A DNA stretch of 64,000 bases, taken from the NCBI GenBank assembly GCA_003116975.1, contig BGKB01000048.1:155001-219000 (forward strand). The letters are read 5' to 3'. Made by a program: the position numbers and the translations under genes. Below the pieces are notes generated by a model. That model was not told the origin of the DNA. It did no database searches and saw only the letters and a list, made by a program, of their open reading frames with translations. This DNA comes from Aurantiochytrium sp. KH105 (lineage: Eukaryota; Sar; Bigyra; Thraustochytrida; Thraustochytriidae). Shown here one piece after another: positions 1 through 64,000 of the stretch (the stretch's first letter is position 1; every line of letters starts with the position of its first letter).

Positions 1-15
1 ACAAAGCAAACGTAC

Positions 16-628
16 GATGCAGACGGTGGTACTCCTTGAAGGCGATAAAAAAAGGGAGCACGAGCGGCAGATTCGTGAACATGCCAAAAAGGCGGTTCGC
101 GTTGAGCGACTTGAACGCGAGGTTGTGGCTGATCTCGTGGGCAGCCAAAAAGAGCGCCTGCGCCATAATGGCGCCAAATACATAAGAAATGACCCAGAAC
201 TTGAGCGTTCCGCCGTAGAGGGCCTCCTCCCGCAAGTAGTAGCCCATGCCGAGCTGCGCCGACATGAGCAGCACAACAATGTACTTGGTGAGAGGCTCGT
301 AGCCCTGCAGCTTGCGGACTTCCTCCGAGACCTCCTTCATCATCTCGTTGCGGCGCTGCGCGTGCGGCTCGTCGGTCAGCGTCCACAGCGAGTCCTGGAG
401 GTCGGCGGCCGAGGGGAGGCCGTGGTCGCCGTTGATAATGTCATAGTTCTCCGTCCCCTCGCGCGGCAGCGGCGTCGCCTTGCTGTAGAGGCGTCCATTG
501 ATCTCCACCTTGCCGTCCTTGTTCGCGCCGGCAGTCCCGCCGCCGCCGGCCGACGCCTTGCCCACGCCGGCCACGCTGGCGGCGCCCATCTTCTCGCTGG
601 CGGCGGCGCTCCTCACGGCCGGCGCCAT
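16..628 (-). CDS. DES1: sphingolipid delta-4 desaturase (dihydroceramide desaturase), first exon, cut by window edge
   Basis: This is the first 204 codons of a membrane di-iron desaturase that introduces the 4,5 double bond of ceramide in the endoplasmic reticulum. Seen: LWTLTDEPHAQRR near residue 81, as in the N-terminal domain of the DES/DEGS family; a hydrophobic pair of segments around 115-165; the first histidine box HEISH at 164-168 followed by NLAF; and FKEYHRLH at 197-204, the start of the second box. The reading frame stops at a GTACGT donor (positions 15-10 on the minus strand), so the last codon is completed by a second exon left of the window, probably restoring the expected His-His. 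About 75 N-terminal residues, rich in Ala and Gly, precede the family domain; Met14 is an alternative start. Family assignment is firm, substrate specificity is inferred. Confidence 0.88.
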
Positions 629-1278
629 CTCCGCGCGCGAGCGAGCGACCTGCCTCCGAGCTCCGTCCCTGCGCGCGCCGGCGTCCGTGCCAACGATCTG
701 CTCCGCGTTGTGCTTTTGCTGCACGCACACAAACAAAGTCTCCCTCCGCGTCCCTCCTCCGAGGCGCCAGAATCGCCAGCTCCGGCCCAACCAACTCCGC
801 GGCGCGCGGCGGGGCGCAGACAGACGCCGAGGCCGGTCCGGCGGCGGCTCTCGCGGGGATGGGCGTCTGCTCTGCGCGGCGCAGGCCGCCGCGAGACCCG
901 CGCAGGCGGCCGTCGCGGGGCCGCGCGCGGCGACGGTGAGCTGGCATGCGCAAGCGCGTGGTACCGGCGCAAACAGGCCTATCTCGCCGGACGGGTGCAC
1001 CATTGCAGCGGTCTATCTGTCCTGTGTCGCGCGGCCCGGGTCTTGTACGACGCCCGGTGGCGGCGCGAAGAGGGGGCTCGCGTACGAGACTTCCCGTGGA
1101 CGTAGATGCGGTGTTTCTCCATTTCGCCTTCTTGTAACATACGCCGGGGTAGGCCTGCCTGGCTGGCTGGCGCTCGCGCCGGAACCGTCCGAAGCCGACC
1201 GTGACATGGGCCTTGGAAAAGCTTAGCAGAGTGCGGCGAGCAGAGGGGGGAGATTGTTTTTTACTATGGCATGGTGTA
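629..1278. promoter_or_regulatory. intergenic: desaturase upstream region and TRM13 3' flank
   Basis: A very GC-rich 650-bp stretch lies between the stop of TRM13 and the ATG of the desaturase, both on the minus strand. It should hold the desaturase promoter and the TRM13 3' end. Open frames here follow from the scarcity of stop codons in GC-rich DNA and show no family motif. I see no TATA box or repeat array. Confidence 0.5.
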
Positions 1279-2901
1279 TTAGGACGCTGCGACTCCGCTG
1301 GTACGACGAAGCGCGACGAGCAAGGTGTTCTCCTTGGTTGTTCCGGCATTGACAAATGTGTGAAGAGCGGCGTCATAGCCCTGAGACTGCAAATAGTGAA
1401 CGCGAGCGAGATTGAGGATCTTCTTGCACTGCAAACCGATACGGTGGCGGACCTCTGCCGACAAACCTGTCTCGCCGCCGCCGACGTTTGCAACCTCGGC
1501 TTCATTTCCGCCAGTCTCATTATCATCATCATCATCATCATCATCATCTTGCTCATGAGAAAGCTTCGCGGTCTTGGCCGCTCTCCTCTCGTGAGATTCC
1601 CCCTTGTCTTCTCCATCGACTTCTTCGTCTTCTTCTTCTTGCTCTTCCTCCTCCTCACAATCATCACGCCCCTTGACCTTTTCGGTGGAGCTCTGTTGCG
1701 GTCGTCGTGTATCGTGGTCCACGGCCCAAGCAGCCATGCACCGAATGAGTTCAAAGTCGGGACGAGTGATTCCCACTCGCTCGAGAGCAGGACGATCAAG
1801 AAAGCCGTCCCAAGAACAAGCGCCATGACAGCACAGCGCCACAACAATAGCATCAACAGCCTGTCCACCACACGTTTTAGGCGAAGCTGCACCACGCAAA
1901 GCATAGCATGTGGCCACTCCGCAAAGATGCTTTGCAAAAAGTGCGACTTGCGCCCCGCTTGAACGGCCACTCACCAACGTTGGCACCTTCCACAGGTCCA
2001 AGTCACGAAGGTCCATCCGAATGCGCTCAAATGCATGCGCGCCTTTTGCAATGGCCGGATCACGCTTTGCCATAAAGGCCCCACGGTCCACAAGCACATG
2101 CGAAAGCTCTTTGACGTCGTCAAAATGCTCTTGCGCGTGCAAAGAAAGAGCACCCTTGCCCGCGCCCATGTCAAGCAGACAGAGGCGCGCCGGAATCTCA
2201 CCACTCTGCGCGAGCAGCGCGCGCGTACACCGGATAATAATTGCCTCTTGGGCGCGATGTTTGATAGATGGCGCAAGCTTTCGGCCTGCTGTTGGTTCCT
2301 CTACCGCAGGACTAGACTTGTTGAGAGCCCCCAAGTCTGCAATTGCGTCTACAGCGACTCTTTGTGGTTTGACTTGCGCCTCCATGGCTGCCTCGAGTCC
2401 ATCGAGACGGGCGATCATGGCAGCGCGCTCATCGTCGGAGAAATCAGCAAGCTTGCGTGTCGGCGCCTCTGCGTCTCGGCCTTTAGCAGGTCGATTATGC
2501 AGTCCAGCAGAGTAATATACCTTGGATGTCCATCGGCTTGCCTGCCGACTCGTGGCGCACTTTTTCAGGTGCGATTCAAGCTGATCTGCAAAGACCGAGT
2601 GGGTTGGGTCGATGGGACACGGGATTCTCGTTTCATTCTCTTTGATTCCGCCATGGTTGATGCAGAACTTTTGCCCTTCCAGCTTCTTCATGCCGCAATA
2701 CCGCTTCTTGCCCTTGAGAAAGTGTTCGCAGCACCCTGGTCGAGGACCGCTCTTGCCGTTCATGGCGTCCACCCGCTCGCGCTCGCGGCGCTCCCTTCTC
2801 CGCTGCGCCTTCTCGCGTTTCATGTCTGCTTTGGCATCAGTCTTGGCATTGTCCATCTCCCCGTCGCCTCGCTTTTCTTGCGCCGCGCCAGTCTCCTCCA
2901 T
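1279..2901 (-). CDS. TRM13: tRNA:m4X modification enzyme TRM13 (tRNA 2'-O-methyltransferase)
   Basis: The 540-residue protein has the full TRM13 layout; this family 2'-O-methylates position 4 in the acceptor stem of several tRNAs using S-adenosylmethionine. Residues about 57-83 form the Cys/His zinc finger (CCEHF, YCGMK, FCINH). Residues about 95-115 form a CHHC U11-48K-type finger (IPCPIDPTHS to HLKKC). The methyltransferase domain shows the SAM-binding DMGAGKGALS, then FAKHLCGVAT and VVALCCHGACSW, and closes with VNAGTTKENTLLVALR. The start is placed at 2901, the first ATG with sensible context; the frame stays open 48 codons further only to a GTG. An acidic insertion of about 70 residues with ten consecutive Asp, encoded by a GAT-rich run near 1515-1550, sits inside the catalytic domain just before its last conserved segment. 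A highly basic, charged stretch precedes the zinc fingers. Confidence 0.92.
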   Translation of the reverse strand: MEETGAAQEKRGDGEMDNAKTDAKADMKREKAQRRRERRERERVDAMNGKSGPRPGCCEHFLKGKKRYCGMKKLEGQKFCINHGGIKENETRIPCPIDPTHSVFADQLESHLKKCATSRQASRWTSKVYYSAGLHNRPAKGRDAEAPTRKLADFSDDERAAMIARLDGLEAAMEAQVKPQRVAVDAIADLGALNKSSPAVEEPTAGRKLAPSIKHRAQEAIIIRCTRALLAQSGEIPARLCLLDMGAGKGALSLHAQEHFDDVKELSHVLVDRGAFMAKRDPAIAKGAHAFERIRMDLRDLDLWKVPTLVSGRSSGAQVALFAKHLCGVATCYALRGAASPKTCGGQAVDAIVVALCCHGACSWDGFLDRPALERVGITRPDFELIRCMAAWAVDHDTRRPQQSSTEKVKGRDDCEEEEEQEEEDEEVDGEDKGESHERRAAKTAKLSHEQDDDDDDDDDNETGGNEAEVANVGGGETGLSAEVRHRIGLQCKKILNLARVHYLQSQGYDAALHTFVNAGTTKENTLLVALRRTSGVAAS

Positions 2902-4283
2902 GGTCTTCGGCGTCGCTCCGTGGGTGGGTGCCGCGCGCTTGGTTTTGTTGTCGCGCTTCGGCCTCCGCGAGTTATCGATGGAGATGCAAAGGGGGGGGGT
3001 CCCCGATGCTGTCCCCGCAAAGGGTGCACACTTTTCGCACAACACCTCTTTCTTTCATGAGGTCTTTGATTGTTTTCTGTTCGTCAAAGATGATAAGAAG
3101 GTGCGCGAAGTTTCGTACTCTCTCGCATTCATTGTCCACATCTATGAACAAGTAACTCTCGCTTCGATCCCCTCAGGCTCCTTTAAAAATCAATCGTCTC
3201 GTTTCGATCAAGTTGGTCTTGACGCGTGACGATCCATCCGCAAAAAGTTCACAAGCTCGCACCCAAAGACTACTTGCTTTTCATTTCATGCCAGGAAAGA
3301 GAGTATCGGATGCTGATAGAAATTCTGGCTGATGTCAAGAACGATGACACACATTTAGCCACCGACGGCCAACTTCGATTGGACAAGTTGTCCGATTTGA
3401 CAAGTTCAACGACAAGTGAGTGAGGAAAGGGTAGTTTCCTCGGTTTAATCCCTCGAGGTGGCCGCAGCGGTCAGAACAGACTGCCAGCCAACCTGCATGT
3501 ATGCATACTCGAATGTTGCAAGAACCGGCGCTTTTGGGGGGGTCCTTCAAGTTCCAGAGGGAGTCATCAAGCCCAGCTCTCTTGACTTCTCGGAATAAAT
3601 CCAGTCCGCGCCCTCTCCCAATGAGCCCAGCCTGCATCTGCTGGCTCGCTTCGCCATCTTTCACCCGCGTTCTAACCCTTTCCCCCCCGCGCGACCTCTT
3701 CGACGGGACCACAACGTGGGACTCACTCGGTCGGTCCCTGGTCCCATAAGCCAGCAGAATCCCAGGCCCAATTTTTGCCCCAAGCACCATCCCGACGGCG
3801 CGCCGCTGCCGCTGCCGCTGCCGCTGCCGCCTGCAGCTGCTCGCTCTCCTCCACCCACGCCCGCCCTCCTCCTCTCTCCGCCCGCCGCGCGGTCGCCGGT
3901 CGCCGCCGCCACCCGTTGCCGGCGCCGGGGCACGCGCCGCGCTGGCCATCTCCTCGTCCCCGACGGATGTTCCGCCCTGGAGAGGAGAAACCCGAGTGGA
4001 GACCAAGAACAGCAGCAGCTCTCACACACAGTCAGGAAAACGCAGTCACAGTCAAGAAAGGCAACTGGGAAAAGAGAGATACTGAGTACAAGGATAGAGA
4101 TCATCCAGTAAGATACTGCGCCTCGAGCTCGAACGCAAAGCAAACGCGCATCGACGGAGGGACCTGCTCGGACGCACGCGCACCGCGGAGAGACGCGCAG
4201 CGAGCGAGCGAGCGAGCGAGCGAGCGAGCGCGCGCGAGAGAGAGAGCGAGAGGGAGAAGGAGCGCAGCGAGCAGGCGGGAAAG
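2902..4283. promoter_or_regulatory. divergent intergenic region, TRM13 / purine nucleoside phosphorylase
   Basis: This 1.4-kb region should carry both promoters. It contains a GCTGCC hexanucleotide run at about 3806-3833 and a GAGC tetranucleotide run at 4197-4229, only about 55 bp before the phosphorylase ATG and therefore probably in its 5' leader. No conserved protein motif was found in its open frames. Confidence 0.5.
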
Positions 4284-5291
4284 ATGCAGGCCGAGCTGGA
4301 GAGAGAGCAGGCGAACCTGAAGGAGGCCGCGGCCTTTCTGGAGACCAAGTCGCAGGGCGCCAAGCCGACCGTGGGCGTCATTTGCGGGTCCGGACTCAGC
4401 GGCCTCGTCAACGCGCTCGACGACAAGCTCGTCGTGGACTACAGCGAGATCCCCCACTTTCCGCAGACTACCATCGCAGGCCACACGGGCGAGCTCGTCT
4501 TTGGCAAGGTCGACAATGTATCGGTCGTCCTCATGCGCGGCAGGTTTCACTCGTACGAGGGCCACTCCATGAAGACCGTCACGCTGCCCGTCAAGCTGAT
4601 GCGCCACATTGGCGTTGAGTTCCTCATTGTCACCAACGCCGCCGGAGGCGTCAACCGGAACTTCAAGGTCGGTGACCTCATGATCATCTCGGATCACATT
4701 GGCTTCCCGCTCCTCGCTGGCAAGCACCCGCTCGTGGGTCTCAACGATGACACCTTTGGCGGCGCTCGCTTCCCGCCCATGTCTGACGCCTACGATGTGA
4801 CTCTTCGTCAGCTCATCTGGGAAACGGCCAAGGACATGGGCATGGAGTCCTTCATGCAGCGCTTCGGCACCTATGTCATGGTGTCTGGACCCACGTACGA
4901 GACCGGCGCCGAGTCCCAGATGGTCCTCAACATGGGCGGCGACTCTGTTGGCATGTCTACGGTCCCAGAAGTGGTCGTGGCCCGTCATTGCGGCATCCGC
5001 GTGCTCGGTCTTTCCCTCATCACCAACTCGGTGCGCCTCCCCGGCGACGAGGGTCCTGTCGCCTCGCATGAGGAGGTTCTCGATACTGTCAACATGCGTG
5101 GTGAGCAAATCCAGCAGCTCGTCCGCAGCGTGCTCTCCAAGCTTGACAAGGATTCTCTGTCCAAGATTGAGTCGCGCCTCACAGAGGAGGGCACCGCCGC
5201 TGACGCTCAGATCAAGGCCGCCTCCGTTTCGCAGCGTCTCCAGACGCTCGAGGCGGAGCTCGCCGAGCTCAAAAAGCTCGTCTCCAAGTAA
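4284..5291 (+). CDS. PNP: purine nucleoside phosphorylase with C-terminal coiled-coil extension
   Basis: A 335-residue enzyme of the trimeric PNP/MTAP class, which cleaves purine nucleosides with phosphate in purine salvage. Visible landmarks in order: the phosphate loop CGSGLSG near residue 33; AGHTGEL with the phosphate-binding His; RGRFHSYEGH; TNAAGGV; GPTYET followed by ESQM with the base-binding Glu; MSTVPEVVVARH; and SLITNSV with the base-binding Asn. The canonical domain ends near residue 285. A further 50 or so residues form a heptad-like charged helix (LQTLEAELAELKKLV at the C terminus), which is not part of the usual 280-290-residue enzyme. The ATG at 4284 directly follows a purine-rich leader and is the first in frame. 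The PNP family call is firm; guanosine/inosine rather than methylthioadenosine specificity is inferred from the Asn. Confidence 0.93.
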   Translation: MQAELEREQANLKEAAAFLETKSQGAKPTVGVICGSGLSGLVNALDDKLVVDYSEIPHFPQTTIAGHTGELVFGKVDNVSVVLMRGRFHSYEGHSMKTVTLPVKLMRHIGVEFLIVTNAAGGVNRNFKVGDLMIISDHIGFPLLAGKHPLVGLNDDTFGGARFPPMSDAYDVTLRQLIWETAKDMGMESFMQRFGTYVMVSGPTYETGAESQMVLNMGGDSVGMSTVPEVVVARHCGIRVLGLSLITNSVRLPGDEGPVASHEEVLDTVNMRGEQIQQLVRSVLSKLDKDSLSKIESRLTEEGTAADAQIKAASVSQRLQTLEAELAELKKLVSK

Positions 5292-5744
5292 ATCAATTCA
5301 CTCGATTTTGCAATGTTCTTTAGACCCGCTGCAACCAACTTTCTCTCGTTCCTCTCCCCCGCCCACCCAAGCACAAAATTATGGTGCTCTGCCTTGCGTT
5401 GCGTTGTGTCTCAATTTTTCTCTTTTCTCGATATTTGTTTCCGGGGGGGCGGAGGGAATTGCTTTTGCAGATTTGATCGCTCGCGCAAGACCGAGCCAGT
5501 CTCAAGGAGCCATAAAAGAAAAACGAAAGACAATGACGATATTTGTGTTTGTGTTTACCAAAGAGAAGAAAAGGGAGGAAAGGAGAATAATGCCAAAAAA
5601 AAAACGAAAACGGACGCTTTCCGCTTCGATCAAACATTGCCGCTTGAACAGATTTTCGAAAGTCTTCCATCTTCCGCCGTGTGCACGAACGACAATCGTC
5701 TTCGAGCCAGTAGCCTTTCTGTTTTGATTTGTCTTCTCCCATCT
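5292..5744. other. convergent intergenic region (3' ends of PNP and SulP transporter)
   Basis: A 453-bp, AT-richer tail-to-tail spacer. It holds the 3' untranslated regions of both genes, with A-rich stretches near 5515-5610. I see no gene. Confidence 0.5.
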
Positions 5745-8711
5745 TTAGCGAATGACAGCCTTGATGAGCGCGTCTTGGAGCGCCAGCGCCATCTCCGGGT
5801 CCTCACGGGACATACGGTCAAATTGCGCACGCTCCAAAGTCCGAGCTACGGTCGCATCTGTGCCGAGCACTTGAGCCGTGTACGAGTAGTTTTGCTGCAG
5901 GAAAAAGTCGTCCATGCCCACAATCGAACCTCCCGAGTACATGCGGTCCATGTCTCGGCGAGATACGCGTCCAGACTCAATGACAAAGAGTCGGTCAGGG
6001 CGCTCGCCCTTTCGGAAAAGTGCACCGCCCGGCGCGACGCGAACTTGCGTAAAGTACTTGGAACGAGCGGCCTTCAGTCGCGAGTTGGAGAAAAAGTCAT
6101 CTTGCGACTCTTGTCGCTTTTGCACGACGGCGCCCAAGATACGATCCTCGCAGAACTGGACGGCATCGTCGAACGTTTGAAAAGTGATGGCAAAATCACC
6201 AGAGTCGTCGAGCTGGATGCTCTCTCCATCGTCCTCGCTTTGTTCCGAGGCGCTAAAAGGGTCAACAAAGCTGCTGCCAGCCTCGCTGCTCGCATACGAA
6301 ACACGCGGCGCCAAGACACCATTTGTGCGCAAGACGTCTTCCATGTGCGGCGTGAGCCCGGCAAAGACGAGTTGAATGTCGTGGTTGTTGAGACTCTGCA
6401 AAATGGTGAGAAAGCACGCGCGCGCCGAGGTAGCATCGACACCTGATGCATTGGTCATGTCCAAGATGACGTACCTCGTGTCGACTTCGGGAAGTGGCGG
6501 CAAGTTCTGAGCCATCTCCGTATTGGGCGCCGGCGTATAAAGACGGTGCATTTCCCCCTTGGAGGACGAAAAGGCCCCGGGCATCGATGCCACGGTAAGA
6601 TTGCTCGAGCGCGGGCCATTGTCCGTGCCTCCGTCGCTGTAGGTGCGAGACTTCATGCGTGCATTGTCTCCGTTGCCGCCCACGGCTCCGGTGGCACCAC
6701 GGAGACGGTGCCGGCCATCTTTGGATGAAGAGGTGGAGTGCGTCGAAAAAGGCGAAGCTTGACCCGCCGCTACAGCTTCAAGACCTTGGCCATCTCCATT
6801 GCCTCCAAGAGAATCTTGCAAGCGCTGAGCGCGTTGTTGGGCGACCGCCAGATCCAGCGCGCGCGCTTGTGCAGATTGCTGTGCACGCTGTTGAGCGTTC
6901 GACTGCTGCGCCACCGGTTTGCGGATAGCAACGTGCGTCTGCACCTTAAGGATCGTTCCAATGACATTGCCAAAAAATTGGTATCCGAGCACGCGGAGAG
7001 CCACGATGCGAGGCCGATAGCGCACGAGGATCTTGCGGTCGTGGTAGCTGCGCACGGCGTGGCTCACGGGCTTATCAACGTGCTCGAGGCGGCTTGAACG
7101 GCTGTACGAGTACACAAAGAGCAGCGCGGAAAGAATGACGCCCAGTGTCATGCCCAGCTCGAGTCCCCACACGTTGATGGCGAGAAAAGTGAGCCAGACT
7201 AGCGCGTATTCACGAACTTCAATGTTAAAGTACGAGTGCACAAGCCATTCCAGCAAGAGGTCCACGGAAACGAACAAAAGAACCGACCCAAAGAAGAAGC
7301 GGGGGAGCACGCTGAGAAGATCCACGGGCAAGAGAAAGAGCGAGATCTCGACGCCGGCGACGATGAGGCCACAAATGCGGCGCTGAATCCCATTTCGCAG
7401 CGTAAAGATGGTCTGGCTGAAAATGTACGAACCCGTGTACCCGCCCGTCATGCCACTGATGGTGTTGGAGATGCCCACGGTCACAAGCTCGCTATCATAG
7501 TCCATAGGCTTACCAAGCTCAAACTGAATGGCCGCCACGTCCAGCGAGGAGCCAAAGGCCACAACGGCAAACATGGCAAAGAAGGTTGGGATGACCTGAG
7601 GAAAGGCAGCGCCCCAGTGCACGCGAGAAAAGTCAAAGAGACTGAACACCTCGTAAAACGGAGGCACGTCGACTTGGTGCGAAACCCAGCCAGCATCGCG
7701 GGCATCTTGCAACGTATGACCTGAAATGAAGACTACAGCGTAAAAGAGAATGGGCATGGCCGCCAGTGACAAAGGGAGCGCGAACTTGTTCTGTTTCGCG
7801 TACTTGCTAATGTAAAAGAGCCAGGCAGTGGCCGCAATGCAAGGTGACAAGAGCTTCATGTAGTGACCCGTAAAGAGCTTGCCGAGCTGGAGCACCGACT
7901 CGACGCGGGCGCCCGTCGTGAGTCGGAGACCGCTCAGGCCGCAAAAGAGACCGATAAAGGCCAAGTACCCACCGACGACGGGCAGCGGCAGGTATTGAAT
8001 GAGACGCGCAAGACGCAGCTTTCCTGTGAGAATGAGCAAGAGTCCAAGGACCGTCGTGCACAGCGAGAGGCTCACGACCGTGGTGGTCATGACATCCTTT
8101 GGGTTATCGACATTGCCCATATTGCTCACAATGGTGACAGCCATGGAGGAGAGAAAGATGAGACCGGCGTCCTGGACTTGGCCCACGGCAAAGGGCAGGG
8201 TGCTAAAGATGACGAAGCAAACTTGATGGATCGCCGAGCTGAGAAAGACGAGCTTGATGGCCTGCGGCAAGTAGTTGTGCGCCTCGTCCGTGTAAAAGGG
8301 GTCCTTGTAGATGATGGAGGCGAATCCCACCATGGTGGGGATCATGACGGCGCCGTTGATGCACCCAAAGGCGACGGCGCGACCCGCGCCGGCCATTGCA
8401 GAGGCCTTGGCGTCGTCGCCGCGACCCGGTTTTCTGCGCAGCTTGGCGCTGTCGAGGTAGTGGGCAAAGGGGCTCTTTGACAGCGGCGTGTTGGCAACAA
8501 AGGACCCGGACGGCTGACGTCGCAGCGAGCTCATGACTGGTGATGTTGACAGACCGCCAAACATGGCCGCTCCGCTCGACAGCCGAGCGCCGACGGGGGG
8601 CATGCTCTGGTCAACATCCTCCTGCGTCATGTCTGGGCCTTCGAAGCGATCGTCTGCATCATAGCTCGAGTCGTGGTCGTCCAGGAGCGGCGCTCTGGCG
8701 TTGCCGCTCAT
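5745..8711 (-). CDS. SulP/SLC26 anion transporter with STAS and cyclic-nucleotide-binding-like domains
   Basis: A 988-residue multi-pass membrane protein. After a roughly 110-residue soluble N terminus, the SulP core spans about 110-560 and shows a typical hydrophobic helix series, including GGYLAFIGLFCGLSGL and SNTISGMTGGYTGSY. A Gln/Ala- and Ser-rich linker follows. The STAS domain lies at about 745-870 (YVILDMTNASGVDATSAR, then LVFAGLTPHMEDVLRTNGVL). The last 100 residues are a cyclic-nucleotide-binding-like fold (VAPGGALFRKGERPDRLFVIESGRV). The order SulP-STAS-CNB is known from fungal and protist members, including the yeast vacuolar YGR125W type. The canonical phosphate-binding cassette is not obvious, so the last domain may be structural. 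Substrate and membrane are unknown; vacuolar location would be by analogy only. Start at the ATG at 8711. Confidence 0.88.
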   Translation of the reverse strand: MSGNARAPLLDDHDSSYDADDRFEGPDMTQEDVDQSMPPVGARLSSGAAMFGGLSTSPVMSSLRRQPSGSFVANTPLSKSPFAHYLDSAKLRRKPGRGDDAKASAMAGAGRAVAFGCINGAVMIPTMVGFASIIYKDPFYTDEAHNYLPQAIKLVFLSSAIHQVCFVIFSTLPFAVGQVQDAGLIFLSSMAVTIVSNMGNVDNPKDVMTTTVVSLSLCTTVLGLLLILTGKLRLARLIQYLPLPVVGGYLAFIGLFCGLSGLRLTTGARVESVLQLGKLFTGHYMKLLSPCIAATAWLFYISKYAKQNKFALPLSLAAMPILFYAVVFISGHTLQDARDAGWVSHQVDVPPFYEVFSLFDFSRVHWGAAFPQVIPTFFAMFAVVAFGSSLDVAAIQFELGKPMDYDSELVTVGISNTISGMTGGYTGSYIFSQTIFTLRNGIQRRICGLIVAGVEISLFLLPVDLLSVLPRFFFGSVLLFVSVDLLLEWLVHSYFNIEVREYALVWLTFLAINVWGLELGMTLGVILSALLFVYSYSRSSRLEHVDKPVSHAVRSYHDRKILVRYRPRIVALRVLGYQFFGNVIGTILKVQTHVAIRKPVAQQSNAQQRAQQSAQARALDLAVAQQRAQRLQDSLGGNGDGQGLEAVAAGQASPFSTHSTSSSKDGRHRLRGATGAVGGNGDNARMKSRTYSDGGTDNGPRSSNLTVASMPGAFSSSKGEMHRLYTPAPNTEMAQNLPPLPEVDTRYVILDMTNASGVDATSARACFLTILQSLNNHDIQLVFAGLTPHMEDVLRTNGVLAPRVSYASSEAGSSFVDPFSASEQSEDDGESIQLDDSGDFAITFQTFDDAVQFCEDRILGAVVQKRQESQDDFFSNSRLKAARSKYFTQVRVAPGGALFRKGERPDRLFVIESGRVSRRDMDRMYSGGSIVGMDDFFLQQNYSYTAQVLGTDATVARTLERAQFDRMSREDPEMALALQDALIKAVIR

Positions 8712-9530
8712 CTTCGCTCGCGTACAGGGGCAGCCGGCTGCCCGGGTGGGGCCGAGCGAAGACCTCTCGCAGTCGGCACAGGCGTGACGTCAAGCTCCAG
8801 TCTTTGCAGGTCTGCTCCAAGTCGACGCGACGCGCTGCCCGAACTGCTCGCGCTGCTCGTGCGTGCGTGCTGGTGCTCGCTGCAAAGGTGTGAGTCTTAC
8901 AGCCGCGTTGCACTTGCAATCGACGTGCCTCTGGCGCCGCGACTCCGGCTCGGCTGGGCACCGGTCCTGGCCGCTCGCCCCGCGGCGTGTCTGCGTCTGC
9001 GTCCGCCTCTGCGCGCGGTCGCGATCGCGGTCGCGGCAACGCTCCGGGTCTGGAGTATGCTTGTCTGTCGGGCAGCCTCGGCTGCGCGTCGCAGGTTTCC
9101 TCGCCACGCGCACGCTCTGCAAGCAATCCATCCCCGCTCGCGGCAGTGTAGCGCCGCGCGCACAAGTGGAGAATGGCGGTTTGCTCGACTGTCGGGCCGC
9201 CTCGCGCCACTGTAGGGTCGGGTCTCGCTGGGCAGGCAGGTTTGGCCAGGTCCCGAGGTTACTATACCTTTATGCGGTGGCAGCTGCGCCGCAGCGAGGG
9301 TCATCGTGCGCACAGCGGTGCTTGCAAAGCTTGCAAAGCTCTTGCAAAGCTTGCAAAAACAGGGACGGAGGAAAGGACCTGGTGCGGGGTTTCGTTCGCA
9401 TCGCATGACGCGCAGCAGTTTGCGGTAAGATCAGCCAAGCGCTGACGACCGAGGCCAACTTGGGTTGTGGACGAATAACAAAAGCAATCATTCGAGTTTG
9501 CAAAGCGCCAGAAGCCAAAGTTGGCGGCCC
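8712..9530. promoter_or_regulatory. divergent intergenic region, SulP transporter / ADAT1
   Basis: This 819-bp spacer between two divergent genes probably contains both promoters. Its only distinctive feature is a cluster of CTTGCAAAG repeats at 9320-9357 described separately. The remainder is GC-rich without recognisable coding motifs. Confidence 0.5.
9320..9357. repeat. short tandem CTTGCAAAG repeats
   Basis: CTTGCAAAG occurs four times within 38 bp, two copies directly abutting, the third after a two-base step. The cluster lies about 175 bp before the ADAT1 ATG and contains the palindromic core TTGCAA, so it could be a multi-site protein-binding element. That role is inference. Confidence 0.6.
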
Positions 9531-11222
9531 ATGGAAAGCCGTGCGCGCGAGCACGAGACGGACAACGGGGCGAGGGCTCGCGAAGCAGACGTGGCGACCA
9601 GGAACCTCGAAGCAGACGTGGCGGCCAAGGCTCTCGAAGCGTACGCGAGCCTTGCGTCGCGATGGCAGACAGCGCGTGCGACCGAATGGACGGTCCTGGC
9701 AGCGCTCGTCGCGCACGAGCCAGGCAAGGACCTGCGCGTGGTGTCCATGGCGACGGGAAGCAAGTGCCTTGGGCCTCGTAAAATGTCGCCTCAAGGTCTT
9801 GTACTTGATGACTGCCACGCAGAGGTGCTCGCGCGGCGAGGGCTATGCTGGTTGATCCTGCAAGAGGTGCAAGCGCGCAGAAAAGGTGGTTCCTCCGCCG
9901 TGAAAGAAGAGGACGCGCTCCTTGTTGCCATCGGAGGTGGTGAAAGCGACCAGCGATGGCGATTCCGACCTGATGTTGCGCTCTACCTCTTTGTCTCCGA
10001 GTTACCATGCGGAGATTGCTCCGTTCTTGCCGACAAATTTTCTGGCGCCAAGCTCGTTGCTGACCGGGATCTGCGCGAGTCTGAGCAGGCTGTCGGCCAA
10101 TTGCGCGCCAAGAGCAGTCGAAGCAACTTGCATCCTGAAGATCGCTCACTTTCGATGTCGTGCAGCGACAAAATCGCGCGCTGGCGAGCCGTTGGCCTGC
10201 AGAGCGCGCTCGTGTCATCTCATCTCGTGGATAATGTTCCATTGCGTGGACTTGTCGTCAGCGGGGACTGCTTGCAAGCAACACTTCCCTCGAGCAATGA
10301 CATCTTGGCCATACAGAGCAATCAAGGGGGGAGCCGACAGCGAATCGCTGACCGTGCAGCGGCAGGAGACTGCCGCCACGAAAATCCAAGTCAAGATGCT
10401 GGCGAGACCAAGGCCTTCAACGTGAAAACACAAGTCGCATCAACAATATCCCCAGAACTTCATGCGGATCATTATGATACATCAAATCATAATGATGAAA
10501 AAGACGCTCAGACAACATTGCAATCGTCTGCAGCGACGCAGGATTGCGAAATGACAGGGGCACGTGCAAACGCAAAGGTATTGGAAACAGCTCGTGCCGC
10601 GTTGGCCGCCTGTTGGCGTGCCACGCACGAAAGATTACCGCGCGATACGCAGCGTGACGCGCCTTGGACGGTGGCCATCTCGTCAAGATCGTTTTCACGC
10701 TCGAAAGCAAGAGCGGAAGCTGCTCTCGAAGCCGGCGAGCCAGGCGGTGCAGAAATTGGCCAAAAACGGAAACGTCGAGCAGCGCCTGCCGCAGGTCTCG
10801 CTCTGCAGTGGATTGCTGCGCCTTCATTTGTTGATCTTGAAAGTCTTCCCGCGGATGTACAATACGCTGCAATTTGCGGCAAGGAGCAAGGCGTGGCTCA
10901 AACGATCGTGCAGACGCGCGGAGATTCCCAGGACAAGAAGAAAAAAAGAAAGGAGAAGAAGACTTTAGAAGGCAGCATGAAAAGTGCCAGACCTGCTCCG
11001 CGGCCCCTCACATGCAAACGAAGCATGTTCGAAATAGCCGAAAGTCTAGATGCCGGAGCAAGCGAATCCAAGCCAGCATCGTTTCTGGACCGGTACAAGG
11101 GATTGAAACGGGCTGCGGCGAGTTCTACGCACACGAGCTTGGTCCAGGACTTTATGGACGGGCCATTCTCTGCGTGGAGAGCATTGAAGCGTGGTTTTGT
11201 CACGGGCCAAAACCTAGAGTAG
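9531..11222 (+). CDS. ADAT1: tRNA-specific adenosine deaminase 1 (A37 of tRNA-Ala)
   Basis: A 563-residue member of the ADAR/ADAT1 deaminase family, which converts A37 to inosine in tRNA-Ala. Zinc and catalytic residues are all present: CHAEVLARR gives His96 and the proton-shuttling Glu98; ELPCGDCS gives Cys160; MSCSDKIARW gives Cys211. The C-terminal part (YKGLKRAAAS, then FSAWR near the end) matches the family tail. Between the second zinc Cys region and that tail lie long low-conservation stretches (about 240-380 and a Lys/Arg-rich run near 480) that enlarge the protein relative to 400-500-residue homologues. The ATG at 9531 is the first in frame. The N terminus contains a short internal repeat, EADVATRNLEADVAAKALEA, matching a DNA repeat at about 9590-9650. 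Confidence 0.9.
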   Translation: MESRAREHETDNGARAREADVATRNLEADVAAKALEAYASLASRWQTARATEWTVLAALVAHEPGKDLRVVSMATGSKCLGPRKMSPQGLVLDDCHAEVLARRGLCWLILQEVQARRKGGSSAVKEEDALLVAIGGGESDQRWRFRPDVALYLFVSELPCGDCSVLADKFSGAKLVADRDLRESEQAVGQLRAKSSRSNLHPEDRSLSMSCSDKIARWRAVGLQSALVSSHLVDNVPLRGLVVSGDCLQATLPSSNDILAIQSNQGGSRQRIADRAAAGDCRHENPSQDAGETKAFNVKTQVASTISPELHADHYDTSNHNDEKDAQTTLQSSAATQDCEMTGARANAKVLETARAALAACWRATHERLPRDTQRDAPWTVAISSRSFSRSKARAEAALEAGEPGGAEIGQKRKRRAAPAAGLALQWIAAPSFVDLESLPADVQYAAICGKEQGVAQTIVQTRGDSQDKKKKRKEKKTLEGSMKSARPAPRPLTCKRSMFEIAESLDAGASESKPASFLDRYKGLKRAAASSTHTSLVQDFMDGPFSAWRALKRGFVTGQNLE

Positions 11223-11249
11223 AAAAGGGCGTTGCCATTTGTTACTATC

Positions 11250-11565
11250 GGATCGGCGTGGAAAGCATTTGTCCAAGAGCATTTTTTGAAATTGGCACGC
11301 AATTGGTGTGGCAAGTAATTATCCAAGAGTTTTTGTTTCCAGTATCTGTTATGCGCGAGCATCTTTTGATTAGAAACAGGTACTCGGTTGGCCCGTTTGT
11401 TGGCACGCGATTGGCGTGGAAAGCAATTGTCCAAGGGCATCTTTTGTTTAAACAAGAGCATCTTTTGTCCAAATGCAATTTTTGTCCACCAGCATCTTTT
11501 CACACTGGCACTTTGTTGGCCCGCTTGTCGGCACGCGATTGGTATGGAAATTGCAAAATGCACAG
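11250..11565. repeat. degenerate interspersed repeat, three to four copies
   Basis: A motif of about 45 bp beginning GGCACGCGATTGGCGTGGAA and leading into AATTGTCCAAGGGCATC recurs at about 11255, 11298, 11402 and 11530 with substitutions and gaps. Shorter GCATCTTTTG pieces occur in between. It is an old minisatellite-like array just downstream of ADAT1. No coding role is apparent. Confidence 0.6.
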
Positions 11566-12132
11566 TCTCGTTCTGGACCGGGATGAAAACAAATGGTGTG
11601 AGTTTGGCCCATTTGACAACGCGCCATGGGACAGCGGGCCACATTTGCGGGAAAAGATCGCGCGAAAAGGTGTGAGCTCGGCCAACCCAAAGGGAATTAA
11701 GCTATTCTTATATGCACCAGAGTGTCAATCCCGAAGCACAGAGCCTCTCCGGCTTTTCCTCATGCACAAGCTCATCCTGGATTTTGATGGCCCGTTTCTT
11801 AGACCTTCTTGGATCAAGTCGACGAAGACCCGGCCGTCAAACTGGATTGAATCTCCTCTTAGAGGCCTAGGTCTCGTAGGGCCACCGCAACTCATTTTGT
11901 TTAGCTTATTTCGAAGCCTCATGAAAGTGGATTTGGCCGGATCGGAAGCCCGTGTTTTCCAGGGCTAACTGTAAGATCCCGCGGCCGACATTTCTTCTGG
12001 CATGGATGTATGAGTAAGAGCTGCTGGCTTTTTTTTTTTTAAATTGTGGTCAGCGTTGTTTGACATGAATCTCGGGGGAAGCGGTCGGATGCTCTCTGTG
12101 TTCTTTGATCTTTCCCGGTCGGCTCAACATTT

Positions 12133-12152
12133 GGCTGGCTGGCTGGCTGGCT
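12133..12152. repeat. GGCT tetranucleotide microsatellite
   Basis: About five GGCT units, with a T-rich sequence before and a TTTGCC sequence after. It lies within the long gene-free interval. Confidence 0.7.
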
Positions 12153-12998
12153 GTTTGCCAAAAAGCAATCCAGAGGCCTAGGCAAGACCAAGACCTGATA
12201 CAAGTACACGTAGGCACGGCCGGATGTCTGGCTGGCTCTGTCACCCCTTTTCACCTCTTCTTCTGCGTGGCGTGGATCCAATCATCCAGCCATCCGCGCC
12301 ATACTTTGGGTACACACCATCTTCGTCGGCGGCGCGGACCCCATCGAGTGCGGGGACCGCCGCCACCGCCGCCGAGACCTCCATCCACCAGGCACGCACG
12401 TGAAATCGGCGTGCGCGCTGCGCCGGCTTACGCGCGTTTGCTTGATTGGAGATGAAGCGCCGTCCTCGAACTCGATGGCGTGGCAGTTCCGCGGCTATGC
12501 TCGGCGGCGCGCAGGCGCTCCGACAATCGCGGCGCGCGAAACCGTCGAAGCTCACTTCGTTTTGAGAGCGCTCATCTTTACTTTTTCCTCTTTTTTTTCA
12601 ATTCTTTCTTTTTCAAAAGCGCGGCGTGTTTGGCAGGTGAGATATCGGTCGAAGCGGGGCGAGGCGAAACGAAGCAACAGAGGCTGAGAAACGCTGTTTG
12701 ACTGCGTATGCTCGGCCGGCGTTCGCGCTGGCTGGCAATGAGGATGATGGTGCAGCAGTAGACAGCGAAAAAAAAAAAATCAACTTGTTTTGATTTTTCT
12801 TTTCTTTTCTTTTCATTTCAAGAGGTTCGTAGGTGTGGGCACGCTATCAACAGAGGCTGCCTGCTGCTGCAGATGCTTCCTCGGCCGCCGCCGCGCCGCG
12901 CACCGATCAGACGGCCGCGCCGTGATCTTCTTCCTTGGCGCAAACTGTTTCATTCTTGCTCACGCGCGCGCGTACTCATCCATCTGTGCTTCCACTTA

Positions 12999-13022
12999 TG
13001 CATGCATGCATGCATGCATGCA
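12999..13022. repeat. TGCA tetranucleotide microsatellite
   Basis: Six TGCA units in a row, a self-complementary sequence able to form a cruciform, inside the gene-free interval. Confidence 0.8.
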
Positions 13023-13500
13023 CGGAGGCGCGGCCTCTAGGCTGACCAGGCCTGCATGGCGTATAATAATAATTCTTTTCAAGGATCAGTCTGGACTGTC
13101 GGCACGGCTGAGGTAGGGGCGCGAACACGAGAGGAAAACTTTGGTTTGTTTTGCTTCTTTCTTACCTTCTACATCGTTTCTCTTATTCGCTGAGAGCGGC
13201 GGCGGTGGCGGCGTAAGGCTTCTTTCGTTTCTTTTTCTTTTTTGGTTCCTTGCCGCGGCGGCCAAAACTGAGGCTGGCTGGCTGGCAGGACAAGTCAGGC
13301 GGAATAGGACCTGACAGGATCGCTCTCGGCCGCACGTCTGCCGCGTCCTGACCTACCGCAGAAAGTGCAAAAGGGCACCGCTCCGCTGGAAAGAGTGCGT
13401 CACACGGAATTGGATTGGACAATCAGACATGATGGCAAGCAAGCAAACAACTTGAAGCGAGCAGAGAAGCAGGCCGAAAGAGGCCTGGATTAACTTTTCC

Positions 13501-13508
13501 TGATTGAC

Positions 13509-13545
<37 letters not shown>

Positions 13546-13566
13546 TATTGATTGATTGAACGATTG
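13501..13566. repeat. GATT tetranucleotide microsatellite
   Basis: Around fifteen GATT units with a few substitutions (GACT, TATT, GAAC), the longest simple tetranucleotide run in the window. Confidence 0.85.
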
Positions 13567-13720
13567 AGTCCCTACCTAATTGACTGACTGTATATTGAAG
13601 TTGATCGATGTCGACTTTGCAAAGCCAACCTTGATTCTCCTCCAGCAGTCCAGTTCCCTTGGCCGCGAGGACCACGGCACTTTGCGGGCCATGTTTATGT
13701 CCTTTTTTCCATACACAGGC

Positions 13721-13722
<2 letters not shown>

Positions 13723-13757
<35 letters not shown>

Positions 13758-13763
13758 CCTCCC
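13723..13763. repeat. CT dinucleotide tract
   Basis: About fifteen CT units grading into CCCT repeats. Similar polypyrimidine tracts occur at about 40843-40884 and in the kinesin 5' region, all upstream of genes. Confidence 0.8.
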
Positions 13764-14105
13764 TTTTCCGCGGGCCATCATCGGTAAGTTGGTTGGCGGC
13801 CGTGGATTCCTGTGGCAAATCTGCAACGAGTCGCACGAAACCGACTACTACTACGCGTACCGCGTCGGCGTCGCATCCGCAGCCTCTCAAAGGCGCGGAG
13901 CAGCCAGCAAACCACCTCCTCCTACCTACCCAGATAGCCGTCCGCCCTTATCTGATCTTCTGCCTGCTCTACCTGCCTGCCTTTCGCGACAACGCCAACT
14001 TGTGATCGGCAGGCAGAGTTCTTGGCGAGGAGGACCCGCAAGGAAGAAGAGCAGCCTCAACGCCTCTTTCTAGCATTTTTCCTAGCAAGTACTTAGTGCG
14101 TTAGA

Positions 14106-14173
14106 GACTTCTCCTTATCTGCGGTTTCCTATCATCATTAGGAACGCACGCAGAGAAGGATAAAGGAAGGACT
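14106..14173. other. imperfect hairpin-forming inverted repeat
   Basis: TTCCTA and TAGGAA pair around a seven-base loop TCATCAT. CTGCG and CGCAG pair below them across a small internal loop, and the outer arms (TCTCCTTAT against ATAAAGGA) pair with a bulge. It could be an RNA structure or protein-binding site in the long gene-free interval; no function is known. Confidence 0.5.
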
Positions 14174-15700
14174 CTACGCCACTATCCTCTCTAGCTAGCT
14201 AAGCACGCGTAGCGGGGCGTCGATTGGTTCATCGAAAGGCTTGCTTTGCTTGAACGTTCGTTCTCTTGAACGCTGAGCAGCAGCCCAAGAAGCAGCCCAA
14301 GAGGCAGCCTGGAGCAGCCGGCAGCCAGCAAGGGCAGCCCGAGATCGGCGCGAAGCCTTGCCTCCCTCCCTCCTCTTCGTCGAGAGATAAGAGAGTCCAG
14401 GGTCGGTCGGGTCACCGAAGAGCCACTGCCCGCGACTGCGACAGATCACCGACACGTTTCGTCCGCGCCGGTATCGCTCGTCCCGTGCGTTTTGTTTTCC
14501 CCGCGTCCCTTCCGAGGCCGGGCCGGCTGGCTAGTCCATAGTACTACATAGTTCTTTTCTTCTCCGTCCAGCTACTACGATTGTTGAAGTTGAACTGGCG
14601 GGTCGTGCGGAAGGAAGCAATCAAAGCGCATTTGCGTACCTCGTGCACTGTGCCCTGCGCACTTCCCGGCCATCTTCCAAAGCAGAACCTTAACCAGCAC
14701 CAGCACAGACCACAAACAACCTGCACTGCCGAGGCCCACGAGCCAGTCAGTCGCCCATCATCAGCATCATCGTCGTCGTCTTCGTCGTCGCCCGGCAGAC
14801 TCGGAACGCCGTGTACGAAAGAAAGGAAGGACAAGTCAAGCCAGCGAGAGCACGTGACCACGCACGCACGCTTGCCCAGTCGCAATTTCGAGCGTGCGCC
14901 CCTCGCACATTCCTCCAATACATTCATTTCCCGCGCCACAGGCCGTAGCCACGCACAGATCCGAGCGCGTGCTCCATTGCCTGCACTCGCCTCGCGTTCA
15001 CTCGCCCCGCGTCTCCGGTACGCAAAGCACAGCCGGAGGTCACTTGCGCCTTCCGCAGGCCGCCTCTCCCGGCCACGTACCTCGATCCTGCTCCGTGCTC
15101 TCGCGCCTCCTTCACTAGTTCCCGCGTGCTCACCGCGTGCATTCATCCCCTGCACGCTGCGAGCCCTCCGCTCGCCTCGTTCGCGAGCTCTTGCGTGCAC
15201 GCGCTTCTCGTCTCCACTGACGGCTAGCCAGAGAGAGCGCGAGCGCGACAGATACACACGGCCCGCTCGCGCGTCCTTTCGGCGACCGCCCGACTGACCG
15301 TACTCGCGGAACCTCGCCGCGGCCCGCGCCGACATCGACCCGCGCTGCGTCGCGCTCGACCTCGCGCTTGACGTCGTCCTTCGCGGCCGCGACCCCGTCC
15401 GTGCACGTGTCATTCGTTCATTCCGCGGCAGGCATCACATAAATACAGCACTCTCGCACACAGCGCAAGCCAGCACGAACGAACGAACCAACTTAGGCGC
15501 GCGCCCGGTTTGCCTCTTTCGCCGCGACGACAGCGCGGCCAAAAGCACTGCAAAAAGCGGCGCACGCCCATCCGCAGCCGCTGCAGCTGCGCTTTGGAGA
15601 GGAAGCTTGCACACTAGCTTTTCTTTGCCAAAAAAGTCTCGCAGGCGGTACACGCCGGAGGAACGCCTTTCGCCCCGCCTCGCAACGCTGCGCCGTGCCG

Positions 15701-15776
15701 CCCAGCCCAGCCCAGCCCAGCCCAGCGCAGCACGGCCCCTGCGCGCGTTCAATCGCCTCGCCTCGCCTCGCCTCGC
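15701..15776. repeat. CCCAG and CGCCT pentanucleotide arrays
   Basis: Five CCCAG units at 15701-15725 are followed, after about 28 bp, by four to five CGCCT units ending near 15776. They lie about 0.8 kb before the regulator gene ATG and belong to the 5-bp repeat class found upstream of many genes in this window. Confidence 0.8.
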
Positions 15777-16564
15777 ACCTGCATCGATCCCTCCGTCGCT
15801 CGATCAAGCAAGCGACCGACCGCCCGAGTGCGATCTCGCGCGCCGCGTTCACGGCACGCTGACGCGAGGAACGTAGGGAAGCGCACGTGCTGTTTGTGTG
15901 CGCTGCCAGCACGTGCAGGCAGCCACACGAGCTCGCTAGCCTTGCCCTGCCTTGCCCGCGGCCCGCCAGAGGCGCGTCGCGTTGCGCAGCTCGCTGCTGC
16001 GCTGCGGCCCGCGAGCCACGAGCAGGCGCGCGCCGCCCGAAGAGCGCGTGCGGCCCACGAGGCGAGGAGTCGACGACGCCTCGTAACAGAGGCGGCCACC
16101 GACCGACCGGACGACCGACCGCAGGCAGCAGCTAGCTAGCTAGCCAGAAAATCAGCTCTAGAGCGTGTGCACAGGCGCCACGAACTGCAGGTGCGAGTCA
16201 AGGCGCGAGTCAGAGTCAGGGCCTCGCGAGGTCTCGGCTGTGGCTTGCGCACGCCCAAAACCAGTCGGCCGGGACGCCGCAGCTGCTCCTTGCTCTACGC
16301 GCACGCGCGCACGCACGCCTTTTGCGTCACTTAAGACAGAACTCGTCCGCATCTCCCTCTGCACCTAGGCCGCTAGATCGCTGTGGTGCCTGGTTGTTTT
16401 CTTGGCATTGGCTCCGGTGCACACACGCTACTTCCAATACTTACGGCCAGCGCAACCGGCCCGAGGTACGCAGCGGAGCAGGCAGGTGAGCAGAACCCCA
16501 ACCCGGAGCCGCAGACCTTCCCTGCTTGCTTCGAGCCTTCGTACTTCGCCCCGCCGCTCGCAAG

Positions 16565-17692
16565 ATGGACGCGGTACTTCAGCAGCAGCAGCAGCAGCAG
16601 CAGCAGCACGGCATGACGTCGTGGGGCCAGGAGCATACGCTCGGGCTCGAGGAGGACGAGGAGGAGATCGACCTGAACGGGATGTTCGCCGTCGACGACG
16701 ACCTCGACTCCACGCCCGCGCTCTTGTTCGAGGCCCAGATGCAGCAAGATGCCTTCGACAGCATGATCATGCCGTCGCTGCAGGAGGACGAGCACATGCA
16801 CATGGACCACCATCATCACATCGAGGACAGTAGCGACCACTGGCACAGCGAGGACGACGCAGACCAGGCCGTGCCCGGCGGATCGGTCGCCACCGCGCCA
16901 TCCACGCCGCTCTCCGACGCGTCCTCCTCCTCAGACTACTTCACCGCACACAACGCCTCAGAAAACGTCGAGTCGTACAAGAAGATCGCCGCCGACCTCG
17001 CCCCGGCGCCAACGCAGATTCACCACCAGGAGGTGCACGCACACTGCCTTCATCCTCGCGCACACCCCTCGACCGCCGATGTTGCCTATGACGCAAACGC
17101 GGAGCGCCGCTCGAGCAGGGACGGCCGCAAGCGCAAGGTCGTCAAGCCGTACGGCAAGGTCTTGTCCACCATCAAGTCCAACCGCGCCAAGCAGGCCGAG
17201 GTCAAGGAGTGCGCATCCATCCCGAAAAAGGAGCACCGCGTCAAGGGTGTCGTCTATGTCATCGCCGGCGAGGCCAAACGTTGGGATGGACGCCAGTGGC
17301 GCCGCTTGTGCATTGTGCACGACTGCCACTCGGCGGCCCGGGGCTCCGGAGACCTGTGCATCGCGCACTCCAAGGGCGAGATGCAAAAGGTCATGATCAA
17401 CAACGAGGTCGTCGAGGTCGTGGCACTCGGCGAGGAGGCTGCCGCGCAAGCGACGGCTATCGCCCCGGTGCCCTCGGTCATCGCCGCCATGCGCTCCGCC
17501 CAGCCCGTGAACGCGTCGACCTCGATGTACTCAAGAAAGCGCAAGGCAGACCACTCCTTGGTGTCGTCGTCTTCATCACAGCAAAAGTCCATGCGACTCT
17601 CGGACTCACAGCAGACGTATCAGCAACGCTCGCTCCGCTACGATCCTTCGTACACGAGTGTTGGCCAGCACGCCTACCAGCGTGTGCTCTGA
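16565..17692 (+). CDS. Q-rich putative transcriptional regulator with a C-x4-C-x10-C-x2-H zinc motif
   Basis: A 375-residue protein, probably nuclear. It opens with a polyglutamine run (residues 6-14), then an acidic region, His-rich (HMHMDHHHH) and Ser-rich segments, a basic stretch RRSSRDGRKRKVVKPYGK that could be a nuclear signal, and a conserved-looking block KRWDGRQWRRLC. This leads into LCIVHDCHSAARGSGDLCIAH, whose Cys/His spacing matches the short zinc-binding repeats found in several copies in plant WRKY19-like and oomycete proteins; only one copy is present here. A second basic patch, SRKRKAD, follows. Activation-type low complexity plus a zinc motif suggests a DNA-binding regulator, but no target or family name can be given. 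The ATG at 16565 is preferred; the frame is open only 13 codons further. Confidence 0.65.
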   Translation: MDAVLQQQQQQQQQHGMTSWGQEHTLGLEEDEEEIDLNGMFAVDDDLDSTPALLFEAQMQQDAFDSMIMPSLQEDEHMHMDHHHHIEDSSDHWHSEDDADQAVPGGSVATAPSTPLSDASSSSDYFTAHNASENVESYKKIAADLAPAPTQIHHQEVHAHCLHPRAHPSTADVAYDANAERRSSRDGRKRKVVKPYGKVLSTIKSNRAKQAEVKECASIPKKEHRVKGVVYVIAGEAKRWDGRQWRRLCIVHDCHSAARGSGDLCIAHSKGEMQKVMINNEVVEVVALGEEAAAQATAIAPVPSVIAAMRSAQPVNASTSMYSRKRKADHSLVSSSSSQQKSMRLSDSQQTYQQRSLRYDPSYTSVGQHAYQRVL

Positions 17693-18419
17693 TGTGATGT
17701 GTATTTCGACCGTCGTACCCTTTTTGTGCTTCTCTGTCCATCTGTCTCTGTGTAGCGAGCTGCTTGGCGAGCTGCTTGTCTGCCGAGTCTGACCCGATCG
17801 CCTGATTTTTGTCCTGCCTGCCGTGTATGTGATCTCAAAACCGAACCTACTTTATCCAGAACCATTTCTGCCATGCTTCATCAGAACCCTGAAAGCAAGT
17901 CATCAATGAACAAAAATATATTCTGTGTCTTTCAAGATGTACATCATCTCAAAAACGAATGAAAACGAATCACTTGTTACTACCAAATTGAAATGAAAAA
18001 CGAATGTACGAATGCAATTTGGTGCAAACAACGAGATCCGGAAACAAAAAGAAAAAGTCTATCAAAAGTGACCGGCAGAATTGACAGTCTTGGTTCCACG
18101 TCTCGCTCGAGAGAAGAGTGGTCGGAGGAAATCATAACCCCCCATCCGCACCACATAAAACAACAACAATGAACATGAGCTTTCTAGCGTGCTTGTGCCC
18201 ACAACGCGATCAATCAAGATCAAGAGGCTTGGTTTCTGTTGCACGACGCAATGGCACGTTGCCAGATTGACTGTGAGAGAGTGCCAGATCCAACTCGAAA
18301 GATCAACAAAGTTTTAGAAAACAAATTGAACATGTTACTTACTTTCCCTGTGGTGTCAGTTTTTAGGGGCTATTTTACGTTTGCCGATCAGCAGGCAGGG
18401 ACAACTCCACCTCGCACTG
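17693..18419. other. convergent intergenic region
   Basis: A 727-bp tail-to-tail spacer, clearly AT-richer than the coding DNA and with A-rich runs between 17880 and 18060. It contains the 3' ends of both flanking genes. I see no gene. Confidence 0.5.
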
Positions 18420-19436
18420 TCACAAGCTCAAGAGCGTGTGGTCAAGATAAAGGGCGACAATGAGAGCCACAGTGTTGCTACGAAAGCTCACGTAGCCCAG
18501 CATCTTGTAGATGCCACCATCGCTCCAACGGCCCCAGATAAAGACAATGTAGTCCCACACCCGGTCCCATCGGAGAGGCCATCGCACCACACGCTCCCCG
18601 CGCGAATTGATCCGAAAAATGAAGTCATGAAGGTCAAACGGGTTCGCCACGATGACGCGGCGCAACTGCTCGAGCGGCGCCCCCAGCACAGACGCGAGCA
18701 CCACAGCCACGGGGGCAGAGACAACGAGATTGAGACCAGGGTTGTGCTTGACAACGTTGCTGCAAATTTCCATCGTCATGAAAAGCAGCACGTGATACGT
18801 GATCATGTACGGAAGCTCGGCCGCCATGCCCACGTACAGTGAGGTGAAACCTTCCCGAGAGGCCTTACGTTGAAGATAGTACACAAGATCCTGGTATCTC
18901 CCGGTGTTGATTGAGTTGTTGAGCTCTGCCTTGCGAAAGGGAAATGCATACAACATGGTGACGAGGCCCGCCGCGATGGAGGCAATAAATGCCTTGACCA
19001 CATTCGCGTGGCCCGACCCGCGGAGCATGCCATAGATGGTGAATTTGATCAAAAGCCGCGGCGCAAAGAGCAGCAGGCTCTGCAGCATGAACTCGATCGC
19101 GTTCGGGCTCAGGGCCTGCGGCATGACGACGGGTGTGCTTTGAAGAAAGGCAACCGCGCTGCTCCCCGAGCTGCGCAGCTGCCGCTGGAACTCTGAGCTG
19201 CGTCGCACAAACTCGAACGGGTACATGATAAAGAACCCCACCAGCGTCGCAACGACCGCAAAGATCAAGCTCTTCACCAGCATCGCGCCCATACTGGTGT
19301 GCGCCTCTTCCTCTTCCTCCTCGTCCTCCTCGTAGTACGTTCGCGCCTGCGCGGTCTGCACGAGCACCGCGAGCACCGCCGCCGCTGCTAGCGCGCGTCC
19401 GCGCCACGCGTTTTTTCCACGCGCCTTCGCTATCAT
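18420..19436 (-). CDS. divergent mitochondrial-carrier-like membrane protein with N-terminal signal sequence
   Basis: A 338-residue membrane protein. Residues 1-31 look like a cleavable signal peptide (basic start, Ala/Leu core, then AQA), followed by an acidic stretch YYEEDEEEEEEAH. Three helix-pair units follow, each with a carrier-type signature: YPFEFVRR at 72-79 (PxExxR), FPFRKAEL near 165-172 (order changed), and APLEQLRR at 253-260 (PxExxR). The segment SREGFTSLYVGMAAELPYMITYHVLLF resembles the second half of SLC25 repeats. The family is therefore probably SLC25-like but strongly diverged, as are MTCH and SLC25A46 proteins. The signal peptide points to the secretory pathway instead of mitochondria, which is unusual. 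The start at 19436 is chosen because the upstream extension is a low-complexity Arg-rich frame. Confidence 0.65.
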   Translation of the reverse strand: MIAKARGKNAWRGRALAAAAVLAVLVQTAQARTYYEEDEEEEEEAHTSMGAMLVKSLIFAVVATLVGFFIMYPFEFVRRSSEFQRQLRSSGSSAVAFLQSTPVVMPQALSPNAIEFMLQSLLLFAPRLLIKFTIYGMLRGSGHANVVKAFIASIAAGLVTMLYAFPFRKAELNNSINTGRYQDLVYYLQRKASREGFTSLYVGMAAELPYMITYHVLLFMTMEICSNVVKHNPGLNLVVSAPVAVVLASVLGAPLEQLRRVIVANPFDLHDFIFRINSRGERVVRWPLRWDRVWDYIVFIWGRWSDGGIYKMLGYVSFRSNTVALIVALYLDHTLLSL

Positions 19437-19987
19437 CGTCGTCTTCCTCCGCCTGTACAGCTCCCTCCCTCGCTCGCTCGCTCGCTCGCTCGCTCTCTGG
19501 CTGGATACTCGAGTTCTCCGCGTGCGCGTGCGCGTCCTCGCTCCCGCCGGCGCTCGCTGTCGCCTCCTCTCTCTCCCTTGCCTGCTGCCGCCGCGAAGGC
19601 GATCTGCCGCGCCCTTCTTCGCAACGCGCTCCTTCCTCTCCTCCTCGCCGCCTGCCGCTGCCGCTGCCGCTGCCGCTGCGGTTCTGCTGCTCGTCCTGCT
19701 CCTCGTCCTCGTGCCCGTGCTCGTGCGCGTGGAAGGGGAATGGCGCCCGCCCCCTCGCCGCGGCCTCTCTCTCCCCCGCTGCCCCCCGCTGCACGCGCCG
19801 CCCTGCTCCCGCCCGCGGCCACGCGCCGCTCCCGGGGGCACGCGAGGCCCGTGTTTTCCTCCCCCTTCGAAGCCAGCGCGCGGCTGCTCCTTGCTGGTGC
19901 CTCGCTCCCGATCGATCGGCGCCTCGATGCGACTCGCACCAGAGCAGCCTCGCCGTCTGCTCCTCGCTCGCGTGGCTCGCTTGCTCG

Positions 19988-20033
19988 CTTGCTTGCTTGC
20001 TTGCTTGCTTGTCTTGCCTTGCCTTGCCTTGCC
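19988..20033. repeat. GCTT tetranucleotide and CTTGC pentanucleotide arrays
   Basis: About six GCTT units run directly into four CTTGC units. The change of period within one array suggests replication slippage acting on a common CTTGC-like seed. Confidence 0.8.
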
Positions 20034-20086
20034 GAGCTCGCTCGCTCGTCCGCCCGCCCGTTCGCAAGGCGGTATATAGCGTACCG

Positions 20087-20140
20087 CGACTCGACTCGAC
20101 TCGACTCGACGCGACTCGACGCGACCCGACTCGACACGAC
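20087..20140. repeat. CGACT pentanucleotide array
   Basis: About ten 5-bp units, mostly CGACT with CGACG, CGACC and CGACA variants, immediately downstream of a TATATA sequence. Confidence 0.85.
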
Positions 20141-20296
20141 GCTGCGCTCGACCCCGACCCGGCCGAGAGGGACCTGCAGCCTGTACCGCCTCCGCGCTCG
20201 GCGCTGGCCAGCTAGCTGACTTTCTCGCCGCCGCAGGAAGCGCCGGCAGCCGCGGCGTTCTTGACCGTGAGCGCGGCGTGCATGCTTGGGAGGTGG

Positions 20297-20330
20297 GATG
20301 CGATGAAATGCAAGATGCGATGCGATGCGG
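20297..20330. repeat. GATGC pentanucleotide array
   Basis: Six to seven units of GATGC with variants (GATGA, AATGC, AAGATGC), about 0.46 kb before the reductase ATG. Confidence 0.75.
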
Positions 20331-20787
20331 CCGACATTGCCAGCTAGATCTTCTTGCTTGCGACGGCGTGCGACGGCGTGCGACAGGTCGCGAGAGTTGA
20401 TGCAGGCCTGGCCTAGATTGTGATCATCAACAGCCTGCATGCAATCAGGAGGATGGATGTGAGATGCCGCGGTGCATCTTACACTCACACACACACGGGG
20501 TAGGTAGGTAGGTATTATGATGGATGGCACGGTAGTGTGTAGTGCGTGCCAAAGCAGGAGTCCTTCCGCCATCACGACCCTCGCGCGCGGAGAATTCAGA
20601 CTGCGGCCGAGGAAGGCGAGCGTTGCGTCGCGAGGACGGGCAGACCTTCAAACAAGCCGCGCCGCGCACCTGCACCGCGCGCAAGGCCAGCAGCAGCGTC
20701 GATCGCTTCGCTTCGCGCTGCGTTGCCTTGCTCTGTTCTGCCTAGCACCATACGTATACTACGGAGCCTAGCGGGCCACCCATCACC

Positions 20788-21888
20788 ATGGCGGGAGACC
20801 TCGTTCTCGTCTCCGGGGCCACGGGATACATTGGGAGCCATGTGATCCGCGAGCTGCTCGACCACGGGTACCGGGTCCGCGGCACGGTGCGGAACCTGAA
20901 AAAGCCCGCCCCCCACCTCGAGGCGTGGATCGCCAACGGCGACGCGCTCGAGCTCGTAGAGGCGGACCTTGGCGAGCCCCAGGGCTGGCCCGCCGCCTGC
21001 CAGGACTGCGACCTCGTGGCCCATGTCGCCAGCCCGTTCTTCATGGGATGCAAGCCCTCCGAGGCAGAGGAAAAGCTCTACAAGCCTGCGCGCGAGGGCA
21101 CGCTCACCGTCCTACGCGCCGCAAAGGACGCCGGCTCCGTCAAGCGCGTTGTGTTGACAAGCTCCATTGCAGCCATCATGGTCGGCCACTCCAATGCCGA
21201 GCTCGAGGCCCAGCCCGAAGACCTATGGAGCGATGAGGACAAGTGTGAGCCCTATCTGCGCTCCAAGACCATGGCCGAAAAGGCTGCGTGGGACTTTGTC
21301 GACGAAAATCCAGGATGCTTCGAGCTCTCCGTGGTCAATCCGGGGCTCGTCATCGGCCCGCCTCTGTCCAGCGGGGACGCGCAGAGCCATCGCATCGTGC
21401 GTCGCTTCATCATGCACGAACTTCCCGCCATTCCAGACTACTCGCAGTACGTCGTGGACGTTCGCGATGTCGCCATTGGTCATCGTCTGGCCTTGGAAAA
21501 GCCCGATGCAGACGGTAAGCGCTTTGCTCTTGTTGCTGGTCAAATCTCTTTTCTCCAGATCGCAAAAGCGCTCAAGGCTGAGTTCTCCCAGTACGGATAC
21601 AACGTGCCAACCTTTCGTCTTCCATACCTCTTTCTCTGGTTTGCTTCATTATATGACAAGGAGGCGCGCTCCATCTTGCCCGAAATTGGACTCAAGCTGG
21701 CCAACTTCAACAACAGCAAGGCCCGCACAGAGCTTGGTATGGACTTTCGTGATTCTGCTCAAAGCGTCGTCGAACACGTCCATGGTTGCCTACAACTTGG
21801 CGTCAAAGGTTTCAAAAAGACTGCCAAGTACAAGCGTGCCTTTCCTGCGCAATCGCAAGCTCTCGTCGCAAATCCTTCGTCCGAGTAA
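20788..21888 (+). CDS. NAD(P)-dependent extended short-chain reductase (cinnamoyl-CoA/dihydroflavonol reductase-like)
   Basis: A 366-residue cytosolic extended SDR enzyme. The Rossmann motif GATGYIG is at 10-16, with a basic TVRN segment near 33-36 that fits NADP preference. Catalytic residues are Ser125/126 (VVLTSSIAAI), Tyr156 and Lys160 in YLRSKTMAE. VVNPGLVIGPPL follows, as in the dihydroflavonol 4-reductase/cinnamoyl-CoA reductase/methylglyoxal reductase group. That group reduces aldehydes or ketones of varied size, so the substrate cannot be named. The start has a good context, CACCATGG. The tail after residue 335 is Lys-rich and ends without a targeting signal. Confidence 0.88.
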   Translation: MAGDLVLVSGATGYIGSHVIRELLDHGYRVRGTVRNLKKPAPHLEAWIANGDALELVEADLGEPQGWPAACQDCDLVAHVASPFFMGCKPSEAEEKLYKPAREGTLTVLRAAKDAGSVKRVVLTSSIAAIMVGHSNAELEAQPEDLWSDEDKCEPYLRSKTMAEKAAWDFVDENPGCFELSVVNPGLVIGPPLSSGDAQSHRIVRRFIMHELPAIPDYSQYVVDVRDVAIGHRLALEKPDADGKRFALVAGQISFLQIAKALKAEFSQYGYNVPTFRLPYLFLWFASLYDKEARSILPEIGLKLANFNNSKARTELGMDFRDSAQSVVEHVHGCLQLGVKGFKKTAKYKRAFPAQSQALVANPSSE

Positions 21889-22188
21889 GTGAGGGAGTGA
21901 GCAAGCCAGCGAGCAAGTGGATCAGCCAAATCGGTGTCGTCAAGGAAACGATTGCTGACTCGGGGCTTCCAACCTCTCGTTGTAGATCTGTCTTTTTCCA
22001 TCCTATCTATAATTATGTGTCGCATCATGATGTTCCCCCTCTTTTTTCTAAACCAAGAAAATCAAACAACTCTGTGTATACTCCAATCTTTCGGTTCTAT
22101 TTCATGATCAGGCTCAGAAAGTATACGTATACACAAAAACATAAGGGTGATACATTATCGCAACTGGCCTCGTTCAAGGCACTCATCG
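21889..22188. other. short convergent intergenic region
   Basis: A 300-bp tail-to-tail spacer, AT-rich from about 22000 to 22150, containing both 3' ends. No gene or repeat is visible. Confidence 0.5.
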
Positions 22189-24558
22189 TCAGGCGACGAG
22201 ACTTGAATCTGAGGCGTTACCACCCCCCCTCAGCAAAGATGGCTTCCGCAACCTGAAAACACTACGCCGCAGGCGACGTTCACTCGCAGCATTGGAGATG
22301 AGGTGCGAGAGCGCCTGGCCCGCAGCCTGATTTGCCTTGTGCGAAAGTTTCGACGAGCTTGCAGCTTTTTGCAAAACCAATTTGATGCGCTCCACCAACG
22401 TGTACTCAAGAGGGGCGTTGGGAGTCAGCAAAAGAAGCGCTGTACATGCACGCTGTAGCGTCAAGTTGTCCTCTGGTTGCGATTCCACGCTTGCAAAAAG
22501 AGCCTCAAAGATTTCAGGGTCGCACAAGCTCGAAGACGCAACATGTGAATCGCTTGACAGAGCCCACAAAGCACCCGACGCACACCGTTGCACGTCAGCG
22601 CTGCGAGGGAATGCATGAATCGCCGTCGCCAAGAGATGTGGTGCCACTCGGGCAGTCGCAACGGCCTCATGTCGCGCCAAGCTCCAGAGGGCGAGGCAAA
22701 TTGCCGCATGAGCTTCAGGAGCCCGCCCATGCAGCTTTTCTGAGGCGCCGCGCAAAGTCTCGACAATCCCGAGGCGAACGAGGGCGCTGGCAATGGTATC
22801 CACACAGGTGAATCGCGCGCAGGCATGCGCCGCAGCCTGCACAACGTCTTCATTCGTCTCGTGGAACTCAATTGCGCCCAGCAAGACTTGGCCCGTCGCA
22901 CCGGCCGCATAAACGACACGCCCCGAAGACTGCCGCGCCTCGGCGTCAGCGTCCGCGTCCGTGAACGGTTGCAACGCGGAATTCTCCGACACTTTGCCTG
23001 CAAGAGACTCAAGCGCCCTGGCCCCGTGAACTTGGACATCTGCGCTGCGGGGATGCTGCCGCATCGCCTGAACGATGGAAGCGGCAGCGTTGAGACTTAG
23101 CAGAGTCTCGCGATGATGACGAATTGCGAGCTGGCTCAAGACTTGGCACGAACGGCTTTGCAAGGTGGCACTCTGCTCGTAGCCTTGCATGGCGCGCAGC
23201 ACGGCGCCCCCCGCTCCTGCAAGCATGGCCTCATCCACCCTCTGCGGCTCGCCAGTCAGTAAAGCAACGAGATAGCACATGTTGCTGCTCAAGGCCTCGC
23301 AATCTTGCTCGGGTGCGGCCGCAGCCTCCATGGCGAGCGCCAGCACGTTTAGCGCCACAAGTGCGCCCCGAACACGTTCATTCAACGCAGCAGCAGCAGC
23401 AGCTTCTCGCGGCTCTTGCTCGTGTTCAGAAAGGTCGGCATTCGAGTTCTCGCCCTCCTCCATTCTTTCACATTCTCCCGGCTGCCTCCATCCTCGCCTG
23501 CGCCACGTCCAGGTCCCCATGACCCTCGATACCACGCCAAGTACGCTCCCTGCATCCCCCGCGTCCTGGTATTTGGGGTTTTCGGTTTCCGCAAAGGCCA
23601 CGAACGCTTCGACGCAAGCGAATTGGACATCAAAAGCATCCTCGTGATGCTCCATTGCCTTGACAAGGTCGACGCCGGCACCGTGCCACATTGCGCGTTC
23701 TTTAGTGACGCTCGACTGTCCGCGGACGAGGGCGCTCAGCGCGCGAGCCCCAGCGACTTGCATCGGACCGCTCTCCGGGAACGACTTCATGGCGTTGATG
23801 ATAAATTTCGCGACGCCATGTTCCCAGAGCGCGTCAATTGCGTCAGAACTTGACGCCAGACGATCTGCAATGACCAGACATGTCTCGATCTGTTCAGCCA
23901 CGTCGAGAGCGCTTGCTTGCATGCGGAGAATGAGCTGCGCTGCGCCCTCTTGGGCTCCCCCAGAAATGCCTGACTGTGTTGCGAATCGACGTAAAACATG
24001 CGAGCGTGGCATGCACATGGCTTGCGTGTTCGATGTCGACACGGGACTTGTAAAGGTATCTCTCTGGCTCGGCCAATGCGCCACCGGGTCACCCCTGCGA
24101 CGCAAAATGCTTAAAAGTTCGCCTTCGAGAGCGACCAGCTCTCGCTGCGCTGCTTGCCATTGCACGGGCCTGGTGGTTCCACATTGAGACCATGCGCCAC
24201 GCTGACGCCACGGAGACGTCTGATGCGTCTCGCGTCCAATCTCAAGAGCGCCCTGTAACGCGCCAACATCAATTCTGCGTCCAGGTTGCGTGTACTCGAG
24301 CAAATCTGCAAGCCATATCGCCCCGGGCACGGCGCTGACCACGTCTGGCTCATAAAGGGTATTGAGCAGCTGCTCGAGACCTGCGTGCCAGGTCTCCGCC
24401 TTTTCGGTAGGGAGTTGCCTTTTCCCCAGTGCAGGACTCGCAGAGCTGGACGTCGCGGTTGGTCTTGACGACGAGAACGACGACGGCGACGACATCTTTC
24501 TTTGAAGACGCTTGAGGAAACCAGCGCGTCCACGTCGCGATACGCGTCTGCTGCTCAT
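22189..24558 (-). CDS. armadillo/HEAT-like helical repeat protein, function unknown
   Basis: A 789-residue, Ala- and Leu-rich protein. A basic, Ser-rich N terminus (about 70 residues) is followed by repeated 40-45-residue helical units with the armadillo look: GGAVLRAMQGYEQSATLQSR, AASIVQAMRQHPRSADVQVHGARALESLAG and VAPHLLATAIHAFPRSADVQ share the pattern of a helix, then HPRSADVQ, then a further helix. Such proteins are scaffolds that bind peptides, and nothing here narrows the partner. The first ATG is at 24558; the frame extends only to a GTG upstream. The C terminus is basic (RRLRRSVFRLRK). Family fold is likely, function unassigned. Confidence 0.72.
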   Translation of the reverse strand: MSSRRVSRRGRAGFLKRLQRKMSSPSSFSSSRPTATSSSASPALGKRQLPTEKAETWHAGLEQLLNTLYEPDVVSAVPGAIWLADLLEYTQPGRRIDVGALQGALEIGRETHQTSPWRQRGAWSQCGTTRPVQWQAAQRELVALEGELLSILRRRGDPVAHWPSQRDTFTSPVSTSNTQAMCMPRSHVLRRFATQSGISGGAQEGAAQLILRMQASALDVAEQIETCLVIADRLASSSDAIDALWEHGVAKFIINAMKSFPESGPMQVAGARALSALVRGQSSVTKERAMWHGAGVDLVKAMEHHEDAFDVQFACVEAFVAFAETENPKYQDAGDAGSVLGVVSRVMGTWTWRRRGWRQPGECERMEEGENSNADLSEHEQEPREAAAAAALNERVRGALVALNVLALAMEAAAAPEQDCEALSSNMCYLVALLTGEPQRVDEAMLAGAGGAVLRAMQGYEQSATLQSRSCQVLSQLAIRHHRETLLSLNAAASIVQAMRQHPRSADVQVHGARALESLAGKVSENSALQPFTDADADAEARQSSGRVVYAAGATGQVLLGAIEFHETNEDVVQAAAHACARFTCVDTIASALVRLGIVETLRGASEKLHGRAPEAHAAICLALWSLARHEAVATARVAPHLLATAIHAFPRSADVQRCASGALWALSSDSHVASSSLCDPEIFEALFASVESQPEDNLTLQRACTALLLLTPNAPLEYTLVERIKLVLQKAASSSKLSHKANQAAGQALSHLISNAASERRLRRSVFRLRKPSLLRGGGNASDSSLVA

Positions 24559-24881
24559 CGCTTGGCAAGCACGAGCCGCCAGCCAGGGTTGCACGTCGGC
24601 GCACGACGGTCCTTAGGACTCGAGGGTGAGAGTGTGGACCTTCACTCAATCGTGCCATTGCCGACGGAAGGTACTAACAACCGCCGCCGCCTGGTCTGCT
24701 TGCCGCTTGGGAAGCATTGTCTTGGGGCCGACCCAGCGCGTCCCAGCTTCAGAATGCGCGGCGTCACCTGGATGCGCCATTTGCGCATTGCAAGGTAATC
24801 GCTTTCCGAATTATTGCTGCAAGTCGGCTGCAAGCATCTTTGGACCGTTCTGCGCTGGATTAGCGGCCTGACATGTAAGTG

Positions 24882-24913
24882 AGTGGCGTGGCGTGGCGTG
24901 GCGAGGCGTGGCG
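24882..24913. repeat. GTGGC pentanucleotide array
   Basis: About six 5-bp units of GTGGC with one GAGGC variant, about 0.33 kb upstream of the ARM-like gene start. Confidence 0.8.
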
Positions 24914-24920
24914 AGACAAG

Positions 24921-25072
24921 CTTTCTTGGCGAGCGAGACCTTGACGTGCTTTACTTATGCAGCGCAATCTTGGATGTGATGTATAATCAGTTGTTGTTTG
25001 TTTGCAGAGAAGACTTTTTTGGTGACAAGGCTGTCGTTCTTGGTGAGCGAGATCTTGAGGTCCTAACTTTTT
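24921..25072. repeat. pair of imperfect 34-bp direct repeats
   Basis: TTCTTGGCGAGCGAGACC at 24931 and TTCTTGGTGAGCGAGATC at 25037 start two matching stretches that both continue through CTTGA and a CCT/GCT-like step into a T-rich end. The copies are about 106 bp apart. They could be a decayed tandem duplication. Confidence 0.55.
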
Positions 25073-25429
25073 TTTTTTTTCCATGCAGTCCAAACTGTTC
25101 TAGTAAAGTTGCTTGCAAAGCCTTGACTCTTTTGCTGAAGAAAAGTATTCGCAAGCGAGCAAAGCAAAGCGAAGTAATGAAAAAGATGGCAAGGCCATGC
25201 TGATCGTGTTGTGACGAAAAGCAAGAACACGAAATGGTGGTGGACAGAACAAATCAATCATTTGTGATACATCTCGCCTGCGCGGCCAATGTTCCAGCAA
25301 TGTAGATCAAAAGAAGACAGTATAGGGTATACAGAAGATGCACGGACGAACGGCATGACATGGGGACGAACTACAAAACGTGCCAGCATGAGCTCCCTCC
25401 CTTTATGCAAAGGACTTGTCGTCCATGAG

Positions 25430-25436
<7 letters not shown>

Positions 25437-25464
<28 letters not shown>

Positions 25465-25583
25465 CGCACGCGACCACGAAGAAGTTCTCCTTTCTCCCCC
25501 ATTCCTCCGCATACAAATTGGGAAGAGAGGGGGGCAGCTTGGATGACGACGAGGAAGAGGAAGAAGAAGAAGAAGAAGAAGAA
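25437..25583. repeat. GA dinucleotide and GAA trinucleotide tracts
   Basis: A GA run of about fourteen units at 25437-25465 and a GAA/GGA run at about 25546-25583, both in the 3' flank of the carrier gene. Confidence 0.8.
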
Positions 25584-25597
25584 GCGAAAAGTACGCA

Positions 25598-27637
25598 TTA
25601 AGAAAGCGCCTTTCGTGTTTCCTCGTAGACGAGATAAGAGGTTGCAACTGCAGGCAGGGTTTTCAAAAGGTTTGGCAAAAGACCCCGATAGAGACCGCGC
25701 ACACCGTTATCCCGTATGGTCTTGTGGAAACAGTCGAGCGGGCCAGAATAGGTAACAGGCATACTGGCATTCATACCCTGCGCCTGTAGCTTGGTTCGAA
25801 TGAGCTGCAAGGGGTAAGCCACGGTAGCTCCAATTGTCGAAGATGTGGCGCCAAAGAGAAGAAGCGTCAAGGCACCCGGGCCGTCGACCTCATGTGGGTG
25901 CGCGCGGATCCAGCTCTCCTTGAGAGTCATAAAGACCATGAGATCAATACCTGCATAGGGGGCCACGCCGGCGAGCGAGGCACCGAGGCCACGGTAGAGG
26001 GCGCGCACGCCCTCGTAGCGCACCGTGCGATTGAGACAATGAAAAATACCGCGGTATTCGCCCTTTTTCGCCACGGCAAGACGGGTCTTGGCAATTTCCA
26101 AAGGGTAAATGAGTGTTTGACTGACAATGCCGGCGCCAGCACCAGCAATAAAGCGCTCACGAATGCGAATATTGTCAGGGTCTTCTGCAATTTCATTCTT
26201 GAGACGCTCATAGGTGAAAAACTTCATTGCAGATTCCGGAATGATCTTGACCACGTTGGAGCCGTTTCCTCGGTAAAAAGCGACAAAACCACCCTCTTTA
26301 TATATGGACCGCAGGCCCTGCGTGATCGTACGCCCCGAAACATTACCGGTCATCATGAGCACCTTGAGTCGATCGAGGGGCGCGGTCAACGTGCGGGACA
26401 CAGCGCCGGCAACGCCGCCGGCGATAAAATTCACGAGATATGCGGGCTTGCCGCCCTCGACCTCGTCAGGAACGCCAAAGTCCTCGCCGAGACCTACATC
26501 AACGGACGAGTCTTTGGCCCAAGAATCAAAAACATGGCGCAACGAGTTTCCAGGAAGGAGCAAAAGAAACTTGCGGAACTCCCCAAACCGCACGTCGCTT
26601 GTGTCGACGCGACTCATGCGGCGAACGATTTTATCGATTTGACCATCCGAGGCTTTCAGTTGCAGGTCCATGAGGGAACGCTTGAGTTCCTCAGGCACGA
26701 TGCGGCCGTCTTTGTTGCGGTCCATGTACCCGAACAACGAGCGAAGCTCCGCTTCCCTCGCGCCGGCGTACGCTTTGAATTCTGCCGCGCTTCTGTGCAT
26801 GGTTCGTTAAAAGAGGGGGGAGGAGACCATCAATTGCGTAAGTTTTCATCACTCGTTGACAAGCACACGTGAGTGGCCCATTTGCATCCAAAGAGCGAGG
26901 ACAGGCCGGTCGACAAGAAGTAGATGACTTGATAGAACGTACAATAGACCATCCATATTGGCGTCTGCTCTTGCAAAAATTTCGTCGAGAATGTCTGGCG
27001 TACACGGGAGCCCTAGTGCCCCAAGCCCCACCACTACCTCATCCCGCGACAGGAACTCTGTGTCCATTCATCCGTCAGAAGAAATCAAATTGCTCGCGCG
27101 TGTCAGTCTCGCTCGCGTTTTTTCGACACACGCTCTCACACATTCTCGAGCGACTGTGCTGAGATTACCTCATGCACCGCACAAAGTCTGCGTGGTCATC
27201 GCCCAGATCTTGGCCCGCATCATCGCCTGGTCCCGGCTCGCACCTCGACCTGCAAATCGTGCCTGGGGAAGCCTGGCTCCCCGAGCCTGAGGCGCTGAGC
27301 CCGAACGAAACGGGCCAGGCTGGCCCAGGCGCGCCTTGCGGTGTTCGTTGCGCAAGAAAAACGTACCGTCGTGGTCCCTGTCGAGGCGCTCGAAGAGCTT
27401 CACGAGCTCGGTCTCCGTGAAGTCCAGCACCGCGCGCGCCTCCTCGGCGTCCTCCGCGAGCGCGCCCTCCTCGGCGTCCTGCAGCGAGCACGCGATGAGC
27501 GCCGTACCGCGCGCCGCGGCCGCCGGCGGCGACAGGCCTGCCACGGGCGCGCTCGCGGCCAGCGGCACGAGCGTCAGCATCGGCGCCGCGCACGCCGTGC
27601 CCAGCGGCGCCGCGCGCGCCTGCGCTCGCTCCCCCAT
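25598..27637 (-). CDS. calcium-regulated mitochondrial carrier (SCaMC/ATP-Mg-phosphate carrier type), three exons
   Basis: Exons read as 27637-27367, 27057-26943 and 26792-25598, giving 526 residues in one frame. Introns of 309 and 150 bp both start GTACGT and end CAG, and the first is phase 1, the second phase 2. Joining restores EF-hand loops cut by the introns: DRDHDEFLSRDE (Glu in place of the usual Gly at position 6) and DANMDGLLSAAE. A third loop is DRNKDGRIVPEE and the fourth is degenerate. The SLC25 domain then has APLDRLKV, YPLEIAKTRL and YPLQLIRTKL signatures with YRG steps. SCaMC proteins exchange ATP-Mg for phosphate across the inner mitochondrial membrane under cytosolic calcium control. 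The start could also be Met20 (27580). Confidence 0.88.
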
Positions 27638-27859
27638 CCTCGCGTCCGCGCGAAGCCGCTCTGCCCGGCCTCGTCTCGGCGCTGCTTGTGCGCGAGCTGC
27701 GCGAGCTGCCTCCTCGCGGCCCGTGCATCACGCCGCGCGCAAGTGAAGTATACCCGCTCCCGCAAGTCGGTATAGCCCGCCGCAAGGCCGAATCGAACGC
27801 CGGCGCACTGGTCAGCCTGCCGTACAGCCAGCCAGTAAAAGGCACGAATGTGTGTGTGG

Positions 27860-27891
27860 TAATGTAATGGAATGGAATAGAATGCAATGCG
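27860..27891. repeat. AATGG-type pentanucleotide array
   Basis: Six 5-bp steps (AATGT, AATGG, AATGG, AATAG, AATGC, AATGC), about 0.22 kb upstream of the carrier gene start. Confidence 0.75.
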
Positions 27892-28770
27892 GTGCAGCTG
27901 CAGAGCAGTGCAGGCGAGAAGAAGAGCAAAGCAAAGCACAAGCAGCGTGATTGATCAGCCCCGGGTCATCATGGTGATCAAGGACGGCCTGCCTGCCACA
28001 GCCACTGCCATTCGGACCGCGCTTCTCGACCGCGAGCCAGATGGGCAAGGCAAATCGAAACTTTCTGCTGCAATGACAGGCAGGAGAACCGTGAGTCAGA
28101 GGTATAGGCCAGCTGCAGCTGCAGCTGGCATGTGGCTGCAGACAAAAAAAGCTCCAACAACTTCTTTGCGCTGCCAGACAACTTCTTGGCAAGACAACTT
28201 TTGGGGCCACTGGCGTATAGGCTATCCTTAAGCAACCAAGCGCAACCAAGAAACCTCATCGCATGCTGGCCCTGTGATAAGGAGAACCACCGAATCTGGT
28301 GGTGGCTGCAGCAACAGTGACGGGGTCGAAGTCGCTGGCCAGCCGGAGCTGCTGCTGCATGCACTGCACGAATAAAGCACGCGTCTCTCTCTCGTGCGCG
28401 CACTCTTACGTCGCTAGCTGCCGCCGTAGAGAGCCGAACGGGACGACGACGACCTCGCCATTCGTAGCCAACCACATGACAGCCACCAGTCACTTCAGGC
28501 AAGAGGCCGGCTCACCTCGCACACCCTTTCTTGCGCGCACACTCGGTCCCCACGCGGACACCCTTTTCCCGGGCCCCTCCATACTTCCGCCGCTGGGTGT
28601 GCTTTATCTTATTATCTTAACTATCAACGATCTGCACCCAGCGCCTTTGTGGAACCCGGTCCGGTCCTGCCGCGCGTGCAGGTCCCATCGCGCAGGCCCT
28701 CCAGGCCCCGGGCTCGCAGCAGCAAGTTGATCCTGATTCCCGGCCGGGAGGTCGGCCGCCTTGACTCGCC

Positions 28771-28860
28771 TCACCTCAGCTCGCCCGGCCTGGCCTGGCC
28801 TCGCCTCGTCTCGCCCTGGCTCGCCTCGGCTCAAGCGGCTCGCCTCGGCTCAAGCGGCCG
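28771..28860. repeat. CTCGC/CTGGC pentamers and a 19-bp tandem repeat
   Basis: Roughly ten 5-bp steps of CTCGC and CTGGC variants are followed by two exact abutting copies of GGCTCGCCTCGGCTCAAGC at 28818-28836 and 28837-28855. Confidence 0.8.
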
Positions 28861-29409
28861 GGCCTGGCGCGCGCGGGTCCCTCGCTCGCTCGCGCGCCTT
28901 CCCGTGACAGTTCTCCGGGATGATAAACTTGTTCTTCGCCTTGCGCCGCTCGCAGTAGTAGTACTATGGCGGCTGCCTGCCTGCCTGCCTGCCTGCCTGG
29001 GAGACAGAGAATCTCCTCGCCGCCGTCGCAGATTCGCAACGACGACAGCGACCTCCGCGCGTCCACTCCGCCGCCGCGCACGCTGCCCCGCTCGGGGAGC
29101 GGTCCTCGCGCGGGCTCCTTCGCCGCGAGGCGGTCTCCCTCGCCGCGAGGCGTCCCGGTCCCGTCGATCGATCGCCGCATCATCGACGACGTCGCCGCAG
29201 ACGCCGCCGCGCCCCGGAAGAAGAGCAGGCCCGGGCCCACGCAAGGCCGCGGCGTCTTTGTTACGCGGTTCCCACCCGCCCGCCCGCCCTCGCCCGGCAG
29301 CAGACCCGAGTCGCAGCGCAGCTGCAGCAGCCGCGCCTCCGCCGTCGCGCCGCGCCGCCCGCGCGAGTCTTCGCTGCCGGCGCTCCGCGCGCGGCCAACT
29401 GAGTCTCTT

Positions 29410-29438
29410 CTCTTTCTTTCTTTCTTTCTTTCTTTCTG
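29410..29438. repeat. CTTT tetranucleotide tract
   Basis: About seven CTTT units, a pyrimidine-rich run just before the lipin-like gene and probably in its leader. Confidence 0.8.
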
Positions 29439-29542
29439 TCTTGGCCGAGGCGAGGGAGATCAGATCGTCTCGCCTTCGACGTCCGCGCCGCGTCGGCACA
29501 TCGACCTCGCGTGCGCGCTGCTGCTGGCGCAGCGCAGGCCGC

Positions 29543-30652
29543 ATGGCGGGCGTGTGGGCCGCGCTCGCGCGGCTGTTGTTCGCGCAGCAGGAGGCCGTGG
29601 GCGCAGGCGACGTGGTGCTGGTGCGCGGCAGAACCCGGGCCGACGGCAAGCGCGAGGTGGCCGAGACCGAGGCCGCCGCGCTCGAGGCGACGCCTTTCCT
29701 GGCCCACCTCGGCAGGGACGTCGCCGGCAGCGACGATGACGATGACGAGGGTGTGGACGTCGTCGTTGGCGACGAGGAGGAGCGCGATGCCGTTGAGATC
29801 CGAGTCAATGGCACGCGCATCGAACAAAGAGTATCTGTGGCACATGGCAAGCCCTCATTTGCGGCCGCGCGCAAGGGGCCTGCGCTGCTCACACCGGGAC
29901 CTGAGGCAGCGGAAATTGCGCTCCACCTCGGACAGACCACGAGGTTGCACGGTGCCGCTTTGCGCGAGCTTCCACTCCGTGCAGGACGGAACCAGCTCTC
30001 GTACACCTGGGTTCGCGGGAATGGCCAAGTACAGTCCATCGATGACGCAGCAGTCTACGTATTGGCCTCCTCGAGCCGCATGGTCGTCGTAAACCTCGAC
30101 GTCTTCGTCCAGCTGGAAGCAAGCGGCGCCATTGCACCCGTAGTCTCGTCCCAAACCTCGCTCTGTGCCCGCACGCTTGCGCGCATTGCGCGTAATGCTT
30201 ACGGCCTCCTCTTCGTGTCAGCGCGGTTCTCCGTAGAGAGAGCCACAGAGCTGCGCGAACTTCTCTTTGCAGAGCTCGACCTTCCGCTGGGACCCATGCT
30301 TCTCCATGGAAATCGCGCGGGCCATAGGGCTGCTCTCGACCCTGTGGGCCCCCGCGCTGAATGCCAGCGCTTCAATGCCGAGACGTTGCGCGAGCTCTGC
30401 CGGGCCTTTGGTCGCAACCCCTTCGTGGCTCTCTTCACCGATGACGTTGCCAGCGTAGATCCCAAGTCTCTTGATGCCCCTCGATCACGCACATATGCTC
30501 CTGACTTCGAATCTTCCTCAGGATGGGCGAGCGGATGCGGCCGAACCCCCCTTCAAGACGAGGTAGTCGACCTTGCTTTCCCCAAAATTGCCACAAAGGC
30601 CTGCTTCGGCTACAATCATGCCGTCGGCCAGTCTATTTATTTTTATGCGTGA
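29543..30652 (+). CDS. lipin-like protein (N-LIP and LNS2 domains) lacking the DxDGT catalytic motif
   Basis: A 369-residue protein aligned by eye with lipin/Pah1 phosphatidate phosphatases. N-LIP signs: GDVVLVRGRTRADG, TPFLAHLGRD and EIRVNGTRI, matching the IDIIVV..DG, SPFHVRFGK and VDIEINGE pattern. LNS2 signs: LPLRAGRNQLSYTW (as LxLxxGxNxVxYSV), then MVVVNLDVFVQL where active lipins have VISDIDGTIT, YGLLFVSARF (as YLSAR), GPMLLH, and NAETLRELCRAFGRNPFVALFTDD at the end. The nucleophilic first Asp is Asn and Gly-Thr is Val-Phe, so phosphatase activity is not expected. An acidic run (SDDDDDEG) interrupts N-LIP. Membrane or transcriptional roles remain possible, as does lipid binding in the manner of the inactive LNS2 of Nir proteins. 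No second lipin is in this window. Confidence 0.8.
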   Translation: MAGVWAALARLLFAQQEAVGAGDVVLVRGRTRADGKREVAETEAAALEATPFLAHLGRDVAGSDDDDDEGVDVVVGDEEERDAVEIRVNGTRIEQRVSVAHGKPSFAAARKGPALLTPGPEAAEIALHLGQTTRLHGAALRELPLRAGRNQLSYTWVRGNGQVQSIDDAAVYVLASSSRMVVVNLDVFVQLEASGAIAPVVSSQTSLCARTLARIARNAYGLLFVSARFSVERATELRELLFAELDLPLGPMLLHGNRAGHRAALDPVGPRAECQRFNAETLRELCRAFGRNPFVALFTDDVASVDPKSLDAPRSRTYAPDFESSSGWASGCGRTPLQDEVVDLAFPKIATKACFGYNHAVGQSIYFYA

Positions 30653-31019
30653 TTTATGCGCATTCTCCAAGATCCTAGGCTACATGTCTAAATTACCTGG
30701 GAGTAGAATCTTCTCGTCTTTATCCAAGGCACGTGCGCTCATATCGTCTGACATTAATAATAGCAACAACAAGATAAAAACAAACAACGAGCGCTAGAGA
30801 GGCATGGTAGATCCTAGATAGTACAAATATTTCCCCCATTTTTTGCACCTTATCTCTCACTCACATCTCGTCTATTGCGATCAAGACCCACTTTTTTTTT
30901 CGCATCTCCCAAGTACGAGATTACTGAGAGGCATCGCTGCATGGAGGCTCTACTTCCTTTTTTCGCATTACATTTGTTTGCTTTTGGTCAACGAAGTTTT
31001 TTTTAACCACAAAAAAAGC
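30653..31019. other. convergent intergenic region
   Basis: A 367-bp AT-rich tail-to-tail spacer with T-rich runs at about 30838, 30891 and 30955. It holds both 3' ends. No gene is visible. Confidence 0.5.
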
Positions 31020-34000
31020 CTATTCTCCCTTGCCTGATCGGGAAGCGAGAATCTTCGACCGCAAATGCGCCAGTGCCGGCCCAGTGTATTTGTGAGCCCG
31101 CATCACCTGCACAAATTCGCTTGGCGTAATAATGTGCTCTCCGTCTTCGTTTTCCTCACCGGTCATCTTGAACATGCGTCGAACTGTGCGTGGGTCTGCG
31201 TGCGGATCCACCACCAACACCAGCAGCTCCCACTCATCCATGTCCAGGATACCATCACCGTTGGCGTCTCCAGACTTGAAAATCTCGCACAGCGTATCAT
31301 ATTCACTCTTTTCCATGGCATACCACGCGCGCATGACCACGTCCAGCACTTCATGCAGAGACACGCACAAGGTTAATTTCTTTCCCAAAGGATTGGCGGC
31401 CTGTTCCTCTGCCGCCAATTGGCGCGCGCTCGAATGCCGTCGGCCACGCATCATCGAAAAGATATTGGAAGCCAGCTGATTACTCTGCGACATGATACGA
31501 GTCTGCACAATGCTCTTCATCGTCAACGACCCTCGCTGCGCGTCCTCCGCAACCTCCATTTCCACTCCTGTCCCTTCTTCCTCCTCTCTTGCTTCATCCT
31601 TTGGAACCCCGCTCGCATCCTCGACAGCTTCTGAGGAGGACGAGTCCGTAGTCGATGCGTGCACGAGGGATATTCCCGACCTCGCGCTCTGTAGGTCCTC
31701 TTCTGTGTACTTTGCCCACAGCCTATTGGACTCCAGCTCGCCCAACAAATCGCTGTTGGCAACTTCGTACTGCTGCAGCTCGCCCAGCCGGTCCATGAGA
31801 GCTTCGCGATCCGAGATCTCGTACCAGTACATTGACGCGATACCCATCACAGCATTCAGAACCTGCAAAAACGGTAATAACGTCTGGCCCTCAGAAGAAT
31901 CAATGCACTCACCAACATCCTCATAAGGCACAAGCGCTCGCACAAGCGATATAAAAAAGCTTTCCGCTTGTGTCGAATACCTCTCCGCGTCAATGGCGCC
32001 TACGAGTACGCCAAACCATCGTACCGTTGTCGAAGTGTCTGCCATTGAACGAAGTGCCACCGTAAATGCCGCGAGCGCACGTTTGGTTGCGGCGACGTCA
32101 TCTTCCTTGCTCAGAAAATGGTCGTACACGACTTCTGACAATGGCTCGCGAGCGTGGCCAGCACGGTCATCAATTGCATCAGCATCAATCTTTTCTTGAT
32201 AAACTTGCGCAATCGTGCTTTCGAGCTCGTCAAGCGTCCATCCGTCGGCCCGTGCCTTGCGCTTGCCAACAATCTCAACAAGTGATCGTGCCTGTCCGTG
32301 GCCCGAGATCTGCGCCGAGGAGACTGGGTCCGTTTGCGAAGCTTGCGCAACGCACGAGCTGTGGTATGCTGCTAGATTTCGAAGTCCAAGACGCTCCAAT
32401 CGCGCCTTGTCACCCAGCAGTAGCTTCGGATGAGCTACAAAGACGTCTTTTTCCAAGGTCTCGCGCGGAGCTTGCGCCAGCGTAGCCACAATCGCCTCCG
32501 CATGCCCAGCCACGTGAAAAGCGAGCTCCTCCGTACTATTTCGCACCAATGCGTCCATTAACATGGGTGAGCTCGCAATGAGGCCAGGCAAGAGGCCCAC
32601 ATCCGTGCACAGCGTACGCGAGACGACCTCTTGGTTGTTTCGCAGAAAGGCCAAGAACCACGCCGCGTTTTGCGCCGTGACTTGGCCAAGAAGGTCGGCA
32701 CGTTGCGCAAGTGAGTCCCCCAGCGTCGATTGACTAAAGTCGAGGATCGTGCCCACGATGTGCGGACTTGAATCCGCCAAGGTCTCCAAGAGATCTTCTC
32801 CAGCAGACTTTGACTCCAAAATGTCTCTCAGCGTTTGTCGATTGCGAACGAGCGTTGCCTCGAGGAAACTCGGCCCGAAGTCCACGACCTGATTCAAGAT
32901 TTCCTCCATCACCGAACGGTGTCGCTCAAACATGACCTTGGCCCCATTGTCTTGTGCGAGCCATTGGCAGTACACTTTTAGAAACTTGCCTGCCACCTCC
33001 GGTCTGCTTACCACGATCGTACGCAGCAACTCAGGCGAGAACCACAAAATGTCGCAAAATTTACCCCAGTGCAATTCCCAAAAGGAAATCAACCGCGTCA
33101 GCGAAGGCGCTTGCACGCAAAAAATACGTTCCACACCCGGGTCATTTTCCATGGCGCGCTGCGCGACGGCAACAGCGTCCTCGCGCTGAAGCGTGCAACA
33201 TACTGCTTCAACTGCGCTCTCTTTCGAGATGCATTCCTGAAGAACGAGTCGCAAGGCGTCCGGCACGGCGTCTTCCTCCAAAAGACCAAACAGACCGGCA
33301 ATGGTCAGCTCGTCCACCGGAACAGAACCAGTGCGATAGAGCTCCAAGACAATGTCTGTGCGGTCGCCGGCGTGCGGCGCGACACGCGCGAGGGTATGTT
33401 GCAGTGCTTCTACCGCGGCCGTGACGCGCGAGGGCCCCGACGAGTTCTTTCGCTTTGCCTCTTCATCGCGTCGTTCTTGCTCGGCATTTCTGTTGGAAGA
33501 TTTTTGCAGCTCTTCGATGAGATAATCTTGCTGGCGAATCTTGGCTTCCAAAACGCCTAGCCGCTCTCGCATCTCTGCATTCTCGCTCACCAGCTTTTCT
33601 TGCGATTCAAAGTAAAAGGAGGTTTTGGCATGAGCAGGGTCTAGCTCTTCGCTCGTCTGCTTGCTGCAGCAACCTGATGTTGACCTTGGAGAGAAGGCGG
33701 CAGACGTTAGCACCTGACCAACGGCAGTAAGTGCGCTTGCCACAAGATCGTCCTCGACGAGCTCCGTGATTGTTTTGAGTAAAGAGAAGGCTTTGTGCGT
33801 TGAAGACACCGAAGGCAGCGTCTCTGGCTTTGCGTTGTAGACTTCTTGCAAGAGAACCGAAAGGTCCAGGTGCTTTGCAACATTATCCCAGATCACTGCC
33901 GAGTGATCTACTCCTCGCAAATGGTCCGGATTCGAAATAGCGTCCCAGCCAAAGGCGAAGGAGTTTCGGTCCGTGTCGTGCGCAGACCCGCTGGTCTCAG

Positions 34001-34895
34001 GTTCTTGGCCTTGCTCGGATTCTGGACCGTAGTCCTTTGTAACGTAGGATGCCAAAACTCGCGTTCGGTCAGCAAGGCTCTGTTGCTCGAGCGTTCGCAT
34101 ACGATCACGCTTGAGTTCATGCGAAAGTTTTGCTTTCGGATGCTCAATCTGGTGCTTGAACGCGAGCACGGCCGAGTGCAAAGCAATGTTTTGGCGCATT
34201 TCGCGCACTTTGCAAAAGCTTTTTCCAAGTTTGGCAGAAAATGGAAATGCAATCGTTCCCTCTGACTGCTCGTGCGGTCGCCCTGGCCGACTTTGTTCGA
34301 CACGATCCTCAGTAGATGGTAGGTCAGATTCTTGGTTCGTTGCTGGTACCTTTTCGGGTTTCTTTCCGTTGTGATTGTGTGGTCGGCGCTGCAAAATAGG
34401 TGCGCGCTCTTCGTGTGTTGGTGCAAAGCGAAGCGGGGGCTCCGTAGTTTCTGCGTACCGCGTTTGATGCGACAATACATTTTCTTGTTTAGGGATGCAG
34501 GCCGATGCCGGCCGAGGTCGTGATCGTTTTGGCGAACGCGCTTTCTTTTGCGGAATTTCCACTGCACAGGTTGCGGCTTGTGGAGCTTCGCGAATAACTA
34601 CGCCAAGAAAGGGCTGGAGCGGAAGAATTTCGTCGCTTTCCCACCGCACAATCCCGCCCAAGGCCTCGTTCGCCTTCTTGTCAAAGGCCACCTCGCCGTC
34701 AACATCGTCTTCATCAGCATTGCTGTTTCCTGCCATCCACCATGGCTGCATCGCCTCCCCATGCCGGGCAGCTCTTGAGCGTGTCGCAGCATGTCCTTCT
34801 TCAGCTGCGCTAATACTGCTTCGTTTGCTTGGTGCTGTGCAAGGTCTTTTGCGCCGCGAGTGCGGCTTGGCACTTCGTGGTCGCTGCGGCTGCAT
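31020..34895 (-). CDS. large EF-hand protein with helical repeats, function unknown
   Basis: A 1291-residue single-exon protein. Residues 1-210 are basic, Ser/Arg/Pro-rich and probably disordered. A coiled coil (SENAEMRERLGVLEAKIRQQDYLIEELQK) lies near 430-470. The centre (about 500-880) is a run of 30-odd-residue amphipathic units that often end in a Pro- or Ser-Pro-containing turn (PELLRTIVVSRPEVAG, PGLIASSPMLMDALVRN, PKLLLGD), suggesting a solenoid. The C terminus has an intact EF-hand loop DANGDGILDMDE at about 1209-1220 and a second, weaker one with ENEDGEHIITPSEF. This combination fits a calcium-responsive scaffold. I do not recognise the family. Start at the ATG at 34895. Confidence 0.75.
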   Translation of the reverse strand: MQPQRPRSAKPHSRRKRPCTAPSKRSSISAAEEGHAATRSRAARHGEAMQPWWMAGNSNADEDDVDGEVAFDKKANEALGGIVRWESDEILPLQPFLGVVIREAPQAATCAVEIPQKKARSPKRSRPRPASACIPKQENVLSHQTRYAETTEPPLRFAPTHEERAPILQRRPHNHNGKKPEKVPATNQESDLPSTEDRVEQSRPGRPHEQSEGTIAFPFSAKLGKSFCKVREMRQNIALHSAVLAFKHQIEHPKAKLSHELKRDRMRTLEQQSLADRTRVLASYVTKDYGPESEQGQEPETSGSAHDTDRNSFAFGWDAISNPDHLRGVDHSAVIWDNVAKHLDLSVLLQEVYNAKPETLPSVSSTHKAFSLLKTITELVEDDLVASALTAVGQVLTSAAFSPRSTSGCCSKQTSEELDPAHAKTSFYFESQEKLVSENAEMRERLGVLEAKIRQQDYLIEELQKSSNRNAEQERRDEEAKRKNSSGPSRVTAAVEALQHTLARVAPHAGDRTDIVLELYRTGSVPVDELTIAGLFGLLEEDAVPDALRLVLQECISKESAVEAVCCTLQREDAVAVAQRAMENDPGVERIFCVQAPSLTRLISFWELHWGKFCDILWFSPELLRTIVVSRPEVAGKFLKVYCQWLAQDNGAKVMFERHRSVMEEILNQVVDFGPSFLEATLVRNRQTLRDILESKSAGEDLLETLADSSPHIVGTILDFSQSTLGDSLAQRADLLGQVTAQNAAWFLAFLRNNQEVVSRTLCTDVGLLPGLIASSPMLMDALVRNSTEELAFHVAGHAEAIVATLAQAPRETLEKDVFVAHPKLLLGDKARLERLGLRNLAAYHSSCVAQASQTDPVSSAQISGHGQARSLVEIVGKRKARADGWTLDELESTIAQVYQEKIDADAIDDRAGHAREPLSEVVYDHFLSKEDDVAATKRALAAFTVALRSMADTSTTVRWFGVLVGAIDAERYSTQAESFFISLVRALVPYEDVGECIDSSEGQTLLPFLQVLNAVMGIASMYWYEISDREALMDRLGELQQYEVANSDLLGELESNRLWAKYTEEDLQSARSGISLVHASTTDSSSSEAVEDASGVPKDEAREEEEGTGVEMEVAEDAQRGSLTMKSIVQTRIMSQSNQLASNIFSMMRGRRHSSARQLAAEEQAANPLGKKLTLCVSLHEVLDVVMRAWYAMEKSEYDTLCEIFKSGDANGDGILDMDEWELLVLVVDPHADPRTVRRMFKMTGEENEDGEHIITPSEFVQVMRAHKYTGPALAHLRSKILASRSGKGE

Positions 34896-35764
34896 CGAGG
34901 TCGACGCGGGCGAGTGGCACAGGCAAGGGCCAAGCTAGCTTTTGGTGCTGTAGGAAACTGCGGCGCCTCGCTGGGCAAGGATAGAAGAACCTCTTTGAGC
35001 GTGGCGTGGCCGAAGTTGGATGGACTCCGACTCGAATTTGAGCCTTCCTTCCCTACCGGTCACCGGATACCTAATAGAAGATGAGGGGTTAGTTTATGAA
35101 TTATTGTCGAGTAAACGGTAAATTATAATCCAATCTTGTAGTGTTCTTGTCGGAATAACAATAGCTGATATTGTCCCGAAATTTCGAAATATACCTTTCG
35201 TAGGGCTCTATGTATCGACCTGGAACTCTACTGAAAATGAAATCAAGCTTGCAAACAAGCAACAAGTGGCTTTTTGCAAGCAGGATGATGTGCTATAAGA
35301 TGCCTTTTTCATCTTCGGCGTGTATGCCCGACAATTCACTTCCATTTATCCATTGGGCCTGTCTACAAGAATTACTGTGGCAAACATGCCACAGAGCTGC
35401 GACACATCATTCTCTAGTACGTGGTCTCATCCGCGTAGAACAGCTAGAGTATTTGGCCGAGCGTTGCCTTCAAGAGGATGGCGCTGTCCCAGAATTCAAG
35501 AACACAACGAGCGGCTGCGTCGGCCTATTTTGGTTAATTTTCTTTTCCAACCTTTGATCGCCTTTGACCCAAGTCATACCTCAAACGACCTCCGTTAGCT
35601 GCGCGAAAATTCTATCTACGTCGCTGCGCGCTGCGCTGCGCTCTAACGCTAGGCAGTCTGGTGCAACCCGAGCTGCCGCACGACTCTGGGTCGACGCGCG
35701 GCTGCGTACAGCCAAAGAGTAAAGCCAGCGTGCAAGTTTGCAAGAAGGCTAGGCTGTCAGCGTC
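34896..35764. promoter_or_regulatory. divergent intergenic region, EF-hand protein / SGNH hydrolase
   Basis: An 869-bp region, markedly AT-rich at 35085-35330. A small open frame at 35210-35557 starts with ATG but has no family motif and no bias typical of the neighbours. A short CTGCG run lies at about 35621-35640, 0.13 kb before the hydrolase ATG. Confidence 0.5.
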
Positions 35765-35976
35765 ATGGCCATGTCTCGACGACAGAGCCTTGCACGAAGG
35801 GCCAAGTGCGAAGCAAGCAACTTGAGGGACGCGGAAGAGAGCAGCAGCGACGAATCTGAGGTCCTGCAAGCTGTCGAAGAAATCTCTGCCCAAGGCAATA
35901 CGGAGGCCAAGCGCAGCACTAGCGTTTCAAAGGCCGCCAAGGACGAGGACGTTACAAGCGACGGCGAATTGAAATC

Positions 35977-36010
<34 letters not shown>

Positions 36011-37779
36011 AATGAAGAAATGGAGGAAACCAATCTTTCTCGGAAGCAGATCAAATCTCGTGACAGGCAATCTACGGCGCAGAGCAACAAGCATAGGGCG
36101 TCATCATCCTCTCCCAGTCCATCTTCATCAACTGGAAGGAAACGTCGTTTGCGCAAGGGAGGACCAAGCGCGTCCTCTTCGTTGACTGCAATGTCTGCAG
36201 GGGATGCGAATAGCGCTGCTGATGCGATGAGTAGGAAACGGCGGAGCTTGGCTGCTCGTTCCAGCAGCGTAGGATCCTCTTCGGCGCCCGGAAAGACGCG
36301 ACGAGGCGAAGTTTATGAGGTCGTTTACGATGATCCAAGTGCTGCACTGCGACGCCAGCCTTGGCGCAGAACACGACCGCGTTACAAAGGTGACACTGTA
36401 GGCGAAGCACTTGTCTATGGCGACTCGCTCACGTGGGCTTTTCAACATGACCGGTTTGAGCGCTTTGCGATGCCATGGTGTGAGTTGCTTCGCCCCCGCC
36501 TGTGGGAAAAAGGTCTCGCACTTGTGCAATCAAATTTCCCGGAGCGCACGACAATCTACAATGACAATCCGGAGCATGATCTTGGCTGGAATGTGGGGAC
36601 GAAAGCTGAGGACTTCAACGGGATCAGACACTTTGGCGCCACGTTCTCTAGTCACTCGCCAAAGTGGCTAATGATCATGCTTGGCACGCACGATCTCAAA
36701 GCTCGCGTTCGTGCGTATGCTCGTGAGCGTGCTGCGCTTGGCCTCCACGCCGAAGAGGATACGAACAAGCCGGCATCCGATCCCGGCTCTGGGTCTGACT
36801 CGTCGGACTCCGAATCAGAATTTAGCGCAGAGTCTGATACCGAGGTTCAAGATCAGAAATCTCCCCAAAATGCGAGAACTTCAGGCGGCAGGACCGCTTC
36901 CGCAAACGCAGACGGAAATGGCCATGTGGGCAAAGGGGCGGACGTAACTGCAACAATCAGCGAGGCCGATGCACGTATTGCGTCTTCGCCAATGTTAAAA
37001 GAGGGATCAAAAAAGGAGTCTGATGCAATGAGTGATCATTCTAGGTCTCATCCAAGGCAACGCAGAGGACGAGGGGCTAAAACAGAGTCCGCCGGTAAGG
37101 ATCATCGCGATCAAGATGACGACGCTGCCAAAGATGAAGAGAGTGATAGCAGTGACGAGGACAAAGGCGTCAAGGCTGCGTCTTCCGGGAGCAAAGGTCT
37201 CAAGGCCACTGTGCGCGAGCCAGAAGAAGGATTCGAGTTCACCGCTCAAACCATCGCGAGTAACTGCGAACGGTACATTGGCAAGGCGCGTCACATGTAC
37301 GAAGGCCATTGCCACGAAGGGTAAGTCTTGTTTTGTCTTGTTTCGGTGACTATGAAAGGAAAGGAAAGAAACGGAATGGTCGAAGGAGAGGAAAGAAATG
37401 GGAGAAAAAAAGGAAAACGAAAATGTGTACGAGGGGAAAGTATTTTTGCTGACGCGCACCAAATAACCGTAGCAACCTCAAAATCTTATTCATCGCGCCC
37501 CCTCCCATTCGTCTTACTCCGGTGTCGAAGCAGCTTGGCTTTGACGAAGAGTCTGTGCGTATTTCCGAAGCTTTACCAAAGGCCTTTGCTAAGCTTCGAC
37601 GTCACCACGACGTCGTAGTCGTCGTGCCGTCTCAAGCTGTCATGAAAGGTTCGGTCGATGGCGTGCATCCTACGGCGAAGGGTCATGCAGCTCTCGCAGA
37701 CCTCGTATGGGCTGCGATGCAACCTGAACTTCCTCGGCAGACTCGCAAACCAGAACGTTTGACCATCATCCATCGCTGA
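35765..37779 (+). CDS. SGNH/GDSL-type hydrolase with a large acidic insertion, two exons
   Basis: Exons 35765-37320 and 37473-37779 give 620 residues. The 152-bp intron starts GTAAGT, ends TAG and joins in phase 2 to give EGGNLKILFIAPPPI, typical of the strand before block V. The first 200 residues are acidic and Ser-rich. The esterase fold begins with LVYGDSLTWAF (block I Ser at about 221), continues with MIMLGTHDL (block III, His where Asn is usual) at about 306, and ends with DGVHPTAKGH (Asp and His of the catalytic dyad) near 580. Between blocks III and V about 165 residues of Ser/Asp/Glu repeats with SDS and SES pairs are inserted. Such enzymes cleave acyl or acetyl esters; the substrate is unknown and no signal peptide is visible. 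Confidence 0.85.
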
Positions 37780-38322
37780 CTATATTCTGCGATTGAACTC
37801 AATACTCCCTCCTCCCCTAAACGAATGATCATCTCTGTTGTCCTCTCGTCATGAATGCCTATGCAGGCTGCACGTAGCGTCACATTTTGGCCATATTTCT
37901 TCTTCTGCCACCACCCCTTGCCAGTTTTAACAGAAAGTTCGTCGAGAGCTGAGCATCGAGAAGAAAGGGTGTCAGAAGAGCGCGTGCGCGCACGCGCACA
38001 AGGATTGCAGAATGTCGGCATCAAACGCTACAGATGAGCAGACTTGCAACCAGCAGTATCACTGATGAAGAAGGAGTCCTCCGTATACACAGACAAAACT
38101 TTTGGCACGCGCAGTGCTGCTAGACATGAAAGAAAAGAGCGGCATGCGAATTAAACAGTAACGCTTTCTGAGATAATGAAAATTCGGTCAATTGGTTCGT
38201 AAAAGCGTTTAAAAGAGAGATTCGTATGCCTCGCGAAACAGAAATTTCATCCGTGCTTCACAAAAAGTAAACAAGCCACCTCGTTTTTGCGCTTATTTTT
38301 GAAGAGAAAACCTTGAATTCAA
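37780..38322. other. convergent intergenic region
   Basis: A 543-bp AT-rich tail-to-tail spacer containing both 3' ends. A short CGCGTG/CGCACG alternation occurs at about 37980-38000. No gene is visible. Confidence 0.5.
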
Positions 38323-40266
38323 CTATGTTACGACCGAATCGCCCTCACCACTCATACCTCGGGGGCTTTCGGATGCCTCAACGGCGTCTCCAAAAACACG
38401 AATTACCGCGTTTGCAAGAGTAGCAGAGGCTCGCGATGCTCTTGCCGGCATGACGAGGTTGACAAAACAATTCGGCCGACGAATGCAGGCGATTACGTTC
38501 CGAAAGCAGTAAATCGTCGTTGAAACGAGAGAAGACAGAACGATGTCAACGTAGCTGATCTGAAAGGCTGGGAAGATGTCCGGTACAGAAATCGAATAGT
38601 TCACCGTGTCATACAAGCCAAAAAAGAGTCCCCAAAAGGCGCCGATGTTGAACAATAAGACAGGTATGGTAATAATGGCACGGAGATAACCATGCAGAAG
38701 TTTGCTCGGGAAAGCGTCCATACAGCTCGCAAAGGATTCCATGATCGCCATAGCAATCACACCCATTCGCGAATGATTATTCGTCAACACGATGACCCAA
38801 GCAGCTGTTCCTATCCACAGAACTGACACGAAATAAATGACGCTCCATGTGCGCAGCAATCTTTGCATGAGCGTGACATTGTAGAGAAAGAACCAGATTG
38901 CGCCAACGGGAATAAGCACGCAAGGTGGTATGATTCCAAGATAGGCGAAGCGCTCAAAGTTGCACAGGACCGCTGCAATCTCTCCTATCGTAAAAGCGAG
39001 GACCGTGCTCACCGCCAGAGCTCGGTTTCGAACCCAATAGAAACAATAGGTCGCGAACGTTGTCCCGAACCAACGTGCTGCGATGGTGTCGCGCGCGTCG
39101 ACAACAAAGGGAAGACCCTCCGCATAGACGATTCGCGTCGTGATGCTGCGTTTCTGACCCTCTGCTTCTTCGTGCTCCAAGAGCACGCGGACTCCGACAT
39201 TTGCGACGCGATCCAGCGCGACGATCCCTTCTCCAAAAGCACTCCTGTCTCCCGAGGCATAGACTCTGGCAACTGAACTGAGTCTCTTTGTCTTTGCGCG
39301 CCTTAGCTCCCGAGCGAGCCCGTCGCGTTGCGTCAGCACTGAATTCAGGCCCAGCAGGTTCTGGAGCCCGTTTTGTTTGGCGTTGTGCCGCACTCGCAAA
39401 TTGAACCAAAATACGGGAAGTCGATCTGGATGGCGAAAAAAGGCAACGTACAGTCCCTTGCACTGTAACAAGATTGTAATCATTGCGAAACCAGTGAATC
39501 GAGCAACGAGGTCGATATTCACGCCGAGAAAGACTGCTGATGTTCGATCTGGGCGCGCCCACCCTGCATAAAAGGACAGAAGAACTGCCGTTGAAAAGAT
39601 GAGCATGAGAGGCCCGAAAACCCGACTCGTCCTCCTCCGCAAACGAGATGGCCAGGCGTCCGAGAAAGCCAAGTTAAGAAGAACAACAGAACCACTGAGC
39701 AGTCCAAGCTTGACGTGCCAATCCTTGAACATGAACATTGCGGTAACAATTGCACCAATTACGTTTGCCGATGAATACTGCAATTCGAATTGCGAGATTG
39801 CGTGAATAAAGAGCTTTGGATTCATGAATAAGACCAGAGCAATTTGCGCTGCAAGGTTGAGAATGCCCACCAGCGAAAAGTGTGTCTTATAGTGGAGATC
39901 AATAACGATGCCCGGCGCAAGAACACTATAGGTTACCAGCATGAGGAAGAGGAAAGTAAAGCCGTGAAAGAGTTTCCATATGGAATTCGCAACTCTTTTC
40001 CCAAAAATTATCTTGGCAAAGGTCTCAGATGAGTCAATAACAAAGGGTATCTCATTGGGAACCACGAGTGTGACTCTTGCGTCTTCCGCGAAATTCGACT
40101 CAAGTCCGGCGTTTCTGATGCGCTTGAGAGATTCGACATTTGCTGCGCCACAATTTAAGGCGCTTTCGTGAGGAGTCGTGTGCGACGTGTTCACCAGCGC
40201 TGTCGCATGTATTGATGCGGCGCTGGTCGCAGACCCTGCCACGTCCTCTAGCGGCAGGGTCGACAT
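38323..40266 (-). CDS. multi-pass membrane protein built from two homologous halves, function unknown
   Basis: A 647-residue integral membrane protein with about twelve hydrophobic segments. It is an internal duplication: IPFVIDSSETFAKIIFG (73-89) matches LPFVVDARDTIAARWFG (385-401); SDAWPSRL (202-209) matches MDAFPSKL (516-523); FRHPDRLPVFWFNL (277-290) matches IRRPNCFVNL (595-604). Spacings within each half agree within about eight residues. Each half opens with a short soluble PFVVD/IxxxDT segment before the first helix, and a basic loop of roughly 80 residues joins the halves. Two-fold repeats are common among transporters, but the motifs match no transporter family I know. The ATG at 40266 is the first in frame; 60 N-terminal residues are soluble. 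Confidence 0.75.
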   Translation of the reverse strand: MSTLPLEDVAGSATSAASIHATALVNTSHTTPHESALNCGAANVESLKRIRNAGLESNFAEDARVTLVVPNEIPFVIDSSETFAKIIFGKRVANSIWKLFHGFTFLFLMLVTYSVLAPGIVIDLHYKTHFSLVGILNLAAQIALVLFMNPKLFIHAISQFELQYSSANVIGAIVTAMFMFKDWHVKLGLLSGSVVLLNLAFSDAWPSRLRRRTSRVFGPLMLIFSTAVLLSFYAGWARPDRTSAVFLGVNIDLVARFTGFAMITILLQCKGLYVAFFRHPDRLPVFWFNLRVRHNAKQNGLQNLLGLNSVLTQRDGLARELRRAKTKRLSSVARVYASGDRSAFGEGIVALDRVANVGVRVLLEHEEAEGQKRSITTRIVYAEGLPFVVDARDTIAARWFGTTFATYCFYWVRNRALAVSTVLAFTIGEIAAVLCNFERFAYLGIIPPCVLIPVGAIWFFLYNVTLMQRLLRTWSVIYFVSVLWIGTAAWVIVLTNNHSRMGVIAMAIMESFASCMDAFPSKLLHGYLRAIITIPVLLFNIGAFWGLFFGLYDTVNYSISVPDIFPAFQISYVDIVLSSLVSTTIYCFRNVIACIRRPNCFVNLVMPARASRASATLANAVIRVFGDAVEASESPRGMSGEGDSVVT

Positions 40267-40822
40267 CCTCACGTTGGGTTTTCGTCCCCCGGGCCCGACC
40301 CTGTGCCCGACACCCGGTGCCCCACGCCGGCAAACGCTGCCGGCGCAAAGACACACGGCTTTGCTAAATCTGAAGTGAAGACGTGAATCACTGCTTTCCT
40401 AGCACATATCCGGTGCAGCAATGGAGCGACCTCTAATGCTGGTTACCTGCGCTGGCCACGGTTAAATTATGATGCTCACTTGGTTTCGGCCTATATGAAA
40501 TATTAGCCCTGCCTAGGCCTTGGTCTGCTGCCCGACCTTGGCCTTATGTTTTGTTAGGTGGTTCCATGTAAGCACATGGAGCAAACGACTCAGAAAAGCA
40601 AATCTAGCTTGATGGCATGCTTTCGCTCGTATGGCACGATCTTGGAAGCAGAGTGGCTGGGTGCGATAGTGACTGATGACCCTAATAACAGCAGCTTTAC
40701 CCCAAAGTTGACATTGTGCTAGTAGCATTTTATCCCTTTTCTGGCCTTGAAACCGTCCCTGGAACATGGAGAGGGAGAAAATGTGACCGTAGCGCCTAGT
40801 TCATTCAACTTCCAAGCTGGTC

Positions 40823-40838
40823 GCTATCGCTATCGCTA

Positions 40839-40884
<46 letters not shown>
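40823..40884. repeat. TATCGC hexamers followed by a CT tract
   Basis: Three to four TATCGC units run directly into about twenty CT units. Confidence 0.85.
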
Positions 40885-40885
<1 letters not shown>

Positions 40886-41580
40886 CTTCAGCAGCAGCCT
40901 CCGTTTCCCCCTTTCCAAAAAGTCCACCCACCCCTGGATCTGATCATTCGCGACAATAANCCCCACCCCCCGCTCCCAAAAAAAGAAGCACCCCGGAGAT
41001 GGATGCAAGAACCTAGAATGAGAAGCAGGAGTCCGACTTCGAGCCACTCTCGCGACGCCGCCGCGGCCGCGGCCCGGCCGCGTCAACTCTGAGTCGAGTG
41101 ACCAACAACCTAGCTGTAAGGCATGGCCGGCGACACAAACGGTCTTGCGATGCCAGGTAATAAGGCCTAGACAAACTTTAACGGCTAACCGCGTATTCGG
41201 CGCGACCAAGCGCCAAATTAAACCGGATTTTACTCACAGCCATAGGTCTTTTACGCGCGAGGCGGCCGTGTAATGCAGTGCGCGCGTACAGGCTGCCTCT
41301 GCTCCTGCTTCTGCTTCTGCTGCCTTGCTTCTGCTGCCTTGCTTCTTCTTCTTCTTCTGCTGCTGCTCCTTCATCTCGTCCTCGATCGCCCGAGCGAAAG
41401 GGCAAGTGCACTGCGTTGCACGAGCGCAAAGCTTAGCCAAGCCAAGCAACATCGAAAGCGCTGATGACCTTGACGGGAAAGAAAGACGCCTTGACATCGC
41501 TTGACATACTAGCAGGCTAACATTGGCATTGACGAAAGCGATGAAAGCGCCAGAAAGCTTTTGCAAAGGCAGCGCTCCGC

Positions 41581-41615
41581 ACTGCACTGCACTGCACTGC
41601 ACTGCACTGCACTGC
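41581..41615. repeat. ACTGC pentanucleotide array
   Basis: Seven exact ACTGC units, followed by GCCGC units, in the upstream region of the lipase gene. Confidence 0.9.
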
Positions 41616-42018
41616 GCCGCGCCGCGCACTTCGGACCAAGCGCGCGACTCGCCTGCGCCGCACGCCGCGGCAGATCCGCAAGCGCCGCGGGCCCGGCCGG
41701 CTGCAGACGCCGCGCGGGAGCGCTCGGCGCGAGAGCGGACGGCCAACGCGCGGCAGGCAGGACCCGGGCGGCGGAAGAAAGAGTCCGGCCTCGACGAGAC
41801 CCAGCCCGCCCAAGCCAGGCCAGGCCTGGGCCGACCGGACCCGGCCCGAGCGCAGGGCCTGGCCGGCGTGCGGCTCGCTCGCTCGCCCGCTCGCTGAGCC
41901 TGGCGGCGATCGAGAGACCCTCGCGACTCGCGCGTGCAGCGAGCGAGACGCAGACGCTCTTCGATATCTTGGCGAGGAAGGGCGGTGCCGAGGGCACGGG
42001 AGAAAGGACGCCGGCAGA

Positions 42019-44907
42019 ATGCCGAACGCAGCAGATCAGGACTTTGCTCAGGCCCTGGGGCCGCTCATGCTGCCCGTGAGGGTCGCGATGGCGATCGTGC
42101 GTGCCATGGCGTCGATGGCCAAACTGCACGCCAAGACGACCCTCATGCTCTGCGGACTTTCCCCCGCAGATTTCATGCTACCGGCGCGGAATCCAGGGCG
42201 GCATTTTGCCTTGGACCTGGTCTGGCGAATCCTGCGCTTTGTGCTGCGCATGCTCAGAATGGCATTCTATCCCGAAATTCTCTTTCGCAATGTCGCCGCC
42301 GCGATCGCCTTTCAGACGTTCTATCAGGCAGGCGGGTACACGTACAAGCGATTGCGGGCGCGAATTCTCATGTTCACCGAACGGGGCCGCAACATGGCGC
42401 ATTTCCGAGCCAAAATGGACGCCGCCAAGTCCTATCCCGAGTACCGTGAGGCCGAGAAAGCCTACCTTAACGTGCTCGGCTCGGCAGAAGTCCCGCTCGA
42501 CCCGAGTCAGCGCAAGATTGTCGCCCAGCTCACGGGAAAGGTGGAGCGCTACCGCGCCTTTATCGTGAACAACGACGTGCGCAGACTGACCTTCGAGCTT
42601 CGAAGCGACCTCTTGCGCAAGCACTTTGGTCACGACCAATTCCATCCCCTCGTGCGCCAGGCGATGCAGCGGTACGTTTCTGTAGTGTGCTGCGCCTTTG
42701 GCCTCATCGCAACGGGCCAAGTCCCCGACGAACTCGAGGAGCTTCTCTGCATGGACCAAGAAGTGCTCTCAGCGCCGACCACGAAGACAGACGCGCACGG
42801 TGGCGTGGACCCTGTCAGAACCCCCGAAGTTGACAAGGCCACGCCTGGCTCAGAACTTAATCCTGGCGCCGACACACCGTCCAAGATCAACGGTCGAGGC
42901 TCCATGAGTATTGAAGAGAAACTTGCCAAGGCGCGCTTGCGGCTCGACTTCTTTGCCGAGACGCGCCACTCCTTCGGACGCTCCGCGCTTCTTCTTTCTG
43001 GAGGCGCCCGCATGGGACTTTATCATGTTGGCGTCGTCAAGACTCTACTGGAGCACCGTCTCCTGCCCCGTGTGATATCTGGCAGCTCCGCCGGTTCAAT
43101 TATCGCCGCGGTGTTAGCATGCAAAAATGACGAGGAAATCGTGGCAGAGCTCTTTAATCCCGAGAAAATGAACCTGCGTTTCTTCGGCCGCTCCGACTCG
43201 ATCGACACCGGGCTCCAGGCGATTTTGCAGGGTACGGAACCTCCCGAGTACATTAAGAAATCTCTGCTCGCTGCATTTACGGGCGAGACGAACGGTGGCA
43301 ACAGCCTTTTGGGCACCCTGCTGATGCTCCTGCCTCCCCCATTCCCCTCTTACATTATGATTCTGCGCAAGCTGCTGCCGCGCTGGATCGACTCCAAGAC
43401 TCTTCTCGACATTGACGTTCTCAAGACGGCGATTCGCAACATTGTGGGGGACATGACGTTTCAGGAAGCTTTCGACAGGACTGGCCGCATTGTCAACATT
43501 ACCGTGACCCCTCACGGAGGTGACCGCGAGGTCCCTAACCTGCTCAACTACCTGACTGCGCCGTACGTGACCTTGTGGTCCGCCTCGTGCGCGAGTTGCT
43601 GCATCCCCGGTGTCTTTGCGCCGGTGACACTCATGGTCAAGACGCTCGAGGGCACGCTGGAGCCGTATAATCCGGCTGGTTTGACATGGATTGATGGTTC
43701 GCTCGAAGCCGACCTGCCCATGGAGCGCCTCTCGGAGCTCTTTAACATGAATCACTCGATTTGCTCCCAGGTGAACCCCCACGGCGCCATTCTCGCGCCG
43801 CACGAGCACAGTGATCTCGAGGAACTCTCGTCCCTGGATCGTCGCTTCTTTGCAGCAATCGGCCGACTCACGCAATTTGCACGGGACCAAGGGCGTAGTT
43901 ACCTCAAGCACGCCGCAAGCTTTGGCATGAAGAGCACAATCTTCGGACCTCTCAAGGGCCTGATTCCGGTTCTCACGCAAAAATACTCGGGTGACGTGAC
44001 AATTTATCCGCGTGTACGCGCGAGCGACTTTTTCACGCTCTTGCGCAACCCGTCCGAAGCAGAGTATGCGGCGTGTATTCAAGAGGGCGAGCGCATCACA
44101 TGGCCAAAGCTGCAGAGCATTCGCCGCCGCTGCATGGTCGAGTTCATGCTCGACGATTGTGTCCATGCCATGCAGTCGCAGATCGCCCGCCTTGAGCGCA
44201 AGCTACAGCAGCGCCGGTGTGGCGGAAGAGCTAACGGGCGCTCTGGCGGCTTCCAACGCTCCCTTGCTCTCGACGCGCCCGGGCCTCACGGTACGGCCCA
44301 GGACGTTGACATGGAGCAGCTCACCACAGACGTTGGCTCGGCGCGAGGTGGGCCTTCGATTCACGACGCCGCTGGCATTCCGATGAGCCGCGTGGCCTCG
44401 TACTCTGTCTTTCGTGCAAGGAGCATGGATGACGACAGCACCGAAGGTGAACTTGACGACGATGACCTCGACAGCGGAAGTCCCAAGTCGCCCATGTTCG
44501 GATCTTTTCCAGCTGCTTCGCATGCCGATCCGTATGAAAGACCCGATCGCGTCACAAGTGACGAAGAAGATGAAGACTCTTGGCAGGGTCAGCCGAGTGG
44601 GCGTATGCCTCGCTCAGACACGAGCCACCGTCTGGAGAGCAAGTTGCTCGGTCGAATCAGCTCCGTGCATCAGTTCAACACGTTCGCAAACCGATATGGC
44701 GTCGATCTCGAAGATGAGGACAATGAAGAGGAGGAAGAACATCTTGGAGCAGCTGGAGATTTAGGTTTTGGTCATGGTGGTGACGTTGCCGAAAGTGGTG
44801 GCGCCAAGGGGGCACCTGACTCGACTCTCTTTGGGGACGTGTCAGGGAATATCGAAGAGGGCGACGAAGGCGAAGAGGAAGATGAAGAGGACGATGAGCA
44901 GGCCTAA
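42019..44907 (+). CDS. patatin-domain triacylglycerol lipase (SDP1/Tgl3-5 type)
   Basis: A 962-residue lipase of the SDP1/Tgl family, which hydrolyses storage triacylglycerol at lipid droplets. An N-terminal hydrophobic region and the DUF3336-like helical part (about 60-250) precede the patatin domain. There LLLSGGARMGLYHVGV gives the oxyanion loop, ISGSSAGSIIAAV the nucleophile Ser in GxSxG (near residue 355), and WIDGSLEADLPMERLSELFNMN the catalytic Asp (near 558) and the typical lipase tail motif with SQVNPH. After about residue 720 the protein is low-complexity and ends in an acidic stretch (EEGDEGEEEDEEDDEQ). The ATG at 42019 is the first in frame. Activity call rests on complete catalytic motifs; lipid-droplet location is inferred from homologues. 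Confidence 0.92.
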   Translation: MPNAADQDFAQALGPLMLPVRVAMAIVRAMASMAKLHAKTTLMLCGLSPADFMLPARNPGRHFALDLVWRILRFVLRMLRMAFYPEILFRNVAAAIAFQTFYQAGGYTYKRLRARILMFTERGRNMAHFRAKMDAAKSYPEYREAEKAYLNVLGSAEVPLDPSQRKIVAQLTGKVERYRAFIVNNDVRRLTFELRSDLLRKHFGHDQFHPLVRQAMQRYVSVVCCAFGLIATGQVPDELEELLCMDQEVLSAPTTKTDAHGGVDPVRTPEVDKATPGSELNPGADTPSKINGRGSMSIEEKLAKARLRLDFFAETRHSFGRSALLLSGGARMGLYHVGVVKTLLEHRLLPRVISGSSAGSIIAAVLACKNDEEIVAELFNPEKMNLRFFGRSDSIDTGLQAILQGTEPPEYIKKSLLAAFTGETNGGNSLLGTLLMLLPPPFPSYIMILRKLLPRWIDSKTLLDIDVLKTAIRNIVGDMTFQEAFDRTGRIVNITVTPHGGDREVPNLLNYLTAPYVTLWSASCASCCIPGVFAPVTLMVKTLEGTLEPYNPAGLTWIDGSLEADLPMERLSELFNMNHSICSQVNPHGAILAPHEHSDLEELSSLDRRFFAAIGRLTQFARDQGRSYLKHAASFGMKSTIFGPLKGLIPVLTQKYSGDVTIYPRVRASDFFTLLRNPSEAEYAACIQEGERITWPKLQSIRRRCMVEFMLDDCVHAMQSQIARLERKLQQRRCGGRANGRSGGFQRSLALDAPGPHGTAQDVDMEQLTTDVGSARGGPSIHDAAGIPMSRVASYSVFRARSMDDDSTEGELDDDDLDSGSPKSPMFGSFPAASHADPYERPDRVTSDEEDEDSWQGQPSGRMPRSDTSHRLESKLLGRISSVHQFNTFANRYGVDLEDEDNEEEEEHLGAAGDLGFGHGGDVAESGGAKGAPDSTLFGDVSGNIEEGDEGEEEDEEDDEQA

Positions 44908-45189
44908 GTCTCGTCTGGCGAGTCGGCCACTAACAACGTCTCGTTCGCGAATGCAAGATCTGCTATGTTGGCAAGTCAGCCAGCGAGAATTGATGTCCAA
45001 TGTTCCGAAATCTACTCTCGTTGCGGCCAAATTATATCTAGACAGAGCCAAGGCCTAGGCCTAGGTTCTCAGTTCATGTGGAGACGCAAGTCGCCCATGT
45101 TTTTTTTTTTTTTTAATTTCTACGCACGAAATGAATTTATATGTTGATGCAATGCCTGCTGAGAGATCCGAGTCTCGACATATATTTTT

Positions 45190-47052
45190 TTACAATTTCA
45201 GCTCCTCGCGAAGATTGAAAAAGTTCTCCTTTGGCGGAGCACGGCGCTTCAGATAGTGCTTTTCAAGTGCAAACGAGAGACGCATGATGCGATGCTCGTG
45301 CCAATGCAAGCCGAGCATATGCGCGCTCAGGGGCAGACCATCCGAGTCGTAGCCCACCGGGACAGCCATGCCCGGCATGCCGAGAAGATTGGCCGTAAAG
45401 ATGTACTTCATAACCTGAAGCACGAGAGGGTTGTTGCTCTCGCCAATCCTGCGCGAGTCGGCCGGAATTGCGGGCACTCGAACGCCTGTGCTGGGCGACA
45501 TGATCGCGTCAAGACGATGCTCCGCGTAGAGACCGCGAATCATGTCCATAGCCCAGTGCCGCACTCGCTCGCCAGCCAAGATCTCGTTTGCGGTCAACGT
45601 CTTGCCGATTGCGATCGTGATGAGCGTGTTCGCCTCCATGGTTACATTTCCTGAGCTGTAAGGAAGATCCCAAAGCATGGCAAACTCGGTAAGAATCTTG
45701 GAAGCATGCGCCATGCTCATGATACGTAGGTGCGGGATCGTGACGTTGACAATCGTTGCACCAAGAGCCTCGAGAGCGCCGAGAGCGTCCTCACAAGAGC
45801 GCACGATCTCTGGGTCTGCGTCGCGAAAGTGGTCCCAGTACACGCCGATACGAACGCCATCAAGGCGGTCTGTCTGCGAGACACCAGCAAGCGTTGCTGG
45901 CGGCATGCCACCGTTCCCGCCATCGTAGAGCTGGGCATAAAAGTGCTCGGGATCAGGGTCTTCGGCCAAAATAGCATAGGCAACCGCGACATCGGCACTT
46001 GATGCCGCTATGGGCCCCGACTTGATGGTGGTGAGCGCAAGGCCAAGGTCAAAGGGAATGCGCCCAAAGCCCGTGGCGAGACCAAAGACTCCCGACATGG
46101 CTGAAGGCACGCGAATACTGCCGCCACCGTCAAAGCCGATGCAGATGGGCGAAATGCCAGATGCGACCGCAACGGCGCAGCCGCTCGAGCTGCCTCCAGA
46201 ATATCGCGTCACGTTGTAGGGGTTGAATGTGCCGTCCAAATGAGCATTGTAACCAAGAGGGGTGACACCTCCCTCGGGCATGACCGTGAGACCCAGAATG
46301 ATAGCACCTTTGGCGCGAAGTCGTCGCACAATCTCGTCGTCGCGATCTGGGATCTCAACCACGGTGCCGCCGTTCGTAAGCGATTGACCTTTGACCTCAA
46401 TCATGTCCTTGATGGTGACGGGTACACCGTCCAGGACGCTGAGCGGCTCCCCAGCCTTCCACCGCGTGGCCGAGGCTTGCGCTTGCGTCCTCACGTCTTC
46501 CTTGTCGAAGGCAGAAAACATTCGTAGATGCGGATCAAGGCGCTCGACACCACGGATCACCGCCTCCATTGCGCGGGACGGATCCATGTGTCCGGCAAGA
46601 TACGCCCGACGGTAGTCGTAGGCGGTGAAATAGCCTGCTGCGCTTGACTCCTTTGAAGGGATACCTTCTTGCACCATGGCCAGTTCGACATCCGAGAGCG
46701 TCTCTGCGGCAATGGCGGCCTTTTCGTCGTTCTTGATTCGAATCATTGGGTAGTACATTGGAGCCAAGCGAGGCAGCTGCGCTGCGAATTCGCGCACCAT
46801 GTGCAGACCCATGTCGTTGATGAGAAGACGCAGGATGAGAGGCCCGAACGGCGACGCCGTGATAACCTTCGTGACGACCTTGAGCGGCCAGCCCGTCAAG
46901 CTTGGAGACACGAGCGGCTCAAGATCGTAGGCGCCATCGCCGACTCGCGTAGTAGCATCGTTCACGCTCACGTCCGGCTCGCGCACAAGGCTCAGCAGAC
47001 CGACGGTGAGCGCCAGCGCCAGCACGAGGAGGCCTACGCGCGGTCCCATCAT
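45190..47052 (-). CDS. membrane-anchored amidase-signature hydrolase (FAAH-like)
   Basis: A 620-residue amidase-signature enzyme. An N-terminal hydrophobic segment (GLLVLALALTVGLLSLV, residues 7-23) should anchor it in a membrane, as in fatty acid amide hydrolase. The Ser-cisSer-Lys triad is visible: VTIKDMIEVKG holds the Lys (about 215), TRYSGGSSSGCAVAVASG holds the cis-Ser loop (about 285-292), and GFDGGGSIRVPS holds the nucleophile Ser (about 311). The C-terminal VGYDSDGLPLSAHMLGLHWHEHRIM is the usual family ending. Fatty acid amides are one candidate substrate, but the family also cuts other amides. The start is the first of two adjacent ATGs; the frame extends six codons further only to a TTG. 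Confidence 0.88.
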   Translation of the reverse strand: MMGPRVGLLVLALALTVGLLSLVREPDVSVNDATTRVGDGAYDLEPLVSPSLTGWPLKVVTKVITASPFGPLILRLLINDMGLHMVREFAAQLPRLAPMYYPMIRIKNDEKAAIAAETLSDVELAMVQEGIPSKESSAAGYFTAYDYRRAYLAGHMDPSRAMEAVIRGVERLDPHLRMFSAFDKEDVRTQAQASATRWKAGEPLSVLDGVPVTIKDMIEVKGQSLTNGGTVVEIPDRDDEIVRRLRAKGAIILGLTVMPEGGVTPLGYNAHLDGTFNPYNVTRYSGGSSSGCAVAVASGISPICIGFDGGGSIRVPSAMSGVFGLATGFGRIPFDLGLALTTIKSGPIAASSADVAVAYAILAEDPDPEHFYAQLYDGGNGGMPPATLAGVSQTDRLDGVRIGVYWDHFRDADPEIVRSCEDALGALEALGATIVNVTIPHLRIMSMAHASKILTEFAMLWDLPYSSGNVTMEANTLITIAIGKTLTANEILAGERVRHWAMDMIRGLYAEHRLDAIMSPSTGVRVPAIPADSRRIGESNNPLVLQVMKYIFTANLLGMPGMAVPVGYDSDGLPLSAHMLGLHWHEHRIMRLSFALEKHYLKRRAPPKENFFNLREELKL

Positions 47053-47602
47053 CGTCCACCAAGATTGCAAAGACTTCAGGTTTGAGGTTTGATGAGGTTT
47101 TGCAAAACATCATGATACCGTCCCTTGTGTGGGTGGGTTACTACTGCCTGCGAGTTGCACGTCAAGGACGGGACTGGAATGGCAAGAGGTAGCAACGAGG
47201 GCCGGCAGCGTCTCGGCGCAGCAACGCAAGTGACGATGGACGAGATCGGGAGAGAGAGGGAACAGGGAGCCGGAGGAAGGACCTCAGCTAGCTAAGTCTG
47301 ACCGAGTGTTGTGTGTGTGTGCGTAAGGTCGAAGGGTGAGCATTCACGAAGTTATTCATAATGCAAACACGACGGCCAACTGGGACGTTTATTGAGCAAC
47401 GTTCAGCTTTGCCCTCAAACCTGATCTTCATTTCGTCCTCGCCATGACTCGTTGTATACAGGAGTCACACACGGCCTGTCCCAGGTCAGCGAGGAGATGA
47501 CGAACCTTCAATCTTGGATGACATGGTATGGCCTTGTGTATGGCATGGCATGACGCATGACATGGCGTATGACATCGAGTATGGCATCGAGTATGGCATG
47601 GA

Positions 47603-47649
47603 ATGGCATGGCATGGCATGGCATGGCATGGCATGGCATGGCATGGCGT
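47603..47649. repeat. ATGGC pentanucleotide array
   Basis: About nine ATGGC units in a row, preceded by looser ATGGC/ATGAC/ATCGAGT units from 47537. It lies roughly 0.55 kb upstream of the amidase start and 0.6 kb upstream of the acidic-protein start. Confidence 0.9.
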
Positions 47650-47940
47650 GCCCAATGAAGCATCTTCTTCGCCACATTCACATCCATTCCCATCCACCGA
47701 CCACTTTGGCAGAGCCCAGCTTTCGTCTCACGACTCCTCCCTTCTGTTTCCTCCTCCTCCTCGTCTCCGCTCTCCCCGTCGCTCCCGCCTCCCTCCCTTC
47801 CTCCCCAGTAGTACTACTTCGGCCAATGCGGAAAGATCCATTGACCGCGCGGAAAGGTCGACTTTCCCGCGCCGTGCCCCAGTGTATAGCATAGTATCCC
47901 TCGGCGTACCAAGAAGTCGCTTTCTCCCTGTCAGTCAGCC

Positions 47941-48216
47941 ATGGCAGATAGTACTACTACTACTCCTGCAGATGAAGTGAAAGCGCGAAAAGGCGGCTTG
48001 GAAAAAATCTTCTGCCTGCCCGCGCCAGCTTTTTTGCGCCAGAGCTCGATCGAGACCCCGCCGCGTCCGCAGCCCGCCCTCGCCTCGGCGCCGCGCGAGC
48101 CGCGTCCGCAGCCCGGCCCTCGCAGCGCGCGCAGCCCGCCCTCGCGACGGCAGCCGCCGCGGCAGCAGCAGCAGCAGCCGCGCGGTGAAGCAGGCGCAGG
48201 TGCAGCTGGAGGTTAG
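47941..48216 (+). CDS. possible upstream ORF in frame with the acidic-protein gene
   Basis: A 91-codon frame with a strong start context (GCCATGG) ends at a TAG only 21 bases before the ATG of the acidic protein, and both lie in the same reading frame. The product is Pro/Arg/Gln-rich with no recognised domain. It may be a regulatory upstream ORF, a first exon whose true splice I cannot see, or chance in GC-rich DNA. Confidence 0.25.
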   Translation: MADSTTTTPADEVKARKGGLEKIFCLPAPAFLRQSSIETPPRPQPALASAPREPRPQPGPRSARSPPSRRQPPRQQQQQPRGEAGAGAAGG

Positions 48217-48237
48217 CTGGGCGAGAAGCCGGACACC

Positions 48238-49095
48238 ATGAGCGACAACGAGGAGGACCGCGTGGAGGAGGAGGAGCAGGAGCAGGAGGACGGCGACGTG
48301 GGCGTCGAGGAGGACGGCGGCGACGACGAGGAGGAGAACGGCGGCGACCCGAAGGCCGATGACGACGAAGAGGAGGAGGAAGAGGAGGACGACGAGGACA
48401 ACGACAACGACAACGACGACGGCGCCGATGACGATGACGACAACGTGAATGCCGGAGGAGACGACGACGATGACGGTGAGGAGGAGGAGGAGGAGGAGGA
48501 GGAGGAGGAAAATGAGGAAGACGACGGTGATGGAAATGACGAAGAAGGTGCGGGGCAGGTCGGCAACGATGACAATGAGGACGATGAGGACGGCGGCGAC
48601 GACGACGACAACGACGACGACGACGGCGACGACGGGGAGGAGAATAACGGAAATGATGATGAAGAAGAAGAAGATGAAGACGAAGATGGCGACGATGATG
48701 ACGGAGAGGAGGAGCTCGGCTTGAAGTCGCTCGTTCAGCAAGATTTCAACAACGACGAGGATGATGAGGATGACGAAGATTTCGATGGCGAAGAAGGTAA
48801 CGACAACGTCGACGGTGATGACGATGATGGCGACGAGGACGAAGACGATGAAGATGATGGAGCAGGAGGCGGCAACGCCAACAACGACAACGATGATGAG
48901 GAAGAGGAAGAAGATGACAACGATAATGACGACGGCGGCGACGATGACGATGATGATGGCGGGGACGACGACGACGACGACGACGACGACAACGACGACG
49001 GTGGCGACGACGACGATGACGACGACGACGACGACGATGCGGCACATACACAAAAGAAGCGTAAAGTGGACGATGACGACGAAGATGGCGAGTAA
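48238..49095 (+). CDS. highly acidic protein resembling an ANP32-type C-terminal tail
   Basis: A 285-residue protein made almost wholly of Asp, Glu, Asn and Gly. The only less acidic island, EEELGLKSLVQQDFNNDEDDEDDEDF near residues 157-180, resembles the EVGLSYLMKEEIQDEEDDDDY island of ANP32 tails, and the C terminus has a basic cluster KKRKVDDDDEDGE like the ANP32 KRKRDAEDD end, a likely nuclear signal. ANP32 proteins carry an N-terminal leucine-rich-repeat domain, which is absent here and not seen in the upstream frame. Such polyanionic proteins usually chaperone histones or bind basic proteins in the nucleus, which is an inference. The start ACACCATGA has good context. The coding DNA is itself a degenerate GAC/GAG/GAT array. 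Confidence 0.7.
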   Translation: MSDNEEDRVEEEEQEQEDGDVGVEEDGGDDEEENGGDPKADDDEEEEEEEDDEDNDNDNDDGADDDDDNVNAGGDDDDDGEEEEEEEEEEENEEDDGDGNDEEGAGQVGNDDNEDDEDGGDDDDNDDDDGDDGEENNGNDDEEEEDEDEDGDDDDGEEELGLKSLVQQDFNNDEDDEDDEDFDGEEGNDNVDGDDDDGDEDEDDEDDGAGGGNANNDNDDEEEEEDDNDNDDGGDDDDDDGGDDDDDDDDDNDDGGDDDDDDDDDDDAAHTQKKRKVDDDDEDGE

Positions 49096-49733
49096 TCGCT
49101 GTTCGATCAAACAAGACCAAGACGAAATGTAGAGCGAATCTATCGTTGGGTTCTGTTCTGCCTTGGGACTCTTTGATGATCAGATAATGCGAACAGTAGG
49201 CTAGCGAGCGTGCAAGCGTTTCGAAGGGACGGAAGAGCTCGTACAGGAGCGTGTATCAATCAATACATTGCTCTCCGACGCTCGACCCGAGACGAACTGG
49301 CGCACTCGCAAGCACTTTTGCCACTGCCACTGCCAATGCCCCACCACTGCTGCTGCTGCCGCCGCTGCTGCTAGAAACCAGAAATCAAGTCACGTGCACA
49401 CAACTTCAAGAGGCGTATAATATCCACCACGCTCATTCATCAACAGATTTGATCTTACTACCTAGACCCACGATTGTGTTCCCCACGCTTCTTCTCCTAT
49501 TTCAATTGCGCCTCAAACAGACAGAACTTCTTTTGCAATAGGAAGCGACGCCATTCCATCGCACCAAAACGACAAGCAGGAGACGAAGGGTAAAGAAGAA
49601 AATGTACACACTCTAAACCATGGTTAAAAAAAGAAAAAGAGAAGGACAAGAGCGCGTCGTGTATGTGTGTGTAGATGAATGGATGGATGGATGGATGGAA
49701 AAATGATTGGGTGCATGGCCATCGACCCAGTAG
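49096..49733. other. convergent intergenic region
   Basis: A 638-bp tail-to-tail spacer with a CTGCTGCCGC stretch near 49350-49372 and a GGAT run at 49679-49700. It holds both 3' ends. No gene is visible. Confidence 0.5.
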
Positions 49734-51857
49734 TCAGCGGCCACGACGACCTGCCGTGCTCAAGAGCACGGCCTTCTTGTTGTTCTTGGACTTGTTCTTG
49801 CCCTTTGAACGAGCCTCCTGAGGAGCGGCCCCTTGCGCGCCTTGCGGAGCTTGCGATGGGCCACTCTCCGCCGACGTTGCCCCAGTTCCAGGAGCAAGTC
49901 CACTCGGCACTAGGGTCCGCGCGTGCTGCGACGTTGTGGGAGGCTTGGGCGCCGAAAGTGTCGCCCAGCCAGTCTTCGACGCTGTCGACGACAATCCGTT
50001 GCCAGCGCCCGGCGAAGACGACAAAGAGTAGGACGACTGCGGAGACGTTGAGAGATTCGTCGTCGGCGGAGACGAAGACAGTTCCGGGAAGTGGCTTTGG
50101 CTATTGACAATCGAGGCGAAGGATCCAATATGCTGCGGCGCCGATCCCCAGATCCCATTCGATTGCTGCGCGCTTGCTGAATCGAGCATGGCATTGATCT
50201 CTTCTTCTGATACCATATCGCCCGTGAGAGATGCTTCAAAGGCGTGCGCAAGCTCGCGCTGGATCTGTTCCTCCTGACGCTTGCGCTGCTCCATGTACTG
50301 ACGGTAGTCGATGCTGTAACCGAGATTGCTCTCAAGAGGCCCGCGCAGACTCATACGCTTGAGCTTTTCACTGAGCTGCTTCTCATGGCGTCGCTCCGCC
50401 TTGAGCTTTGCCGCGCGGCGGCGTGCACGACTGGCGATTTCCTCGCGAAAAACTTCCAAGGTTTCCGCAGAAAGAATCTCTTGCAGGTCAATCTCCACAA
50501 GGTACAGGTTTGCATGAATGGGGACGTGCACGAGGTACGAGTTGCGTTTGACCACCTCGGGCGTGAGAACAATATTCTCTACATTCACCACGCGAACCTT
50601 TTCAAGTCGGGGTGGGAACTGAGTCTTGTCCGCGCCAAACTGATGCGCGAGACACTTGACGACAAAGGAGTCCAGGAACACGTAACGAGCGTCGGCAATT
50701 TGATAAAACTGAACGTCTTCCTCGGGCTGGTCAAGCTTGCCTACCGCCGAGCTCCCGCCACCGCCGCCGCCGCCACGTCGCCCACCTGTCGTGCCAGCAC
50801 TTGACGAACCCGTGGCCGCGTTTGCCCCGGCCCGAGATATTGGCACAGTGGAGCGCGAATCATGCGAGGATTCTTGCGCTTTGGGTGCTGCCCACCGCTG
50901 CATAGTTCCACTGACGTTGGCGTATGCGCGCTTGATGAGCTCGGATCCAAAGGAGTCATTGAAGGCCTGCGCCTCGTTCATGAGGTAGCGCAAATCGTTC
51001 AAATCACGCTCGCCTACACGAGTGACATTCTCCTTGGTCTCAATGGCGAATCGCGAAAAGGTGGCACGCCGGGTGTGAACAGAGGGAAGTCGGCGCTGCG
51101 CAAAGTCACCGCCTTTACTCTCGAGGGCGACAGGTACAATGCCAGCGCGCGGTCGTGTCAAAAGGATCAAGTCTATCTGGTCGCCGACGGCAACCTTGGG
51201 GATAATCTCGATGCTTGAGATGCGGCGGAGATCCTTTTCGCAAATGAAGGATTGGCACAGGGGACAATGTTCCCAGGTATTGGATGCGTGCATAAAGAGG
51301 CGATACATGCACACGCAGCAAAAAATGTGTCCGCATGTAGTAATTCGCGGGGCGCGTACCTGGTCCAAGCACAGGGGGCACACCACGGGCTCGTCTGACT
51401 TCACCGAGACAGACTCGACCTCGTCCCACTCGAGGGAGTCTTGTCCACGCAGAGAGGAAGATGTCGTTTGCGGGTGTAAGCAGAAGCCAAAATTTGCCTT
51501 GACAAAGTCCTCGCGCGTAAATGCGAGGGATATTGCCCCGTAGTCCGCTCCATTCGAGCCCCCTGTTCGTCGATTGCGCTGATGCTGGCCGTGGCCTCGA
51601 CGCTGCTTATTCCTTCGCTGCTGCTGTTGGTGTTGTTGTCTGTTACCGTTTCGCGAGTTCTGTGTCTGCTGTTGCTGCTGCTGCGATGTCGGCGGCCCCT
51701 GTGCATTTCGACCTCCTCCTCCTCCTCCGCCGCCGCCGCCGCCTCGCGAATTGTCTGCATCATCATGCAACTCGACTTGAACATCGTCATAATACTCGTA
51801 GTCGCAGACGTTTCCGCCCCGCGGGAGCATGCCTCTCGCTTCGGCCTTGCGACTCAT
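49734..51857 (-). CDS. RNF10: RING-finger E3 ubiquitin ligase, RNF10/Mag2 type
   Basis: A 707-residue protein with the layout of RNF10 (yeast Mag2). A Gly- and Gln-rich basic N terminus is followed by AFTREDFVKANFGFCLHP, matching the conserved FNKEQYVQANCQF block before the RING of RNF10. WDEVESV precedes the C3HC4 RING: CPLCLDQV, CGHIFCCVCM and HCPLC, about residues 158-200. Downstream blocks CEKDLRRI, VGDQIDLILLTR and YIFQLADARYVFLDSFVVKCL-like segments (here FYQIADARYVFLDSFVVKCLAHQFG) also follow the family order. RNF10 ubiquitinates small-subunit ribosomal proteins on stalled ribosomes; the role here is inferred. The C terminus is a Ser/Pro-rich tail with a Lys-rich KGKNKSKNNKK. Start at the ATG at 51857. 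Confidence 0.88.
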   Translation of the reverse strand: MSRKAEARGMLPRGGNVCDYEYYDDVQVELHDDADNSRGGGGGGGGGGGRNAQGPPTSQQQQQQTQNSRNGNRQQHQQQQRRNKQRRGHGQHQRNRRTGGSNGADYGAISLAFTREDFVKANFGFCLHPQTTSSSLRGQDSLEWDEVESVSVKSDEPVVCPLCLDQVRAPRITTCGHIFCCVCMYRLFMHASNTWEHCPLCQSFICEKDLRRISSIEIIPKVAVGDQIDLILLTRPRAGIVPVALESKGGDFAQRRLPSVHTRRATFSRFAIETKENVTRVGERDLNDLRYLMNEAQAFNDSFGSELIKRAYANVSGTMQRWAAPKAQESSHDSRSTVPISRAGANAATGSSSAGTTGGRRGGGGGGGSSAVGKLDQPEEDVQFYQIADARYVFLDSFVVKCLAHQFGADKTQFPPRLEKVRVVNVENIVLTPEVVKRNSYLVHVPIHANLYLVEIDLQEILSAETLEVFREEIASRARRRAAKLKAERRHEKQLSEKLKRMSLRGPLESNLGYSIDYRQYMEQRKRQEEQIQRELAHAFEASLTGDMVSEEEINAMLDSASAQQSNGIWGSAPQHIGSFASIVNSQSHFPELSSSPPTTNLSTSPQSSYSLSSSPGAGNGLSSTASKTGWATLSAPKPPTTSQHARTLVPSGLAPGTGATSAESGPSQAPQGAQGAAPQEARSKGKNKSKNNKKAVLLSTAGRRGR

Positions 51858-52734
51858 GCTGGCTAATTGGCGTGTGTCGTCGCTTTGCTGCAGATGTCGT
51901 GTGATACTCTAGACCTCGAGAATCTAGGCGCGCTCGTGCTCGTATCTTTCCAGAGTTTGACGACTATAAAAGGGTCTGTCAGACTCGCTCCTTGCCCTTA
52001 CGTCGCGGGCAATCTTGCGGGCGTGCAAAGACGATTGTCGCGAGCTCGCGCTAGCGTCCGCAGCGGTCAGCCCTCGTCGTCCTTGCCGCCTCTCGAACGA
52101 GAGAGTTCCTCCTTGGCGGCACAGAAGCGGACTCGCTGCCCGCCTTGGCCCCCTTGGGCTCTGCGCACTTGCGCCTCAATGTCGTCGCGGAAGCCTTCCA
52201 CCAAACCGCGAAGCAGGCAGGAGCACGCCCGCGCAGGGGCGAGCGTGCCCGTTCTCTTCGCCGCGCCTCTCCTCGCGCGCTAGCCCCTGCGCCGCGCCAG
52301 CGCGCGCGCAATGGTCAAGCTCTGCGCGCTTTCTCGTATGGATTTCGATTGATCACTTTTTTCGGGTCGACACAGCAGGTACCGTCCCGATTCCCGGGAC
52401 CACGCCGTCTAGCTCGCGATTCCGCATTTTAGCGACACCAACTCGATCGTCTTGTGCGTGCGCACAAGAGCTCGAGTATCCTGGAGGCCATCCTGACCTT
52501 CGCCGCTGCTGGCCCGCGTCTGTGACAGAACTGATCCAGCTTGAGGGTGCTTGGCCAGCTGAGCGTTCCGACACGGCAGATGTCTTCTTGCAGTGACGGA
52601 AAGAAGGCCAACAAGGCGCCCAAATCGCGGGCAAACCTCGAACTCCTCGACACGTGCCAACACGTTCGTTTGACGGCGGGAGCCGGGCGCGGGAGGGCGA
52701 GTGGTTCGGCGCGCTCCCGCGATAGAACGGGGAC
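51858..52734. promoter_or_regulatory. divergent intergenic region, RNF10 / ARF-like gene
   Basis: An 877-bp region. A CTATAAAAGG sequence at about 51964-51973 on the plus strand is the best TATA-box candidate in the window, but lies 0.76 kb before the ARF-like ATG. No repeat array or conserved coding frame is visible. Confidence 0.45.
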
Positions 52735-53554
52735 ATGGGCGCCGCGAGGTCGAGATACAGCGTGGTGCTCGTGGGGCTCGATGGTGCGGGCAAGACGACT
52801 TTTCTCTTCAACCTCGCGGCCAAACCTAGCGACGCTTCTCCAACAGTTGGTACGTTGCCATATGGCGCCTCGTCTGCGTTGTATATAACAAAACAAAACG
52901 GTTCTACGCCAAAGTCGATGGCGTGAAGTCGTTTCGCTCCAGCAGGACAAGAGCTTACTAAGTCGTCGACAGGATACAATTATCATGTAATCGAGCAAGT
53001 CTACAATCGCACAAAGTTTCAATTTCACATTTTCGACCTCGCAGGTAAATTATATGTGCGTCGATCCTGAAGCGCCGCTATTGCTCGCGATCGTTTCGAA
53101 TCATTGATGTCTCTGACGTTGGATGTGAGATTCTTGGCGGAATCGCGTGCAGCTCCGGCCCCTATGGAGGCATTTTTACAAGAGCCTACGACCGAATGTC
53201 GTTCTTTTTGTCGTAGATGCCACAGATCGAGCTCGTCTTCCCGAAGCCAAGGCAGAGCTTCACAAAGTTCTGCATGAAGTCGACCTCTTGGACGCCGAAG
53301 TCATCATACTGGACAACATCAAACGAACTTCGTCGCAAGTTCGAACCGCCACGCAGCAGCATCGCAGCGATGCCGATCCTTCAAACTCCACCTCGCGGAA
53401 TCTTCCTCGGACCAATGTCGAGCCTCTCAAAGAGTCTGACATTCGCTACGAAATGGACGTGCCGCGTGACGTAAGCGTTTTGGAAGTCAATGCAAATGAG
53501 CCTGCTGAGCTCGGACGTCTTATGCATCAAATTTGTCAGCAGCTAATTAAATGA
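52735..53554 (+). CDS. ARF/ARL-like small GTPase homologue with altered G motifs, three exons
   Basis: Exons read as 52735-52849, 52973-53055 and 53153-53554, giving 199 residues. The introns start GTACGT and GTGCGT; the first ends CGACAG after a TACTAA branch-like site. Gly2 with Ser6 (MGAARS) allows N-myristoylation. G1 is intact, GLDGAGKTT; switch I has PTVGYN. The join gives FDLAGKLYLRPLWRHFY, aligned without gaps to ARF DVGGQDKIRPLWRHY, so Lys stands at the catalytic Gln position. VVLFVVDATDRAR follows as in ARFs. The NKxD guanine motif is not recognisable (nearest is DNIKR), and a polar insertion of about 40 residues follows. An alternative donor, GTAAAT at 53045, would change the switch II sequence. 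Nucleotide binding is doubtful; a membrane-attached adaptor role is possible. Confidence 0.7.
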
Positions 53555-53689
53555 GGTGGGCTTCCTTGTAACGTATCGTAGCTGTTGAAAGAAAAATGCC
53601 AAATCATGAGATCGCTGGAGACCATTATAGTGATGGAGCATGCCCTTCTTCTTGAAAGTGCTTGGCCTCGCTTCAGTGCTGGTGTCGAT

Positions 53690-53800
53690 ACCATATCTTT
53701 TTGCCGAAGCTTTGGATCCTCTTTTGAAGAGCCTCTAGCACGATATCCGCGGTTACATAGGTCTCATGCTAAACTGAACAGTGATTTTCTGATCAAGGAA
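53690..53800 (-). pseudogene. decayed partial copy of the ATX1 copper chaperone second exon
   Basis: The minus strand here is clearly homologous to exon 2 of the neighbouring copper chaperone: DQKITVQ is readable at the start, and after a frame change VTADIVLEALQK and QSFGKK match VTADTMLEALQK and QSSGKK of the intact gene. Stops occur between the readable pieces, and there is no first exon with the metal-binding Cys motif. It is a tandem duplicate fragment left between the ARF-like gene and ATX1. Matching DNA includes CCGCGGT and a TTGCCG(A/G)AGCTTTGG stretch. Confidence 0.85.
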
Positions 53801-53946
53801 GGTCCTTTATTATCATCTGCTGCATGGCCACGATAGAGAAAACGATTGAAAATGCCTTAGTTGCTTTGACGTGTTTATTTGTATGCATCATCCTCGATTC
53901 AATTCGAGGTCGTAATGGCGGTGCATGCGTTCGTCGCTAGGTCATC

Positions 53947-54317
53947 TTAGGCCTTGGAAACCTTCTTGCCGGAGCTTTGGGCCCACTTTTGGAGAGCCTC
54001 CAACATGGTGTCCGCGGTCACGGAGCTATCGTGCTGAACGGTGATCTTCTGATCCTCGAGGCTAGCATCGACCTCCTCCACACCTATTCTCAGAAAAAAT
54101 GTATCAAATTGTAAGTCAACAGGCCCTTCGTAAAACCCGGTGCCCGCCTTCAAAGCTTCTGCTGACCAAGAAGGGGGATGCGTGCGTGCGTGCGTGCGTG
54201 CGTGTGTGCAACGCGGAAGCGAGAAAGTTACTTACCATCAATTTTCTTGAGGATACGGGTACAGGCGCCGCTGCAGCCGCTGCACGACATTTCCACGTTA
54301 AAGGACGTCTCGGGCAT
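53947..54317 (-). CDS. ATX1: copper chaperone ATX1/ATOX1, two exons
   Basis: Exons 54317-54236 and 54083-53947 give 72 residues, the usual size of ATX1. The 152-bp intron starts GTAAGT, ends ATAG, and is phase 1. The metal-binding loop MSCSGCSGACTRIL (residues 10-23) matches the MTCGGCSGAV pattern with CxxC at 12 and 15. LKKIDGVEEVDASLEDQKITVQHDSSVTADTMLEALQKW continues the beta-alpha-beta-beta-alpha-beta fold, and the C terminus is Lys-rich as in homologues that dock on P-type ATPases. It carries Cu(I) from uptake transporters to the Golgi copper ATPase. The intron contains a GCGT microsatellite (54179-54204). A decayed copy of exon 2 lies just downstream. Confidence 0.92.
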
Positions 54318-54906
54318 CTTTTCTTTGGACTGCGCTGACCTGTGCTATGCTATGCGGTGCTGAGTTGTTTTCTCGTGCGTGTTGTTGCTGCTGTAGAAAG
54401 AAATGTGTGCAAGGGCCGGCCCGAGGCGGTCAGTTTTCGTGTTTCTCCCTTATGCGGAGCAATCGCGCGCGGCACGCAGCCAGTCTCATCCACGTCGCAG
54501 AGGTCTTCGCGCCGTCGCCGCAGCAAGCGAGCAGGTGGGCGAGCCTGCAGGCGCGCGAAGCAACACGCTCACATACGCTAGTTTCGTTATTGATGGCGAT
54601 TGCCGCACACTTGACCAGCCTGGAAGGTCCCGGAATACCGGGCCCCCTTATCCTATACGATCGGAATTCCGTAAATTGAGAGCAAGCCTTCCAGGTCGAG
54701 GCTCGTATGTGTCACAAGGTCAAAACGACCAGACGCTAGAGCTCAAACGCAAGACAAGACATGGTCAAAATCAGATGCATTGTGTGCTTTTCGGCAAAGG
54801 AATCTCGGCATTCATGGGGGTTCACAACATTTACAATTTAGCTCGAAAGTCAATCAGACGCATTGCTCTTGGTGAAGCCAAGCTTCACGAACATTGCTTG
54901 GTCGCT
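54318..54906. other. intergenic region: ATX1 upstream flank and GST-like 3' flank
   Basis: A 589-bp spacer between two minus-strand genes. It should hold the ATX1 promoter near 54320-54500 and the 3' end of the GST-like gene near 54800-54906. No repeat array or conserved frame is visible. Confidence 0.45.
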
Positions 54907-55806
54907 TCATTTGAGAGTTAATAGGTTGAGGCTCACCGACCTCCGGGATAGGAATTTTCCTCGAAATCTGGTCGGATTCATGCGAAAGAGTATGTTGCGC
55001 GTCGTCGACCCAAGTACCGTATGCTCTTGCATATTTGCGGAGATCTCGTCGGGTACAATGCGCTCAACTTTGGCGTAGCTCTTGTATTTTCGTACGTAAT
55101 AATTGGGTCCACGCATCGTATCTGCAAAGGCTGGGCGCAACTTAACGGCCTCATAAAGTTTGGCAAGACGCGGCGCCGGCACAAACATGTCAAATCCGCG
55201 GTAATATGGCAAAGTGGCCGCGAAGCGGTCCAGCAATGGCGCGACGATAATATCTGCAAGCGACAGTCTGTCTCCGAGAAAATAAGGCCCTTCGAAACTT
55301 TGGGCCTCAAAGAGGGCGTCCACTCTTCGTAGAGCAGCGCAAAGGTCTCGCACAATTTTCGCGTCCTCTTTCGTGTCCTGGTTCATCAAGAGACGATACA
55401 GGAACGGCACGCACAAGCCGTTCCAGAGGTCGATGGTTTCCTCCAGCTGGGCGCCGTCCTCGTCGTCATCCGGCACGAGCCTGATGCCGGGGTCTGCAGT
55501 CTTCTCGTTCACGAACATTGCGCACTGTAGGGCCTCGATGAGCGCGGTCTCATCGTCGTATACACATGGCTCCGTGCCGCTGGGTTTAGAGTTCTTTGCC
55601 TTCATCTCAGGGTTTCCTGGTCCGAGCGCGTAGTCGAATTCTCGCGGCGTTTTCTCTTGCAGCGCTCCCCGGCCCCAACGCCCAAGGGGGCGCACGCGTT
55701 TCCGGAAAAGAGCAAGACGGTCCTCGATTGACATCATCTCCACGCCTGCCGGGATCAGCGTTGTCGTCGCCGTCGCCGTCGTCTCGCGCCCTACCATCTT
55801 GGTCAT
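54907..55806 (-). CDS. glutathione S-transferase C-terminal-domain protein
   Basis: A 299-residue protein. The strongest signal is the all-helical GST C-terminal domain: LCAALRRVDALFEAQSFEGPYFLGDRLSLADIIVAPLLDRFAATLPYYRGFD contains the conserved FLGDxxSLADI N-capping box and hydrophobic staple. An N-terminal thioredoxin fold is weak: a glutathione-binding Ser-Asp pair is not clear, although CVYDDETALIEALQCAMFVNEK could correspond to its end. The first 100 residues include DRLALFRKRVRPLGRWGRGALQEKTPREFDYALG, of unknown role. It could be a true transferase or an accessory GST-like protein. The start at 55806 follows a non-coding Cys/Arg-rich frame; a second Met (MVGRE) lies three codons on. Confidence 0.7.
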   Translation of the reverse strand: MTKMVGRETTATATTTLIPAGVEMMSIEDRLALFRKRVRPLGRWGRGALQEKTPREFDYALGPGNPEMKAKNSKPSGTEPCVYDDETALIEALQCAMFVNEKTADPGIRLVPDDDEDGAQLEETIDLWNGLCVPFLYRLLMNQDTKEDAKIVRDLCAALRRVDALFEAQSFEGPYFLGDRLSLADIIVAPLLDRFAATLPYYRGFDMFVPAPRLAKLYEAVKLRPAFADTMRGPNYYVRKYKSYAKVERIVPDEISANMQEHTVLGSTTRNILFRMNPTRFRGKFLSRRSVSLNLLTLK

Positions 55807-55956
55807 GGCGATTGCTCGTCTTGCGCGCAATCGACGACTACGGCGGCAACAACGACAGCAACGACAACAACAACGACGACGACGACAACGAGGGCGAAAC
55901 TGCTGGAATGAGTGAATGAACGGACGAAGGGATGAGCAATGAACGAATGGGTGAAT

Positions 55957-56010
55957 GGGACAGGACGGGACGGGACGAGGCGGGCCGGGCCAGGACGGGA
56001 CGGGACGGAC
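55957..56010. repeat. GGGAC pentanucleotide array
   Basis: About ten 5-bp steps of GGGAC and GGACG phase variants, broken by GGCGGGCCGGGCC, about 0.15 kb upstream of the GST-like gene start. Confidence 0.8.
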
Positions 56011-56435
56011 CCTGTTTGTTATTCTCCCTAATTCGGAACTGCACGCCCGAAACCCCGCGTCCAAATGCACTGCTTGCGCGTTCCCCTCCGTCCTGCACCC
56101 TCGCGATCGATAACGTCAATCGATAACCAGATCGTTCGCGCGCGCCGCACGCATGATTCGATCCCTTCCTCCTAGGCCCCGGCCCCGCCATCTTTTCCCA
56201 GCACGCTCCACCCTTCATTTTCGCTGTTCTCCCCCAGATCCCGCGCCCCCGGCCTGCCTGCCTGCCTGCCTGCCATGAGCGATGGTGATGTGAAGTCGAG
56301 CGTGCGCTCCAATTCCTGCGCGCGCGCACACCCCGCCGCGCCGCGCTTCCAGCCAATCTCTCCCGGCTGGCCGCCGCGAGTGGCCGCAGCCGCACCCGAA
56401 AAGCCGCGGCTCACGGTGCGCCGCACGCCGCCCCG

Positions 56436-56498
56436 CGCTGCTCTGCTCTGCTCTGCTCTGCTTCTTCGCTCTGCTCTGCGCTGCGCTGCGCTGCGCTG
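56436..56498. repeat. CTCTG and CGCTG pentanucleotide arrays
   Basis: Five CTCTG-type units, a short interruption (CTTCTTCG), two more CTCTG units and then four CGCTG units. Confidence 0.85.
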
Positions 56499-56873
56499 AC
56501 GGACGTCTCGTTTTGTGGTGGAGTCGAGCGGAGTGGAGTCGAGCCGAGCGCGAGCGAGCGCGAGCGCAAGTGGGCTCGCGCCCGCTTCGACTCGGCTCGA
56601 GGCCGACCTGTGCTGTGCGCGGGCCTCTTTTTGGTCAGTCTCTCCCAAAGCGATGAGCCATCCCATGACGATGCTTCGCGGCTCGCTCCCGTCTGCTTGC
56701 TCGAAAGCAAGCCGGGGCCAGTCCTCTCGCCCCCGCCTTCTCGCTCGCCGCTGCTCCAATGGCGGGAAATCCGCCGCGCTGCCCGCGCCCGCGCGCCTGA
56801 AGTCGCCGCAGCCGCTGCCGCCGGATCGATGCGGTGCGGCGCGCGCAGCGTGGAGTGTGTTTTCCTGCTGCTT

Positions 56874-56960
56874 CGCAACGCATTTTGCATTCCCTGCGCA
56901 ACGCATTTTGCATTCCCTGCACAACGCATTTTCGCGGGGGTGCGCAACGCATAGCGGGGG
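56874..56960. repeat. 23-bp tandem repeat upstream of the haemoglobin gene
   Basis: Units start at 56874, 56897, 56920 and 56943. Each opens with CGCAACGCAT (one has CACAACGCAT). The first two are identical over 23 bp and continue TTTGCATTCCCTG. The array ends about 80 bp before the haemoglobin ATG, so it may be a promoter element with spaced binding sites. Confidence 0.9.
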
Positions 56961-57041
56961 ACGGCGCGGCGGCCGCAGAAGACGAACAGAGTTGTTCTCG
57001 CACCGGGGACGCTTCGGACGGCGGGAGCGCGCGCGGGAGAG

Positions 57042-57549
57042 ATGCAGAACGTGCAAGCGAGGGCGTGCGCGGCGAGCGGGGTGGCGCTCGAGGAGGCCTT
57101 CACCGTCGACGAGGTGAACCTGTACGAGCGGCTCGGCGAGGAGACCTTGAAGCAGCTCTCCACGAACTTCTACAACGCCGTCTTCGAGGACGACGCGGCG
57201 CCCTGGTTCAAGTCGATTTTTGCGGCCAGCGACAAGGCCGTGGCCATCGAGAACCAATGGACGTTCCTCGTGCAGCGATTCGGGGGGCCGCAGCTGTACT
57301 CGCAGCGCAAGGGCCATCCCGCGCTCATTGGCCGCCACGTTGATTTTCGCATGACCCACGCCGGCGCCAAGCGCTGGATCGAGCACATGGCCATTGCGCT
57401 CGCCGAGACCCCGGGCATCGACGACGACTCGCGTAGGCGTATGATGGCCTACTTTCGCCACACTGCCTACTTTCTCGTTCTCGGCGTCGCGGACGTCCGC
57501 GCGAGGAGGAAACTGCAACAGCAGCAACAGGAACAGCAACAACAGCAGC

Positions 57550-57581
<32 letters not shown>

Positions 57582-57671
57582 GGTCAAGATGTATCGAAAG
57601 AGTCATCTGGAACCGAACATACACAACCTAGTGGGAAACCAGAGGAACTACAAGAGCAGAACCAGGCCTAA
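57042..57671 (+). CDS. group II (GlbO-type) truncated haemoglobin with polyglutamine tail
   Basis: A 209-residue haem protein. Family landmarks: LYERLGEETLKQLSTNFYNAVFEDD with Tyr at B10 (residue 44), FLVQRFGGPQLYSQRKGHPAL, the proximal His99 in GRHVDFRM, and Trp112 in AKRWIEHM, the TrpG8 typical of groups II and III. The globin core ends near residue 155. The last 50 residues are almost all Gln (CAA/CAG repeats at about 57520-57580) followed by a polar end, not found in usual members of about 130 residues. These proteins bind O2 and handle NO or peroxide; the role here is unknown. No targeting peptide is obvious, but the first 20 residues lie outside the globin fold. Confidence 0.92.
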
Positions 57672-58053
57672 CTACTAGTATACAATGGCGAGCGAAATGC
57701 TTGTCGAGCCGGCCTGACCTGATTTGTTCATCCCCTGTTTCAAGTTCTGCTATCCGAAGAGAAGAAGAAAAGATGAAACCATCCGTCCAGTCGTTCGGTC
57801 TTGTTTGCTAAGCCATGACGAGCCCCGAATTCACGAAAAGAACAAGAATAAAAAGCTGTTTGGTTGTTTGGTTGTTTGTTTGTTTTGGTTGTTCGTTTTC
57901 TGGTTTCCTGGCTTTTGGTCTCAAAATGTCGTGATCCGCAATAGATTTGAGCGCGAATATATCGCATGCCCATTCTCTCCATGCACTCGAAGGAAAAAAG
58001 ACATTGGCATCTCGCTTTTTGTTGTTTCGGGAAAAAGGAAAAAGAGAAAAAAA
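57672..58053. other. convergent intergenic region
   Basis: A 382-bp AT-rich tail-to-tail spacer. A GTTTGGTTGTTTG-type run lies at about 57858-57890. It contains both 3' ends. No gene is visible. Confidence 0.5.
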
Positions 58054-60561
58054 TCATGAGCGAGAGACAAGGCCTCGCGCCGAGGGATACATTTCCTCGG
58101 GATCCTTGCCCTCGTCATCGTCGATGCCGTGATGCGCGTGGCGATGGTGGTGCGACATGAGCGACATCGTCGGCCCATCGTCCCTGCTTGCAGACGAGGA
58201 CTTTCGTCGATCCCGCCCAGCCCGCGATGCGGTGCCTGGGCGCTTGCTCGACGCCCCTCGCGACTTGGTCCGTCGCGAGCTCGACGCCGTCGATCCACGT
58301 TCGCGCACAGACTCGCTTCCCGCCGTGCCAGGGTCGCCGGGGTTGTAGCTCAGGTACGGGTTGCAAGTCGGCAAGTTTTCCGGGGCAGCTCCAAAAGAAA
58401 CGTCCGGTTCCCCGCTTTCTAGCGCCGCCGTGAGCGCTGCTTGCACGCGCTGATTCATGGCCGCGCCATCATAATCCGCAGTAAGACGCTCCGTCATCTC
58501 CAAATCGAGCGTCGCGACATTCTCCGATCGGTACCGTGGGTTATCGTCGTACTGCTTGCGGTGATTTGCGTAGTCGGTCTCTGGACGCCGAGAACGCATG
58601 TTGCTCAAAGGCCGTGTGGGCCGGAGCTGATTTCCAGCAAACTCGATACGAGAAATCTTCCACTGGTCTTGCTTTTCGTCCCATTGGGCACGGGCATTCA
58701 ATTTATCCGCCTCGTCCGTTGGGATGAAATGTTCAATGACGAGCTCTTTGAGCTTGACCTGGCGAGTCAGCTCTCGAATCGTGTGCAACATGTCTTCGCG
58801 CTCTTGCTGAAAGCTCTGCTCAAGATCCTTAACCTCGGTCTTGCAGCCTTGGTACTTTTGCCACAGCTTCTTGAGTTTCTTGGTCTTCACCTCGACCTCG
58901 TCCTGAAGCGATGAGTACCGTTCCTCCTTCAGCATCATCTCTTCTTCTTTCTCGATCACCTTGCGTGCGAGAATGCGCTCCTGTACCCTGCGTTCCTCGA
59001 GCTCAATTTCGGCCTTGCGCAAATCCTCCTCTTGCTTCGCAGCCTTGTCCATGATCATGCCGCCCACCAAGAGACGCTGCTCCATCATCTTCAGCTTCTT
59101 CTGAAGCGCTTCTTTGGCCTGCTTGGCGCGCAAGGCTTGTTGGCCCTCCCGCTCTAGGCGCGCCTTAAGATCCGCGCGTTCCTTCTCCGACATGCGCTTC
59201 TCCTCCGTGATCTTTTCCAATTGTTCCTGGGCTTGTTGCTGGATTCGACGCTTGTCTTCCTCAGCTTGGCGTTTCATCTCGCTCTTCATCTCCTCCTTGA
59301 GCTCCTCGATTTGGCGCGAGTCCATCACAGGCTTGCCGGCCACTGCAGCGACGCCATCGACGACCGAATTGGGGTCGATCGGCTGGCCGTTCGCGGCCGC
59401 CTGCAGCTGTGCTTTGAGGCGCATAATTTCTTCCTGAAACTCACGCAGCATAGCATCTTTGGGATCCTCGTTGATCTTGGGCTTATTCTTGATCTTCTTG
59501 GCGCGATCAGCATAGCGCAGTGTCGAAAGCGTTTCATCGTAGTTGTAGTCTGCTGGTCCGCAGTTGGCAATCATTACCGTCTTGGTGTTACCACCTAGGG
59601 AGTCCTGCAAAAGACGAGTAAGCTTTGAGTCACGATACGGAATGTGCTGCGACTTGGAGCCCACCAGAGCAGAAATCACGTTACCCAGCGCGGAGAGCGA
59701 AAGGTTAATTTTAGTGGCCTCCTCGAGCCGCTCTCCAGTAGCGCCAGTCTTGGATTGCCGCTCCGAGCCAGCCAAATCGACAAGGTTCAGTTTGCCAACG
59801 CGAATCTTGGCTTCTCCCGAGCTTTCATCGAGCTCGCTGGTCTCCACCACGATGCTAAAGATCGAGTGCGACCGCGAGGAGGTCTGATTCATCCGCGTAG
59901 CGCCAACCTTGCGCTTTCCGTTACCCTCCTGCATGAGACGATCGATTTCCGCAACACTCTTGACGATCTCAACGCGCTGGTCCTTGACGTACACGCCAGA
60001 GTCCACGCTCTCCTTGAGCTCGAGTTTGTTTTTCGGATTGTGCGCCAAAAGATCACGGCACTCCTCCATGTAGATTTCGAGGTAACTTGCGCGCACCAAG
60101 AACTGCTTGTGGTCAGAACCCTCGGCAGCAATCTTGTCGAAAATGTGCTTGAAAGAGTTCGGAATAATGCCCTTGAGCTCCGGCGGGTCGCGACAACCCT
60201 CCATGGTGTGAGTCTTTCCGGCGCCGGTCTGCCCGTACGCAAATATGGTGCCATTGTAGCCTTCACAGACGCTTTCAACGATTGCTGCTGCGGTTCTGTC
60301 GTAAATTTGCTTTTGCTGTGCCGTGGGTCCATAGACCTGGTCAAAAGTGAACACCTTGGGGGGCTCTGAAGCTGCTGCGCTTGGGTTCGTAAGGCTAATA
60401 GACGCGCGCTGCTCGTCGACAATGGCGGCCGCCTCGTAACCCTCTTGCTTTTCCGTGCTGTTCAGGGGACGTACGCGAACCACGACACGCACACATTCGC
60501 CTGCCTTGCTGCGCGCGAGCTCGCGTCCGAATTTCTCGGCAGTTTTCGACTCCCCGCCCAT
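58054..60561 (-). CDS. kinesin-2 family motor (KIF3/FLA10-like)
   Basis: An 835-residue plus-end-directed kinesin. The motor domain (about 20-370) shows VRVVVRVRPLN, the P-loop GQTGAGKT at about 110-117, NQTSSRSHSIF (switch I), VDLAGSER (switch II) and HIPYRDSKLTRLLQDSLGGN. TLSTLRYADRAKKIKNKPKINEDPKDAMLREFQEEI is the kinesin-2 neck, with the typical KIKNKP-IN-DPKDA sequence. A long coiled coil of Glu/Lys/Arg heptads follows to about residue 620, then a Ser/Arg-rich tail with an intact SYNPGDPG segment. Kinesin-2 drives anterograde intraflagellar transport, which suggests a flagellated life stage. The start at 60561 is the first ATG before the motor; a longer open frame upstream is low-complexity and includes a GA tract. 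Confidence 0.93.
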   Translation of the reverse strand: MGGESKTAEKFGRELARSKAGECVRVVVRVRPLNSTEKQEGYEAAAIVDEQRASISLTNPSAAASEPPKVFTFDQVYGPTAQQKQIYDRTAAAIVESVCEGYNGTIFAYGQTGAGKTHTMEGCRDPPELKGIIPNSFKHIFDKIAAEGSDHKQFLVRASYLEIYMEECRDLLAHNPKNKLELKESVDSGVYVKDQRVEIVKSVAEIDRLMQEGNGKRKVGATRMNQTSSRSHSIFSIVVETSELDESSGEAKIRVGKLNLVDLAGSERQSKTGATGERLEEATKINLSLSALGNVISALVGSKSQHIPYRDSKLTRLLQDSLGGNTKTVMIANCGPADYNYDETLSTLRYADRAKKIKNKPKINEDPKDAMLREFQEEIMRLKAQLQAAANGQPIDPNSVVDGVAAVAGKPVMDSRQIEELKEEMKSEMKRQAEEDKRRIQQQAQEQLEKITEEKRMSEKERADLKARLEREGQQALRAKQAKEALQKKLKMMEQRLLVGGMIMDKAAKQEEDLRKAEIELEERRVQERILARKVIEKEEEMMLKEERYSSLQDEVEVKTKKLKKLWQKYQGCKTEVKDLEQSFQQEREDMLHTIRELTRQVKLKELVIEHFIPTDEADKLNARAQWDEKQDQWKISRIEFAGNQLRPTRPLSNMRSRRPETDYANHRKQYDDNPRYRSENVATLDLEMTERLTADYDGAAMNQRVQAALTAALESGEPDVSFGAAPENLPTCNPYLSYNPGDPGTAGSESVRERGSTASSSRRTKSRGASSKRPGTASRAGRDRRKSSSASRDDGPTMSLMSHHHRHAHHGIDDDEGKDPEEMYPSARGLVSRS

Positions 60562-60635
60562 TTTCCTATTGGTTTCGAGCTCCTCTTTTTCGATTTCCTT
60601 TTTCCCTACGTCTGGTTTTCTTTGGACGGCCTTCG

Positions 60636-60660
60636 TCTCTCTCTCTCTCTCTCTCTCTCT
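60636..60660. repeat. CT tract in kinesin 5' flank
   Basis: About twelve CT units, reading as GA on the kinesin strand. Confidence 0.85.
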
Positions 60661-61370
60661 AAGCTGTCGTCGAACAAAGACTCGATTCGAACTCAAGCTC
60701 AGCCTCGTCTGGCGTGGCTTGGCTTGGCACAAGCTAGCACGGCGCAGCCCGGCTGTACCCGCTCGGCTCGGCGTGGCGCGCCGTGGAAGTGAACGCTTCT
60801 CGCCGCTCCTTTGAGGTCTGTCCACTTGCCCTCGGTGGCCTTCGCCTCTCCCTCTCTCCACCTCACTCAATCGAAAAAACAACAACACCGCCTATCTACG
60901 AAGTAAAGCTCAATTCACATTTTGATTTGCATGAAGGCAAGCAAACAAGCAAGCTAGTTAGTGCATGCGCACGTCTTGCAACTCGCAAGTATAGCAGTCC
61001 CCAGAAGGAGGACGTTTCAACGTTCATGCACTTTTTACAAGCTGATCGACGGCGAACCCAACGGATATCAGATTCTGGTCCGGTTCTTGAGAGCGCCTCT
61101 CTTTGCCTGTATGAATACATATGAACGGGTCCTTGATTCACCGCTTGTGCGTGCGAATGAGACGAGGACAGGGCGAGGCTTTGTACGGCGACGATACCGT
61201 GGACGGCAGTTAACCAGGCGTCCAGACTTTTTGCTGGTACGGACTGCGTCGGCGTCGGCGGCGGCGGCGGTGACGGTGGCGTCGCACGCCTCGCTGAGGC
61301 GAGCGTTGAGCCACCTCACCTCGCTCAGCATTTCGTGCCCTGCCGTGTCGAGTCGAGCTGTGTTGGATTG

Positions 61371-61450
61371 TGCCGTGCCGTACCGTGCCGTACCGTGCCG
61401 TGCCGTGCCGTGCCGTGCCACGCCGTGCCGTGCCACGCCGTGCCACGCCG
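61371..61450. repeat. TGCCG pentanucleotide array
   Basis: About sixteen 5-bp units: TGCCG with TACCG and TGCCA/CGCCG variants in a regular order. It is the longest 5-bp array in the window. Confidence 0.9.
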
Positions 61451-61606
61451 CAAACGTTTCGTGGCACATCCTCGTCCTCGACGCCCGCGCCTAGCTACAG
61501 ACGCTCTTTCTTTCATACTCTCCGTGCTGTTCGGCTTTCGCTCAGCGCGCTCGCAAAGGATCACGCACGCTTCTTCTCTTGACTAGATTACATCTCTCGC
61601 CAAGCC

Positions 61607-64000
61607 ATGGCGGAGCTCTTGGACGACTTTGCCAAAGACAGGCGCGAAATTTTTGCCAAGGACCGAGACGCTGGCATATGGGCACTGCGCCACCTTTGGA
61701 CAGCCAACGCGCGGTACAAATGTCGTACACTCCTTGCAGAGACCGTCTTTATCAAACCCACGGGGGATGTTGACCGCTGGCTTTTGTCTTCCTCAAAATC
61801 GGGCGACGTGATCAAAAAACGAGCCGCAACTGTTGAGATGCTTCTCAGCCGCTTTGGAAGGGCTTGGAGCGCTCAAGAAACAACGTGCATTGCATATTTG
61901 CGGAATGGAAAGACCAAACGCGTGCTGCTTTCAGATCTTGGTGCTGCATTCGACCTTTGCACAGCTCGAGCCGTGCAAACCTACATTCCGCCTTCAGGCA
62001 ATCGAGTTCGAAATCTATACGTGTGTGAGTGGCGCAGCACTGGCAAAGGGCCTACAGCGGGCGCTGTGGAAGCGCATTCACGTCCTGTATCTTGGGATAT
62101 GACTACTGGGGATCAAGTCCTTGGACCTGCAACCAAATGTCGTGCACTTTCTTTGCGCAAGCTATTGCATGAATCAACAGAGAGCCTTGCCACATATTTG
62201 CAGCATGAAATGAACGTCGTTGTGCATTCAATCACTGCGCATTTTGTCATGGACCCGGAAGAGAGACCATGGCTTACATGGTTCGAAGCCGCGCGTCTAG
62301 AAGATGCCTCTATGGCTCCTTATGCTGATCCAACAAATTCAATGACTGAGGAGAAAGAACAACCAGTTCTAGAAATCGATGCTTCTCTTGCACGCAACCT
62401 TAGCCTCAATCTCGACAGCCGCATCAGAATTCCAAATAGCGTAGCCTCCCCCAACGCGTCCAGGGTCCGCAAGCGGCCACGGGGAGGCCGTAGGCGCTCT
62501 GACGAAAGAGCACGTTTCGGATCGCCACGAGCCACGGCAACGGATGCCGTCGCCTTGGGCATTCAGGTTGGACACGCCACCGCCCATGTCGAGGACCACG
62601 ATGCAAGCGAAGACTTTGGCGACGTTGAGGCAAGTGGCGAGACCGATGTGGAAAAAACAGAATCAGCGGCGTCGCTTCGCGCTCGCGAAGCGCACAACTT
62701 TACCATCGCTGGAACCAGTGCGGCCGCTCTCGATGCGACAGGAGCGATAAAAATTAATGCTCCTCCTGTCGTTGACCAGCACTACCCGAATCCATTTAAT
62801 TGCCGCGGCGACTTTTGCGACTTTCCCGTGCAAGAGCCCCCAACGTTGTACTCCAAAGCCCCAGAGACGGTCTCAAAGCGCTCCGGACAAGTTGGACTTG
62901 CGCTGGCCAAGCGACTATTTTCTAAAAACGAGCTTGAGGCGATGGCCATGAAGATGGGCTTTAATATGGCGACGCCACAAGGCCACGAGGATGCGCTTGA
63001 AGCACTCGGCAAACGACTCGAAGCGACTGGACCAGGACCCGACATCACCAAACGCATCCAGCACTATGCCAAACCGCAATACGAACACTATCAATTGCCC
63101 ATGAAGTCCATTGCGATGGCTCGTAAAGAGAAAAGGGGTTTCGTCGCAAGTATGGGCGTTCAAGGCGGCGCAAATCCATCTTCGCAGAAACGGGCTCCTG
63201 GAGCAGATACCTTTGCAAGGCCAAAAGACCGCGGAATCGAAGGCTTGGACGCTCGAGAACACCTTTTGGAACAGCACGGCGGCGTTCCGCTCAGTCACTT
63301 TTACGAGCACGTTACGGTGTGCCCTAACTGCTACCGCATTTACAGTACCCTGGACCAAGCCCGGGATATTCTCGAAGGGGAGGCCATGCGACGATCGCGA
63401 AGAGAGGCTGCACTTCGTGGCGCCGCCCGTGATGCCGCGCGCGAAGATCTTATTGCGAGATTGAATGCAAAAGGCCAGCAGCGACGTGCTCTTGACGGTC
63501 GCGAACCAGCTACAAGAGAGCGCACACGTACGCCCTCCCCCATTCGATCCGCGCGACGCTATGTGCAAGAACTTCCCGAGCTCTTGCCCAATCGCTCGAC
63601 GCCGGATCTTCCGACGCGGGCAGAGCTGCGTGAGGAGGAAGATCGCAAGGCGGTCGAGCTCGCCCAGAATCTCACTAATGCTGTCGTCAAGGCTGTGGAG
63701 GGCGGCGCGTGCACGCGCGAAGAAGCCAAGCGACTCCAGGCAGAACACGAGTCACTGCAAAAGTTTGAGGACCTCGAAAGCTATTTGCGCGGGACGCGCG
63801 AACGAAAGTATAATGAAGCCGCCTCGGCTCTCATTGCTCATGAAGCAAACCCACGGAGCAGACGAGCGCCCAAAAGTAACAAAGCAGGAAAGCGTGGCGG
63901 GCATCCCTCCCTTGCGGACCGCGAAAAGGAAAAGGAGCGGGACGCACGTCGGTATAAGGGCCAAATTCTTTTAGCCGAAGAAGACGATGACATACGTGAG
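61607..64000 (+). CDS. large uncharacterised protein with a CxxC site, open at the window end
   Basis: An uninterrupted frame of 798 codons from an ATG with good context (GCCATGG) to the last base, so the 3' end lies outside the window. The first 240 residues look folded (AELLDDFAKDRREIFAKDRD, QTYIPPSGNRVRNLYVCEW, VVHSITAHFVMDPEERPWLTWFEAARL). A basic, Ser-rich linker with RVRKRPRGGRRR follows near 285-300. Near 565 lies YEHVTVCPNCYRIYSTLDQARDIL with a CxxC pair, then a long charged, helical Arg/Glu-rich stretch. I do not recognise the family. The TWxxF/WLTW pattern after an acidic VMDPE resembles segments of large protist proteins, but this is weak. Absence from simple listings of closed frames is due only to the missing stop. 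Confidence 0.75.
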   Translation, partial: MAELLDDFAKDRREIFAKDRDAGIWALRHLWTANARYKCRTLLAETVFIKPTGDVDRWLLSSSKSGDVIKKRAATVEMLLSRFGRAWSAQETTCIAYLRNGKTKRVLLSDLGAAFDLCTARAVQTYIPPSGNRVRNLYVCEWRSTGKGPTAGAVEAHSRPVSWDMTTGDQVLGPATKCRALSLRKLLHESTESLATYLQHEMNVVVHSITAHFVMDPEERPWLTWFEAARLEDASMAPYADPTNSMTEEKEQPVLEIDASLARNLSLNLDSRIRIPNSVASPNASRVRKRPRGGRRRSDERARFGSPRATATDAVALGIQVGHATAHVEDHDASEDFGDVEASGETDVEKTESAASLRAREAHNFTIAGTSAAALDATGAIKINAPPVVDQHYPNPFNCRGDFCDFPVQEPPTLYSKAPETVSKRSGQVGLALAKRLFSKNELEAMAMKMGFNMATPQGHEDALEALGKRLEATGPGPDITKRIQHYAKPQYEHYQLPMKSIAMARKEKRGFVASMGVQGGANPSSQKRAPGADTFARPKDRGIEGLDAREHLLEQHGGVPLSHFYEHVTVCPNCYRIYSTLDQARDILEGEAMRRSRREAALRGAARDAAREDLIARLNAKGQQRRALDGREPATRERTRTPSPIRSARRYVQELPELLPNRSTPDLPTRAELREEEDRKAVELAQNLTNAVVKAVEGGACTREEAKRLQAEHESLQKFEDLESYLRGTRERKYNEAASALIAHEANPRSRRAPKSNKAGKRGGHPSLADREKEKERDARRYKGQILLAEEDDDIRE

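What the first reader, a model, noticed from the sequence alone, without database searches (positions are those of the whole stretch)
29543..30652. A lipin homologue that has lost the phosphatidate phosphatase motif
Both lipin domains are readable, but the DIDGT motif is NLDVF: the nucleophilic Asp is Asn and Gly-Thr is gone, while SAR, GPxLL and the C-terminal FNAETL...NPF pattern persist. The gene is intact over 369 codons, so it looks maintained as a pseudoenzyme. In an oil-forming lineage, a lipin without catalysis could act as a lipid-binding regulator.
Basis: partly seen in the sequence, partly recalled or inferred. Interest (0 to 1): 0.7.

Follow-up and report, generated by a model that had tools for sequence, protein, structure and literature searches.

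The report
Catalytically dead lipin-like gene, still maintained
This gene encodes a relative of the fat-making enzyme lipin whose chemical machinery has been dismantled, yet both copies of the gene in this genome stay intact, so the cell probably uses it for something other than catalysis.

Summary
Window 29543-30652 (+) is an intact 369-codon ORF with a significant LNS2 match (PF08235, 47 bits, E 2.7e-12). DxDGT reads NLDVF. Aligned with Tetrahymena Pah2, the pocket is lost beyond that motif: Lys244 is Asn, and the motif-IV residues Asn268, Arg269 and Asp272 are replaced or gapped. Of the catalytic positions mapped, Asp148, Ser191 and Arg193 survive. N-Lip, the second domain claimed, is not supported. 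A colinear second copy of the region (contig C242; blocks 89-94% identical) carries the same dead motif, no indel, and 24 synonymous against 6 nonsynonymous changes (dN/dS 0.083): a maintained gene, not decay. The one other LNS2 gene that a six-frame search found, also in two copies, keeps DIDGT and the pocket Lys and Asn and carries an SH3-like stretch. A non-catalytic role is likely but its nature is open; loss of the Lys that Nir1 needs for phosphatidate binding weakens the simple 'PA sensor' reading. Eukaryotic orthologues could not be searched and no usable structure model was obtained. New variant of a known kind (LNS2 pseudophosphatases such as Nir proteins).

The parts
29543..30652 (+). 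CDS of the LNS2 pseudophosphatase, 369 aa plus TGA
   Evidence: second copy on C242 has the same length without indel
29543..29935 (+).
   Evidence: no Pfam match; no excess over shuffles; dN/dS 0.075
29936..30445 (+). LNS2 domain (residues 132-301, profile 2-176 of 226)
   Evidence: 47 bits, E 2.7e-12
30092..30106 (+). NLDVF (residues 184-188) in place of DxDGT: nucleophile Asp to Asn, second Asp kept, Gly-Thr lost
30218..30226 (+). SAR (residues 226-228), aligned with Ser191-x-Arg193 of Tt Pah2: kept
30290..30304 (+). GPMLL (residues 250-254), the lipin GPxLL motif: kept
30374..30376 (+). Asn278, aligned with the pocket Lys244 of Tt Pah2: lost
   Evidence: alignments agree on this column
30437..30454 (+). 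TDDVAS (residues 299-304) in place of GNRDTD: metal Asn268 is Asp, Arg269 a gap or Asp301, Asp272 Ala (alignment uncertain by about one residue); residue 301 is D in one copy and G in the other
30446..30649 (+). C-terminal tail (residues 302-369), no family match; 4 synonymous and 0 nonsynonymous changes between copies

Best explanation
A real protein-coding gene for a stand-alone LNS2 (lipin-fold HAD) protein that very probably cannot act as a Mg2+-dependent phosphatidate phosphatase and is kept by selection for a non-catalytic role. SHOWN: LNS2 homology; loss of the nucleophilic Asp, the GT and, by alignment, the pocket Lys and motif-IV residues; the same motif in a second copy; purifying selection between the copies; a separate lipin with an intact motif. 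INFERRED: no activity (from published mutants of Tt Pah2), and that the fold is kept as a binding surface rather than a catalyst. The mechanism I commit to (about 0.35 on its own) is a membrane- or partner-bound scaffold that modulates the genome's other, DIDGT-bearing lipin or its membrane, not through the canonical phosphate pocket.
For: LNS2 47 bits and 46.4 bits in the two copies; 20.1 bits against at most 6.5 in 2000 shuffles with an independent three-sequence profile. Position map to Tt Pah2: D146 to N184, GT to a gap and V187 (V187-F188), D155 to E192 (gap-dependent), K244 to N278, N268 to D300, R269 to a gap or D301, D272 to A303; kept D148 to D186, S191 to S226, R193 to R228. 24 synonymous against 6 nonsynonymous changes, w 0.083, Fisher p 4.9e-10, 0 indels, 4th lowest w of the 11 gap-free ORF pairs among the 34 ORF rows printed. 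The other LNS2 gene keeps D146, D148, GT, D155, R193, K244, N268 and D272 equivalents, with S191 to T and R269 to K; its core has 20 synonymous and 0 nonsynonymous changes between copies. Papers (passages only): D146 is the nucleophile and D146A is inactive (PMC7066176, PMC12657724).
Against: No transcript, orthologue or structure evidence. Both AlphaFold2 runs failed (mean pLDDT 34.1 and 32.4). Selection is measured between only two copies in one genome, with 30 differences; the 600 bases upstream differ by about as much per aligned base (3.06%) as the CDS (2.71%), though with 11 gap runs. The LNS2 part is the least constrained of three parts (w 0.123), and residue 301 varies between the copies. 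BLASTP and Smith-Waterman see no homology to the other lipin; homology rests on profiles. Arg269 loss alone need not abolish activity: R269E of Tt Pah2 kept some (PMC12657724, passage). Nothing links the protein to lipids experimentally.
Confidence: 0.78

Rival explanations
1. A PA sensor like the LNS2 (PILS) domain of Nir proteins: the dead pocket still binds phosphatidate and brings the protein to PA-rich membranes.
For: Nir1's LNS2 has SIDGS in place of DxDxT and binds PA (PMC12419160, passages). Here too the nucleophile is lost while the second Asp, the Ser and the Arg stay.
Against: Nir1 needs K820 in the pocket (K820E ablates PA binding); the Lys that lipins have near the pocket is Asn here, and the Arg269 position is Asp or a gap. 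No match to the Nir models PF24694 or PF24695 in the Pfam scan. N-terminal helix moment is ordinary, rank 151-184 of 352 windows.
Confidence: 0.25
2. An active hydrolase or transferase with changed chemistry, using Asp186 or Asp300 instead of the lipin nucleophile.
For: Asp148, Ser191 and Arg193 equivalents kept, and Asp300 is the same in both copies. Asp155 may be replaced by the similar Glu192.
Against: HAD phosphatase chemistry uses the first Asp, and the pocket Lys and motif-IV metal ligands are gone too (roles from PMC7066176 and PMC12657724, passages).
Confidence: 0.06
3. A decaying duplicate on its way to a pseudogene.
For: Catalytic residues lost, and residue 301 differs between the copies.
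Against: No stop or indel in either copy and w 0.083 over all, 0.075, 0.123 and 0 in three parts; codon-position differences 5, 3, 22. BLASTP against the DIDGT-bearing lipin finds no meaningful alignment (best E 0.34), so it is no recent duplicate of that gene.
Confidence: 0.05
4. Wrong gene model: an intron or frame change hides an intact DxDGT.
For: Eukaryotic genome; no transcript was available.
Against: The LNS2 match spans the motif in one frame, an independent profile aligns straight through NLDVF, both copies agree, and the synonymous pattern fits this frame.
Confidence: 0.03

Closest known systems
Lipin/Pah Mg2+-dependent phosphatidate phosphatases, nearest in size Tetrahymena thermophila Pah2 (PDB 6tzy)
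   Same: LNS2 domain with its order of motifs; similar size (321-residue chain against 369 aa) without a long linker; SxR and GPxLL kept; Leu103 equivalent Leu140
   Different: DxDGT, pocket Lys244, Asn268, Arg269 and Asp272 lost by alignment; N-Lip not detectable; a C-terminal tail without family match
LNS2/PILS domains of Nir1-3 (PITPNM)
   Same: A lipin-fold domain without the catalytic Asp, kept for a non-catalytic job
   Different: No match to the Nir-specific models PF24694/PF24695, no other Pfam domain, pocket Lys lost; Nir1 keeps SIDGS and K820
The genome's own DIDGT-bearing lipin (contigs C43 and C46)
   Same: LNS2 family, same genome, two copies
   Different: DIDGT, Lys and Asn intact, an SH3-like stretch and a weak N-Lip match (both under Pfam's cut-offs), about 1000 aa; no BLASTP similarity to the finding

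Membership tests
LNS2 domain family (PF08235) | profile match over the curated cut-off | tested here: met
   47 bits against a cut-off of 32.3; second copy 46.4
Lipin/Pah phosphatidate phosphatase | DxDxT catalytic motif | tested here: not met
   NLDVF
Lipin/Pah phosphatidate phosphatase | pocket Lys244, Asn268, and the Asp155/Arg269 signature (Tt Pah2 numbering) | tested here: not met
   N278, D300, E192 or A193, gap or D301; motif-IV alignment uncertain by about one residue
Lipin/Pah phosphatidate phosphatase | N-Lip region (PF04571) forming the Ig-like domain with C-Lip | tested here: not met
   no hit; caveat: even the DIDGT-bearing lipin of this genome scores only 19.5-24.2 bits, under the cut-off of 25, so N-Lip is unproven rather than disproven
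Lipin/Pah phosphatidate phosphatase | N-terminal amphipathic helix | tested here: inconclusive
   hydrophobic stretch present; moment 0.21-0.24 in the first five 18-residue windows, rank 151-184 of 352
Lipin/Pah phosphatidate phosphatase | PA phosphatase activity | not testable with these tools
   needs an assay
Nir/PITPNM PA-sensing LNS2 | LNS2_PITM1-3 and PITM beta-sandwich (PF24694, PF24695) and other Nir domains | tested here: not met
   only PF08235 found in the Pfam scan of the protein
Nir/PITPNM PA-sensing LNS2 | pocket Lys (K820 in Nir1) | tested here: not met
   Asn278 at the position of Tt Pah2 Lys244; Nir1 itself was not aligned here, and its K820 is taken as equivalent from PMC12419160 (passage)

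The most novel reading that the evidence does not exclude
A stand-alone, ancient pseudo-lipin family in this lineage, with both catalysis and the phosphate pocket abandoned, that serves as a dedicated protein regulator (partner or decoy) of the single DIDGT-bearing, SH3-like lipin and thereby of the phosphatidate-to-diacylglycerol step.
Probability: 0.2. Interest if true: 0.65.

Novelty: new variant of a known kind. Interest (0 to 1): 0.42.

Why it matters
Pseudo-phosphatases often regulate their active relatives (general knowledge). The catalytically dead LNS2 domains that I met in the papers seen are those of the Nir lipid-transfer proteins, where the pocket still binds PA. A stand-alone LNS2 protein that has lost the pocket as well would show that the fold can be kept for a further purpose.

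Tried and rejected
Structure: AlphaFold2 with the protein alone and with one bacterial LNS2 row gave mean pLDDT 34.1 and 32.4, so no fold search was run. PDB by sequence: the protein alone finds one irrelevant chain (E 0.11); the A1 profile finds Tt Pah2, but that profile holds the DIDGT-bearing lipin and so proves nothing for this protein. Relatives: none in viral contigs (29 pattern hits, 0 confirmed; 47 and 0); the lipin motif pattern hit two loci with the same 605-aa ORF, which looks by eye like an ATPase; genome contigs gave 1 confirmed of 41, a Myxococcota protein. No eukaryotic protein collection was available. NCBIfam gave nothing for the finding. PF04571 found nothing in the whole genome, but nothing rang in the controls either, so that search shows nothing. 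Plain Smith-Waterman against the DIDGT-bearing lipin is no better than shuffles in either half. A scan for bacterial promoter and terminator patterns was uninformative for a eukaryote. Literature: nine searches; in the rows listed (lists were capped; one search listed 2 of 3) no title or abstract start reports a stand-alone lipin pseudoenzyme. One paper holding 'lipin' and 'pseudoenzyme' (PMC11314389) was seen as a listing only. Passages were read in four papers: PMC7066176, PMC12657724, PMC12419160, PMC5703613.

Full report
Observation. The ORF 29543-30652 (+) is read as described: 369 codons, ATG to TGA. Pfam gives one match, LNS2 (PF08235), residues 132-301, profile 2-176 of 226, 47 bits, E 2.7e-12, over the curated cut-off of 32.3. 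A second profile, made here from three LNS2 domains with DxDGT (the genome's other lipin, Tetrahymena Pah2, a Myxococcota protein), scores it 20.1 bits, the best of 2000 shuffles reaching 6.5, and aligns NLDVF with DIDGT. The last 50 of the 226 Pfam positions are not matched.

N-Lip. PF04571 does not match the whole protein or either of two N-terminal pieces, nor an N-terminal piece of the second copy (limit E 10, though HMMER's filters drop most matches above about 0.1). A Smith-Waterman comparison with the N-Lip-like region of the genome's other lipin scores 28 against a shuffle mean of 28.1. The same test for the LNS2 half is also at shuffle level (29 against 29.4), so this test is weak, and the other lipin itself reaches only 19.5-24.2 bits with PF04571, under the cut-off of 25. 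N-Lip is therefore unproven, not disproven. The N-terminal residues are hydrophobic, but the helical moment of the first five windows is ordinary (rank 151-184 of 352).

Active site. Against Tt Pah2 (residue roles from PMC7066176 and PMC12657724, passages), MAFFT gives D146 to N184, D148 to D186, G149-T150 to a gap and V187 (V187-F188), D155 to E192 with the gap (A193 if ungapped), S191 to S226, R193 to R228, K244 to N278, N268 to D300, R269 to a gap (D301 if shifted), D272 to A303. Thus the nucleophile, the Lys that contacts the phosphate, and the motif-IV metal and PA-recognition residues are gone; the second Asp and the SxR remain. The Lys-to-Asn column is the same. The alignment around motif IV is uncertain by about a residue and lies at the end of the significant match.

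Genome context. A six-frame search with PF08235, which ignores introns and whose counts are lower bounds, finds four places: the window gene, a second copy on C242, and a lipin on C43 and C46 with 154 bits each. The whole window is colinear with C242: three main blocks of 93.7, 89.1 and 93.6% identity, as I would expect of two haplotypes or homeologous chromosomes (inference). The C43/C46 protein is about 1000 aa with LNS2 (150 bits), an SH3-like stretch that is under Pfam's cut-offs (17.4 bits against 22.9) but matches solved SH3 domains (best E 0.0005), and a sub-threshold N-Lip. It keeps DIDGT, D155, K244, N268 and D272 equivalents; S191 is Thr and R269 is Lys. PMC12657724 notes Lys at this place in some predicted PAPs, and reports that R269K of Tt Pah2 is weak (passages), so the activity of this lipin is likely but not shown. 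It has no BLASTP similarity to the finding beyond chance (best E 0.34), so the two are distant relatives at most. PF24694, the Nir-type LNS2 model, was not found in the genome by the same kind of search.

Selection. The two copies of the finding have equal length, no gap, and 30 differences: codon positions 5, 3, 22; 24 synonymous, 6 nonsynonymous; dN 0.0074, dS 0.0886, w 0.083, Fisher p 4.9e-10. By part: residues 1-131 w 0.075, 132-301 w 0.123, 302-369 4 synonymous and 0 nonsynonymous. One search printed 34 ORFs of 200 aa or more, many of them chance or antisense frames: 10 were dropped there for low identity to their partner, 24 got a w, and 11 of these align without gaps (one of the 11, w 5.5, is antisense to a gene). 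Among those 11 the finding has the 4th lowest w. The other lipin's core shows 20 synonymous and 0 nonsynonymous changes. Flanks: upstream 600 bases 3.06% mismatches with 11 gap runs, downstream 348 bases 8.23% with 5 gap runs, CDS 2.71% with none. The upstream mismatch rate being close to that of the CDS is a point against a simple 'neutral flank' contrast; the codon pattern and the lack of gaps carry the argument.

Function. Loss of the first Asp abolishes Tt Pah2 activity (D146A; PMC7066176 and PMC12657724, passages), so PA phosphatase activity is very unlikely. The nearest precedent for a dead LNS2 is the Nir family: PILS-Nir1 has SIDGS and binds PA through K820 together with an amphipathic helix (PMC12419160, passages). 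The finding lacks the pocket Lys by alignment and lacks a marked amphipathic helix, and it does not match the Nir models. I therefore rate a non-canonical binding or scaffold role above a Nir-like PA sensor, but neither is shown.

Verdict. A real, maintained LNS2 pseudophosphatase; not a phosphatidate phosphatase by the features tested; N-Lip unproven; mechanism open. New variant of a known kind, moderate interest.

Noticed in passing
L007 1402-4401 (-) and L008 1402-4395 (-) (contigs C43, C46): The genome's other LNS2 gene, with DIDGT, carries an SH3-like stretch (about residues 402-461, under Pfam's cut-off but matching solved SH3 domains) and has its weak N-Lip match shortly before LNS2, after a long N-terminal extension; the Arg269 position is Lys.
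   Followed up: partly
L017 1026-2510 (+): A Myxococcota MAG encodes a Nir-like LNS2 with PITM beta-sandwich (PF24695) and LNS2_PITM1-3 (PF24694) and DIDGT present.
   Followed up: partly
window 31020-34895 (-): 1291-aa ORF convergent with the finding, with only sub-threshold EF-hand matches near its C-terminus.
   Followed up: no
window 42019-44907 (+): Patatin-like phospholipase, 962 aa, w 0.068 between copies; another lipid gene about 11 kb away.
   Followed up: no
window 58054-60561 (-): 835-aa ORF with 60 synonymous and 1 nonsynonymous change between the two copies, the lowest w of the 11 gap-free ORF pairs; I did not search it against any family library.
   Followed up: no
window 28757-29442: GC-rich simple repeats and a TCTT run upstream of the start codon; the 600 bases upstream hold 11 gap runs between the copies.
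   Followed up: no
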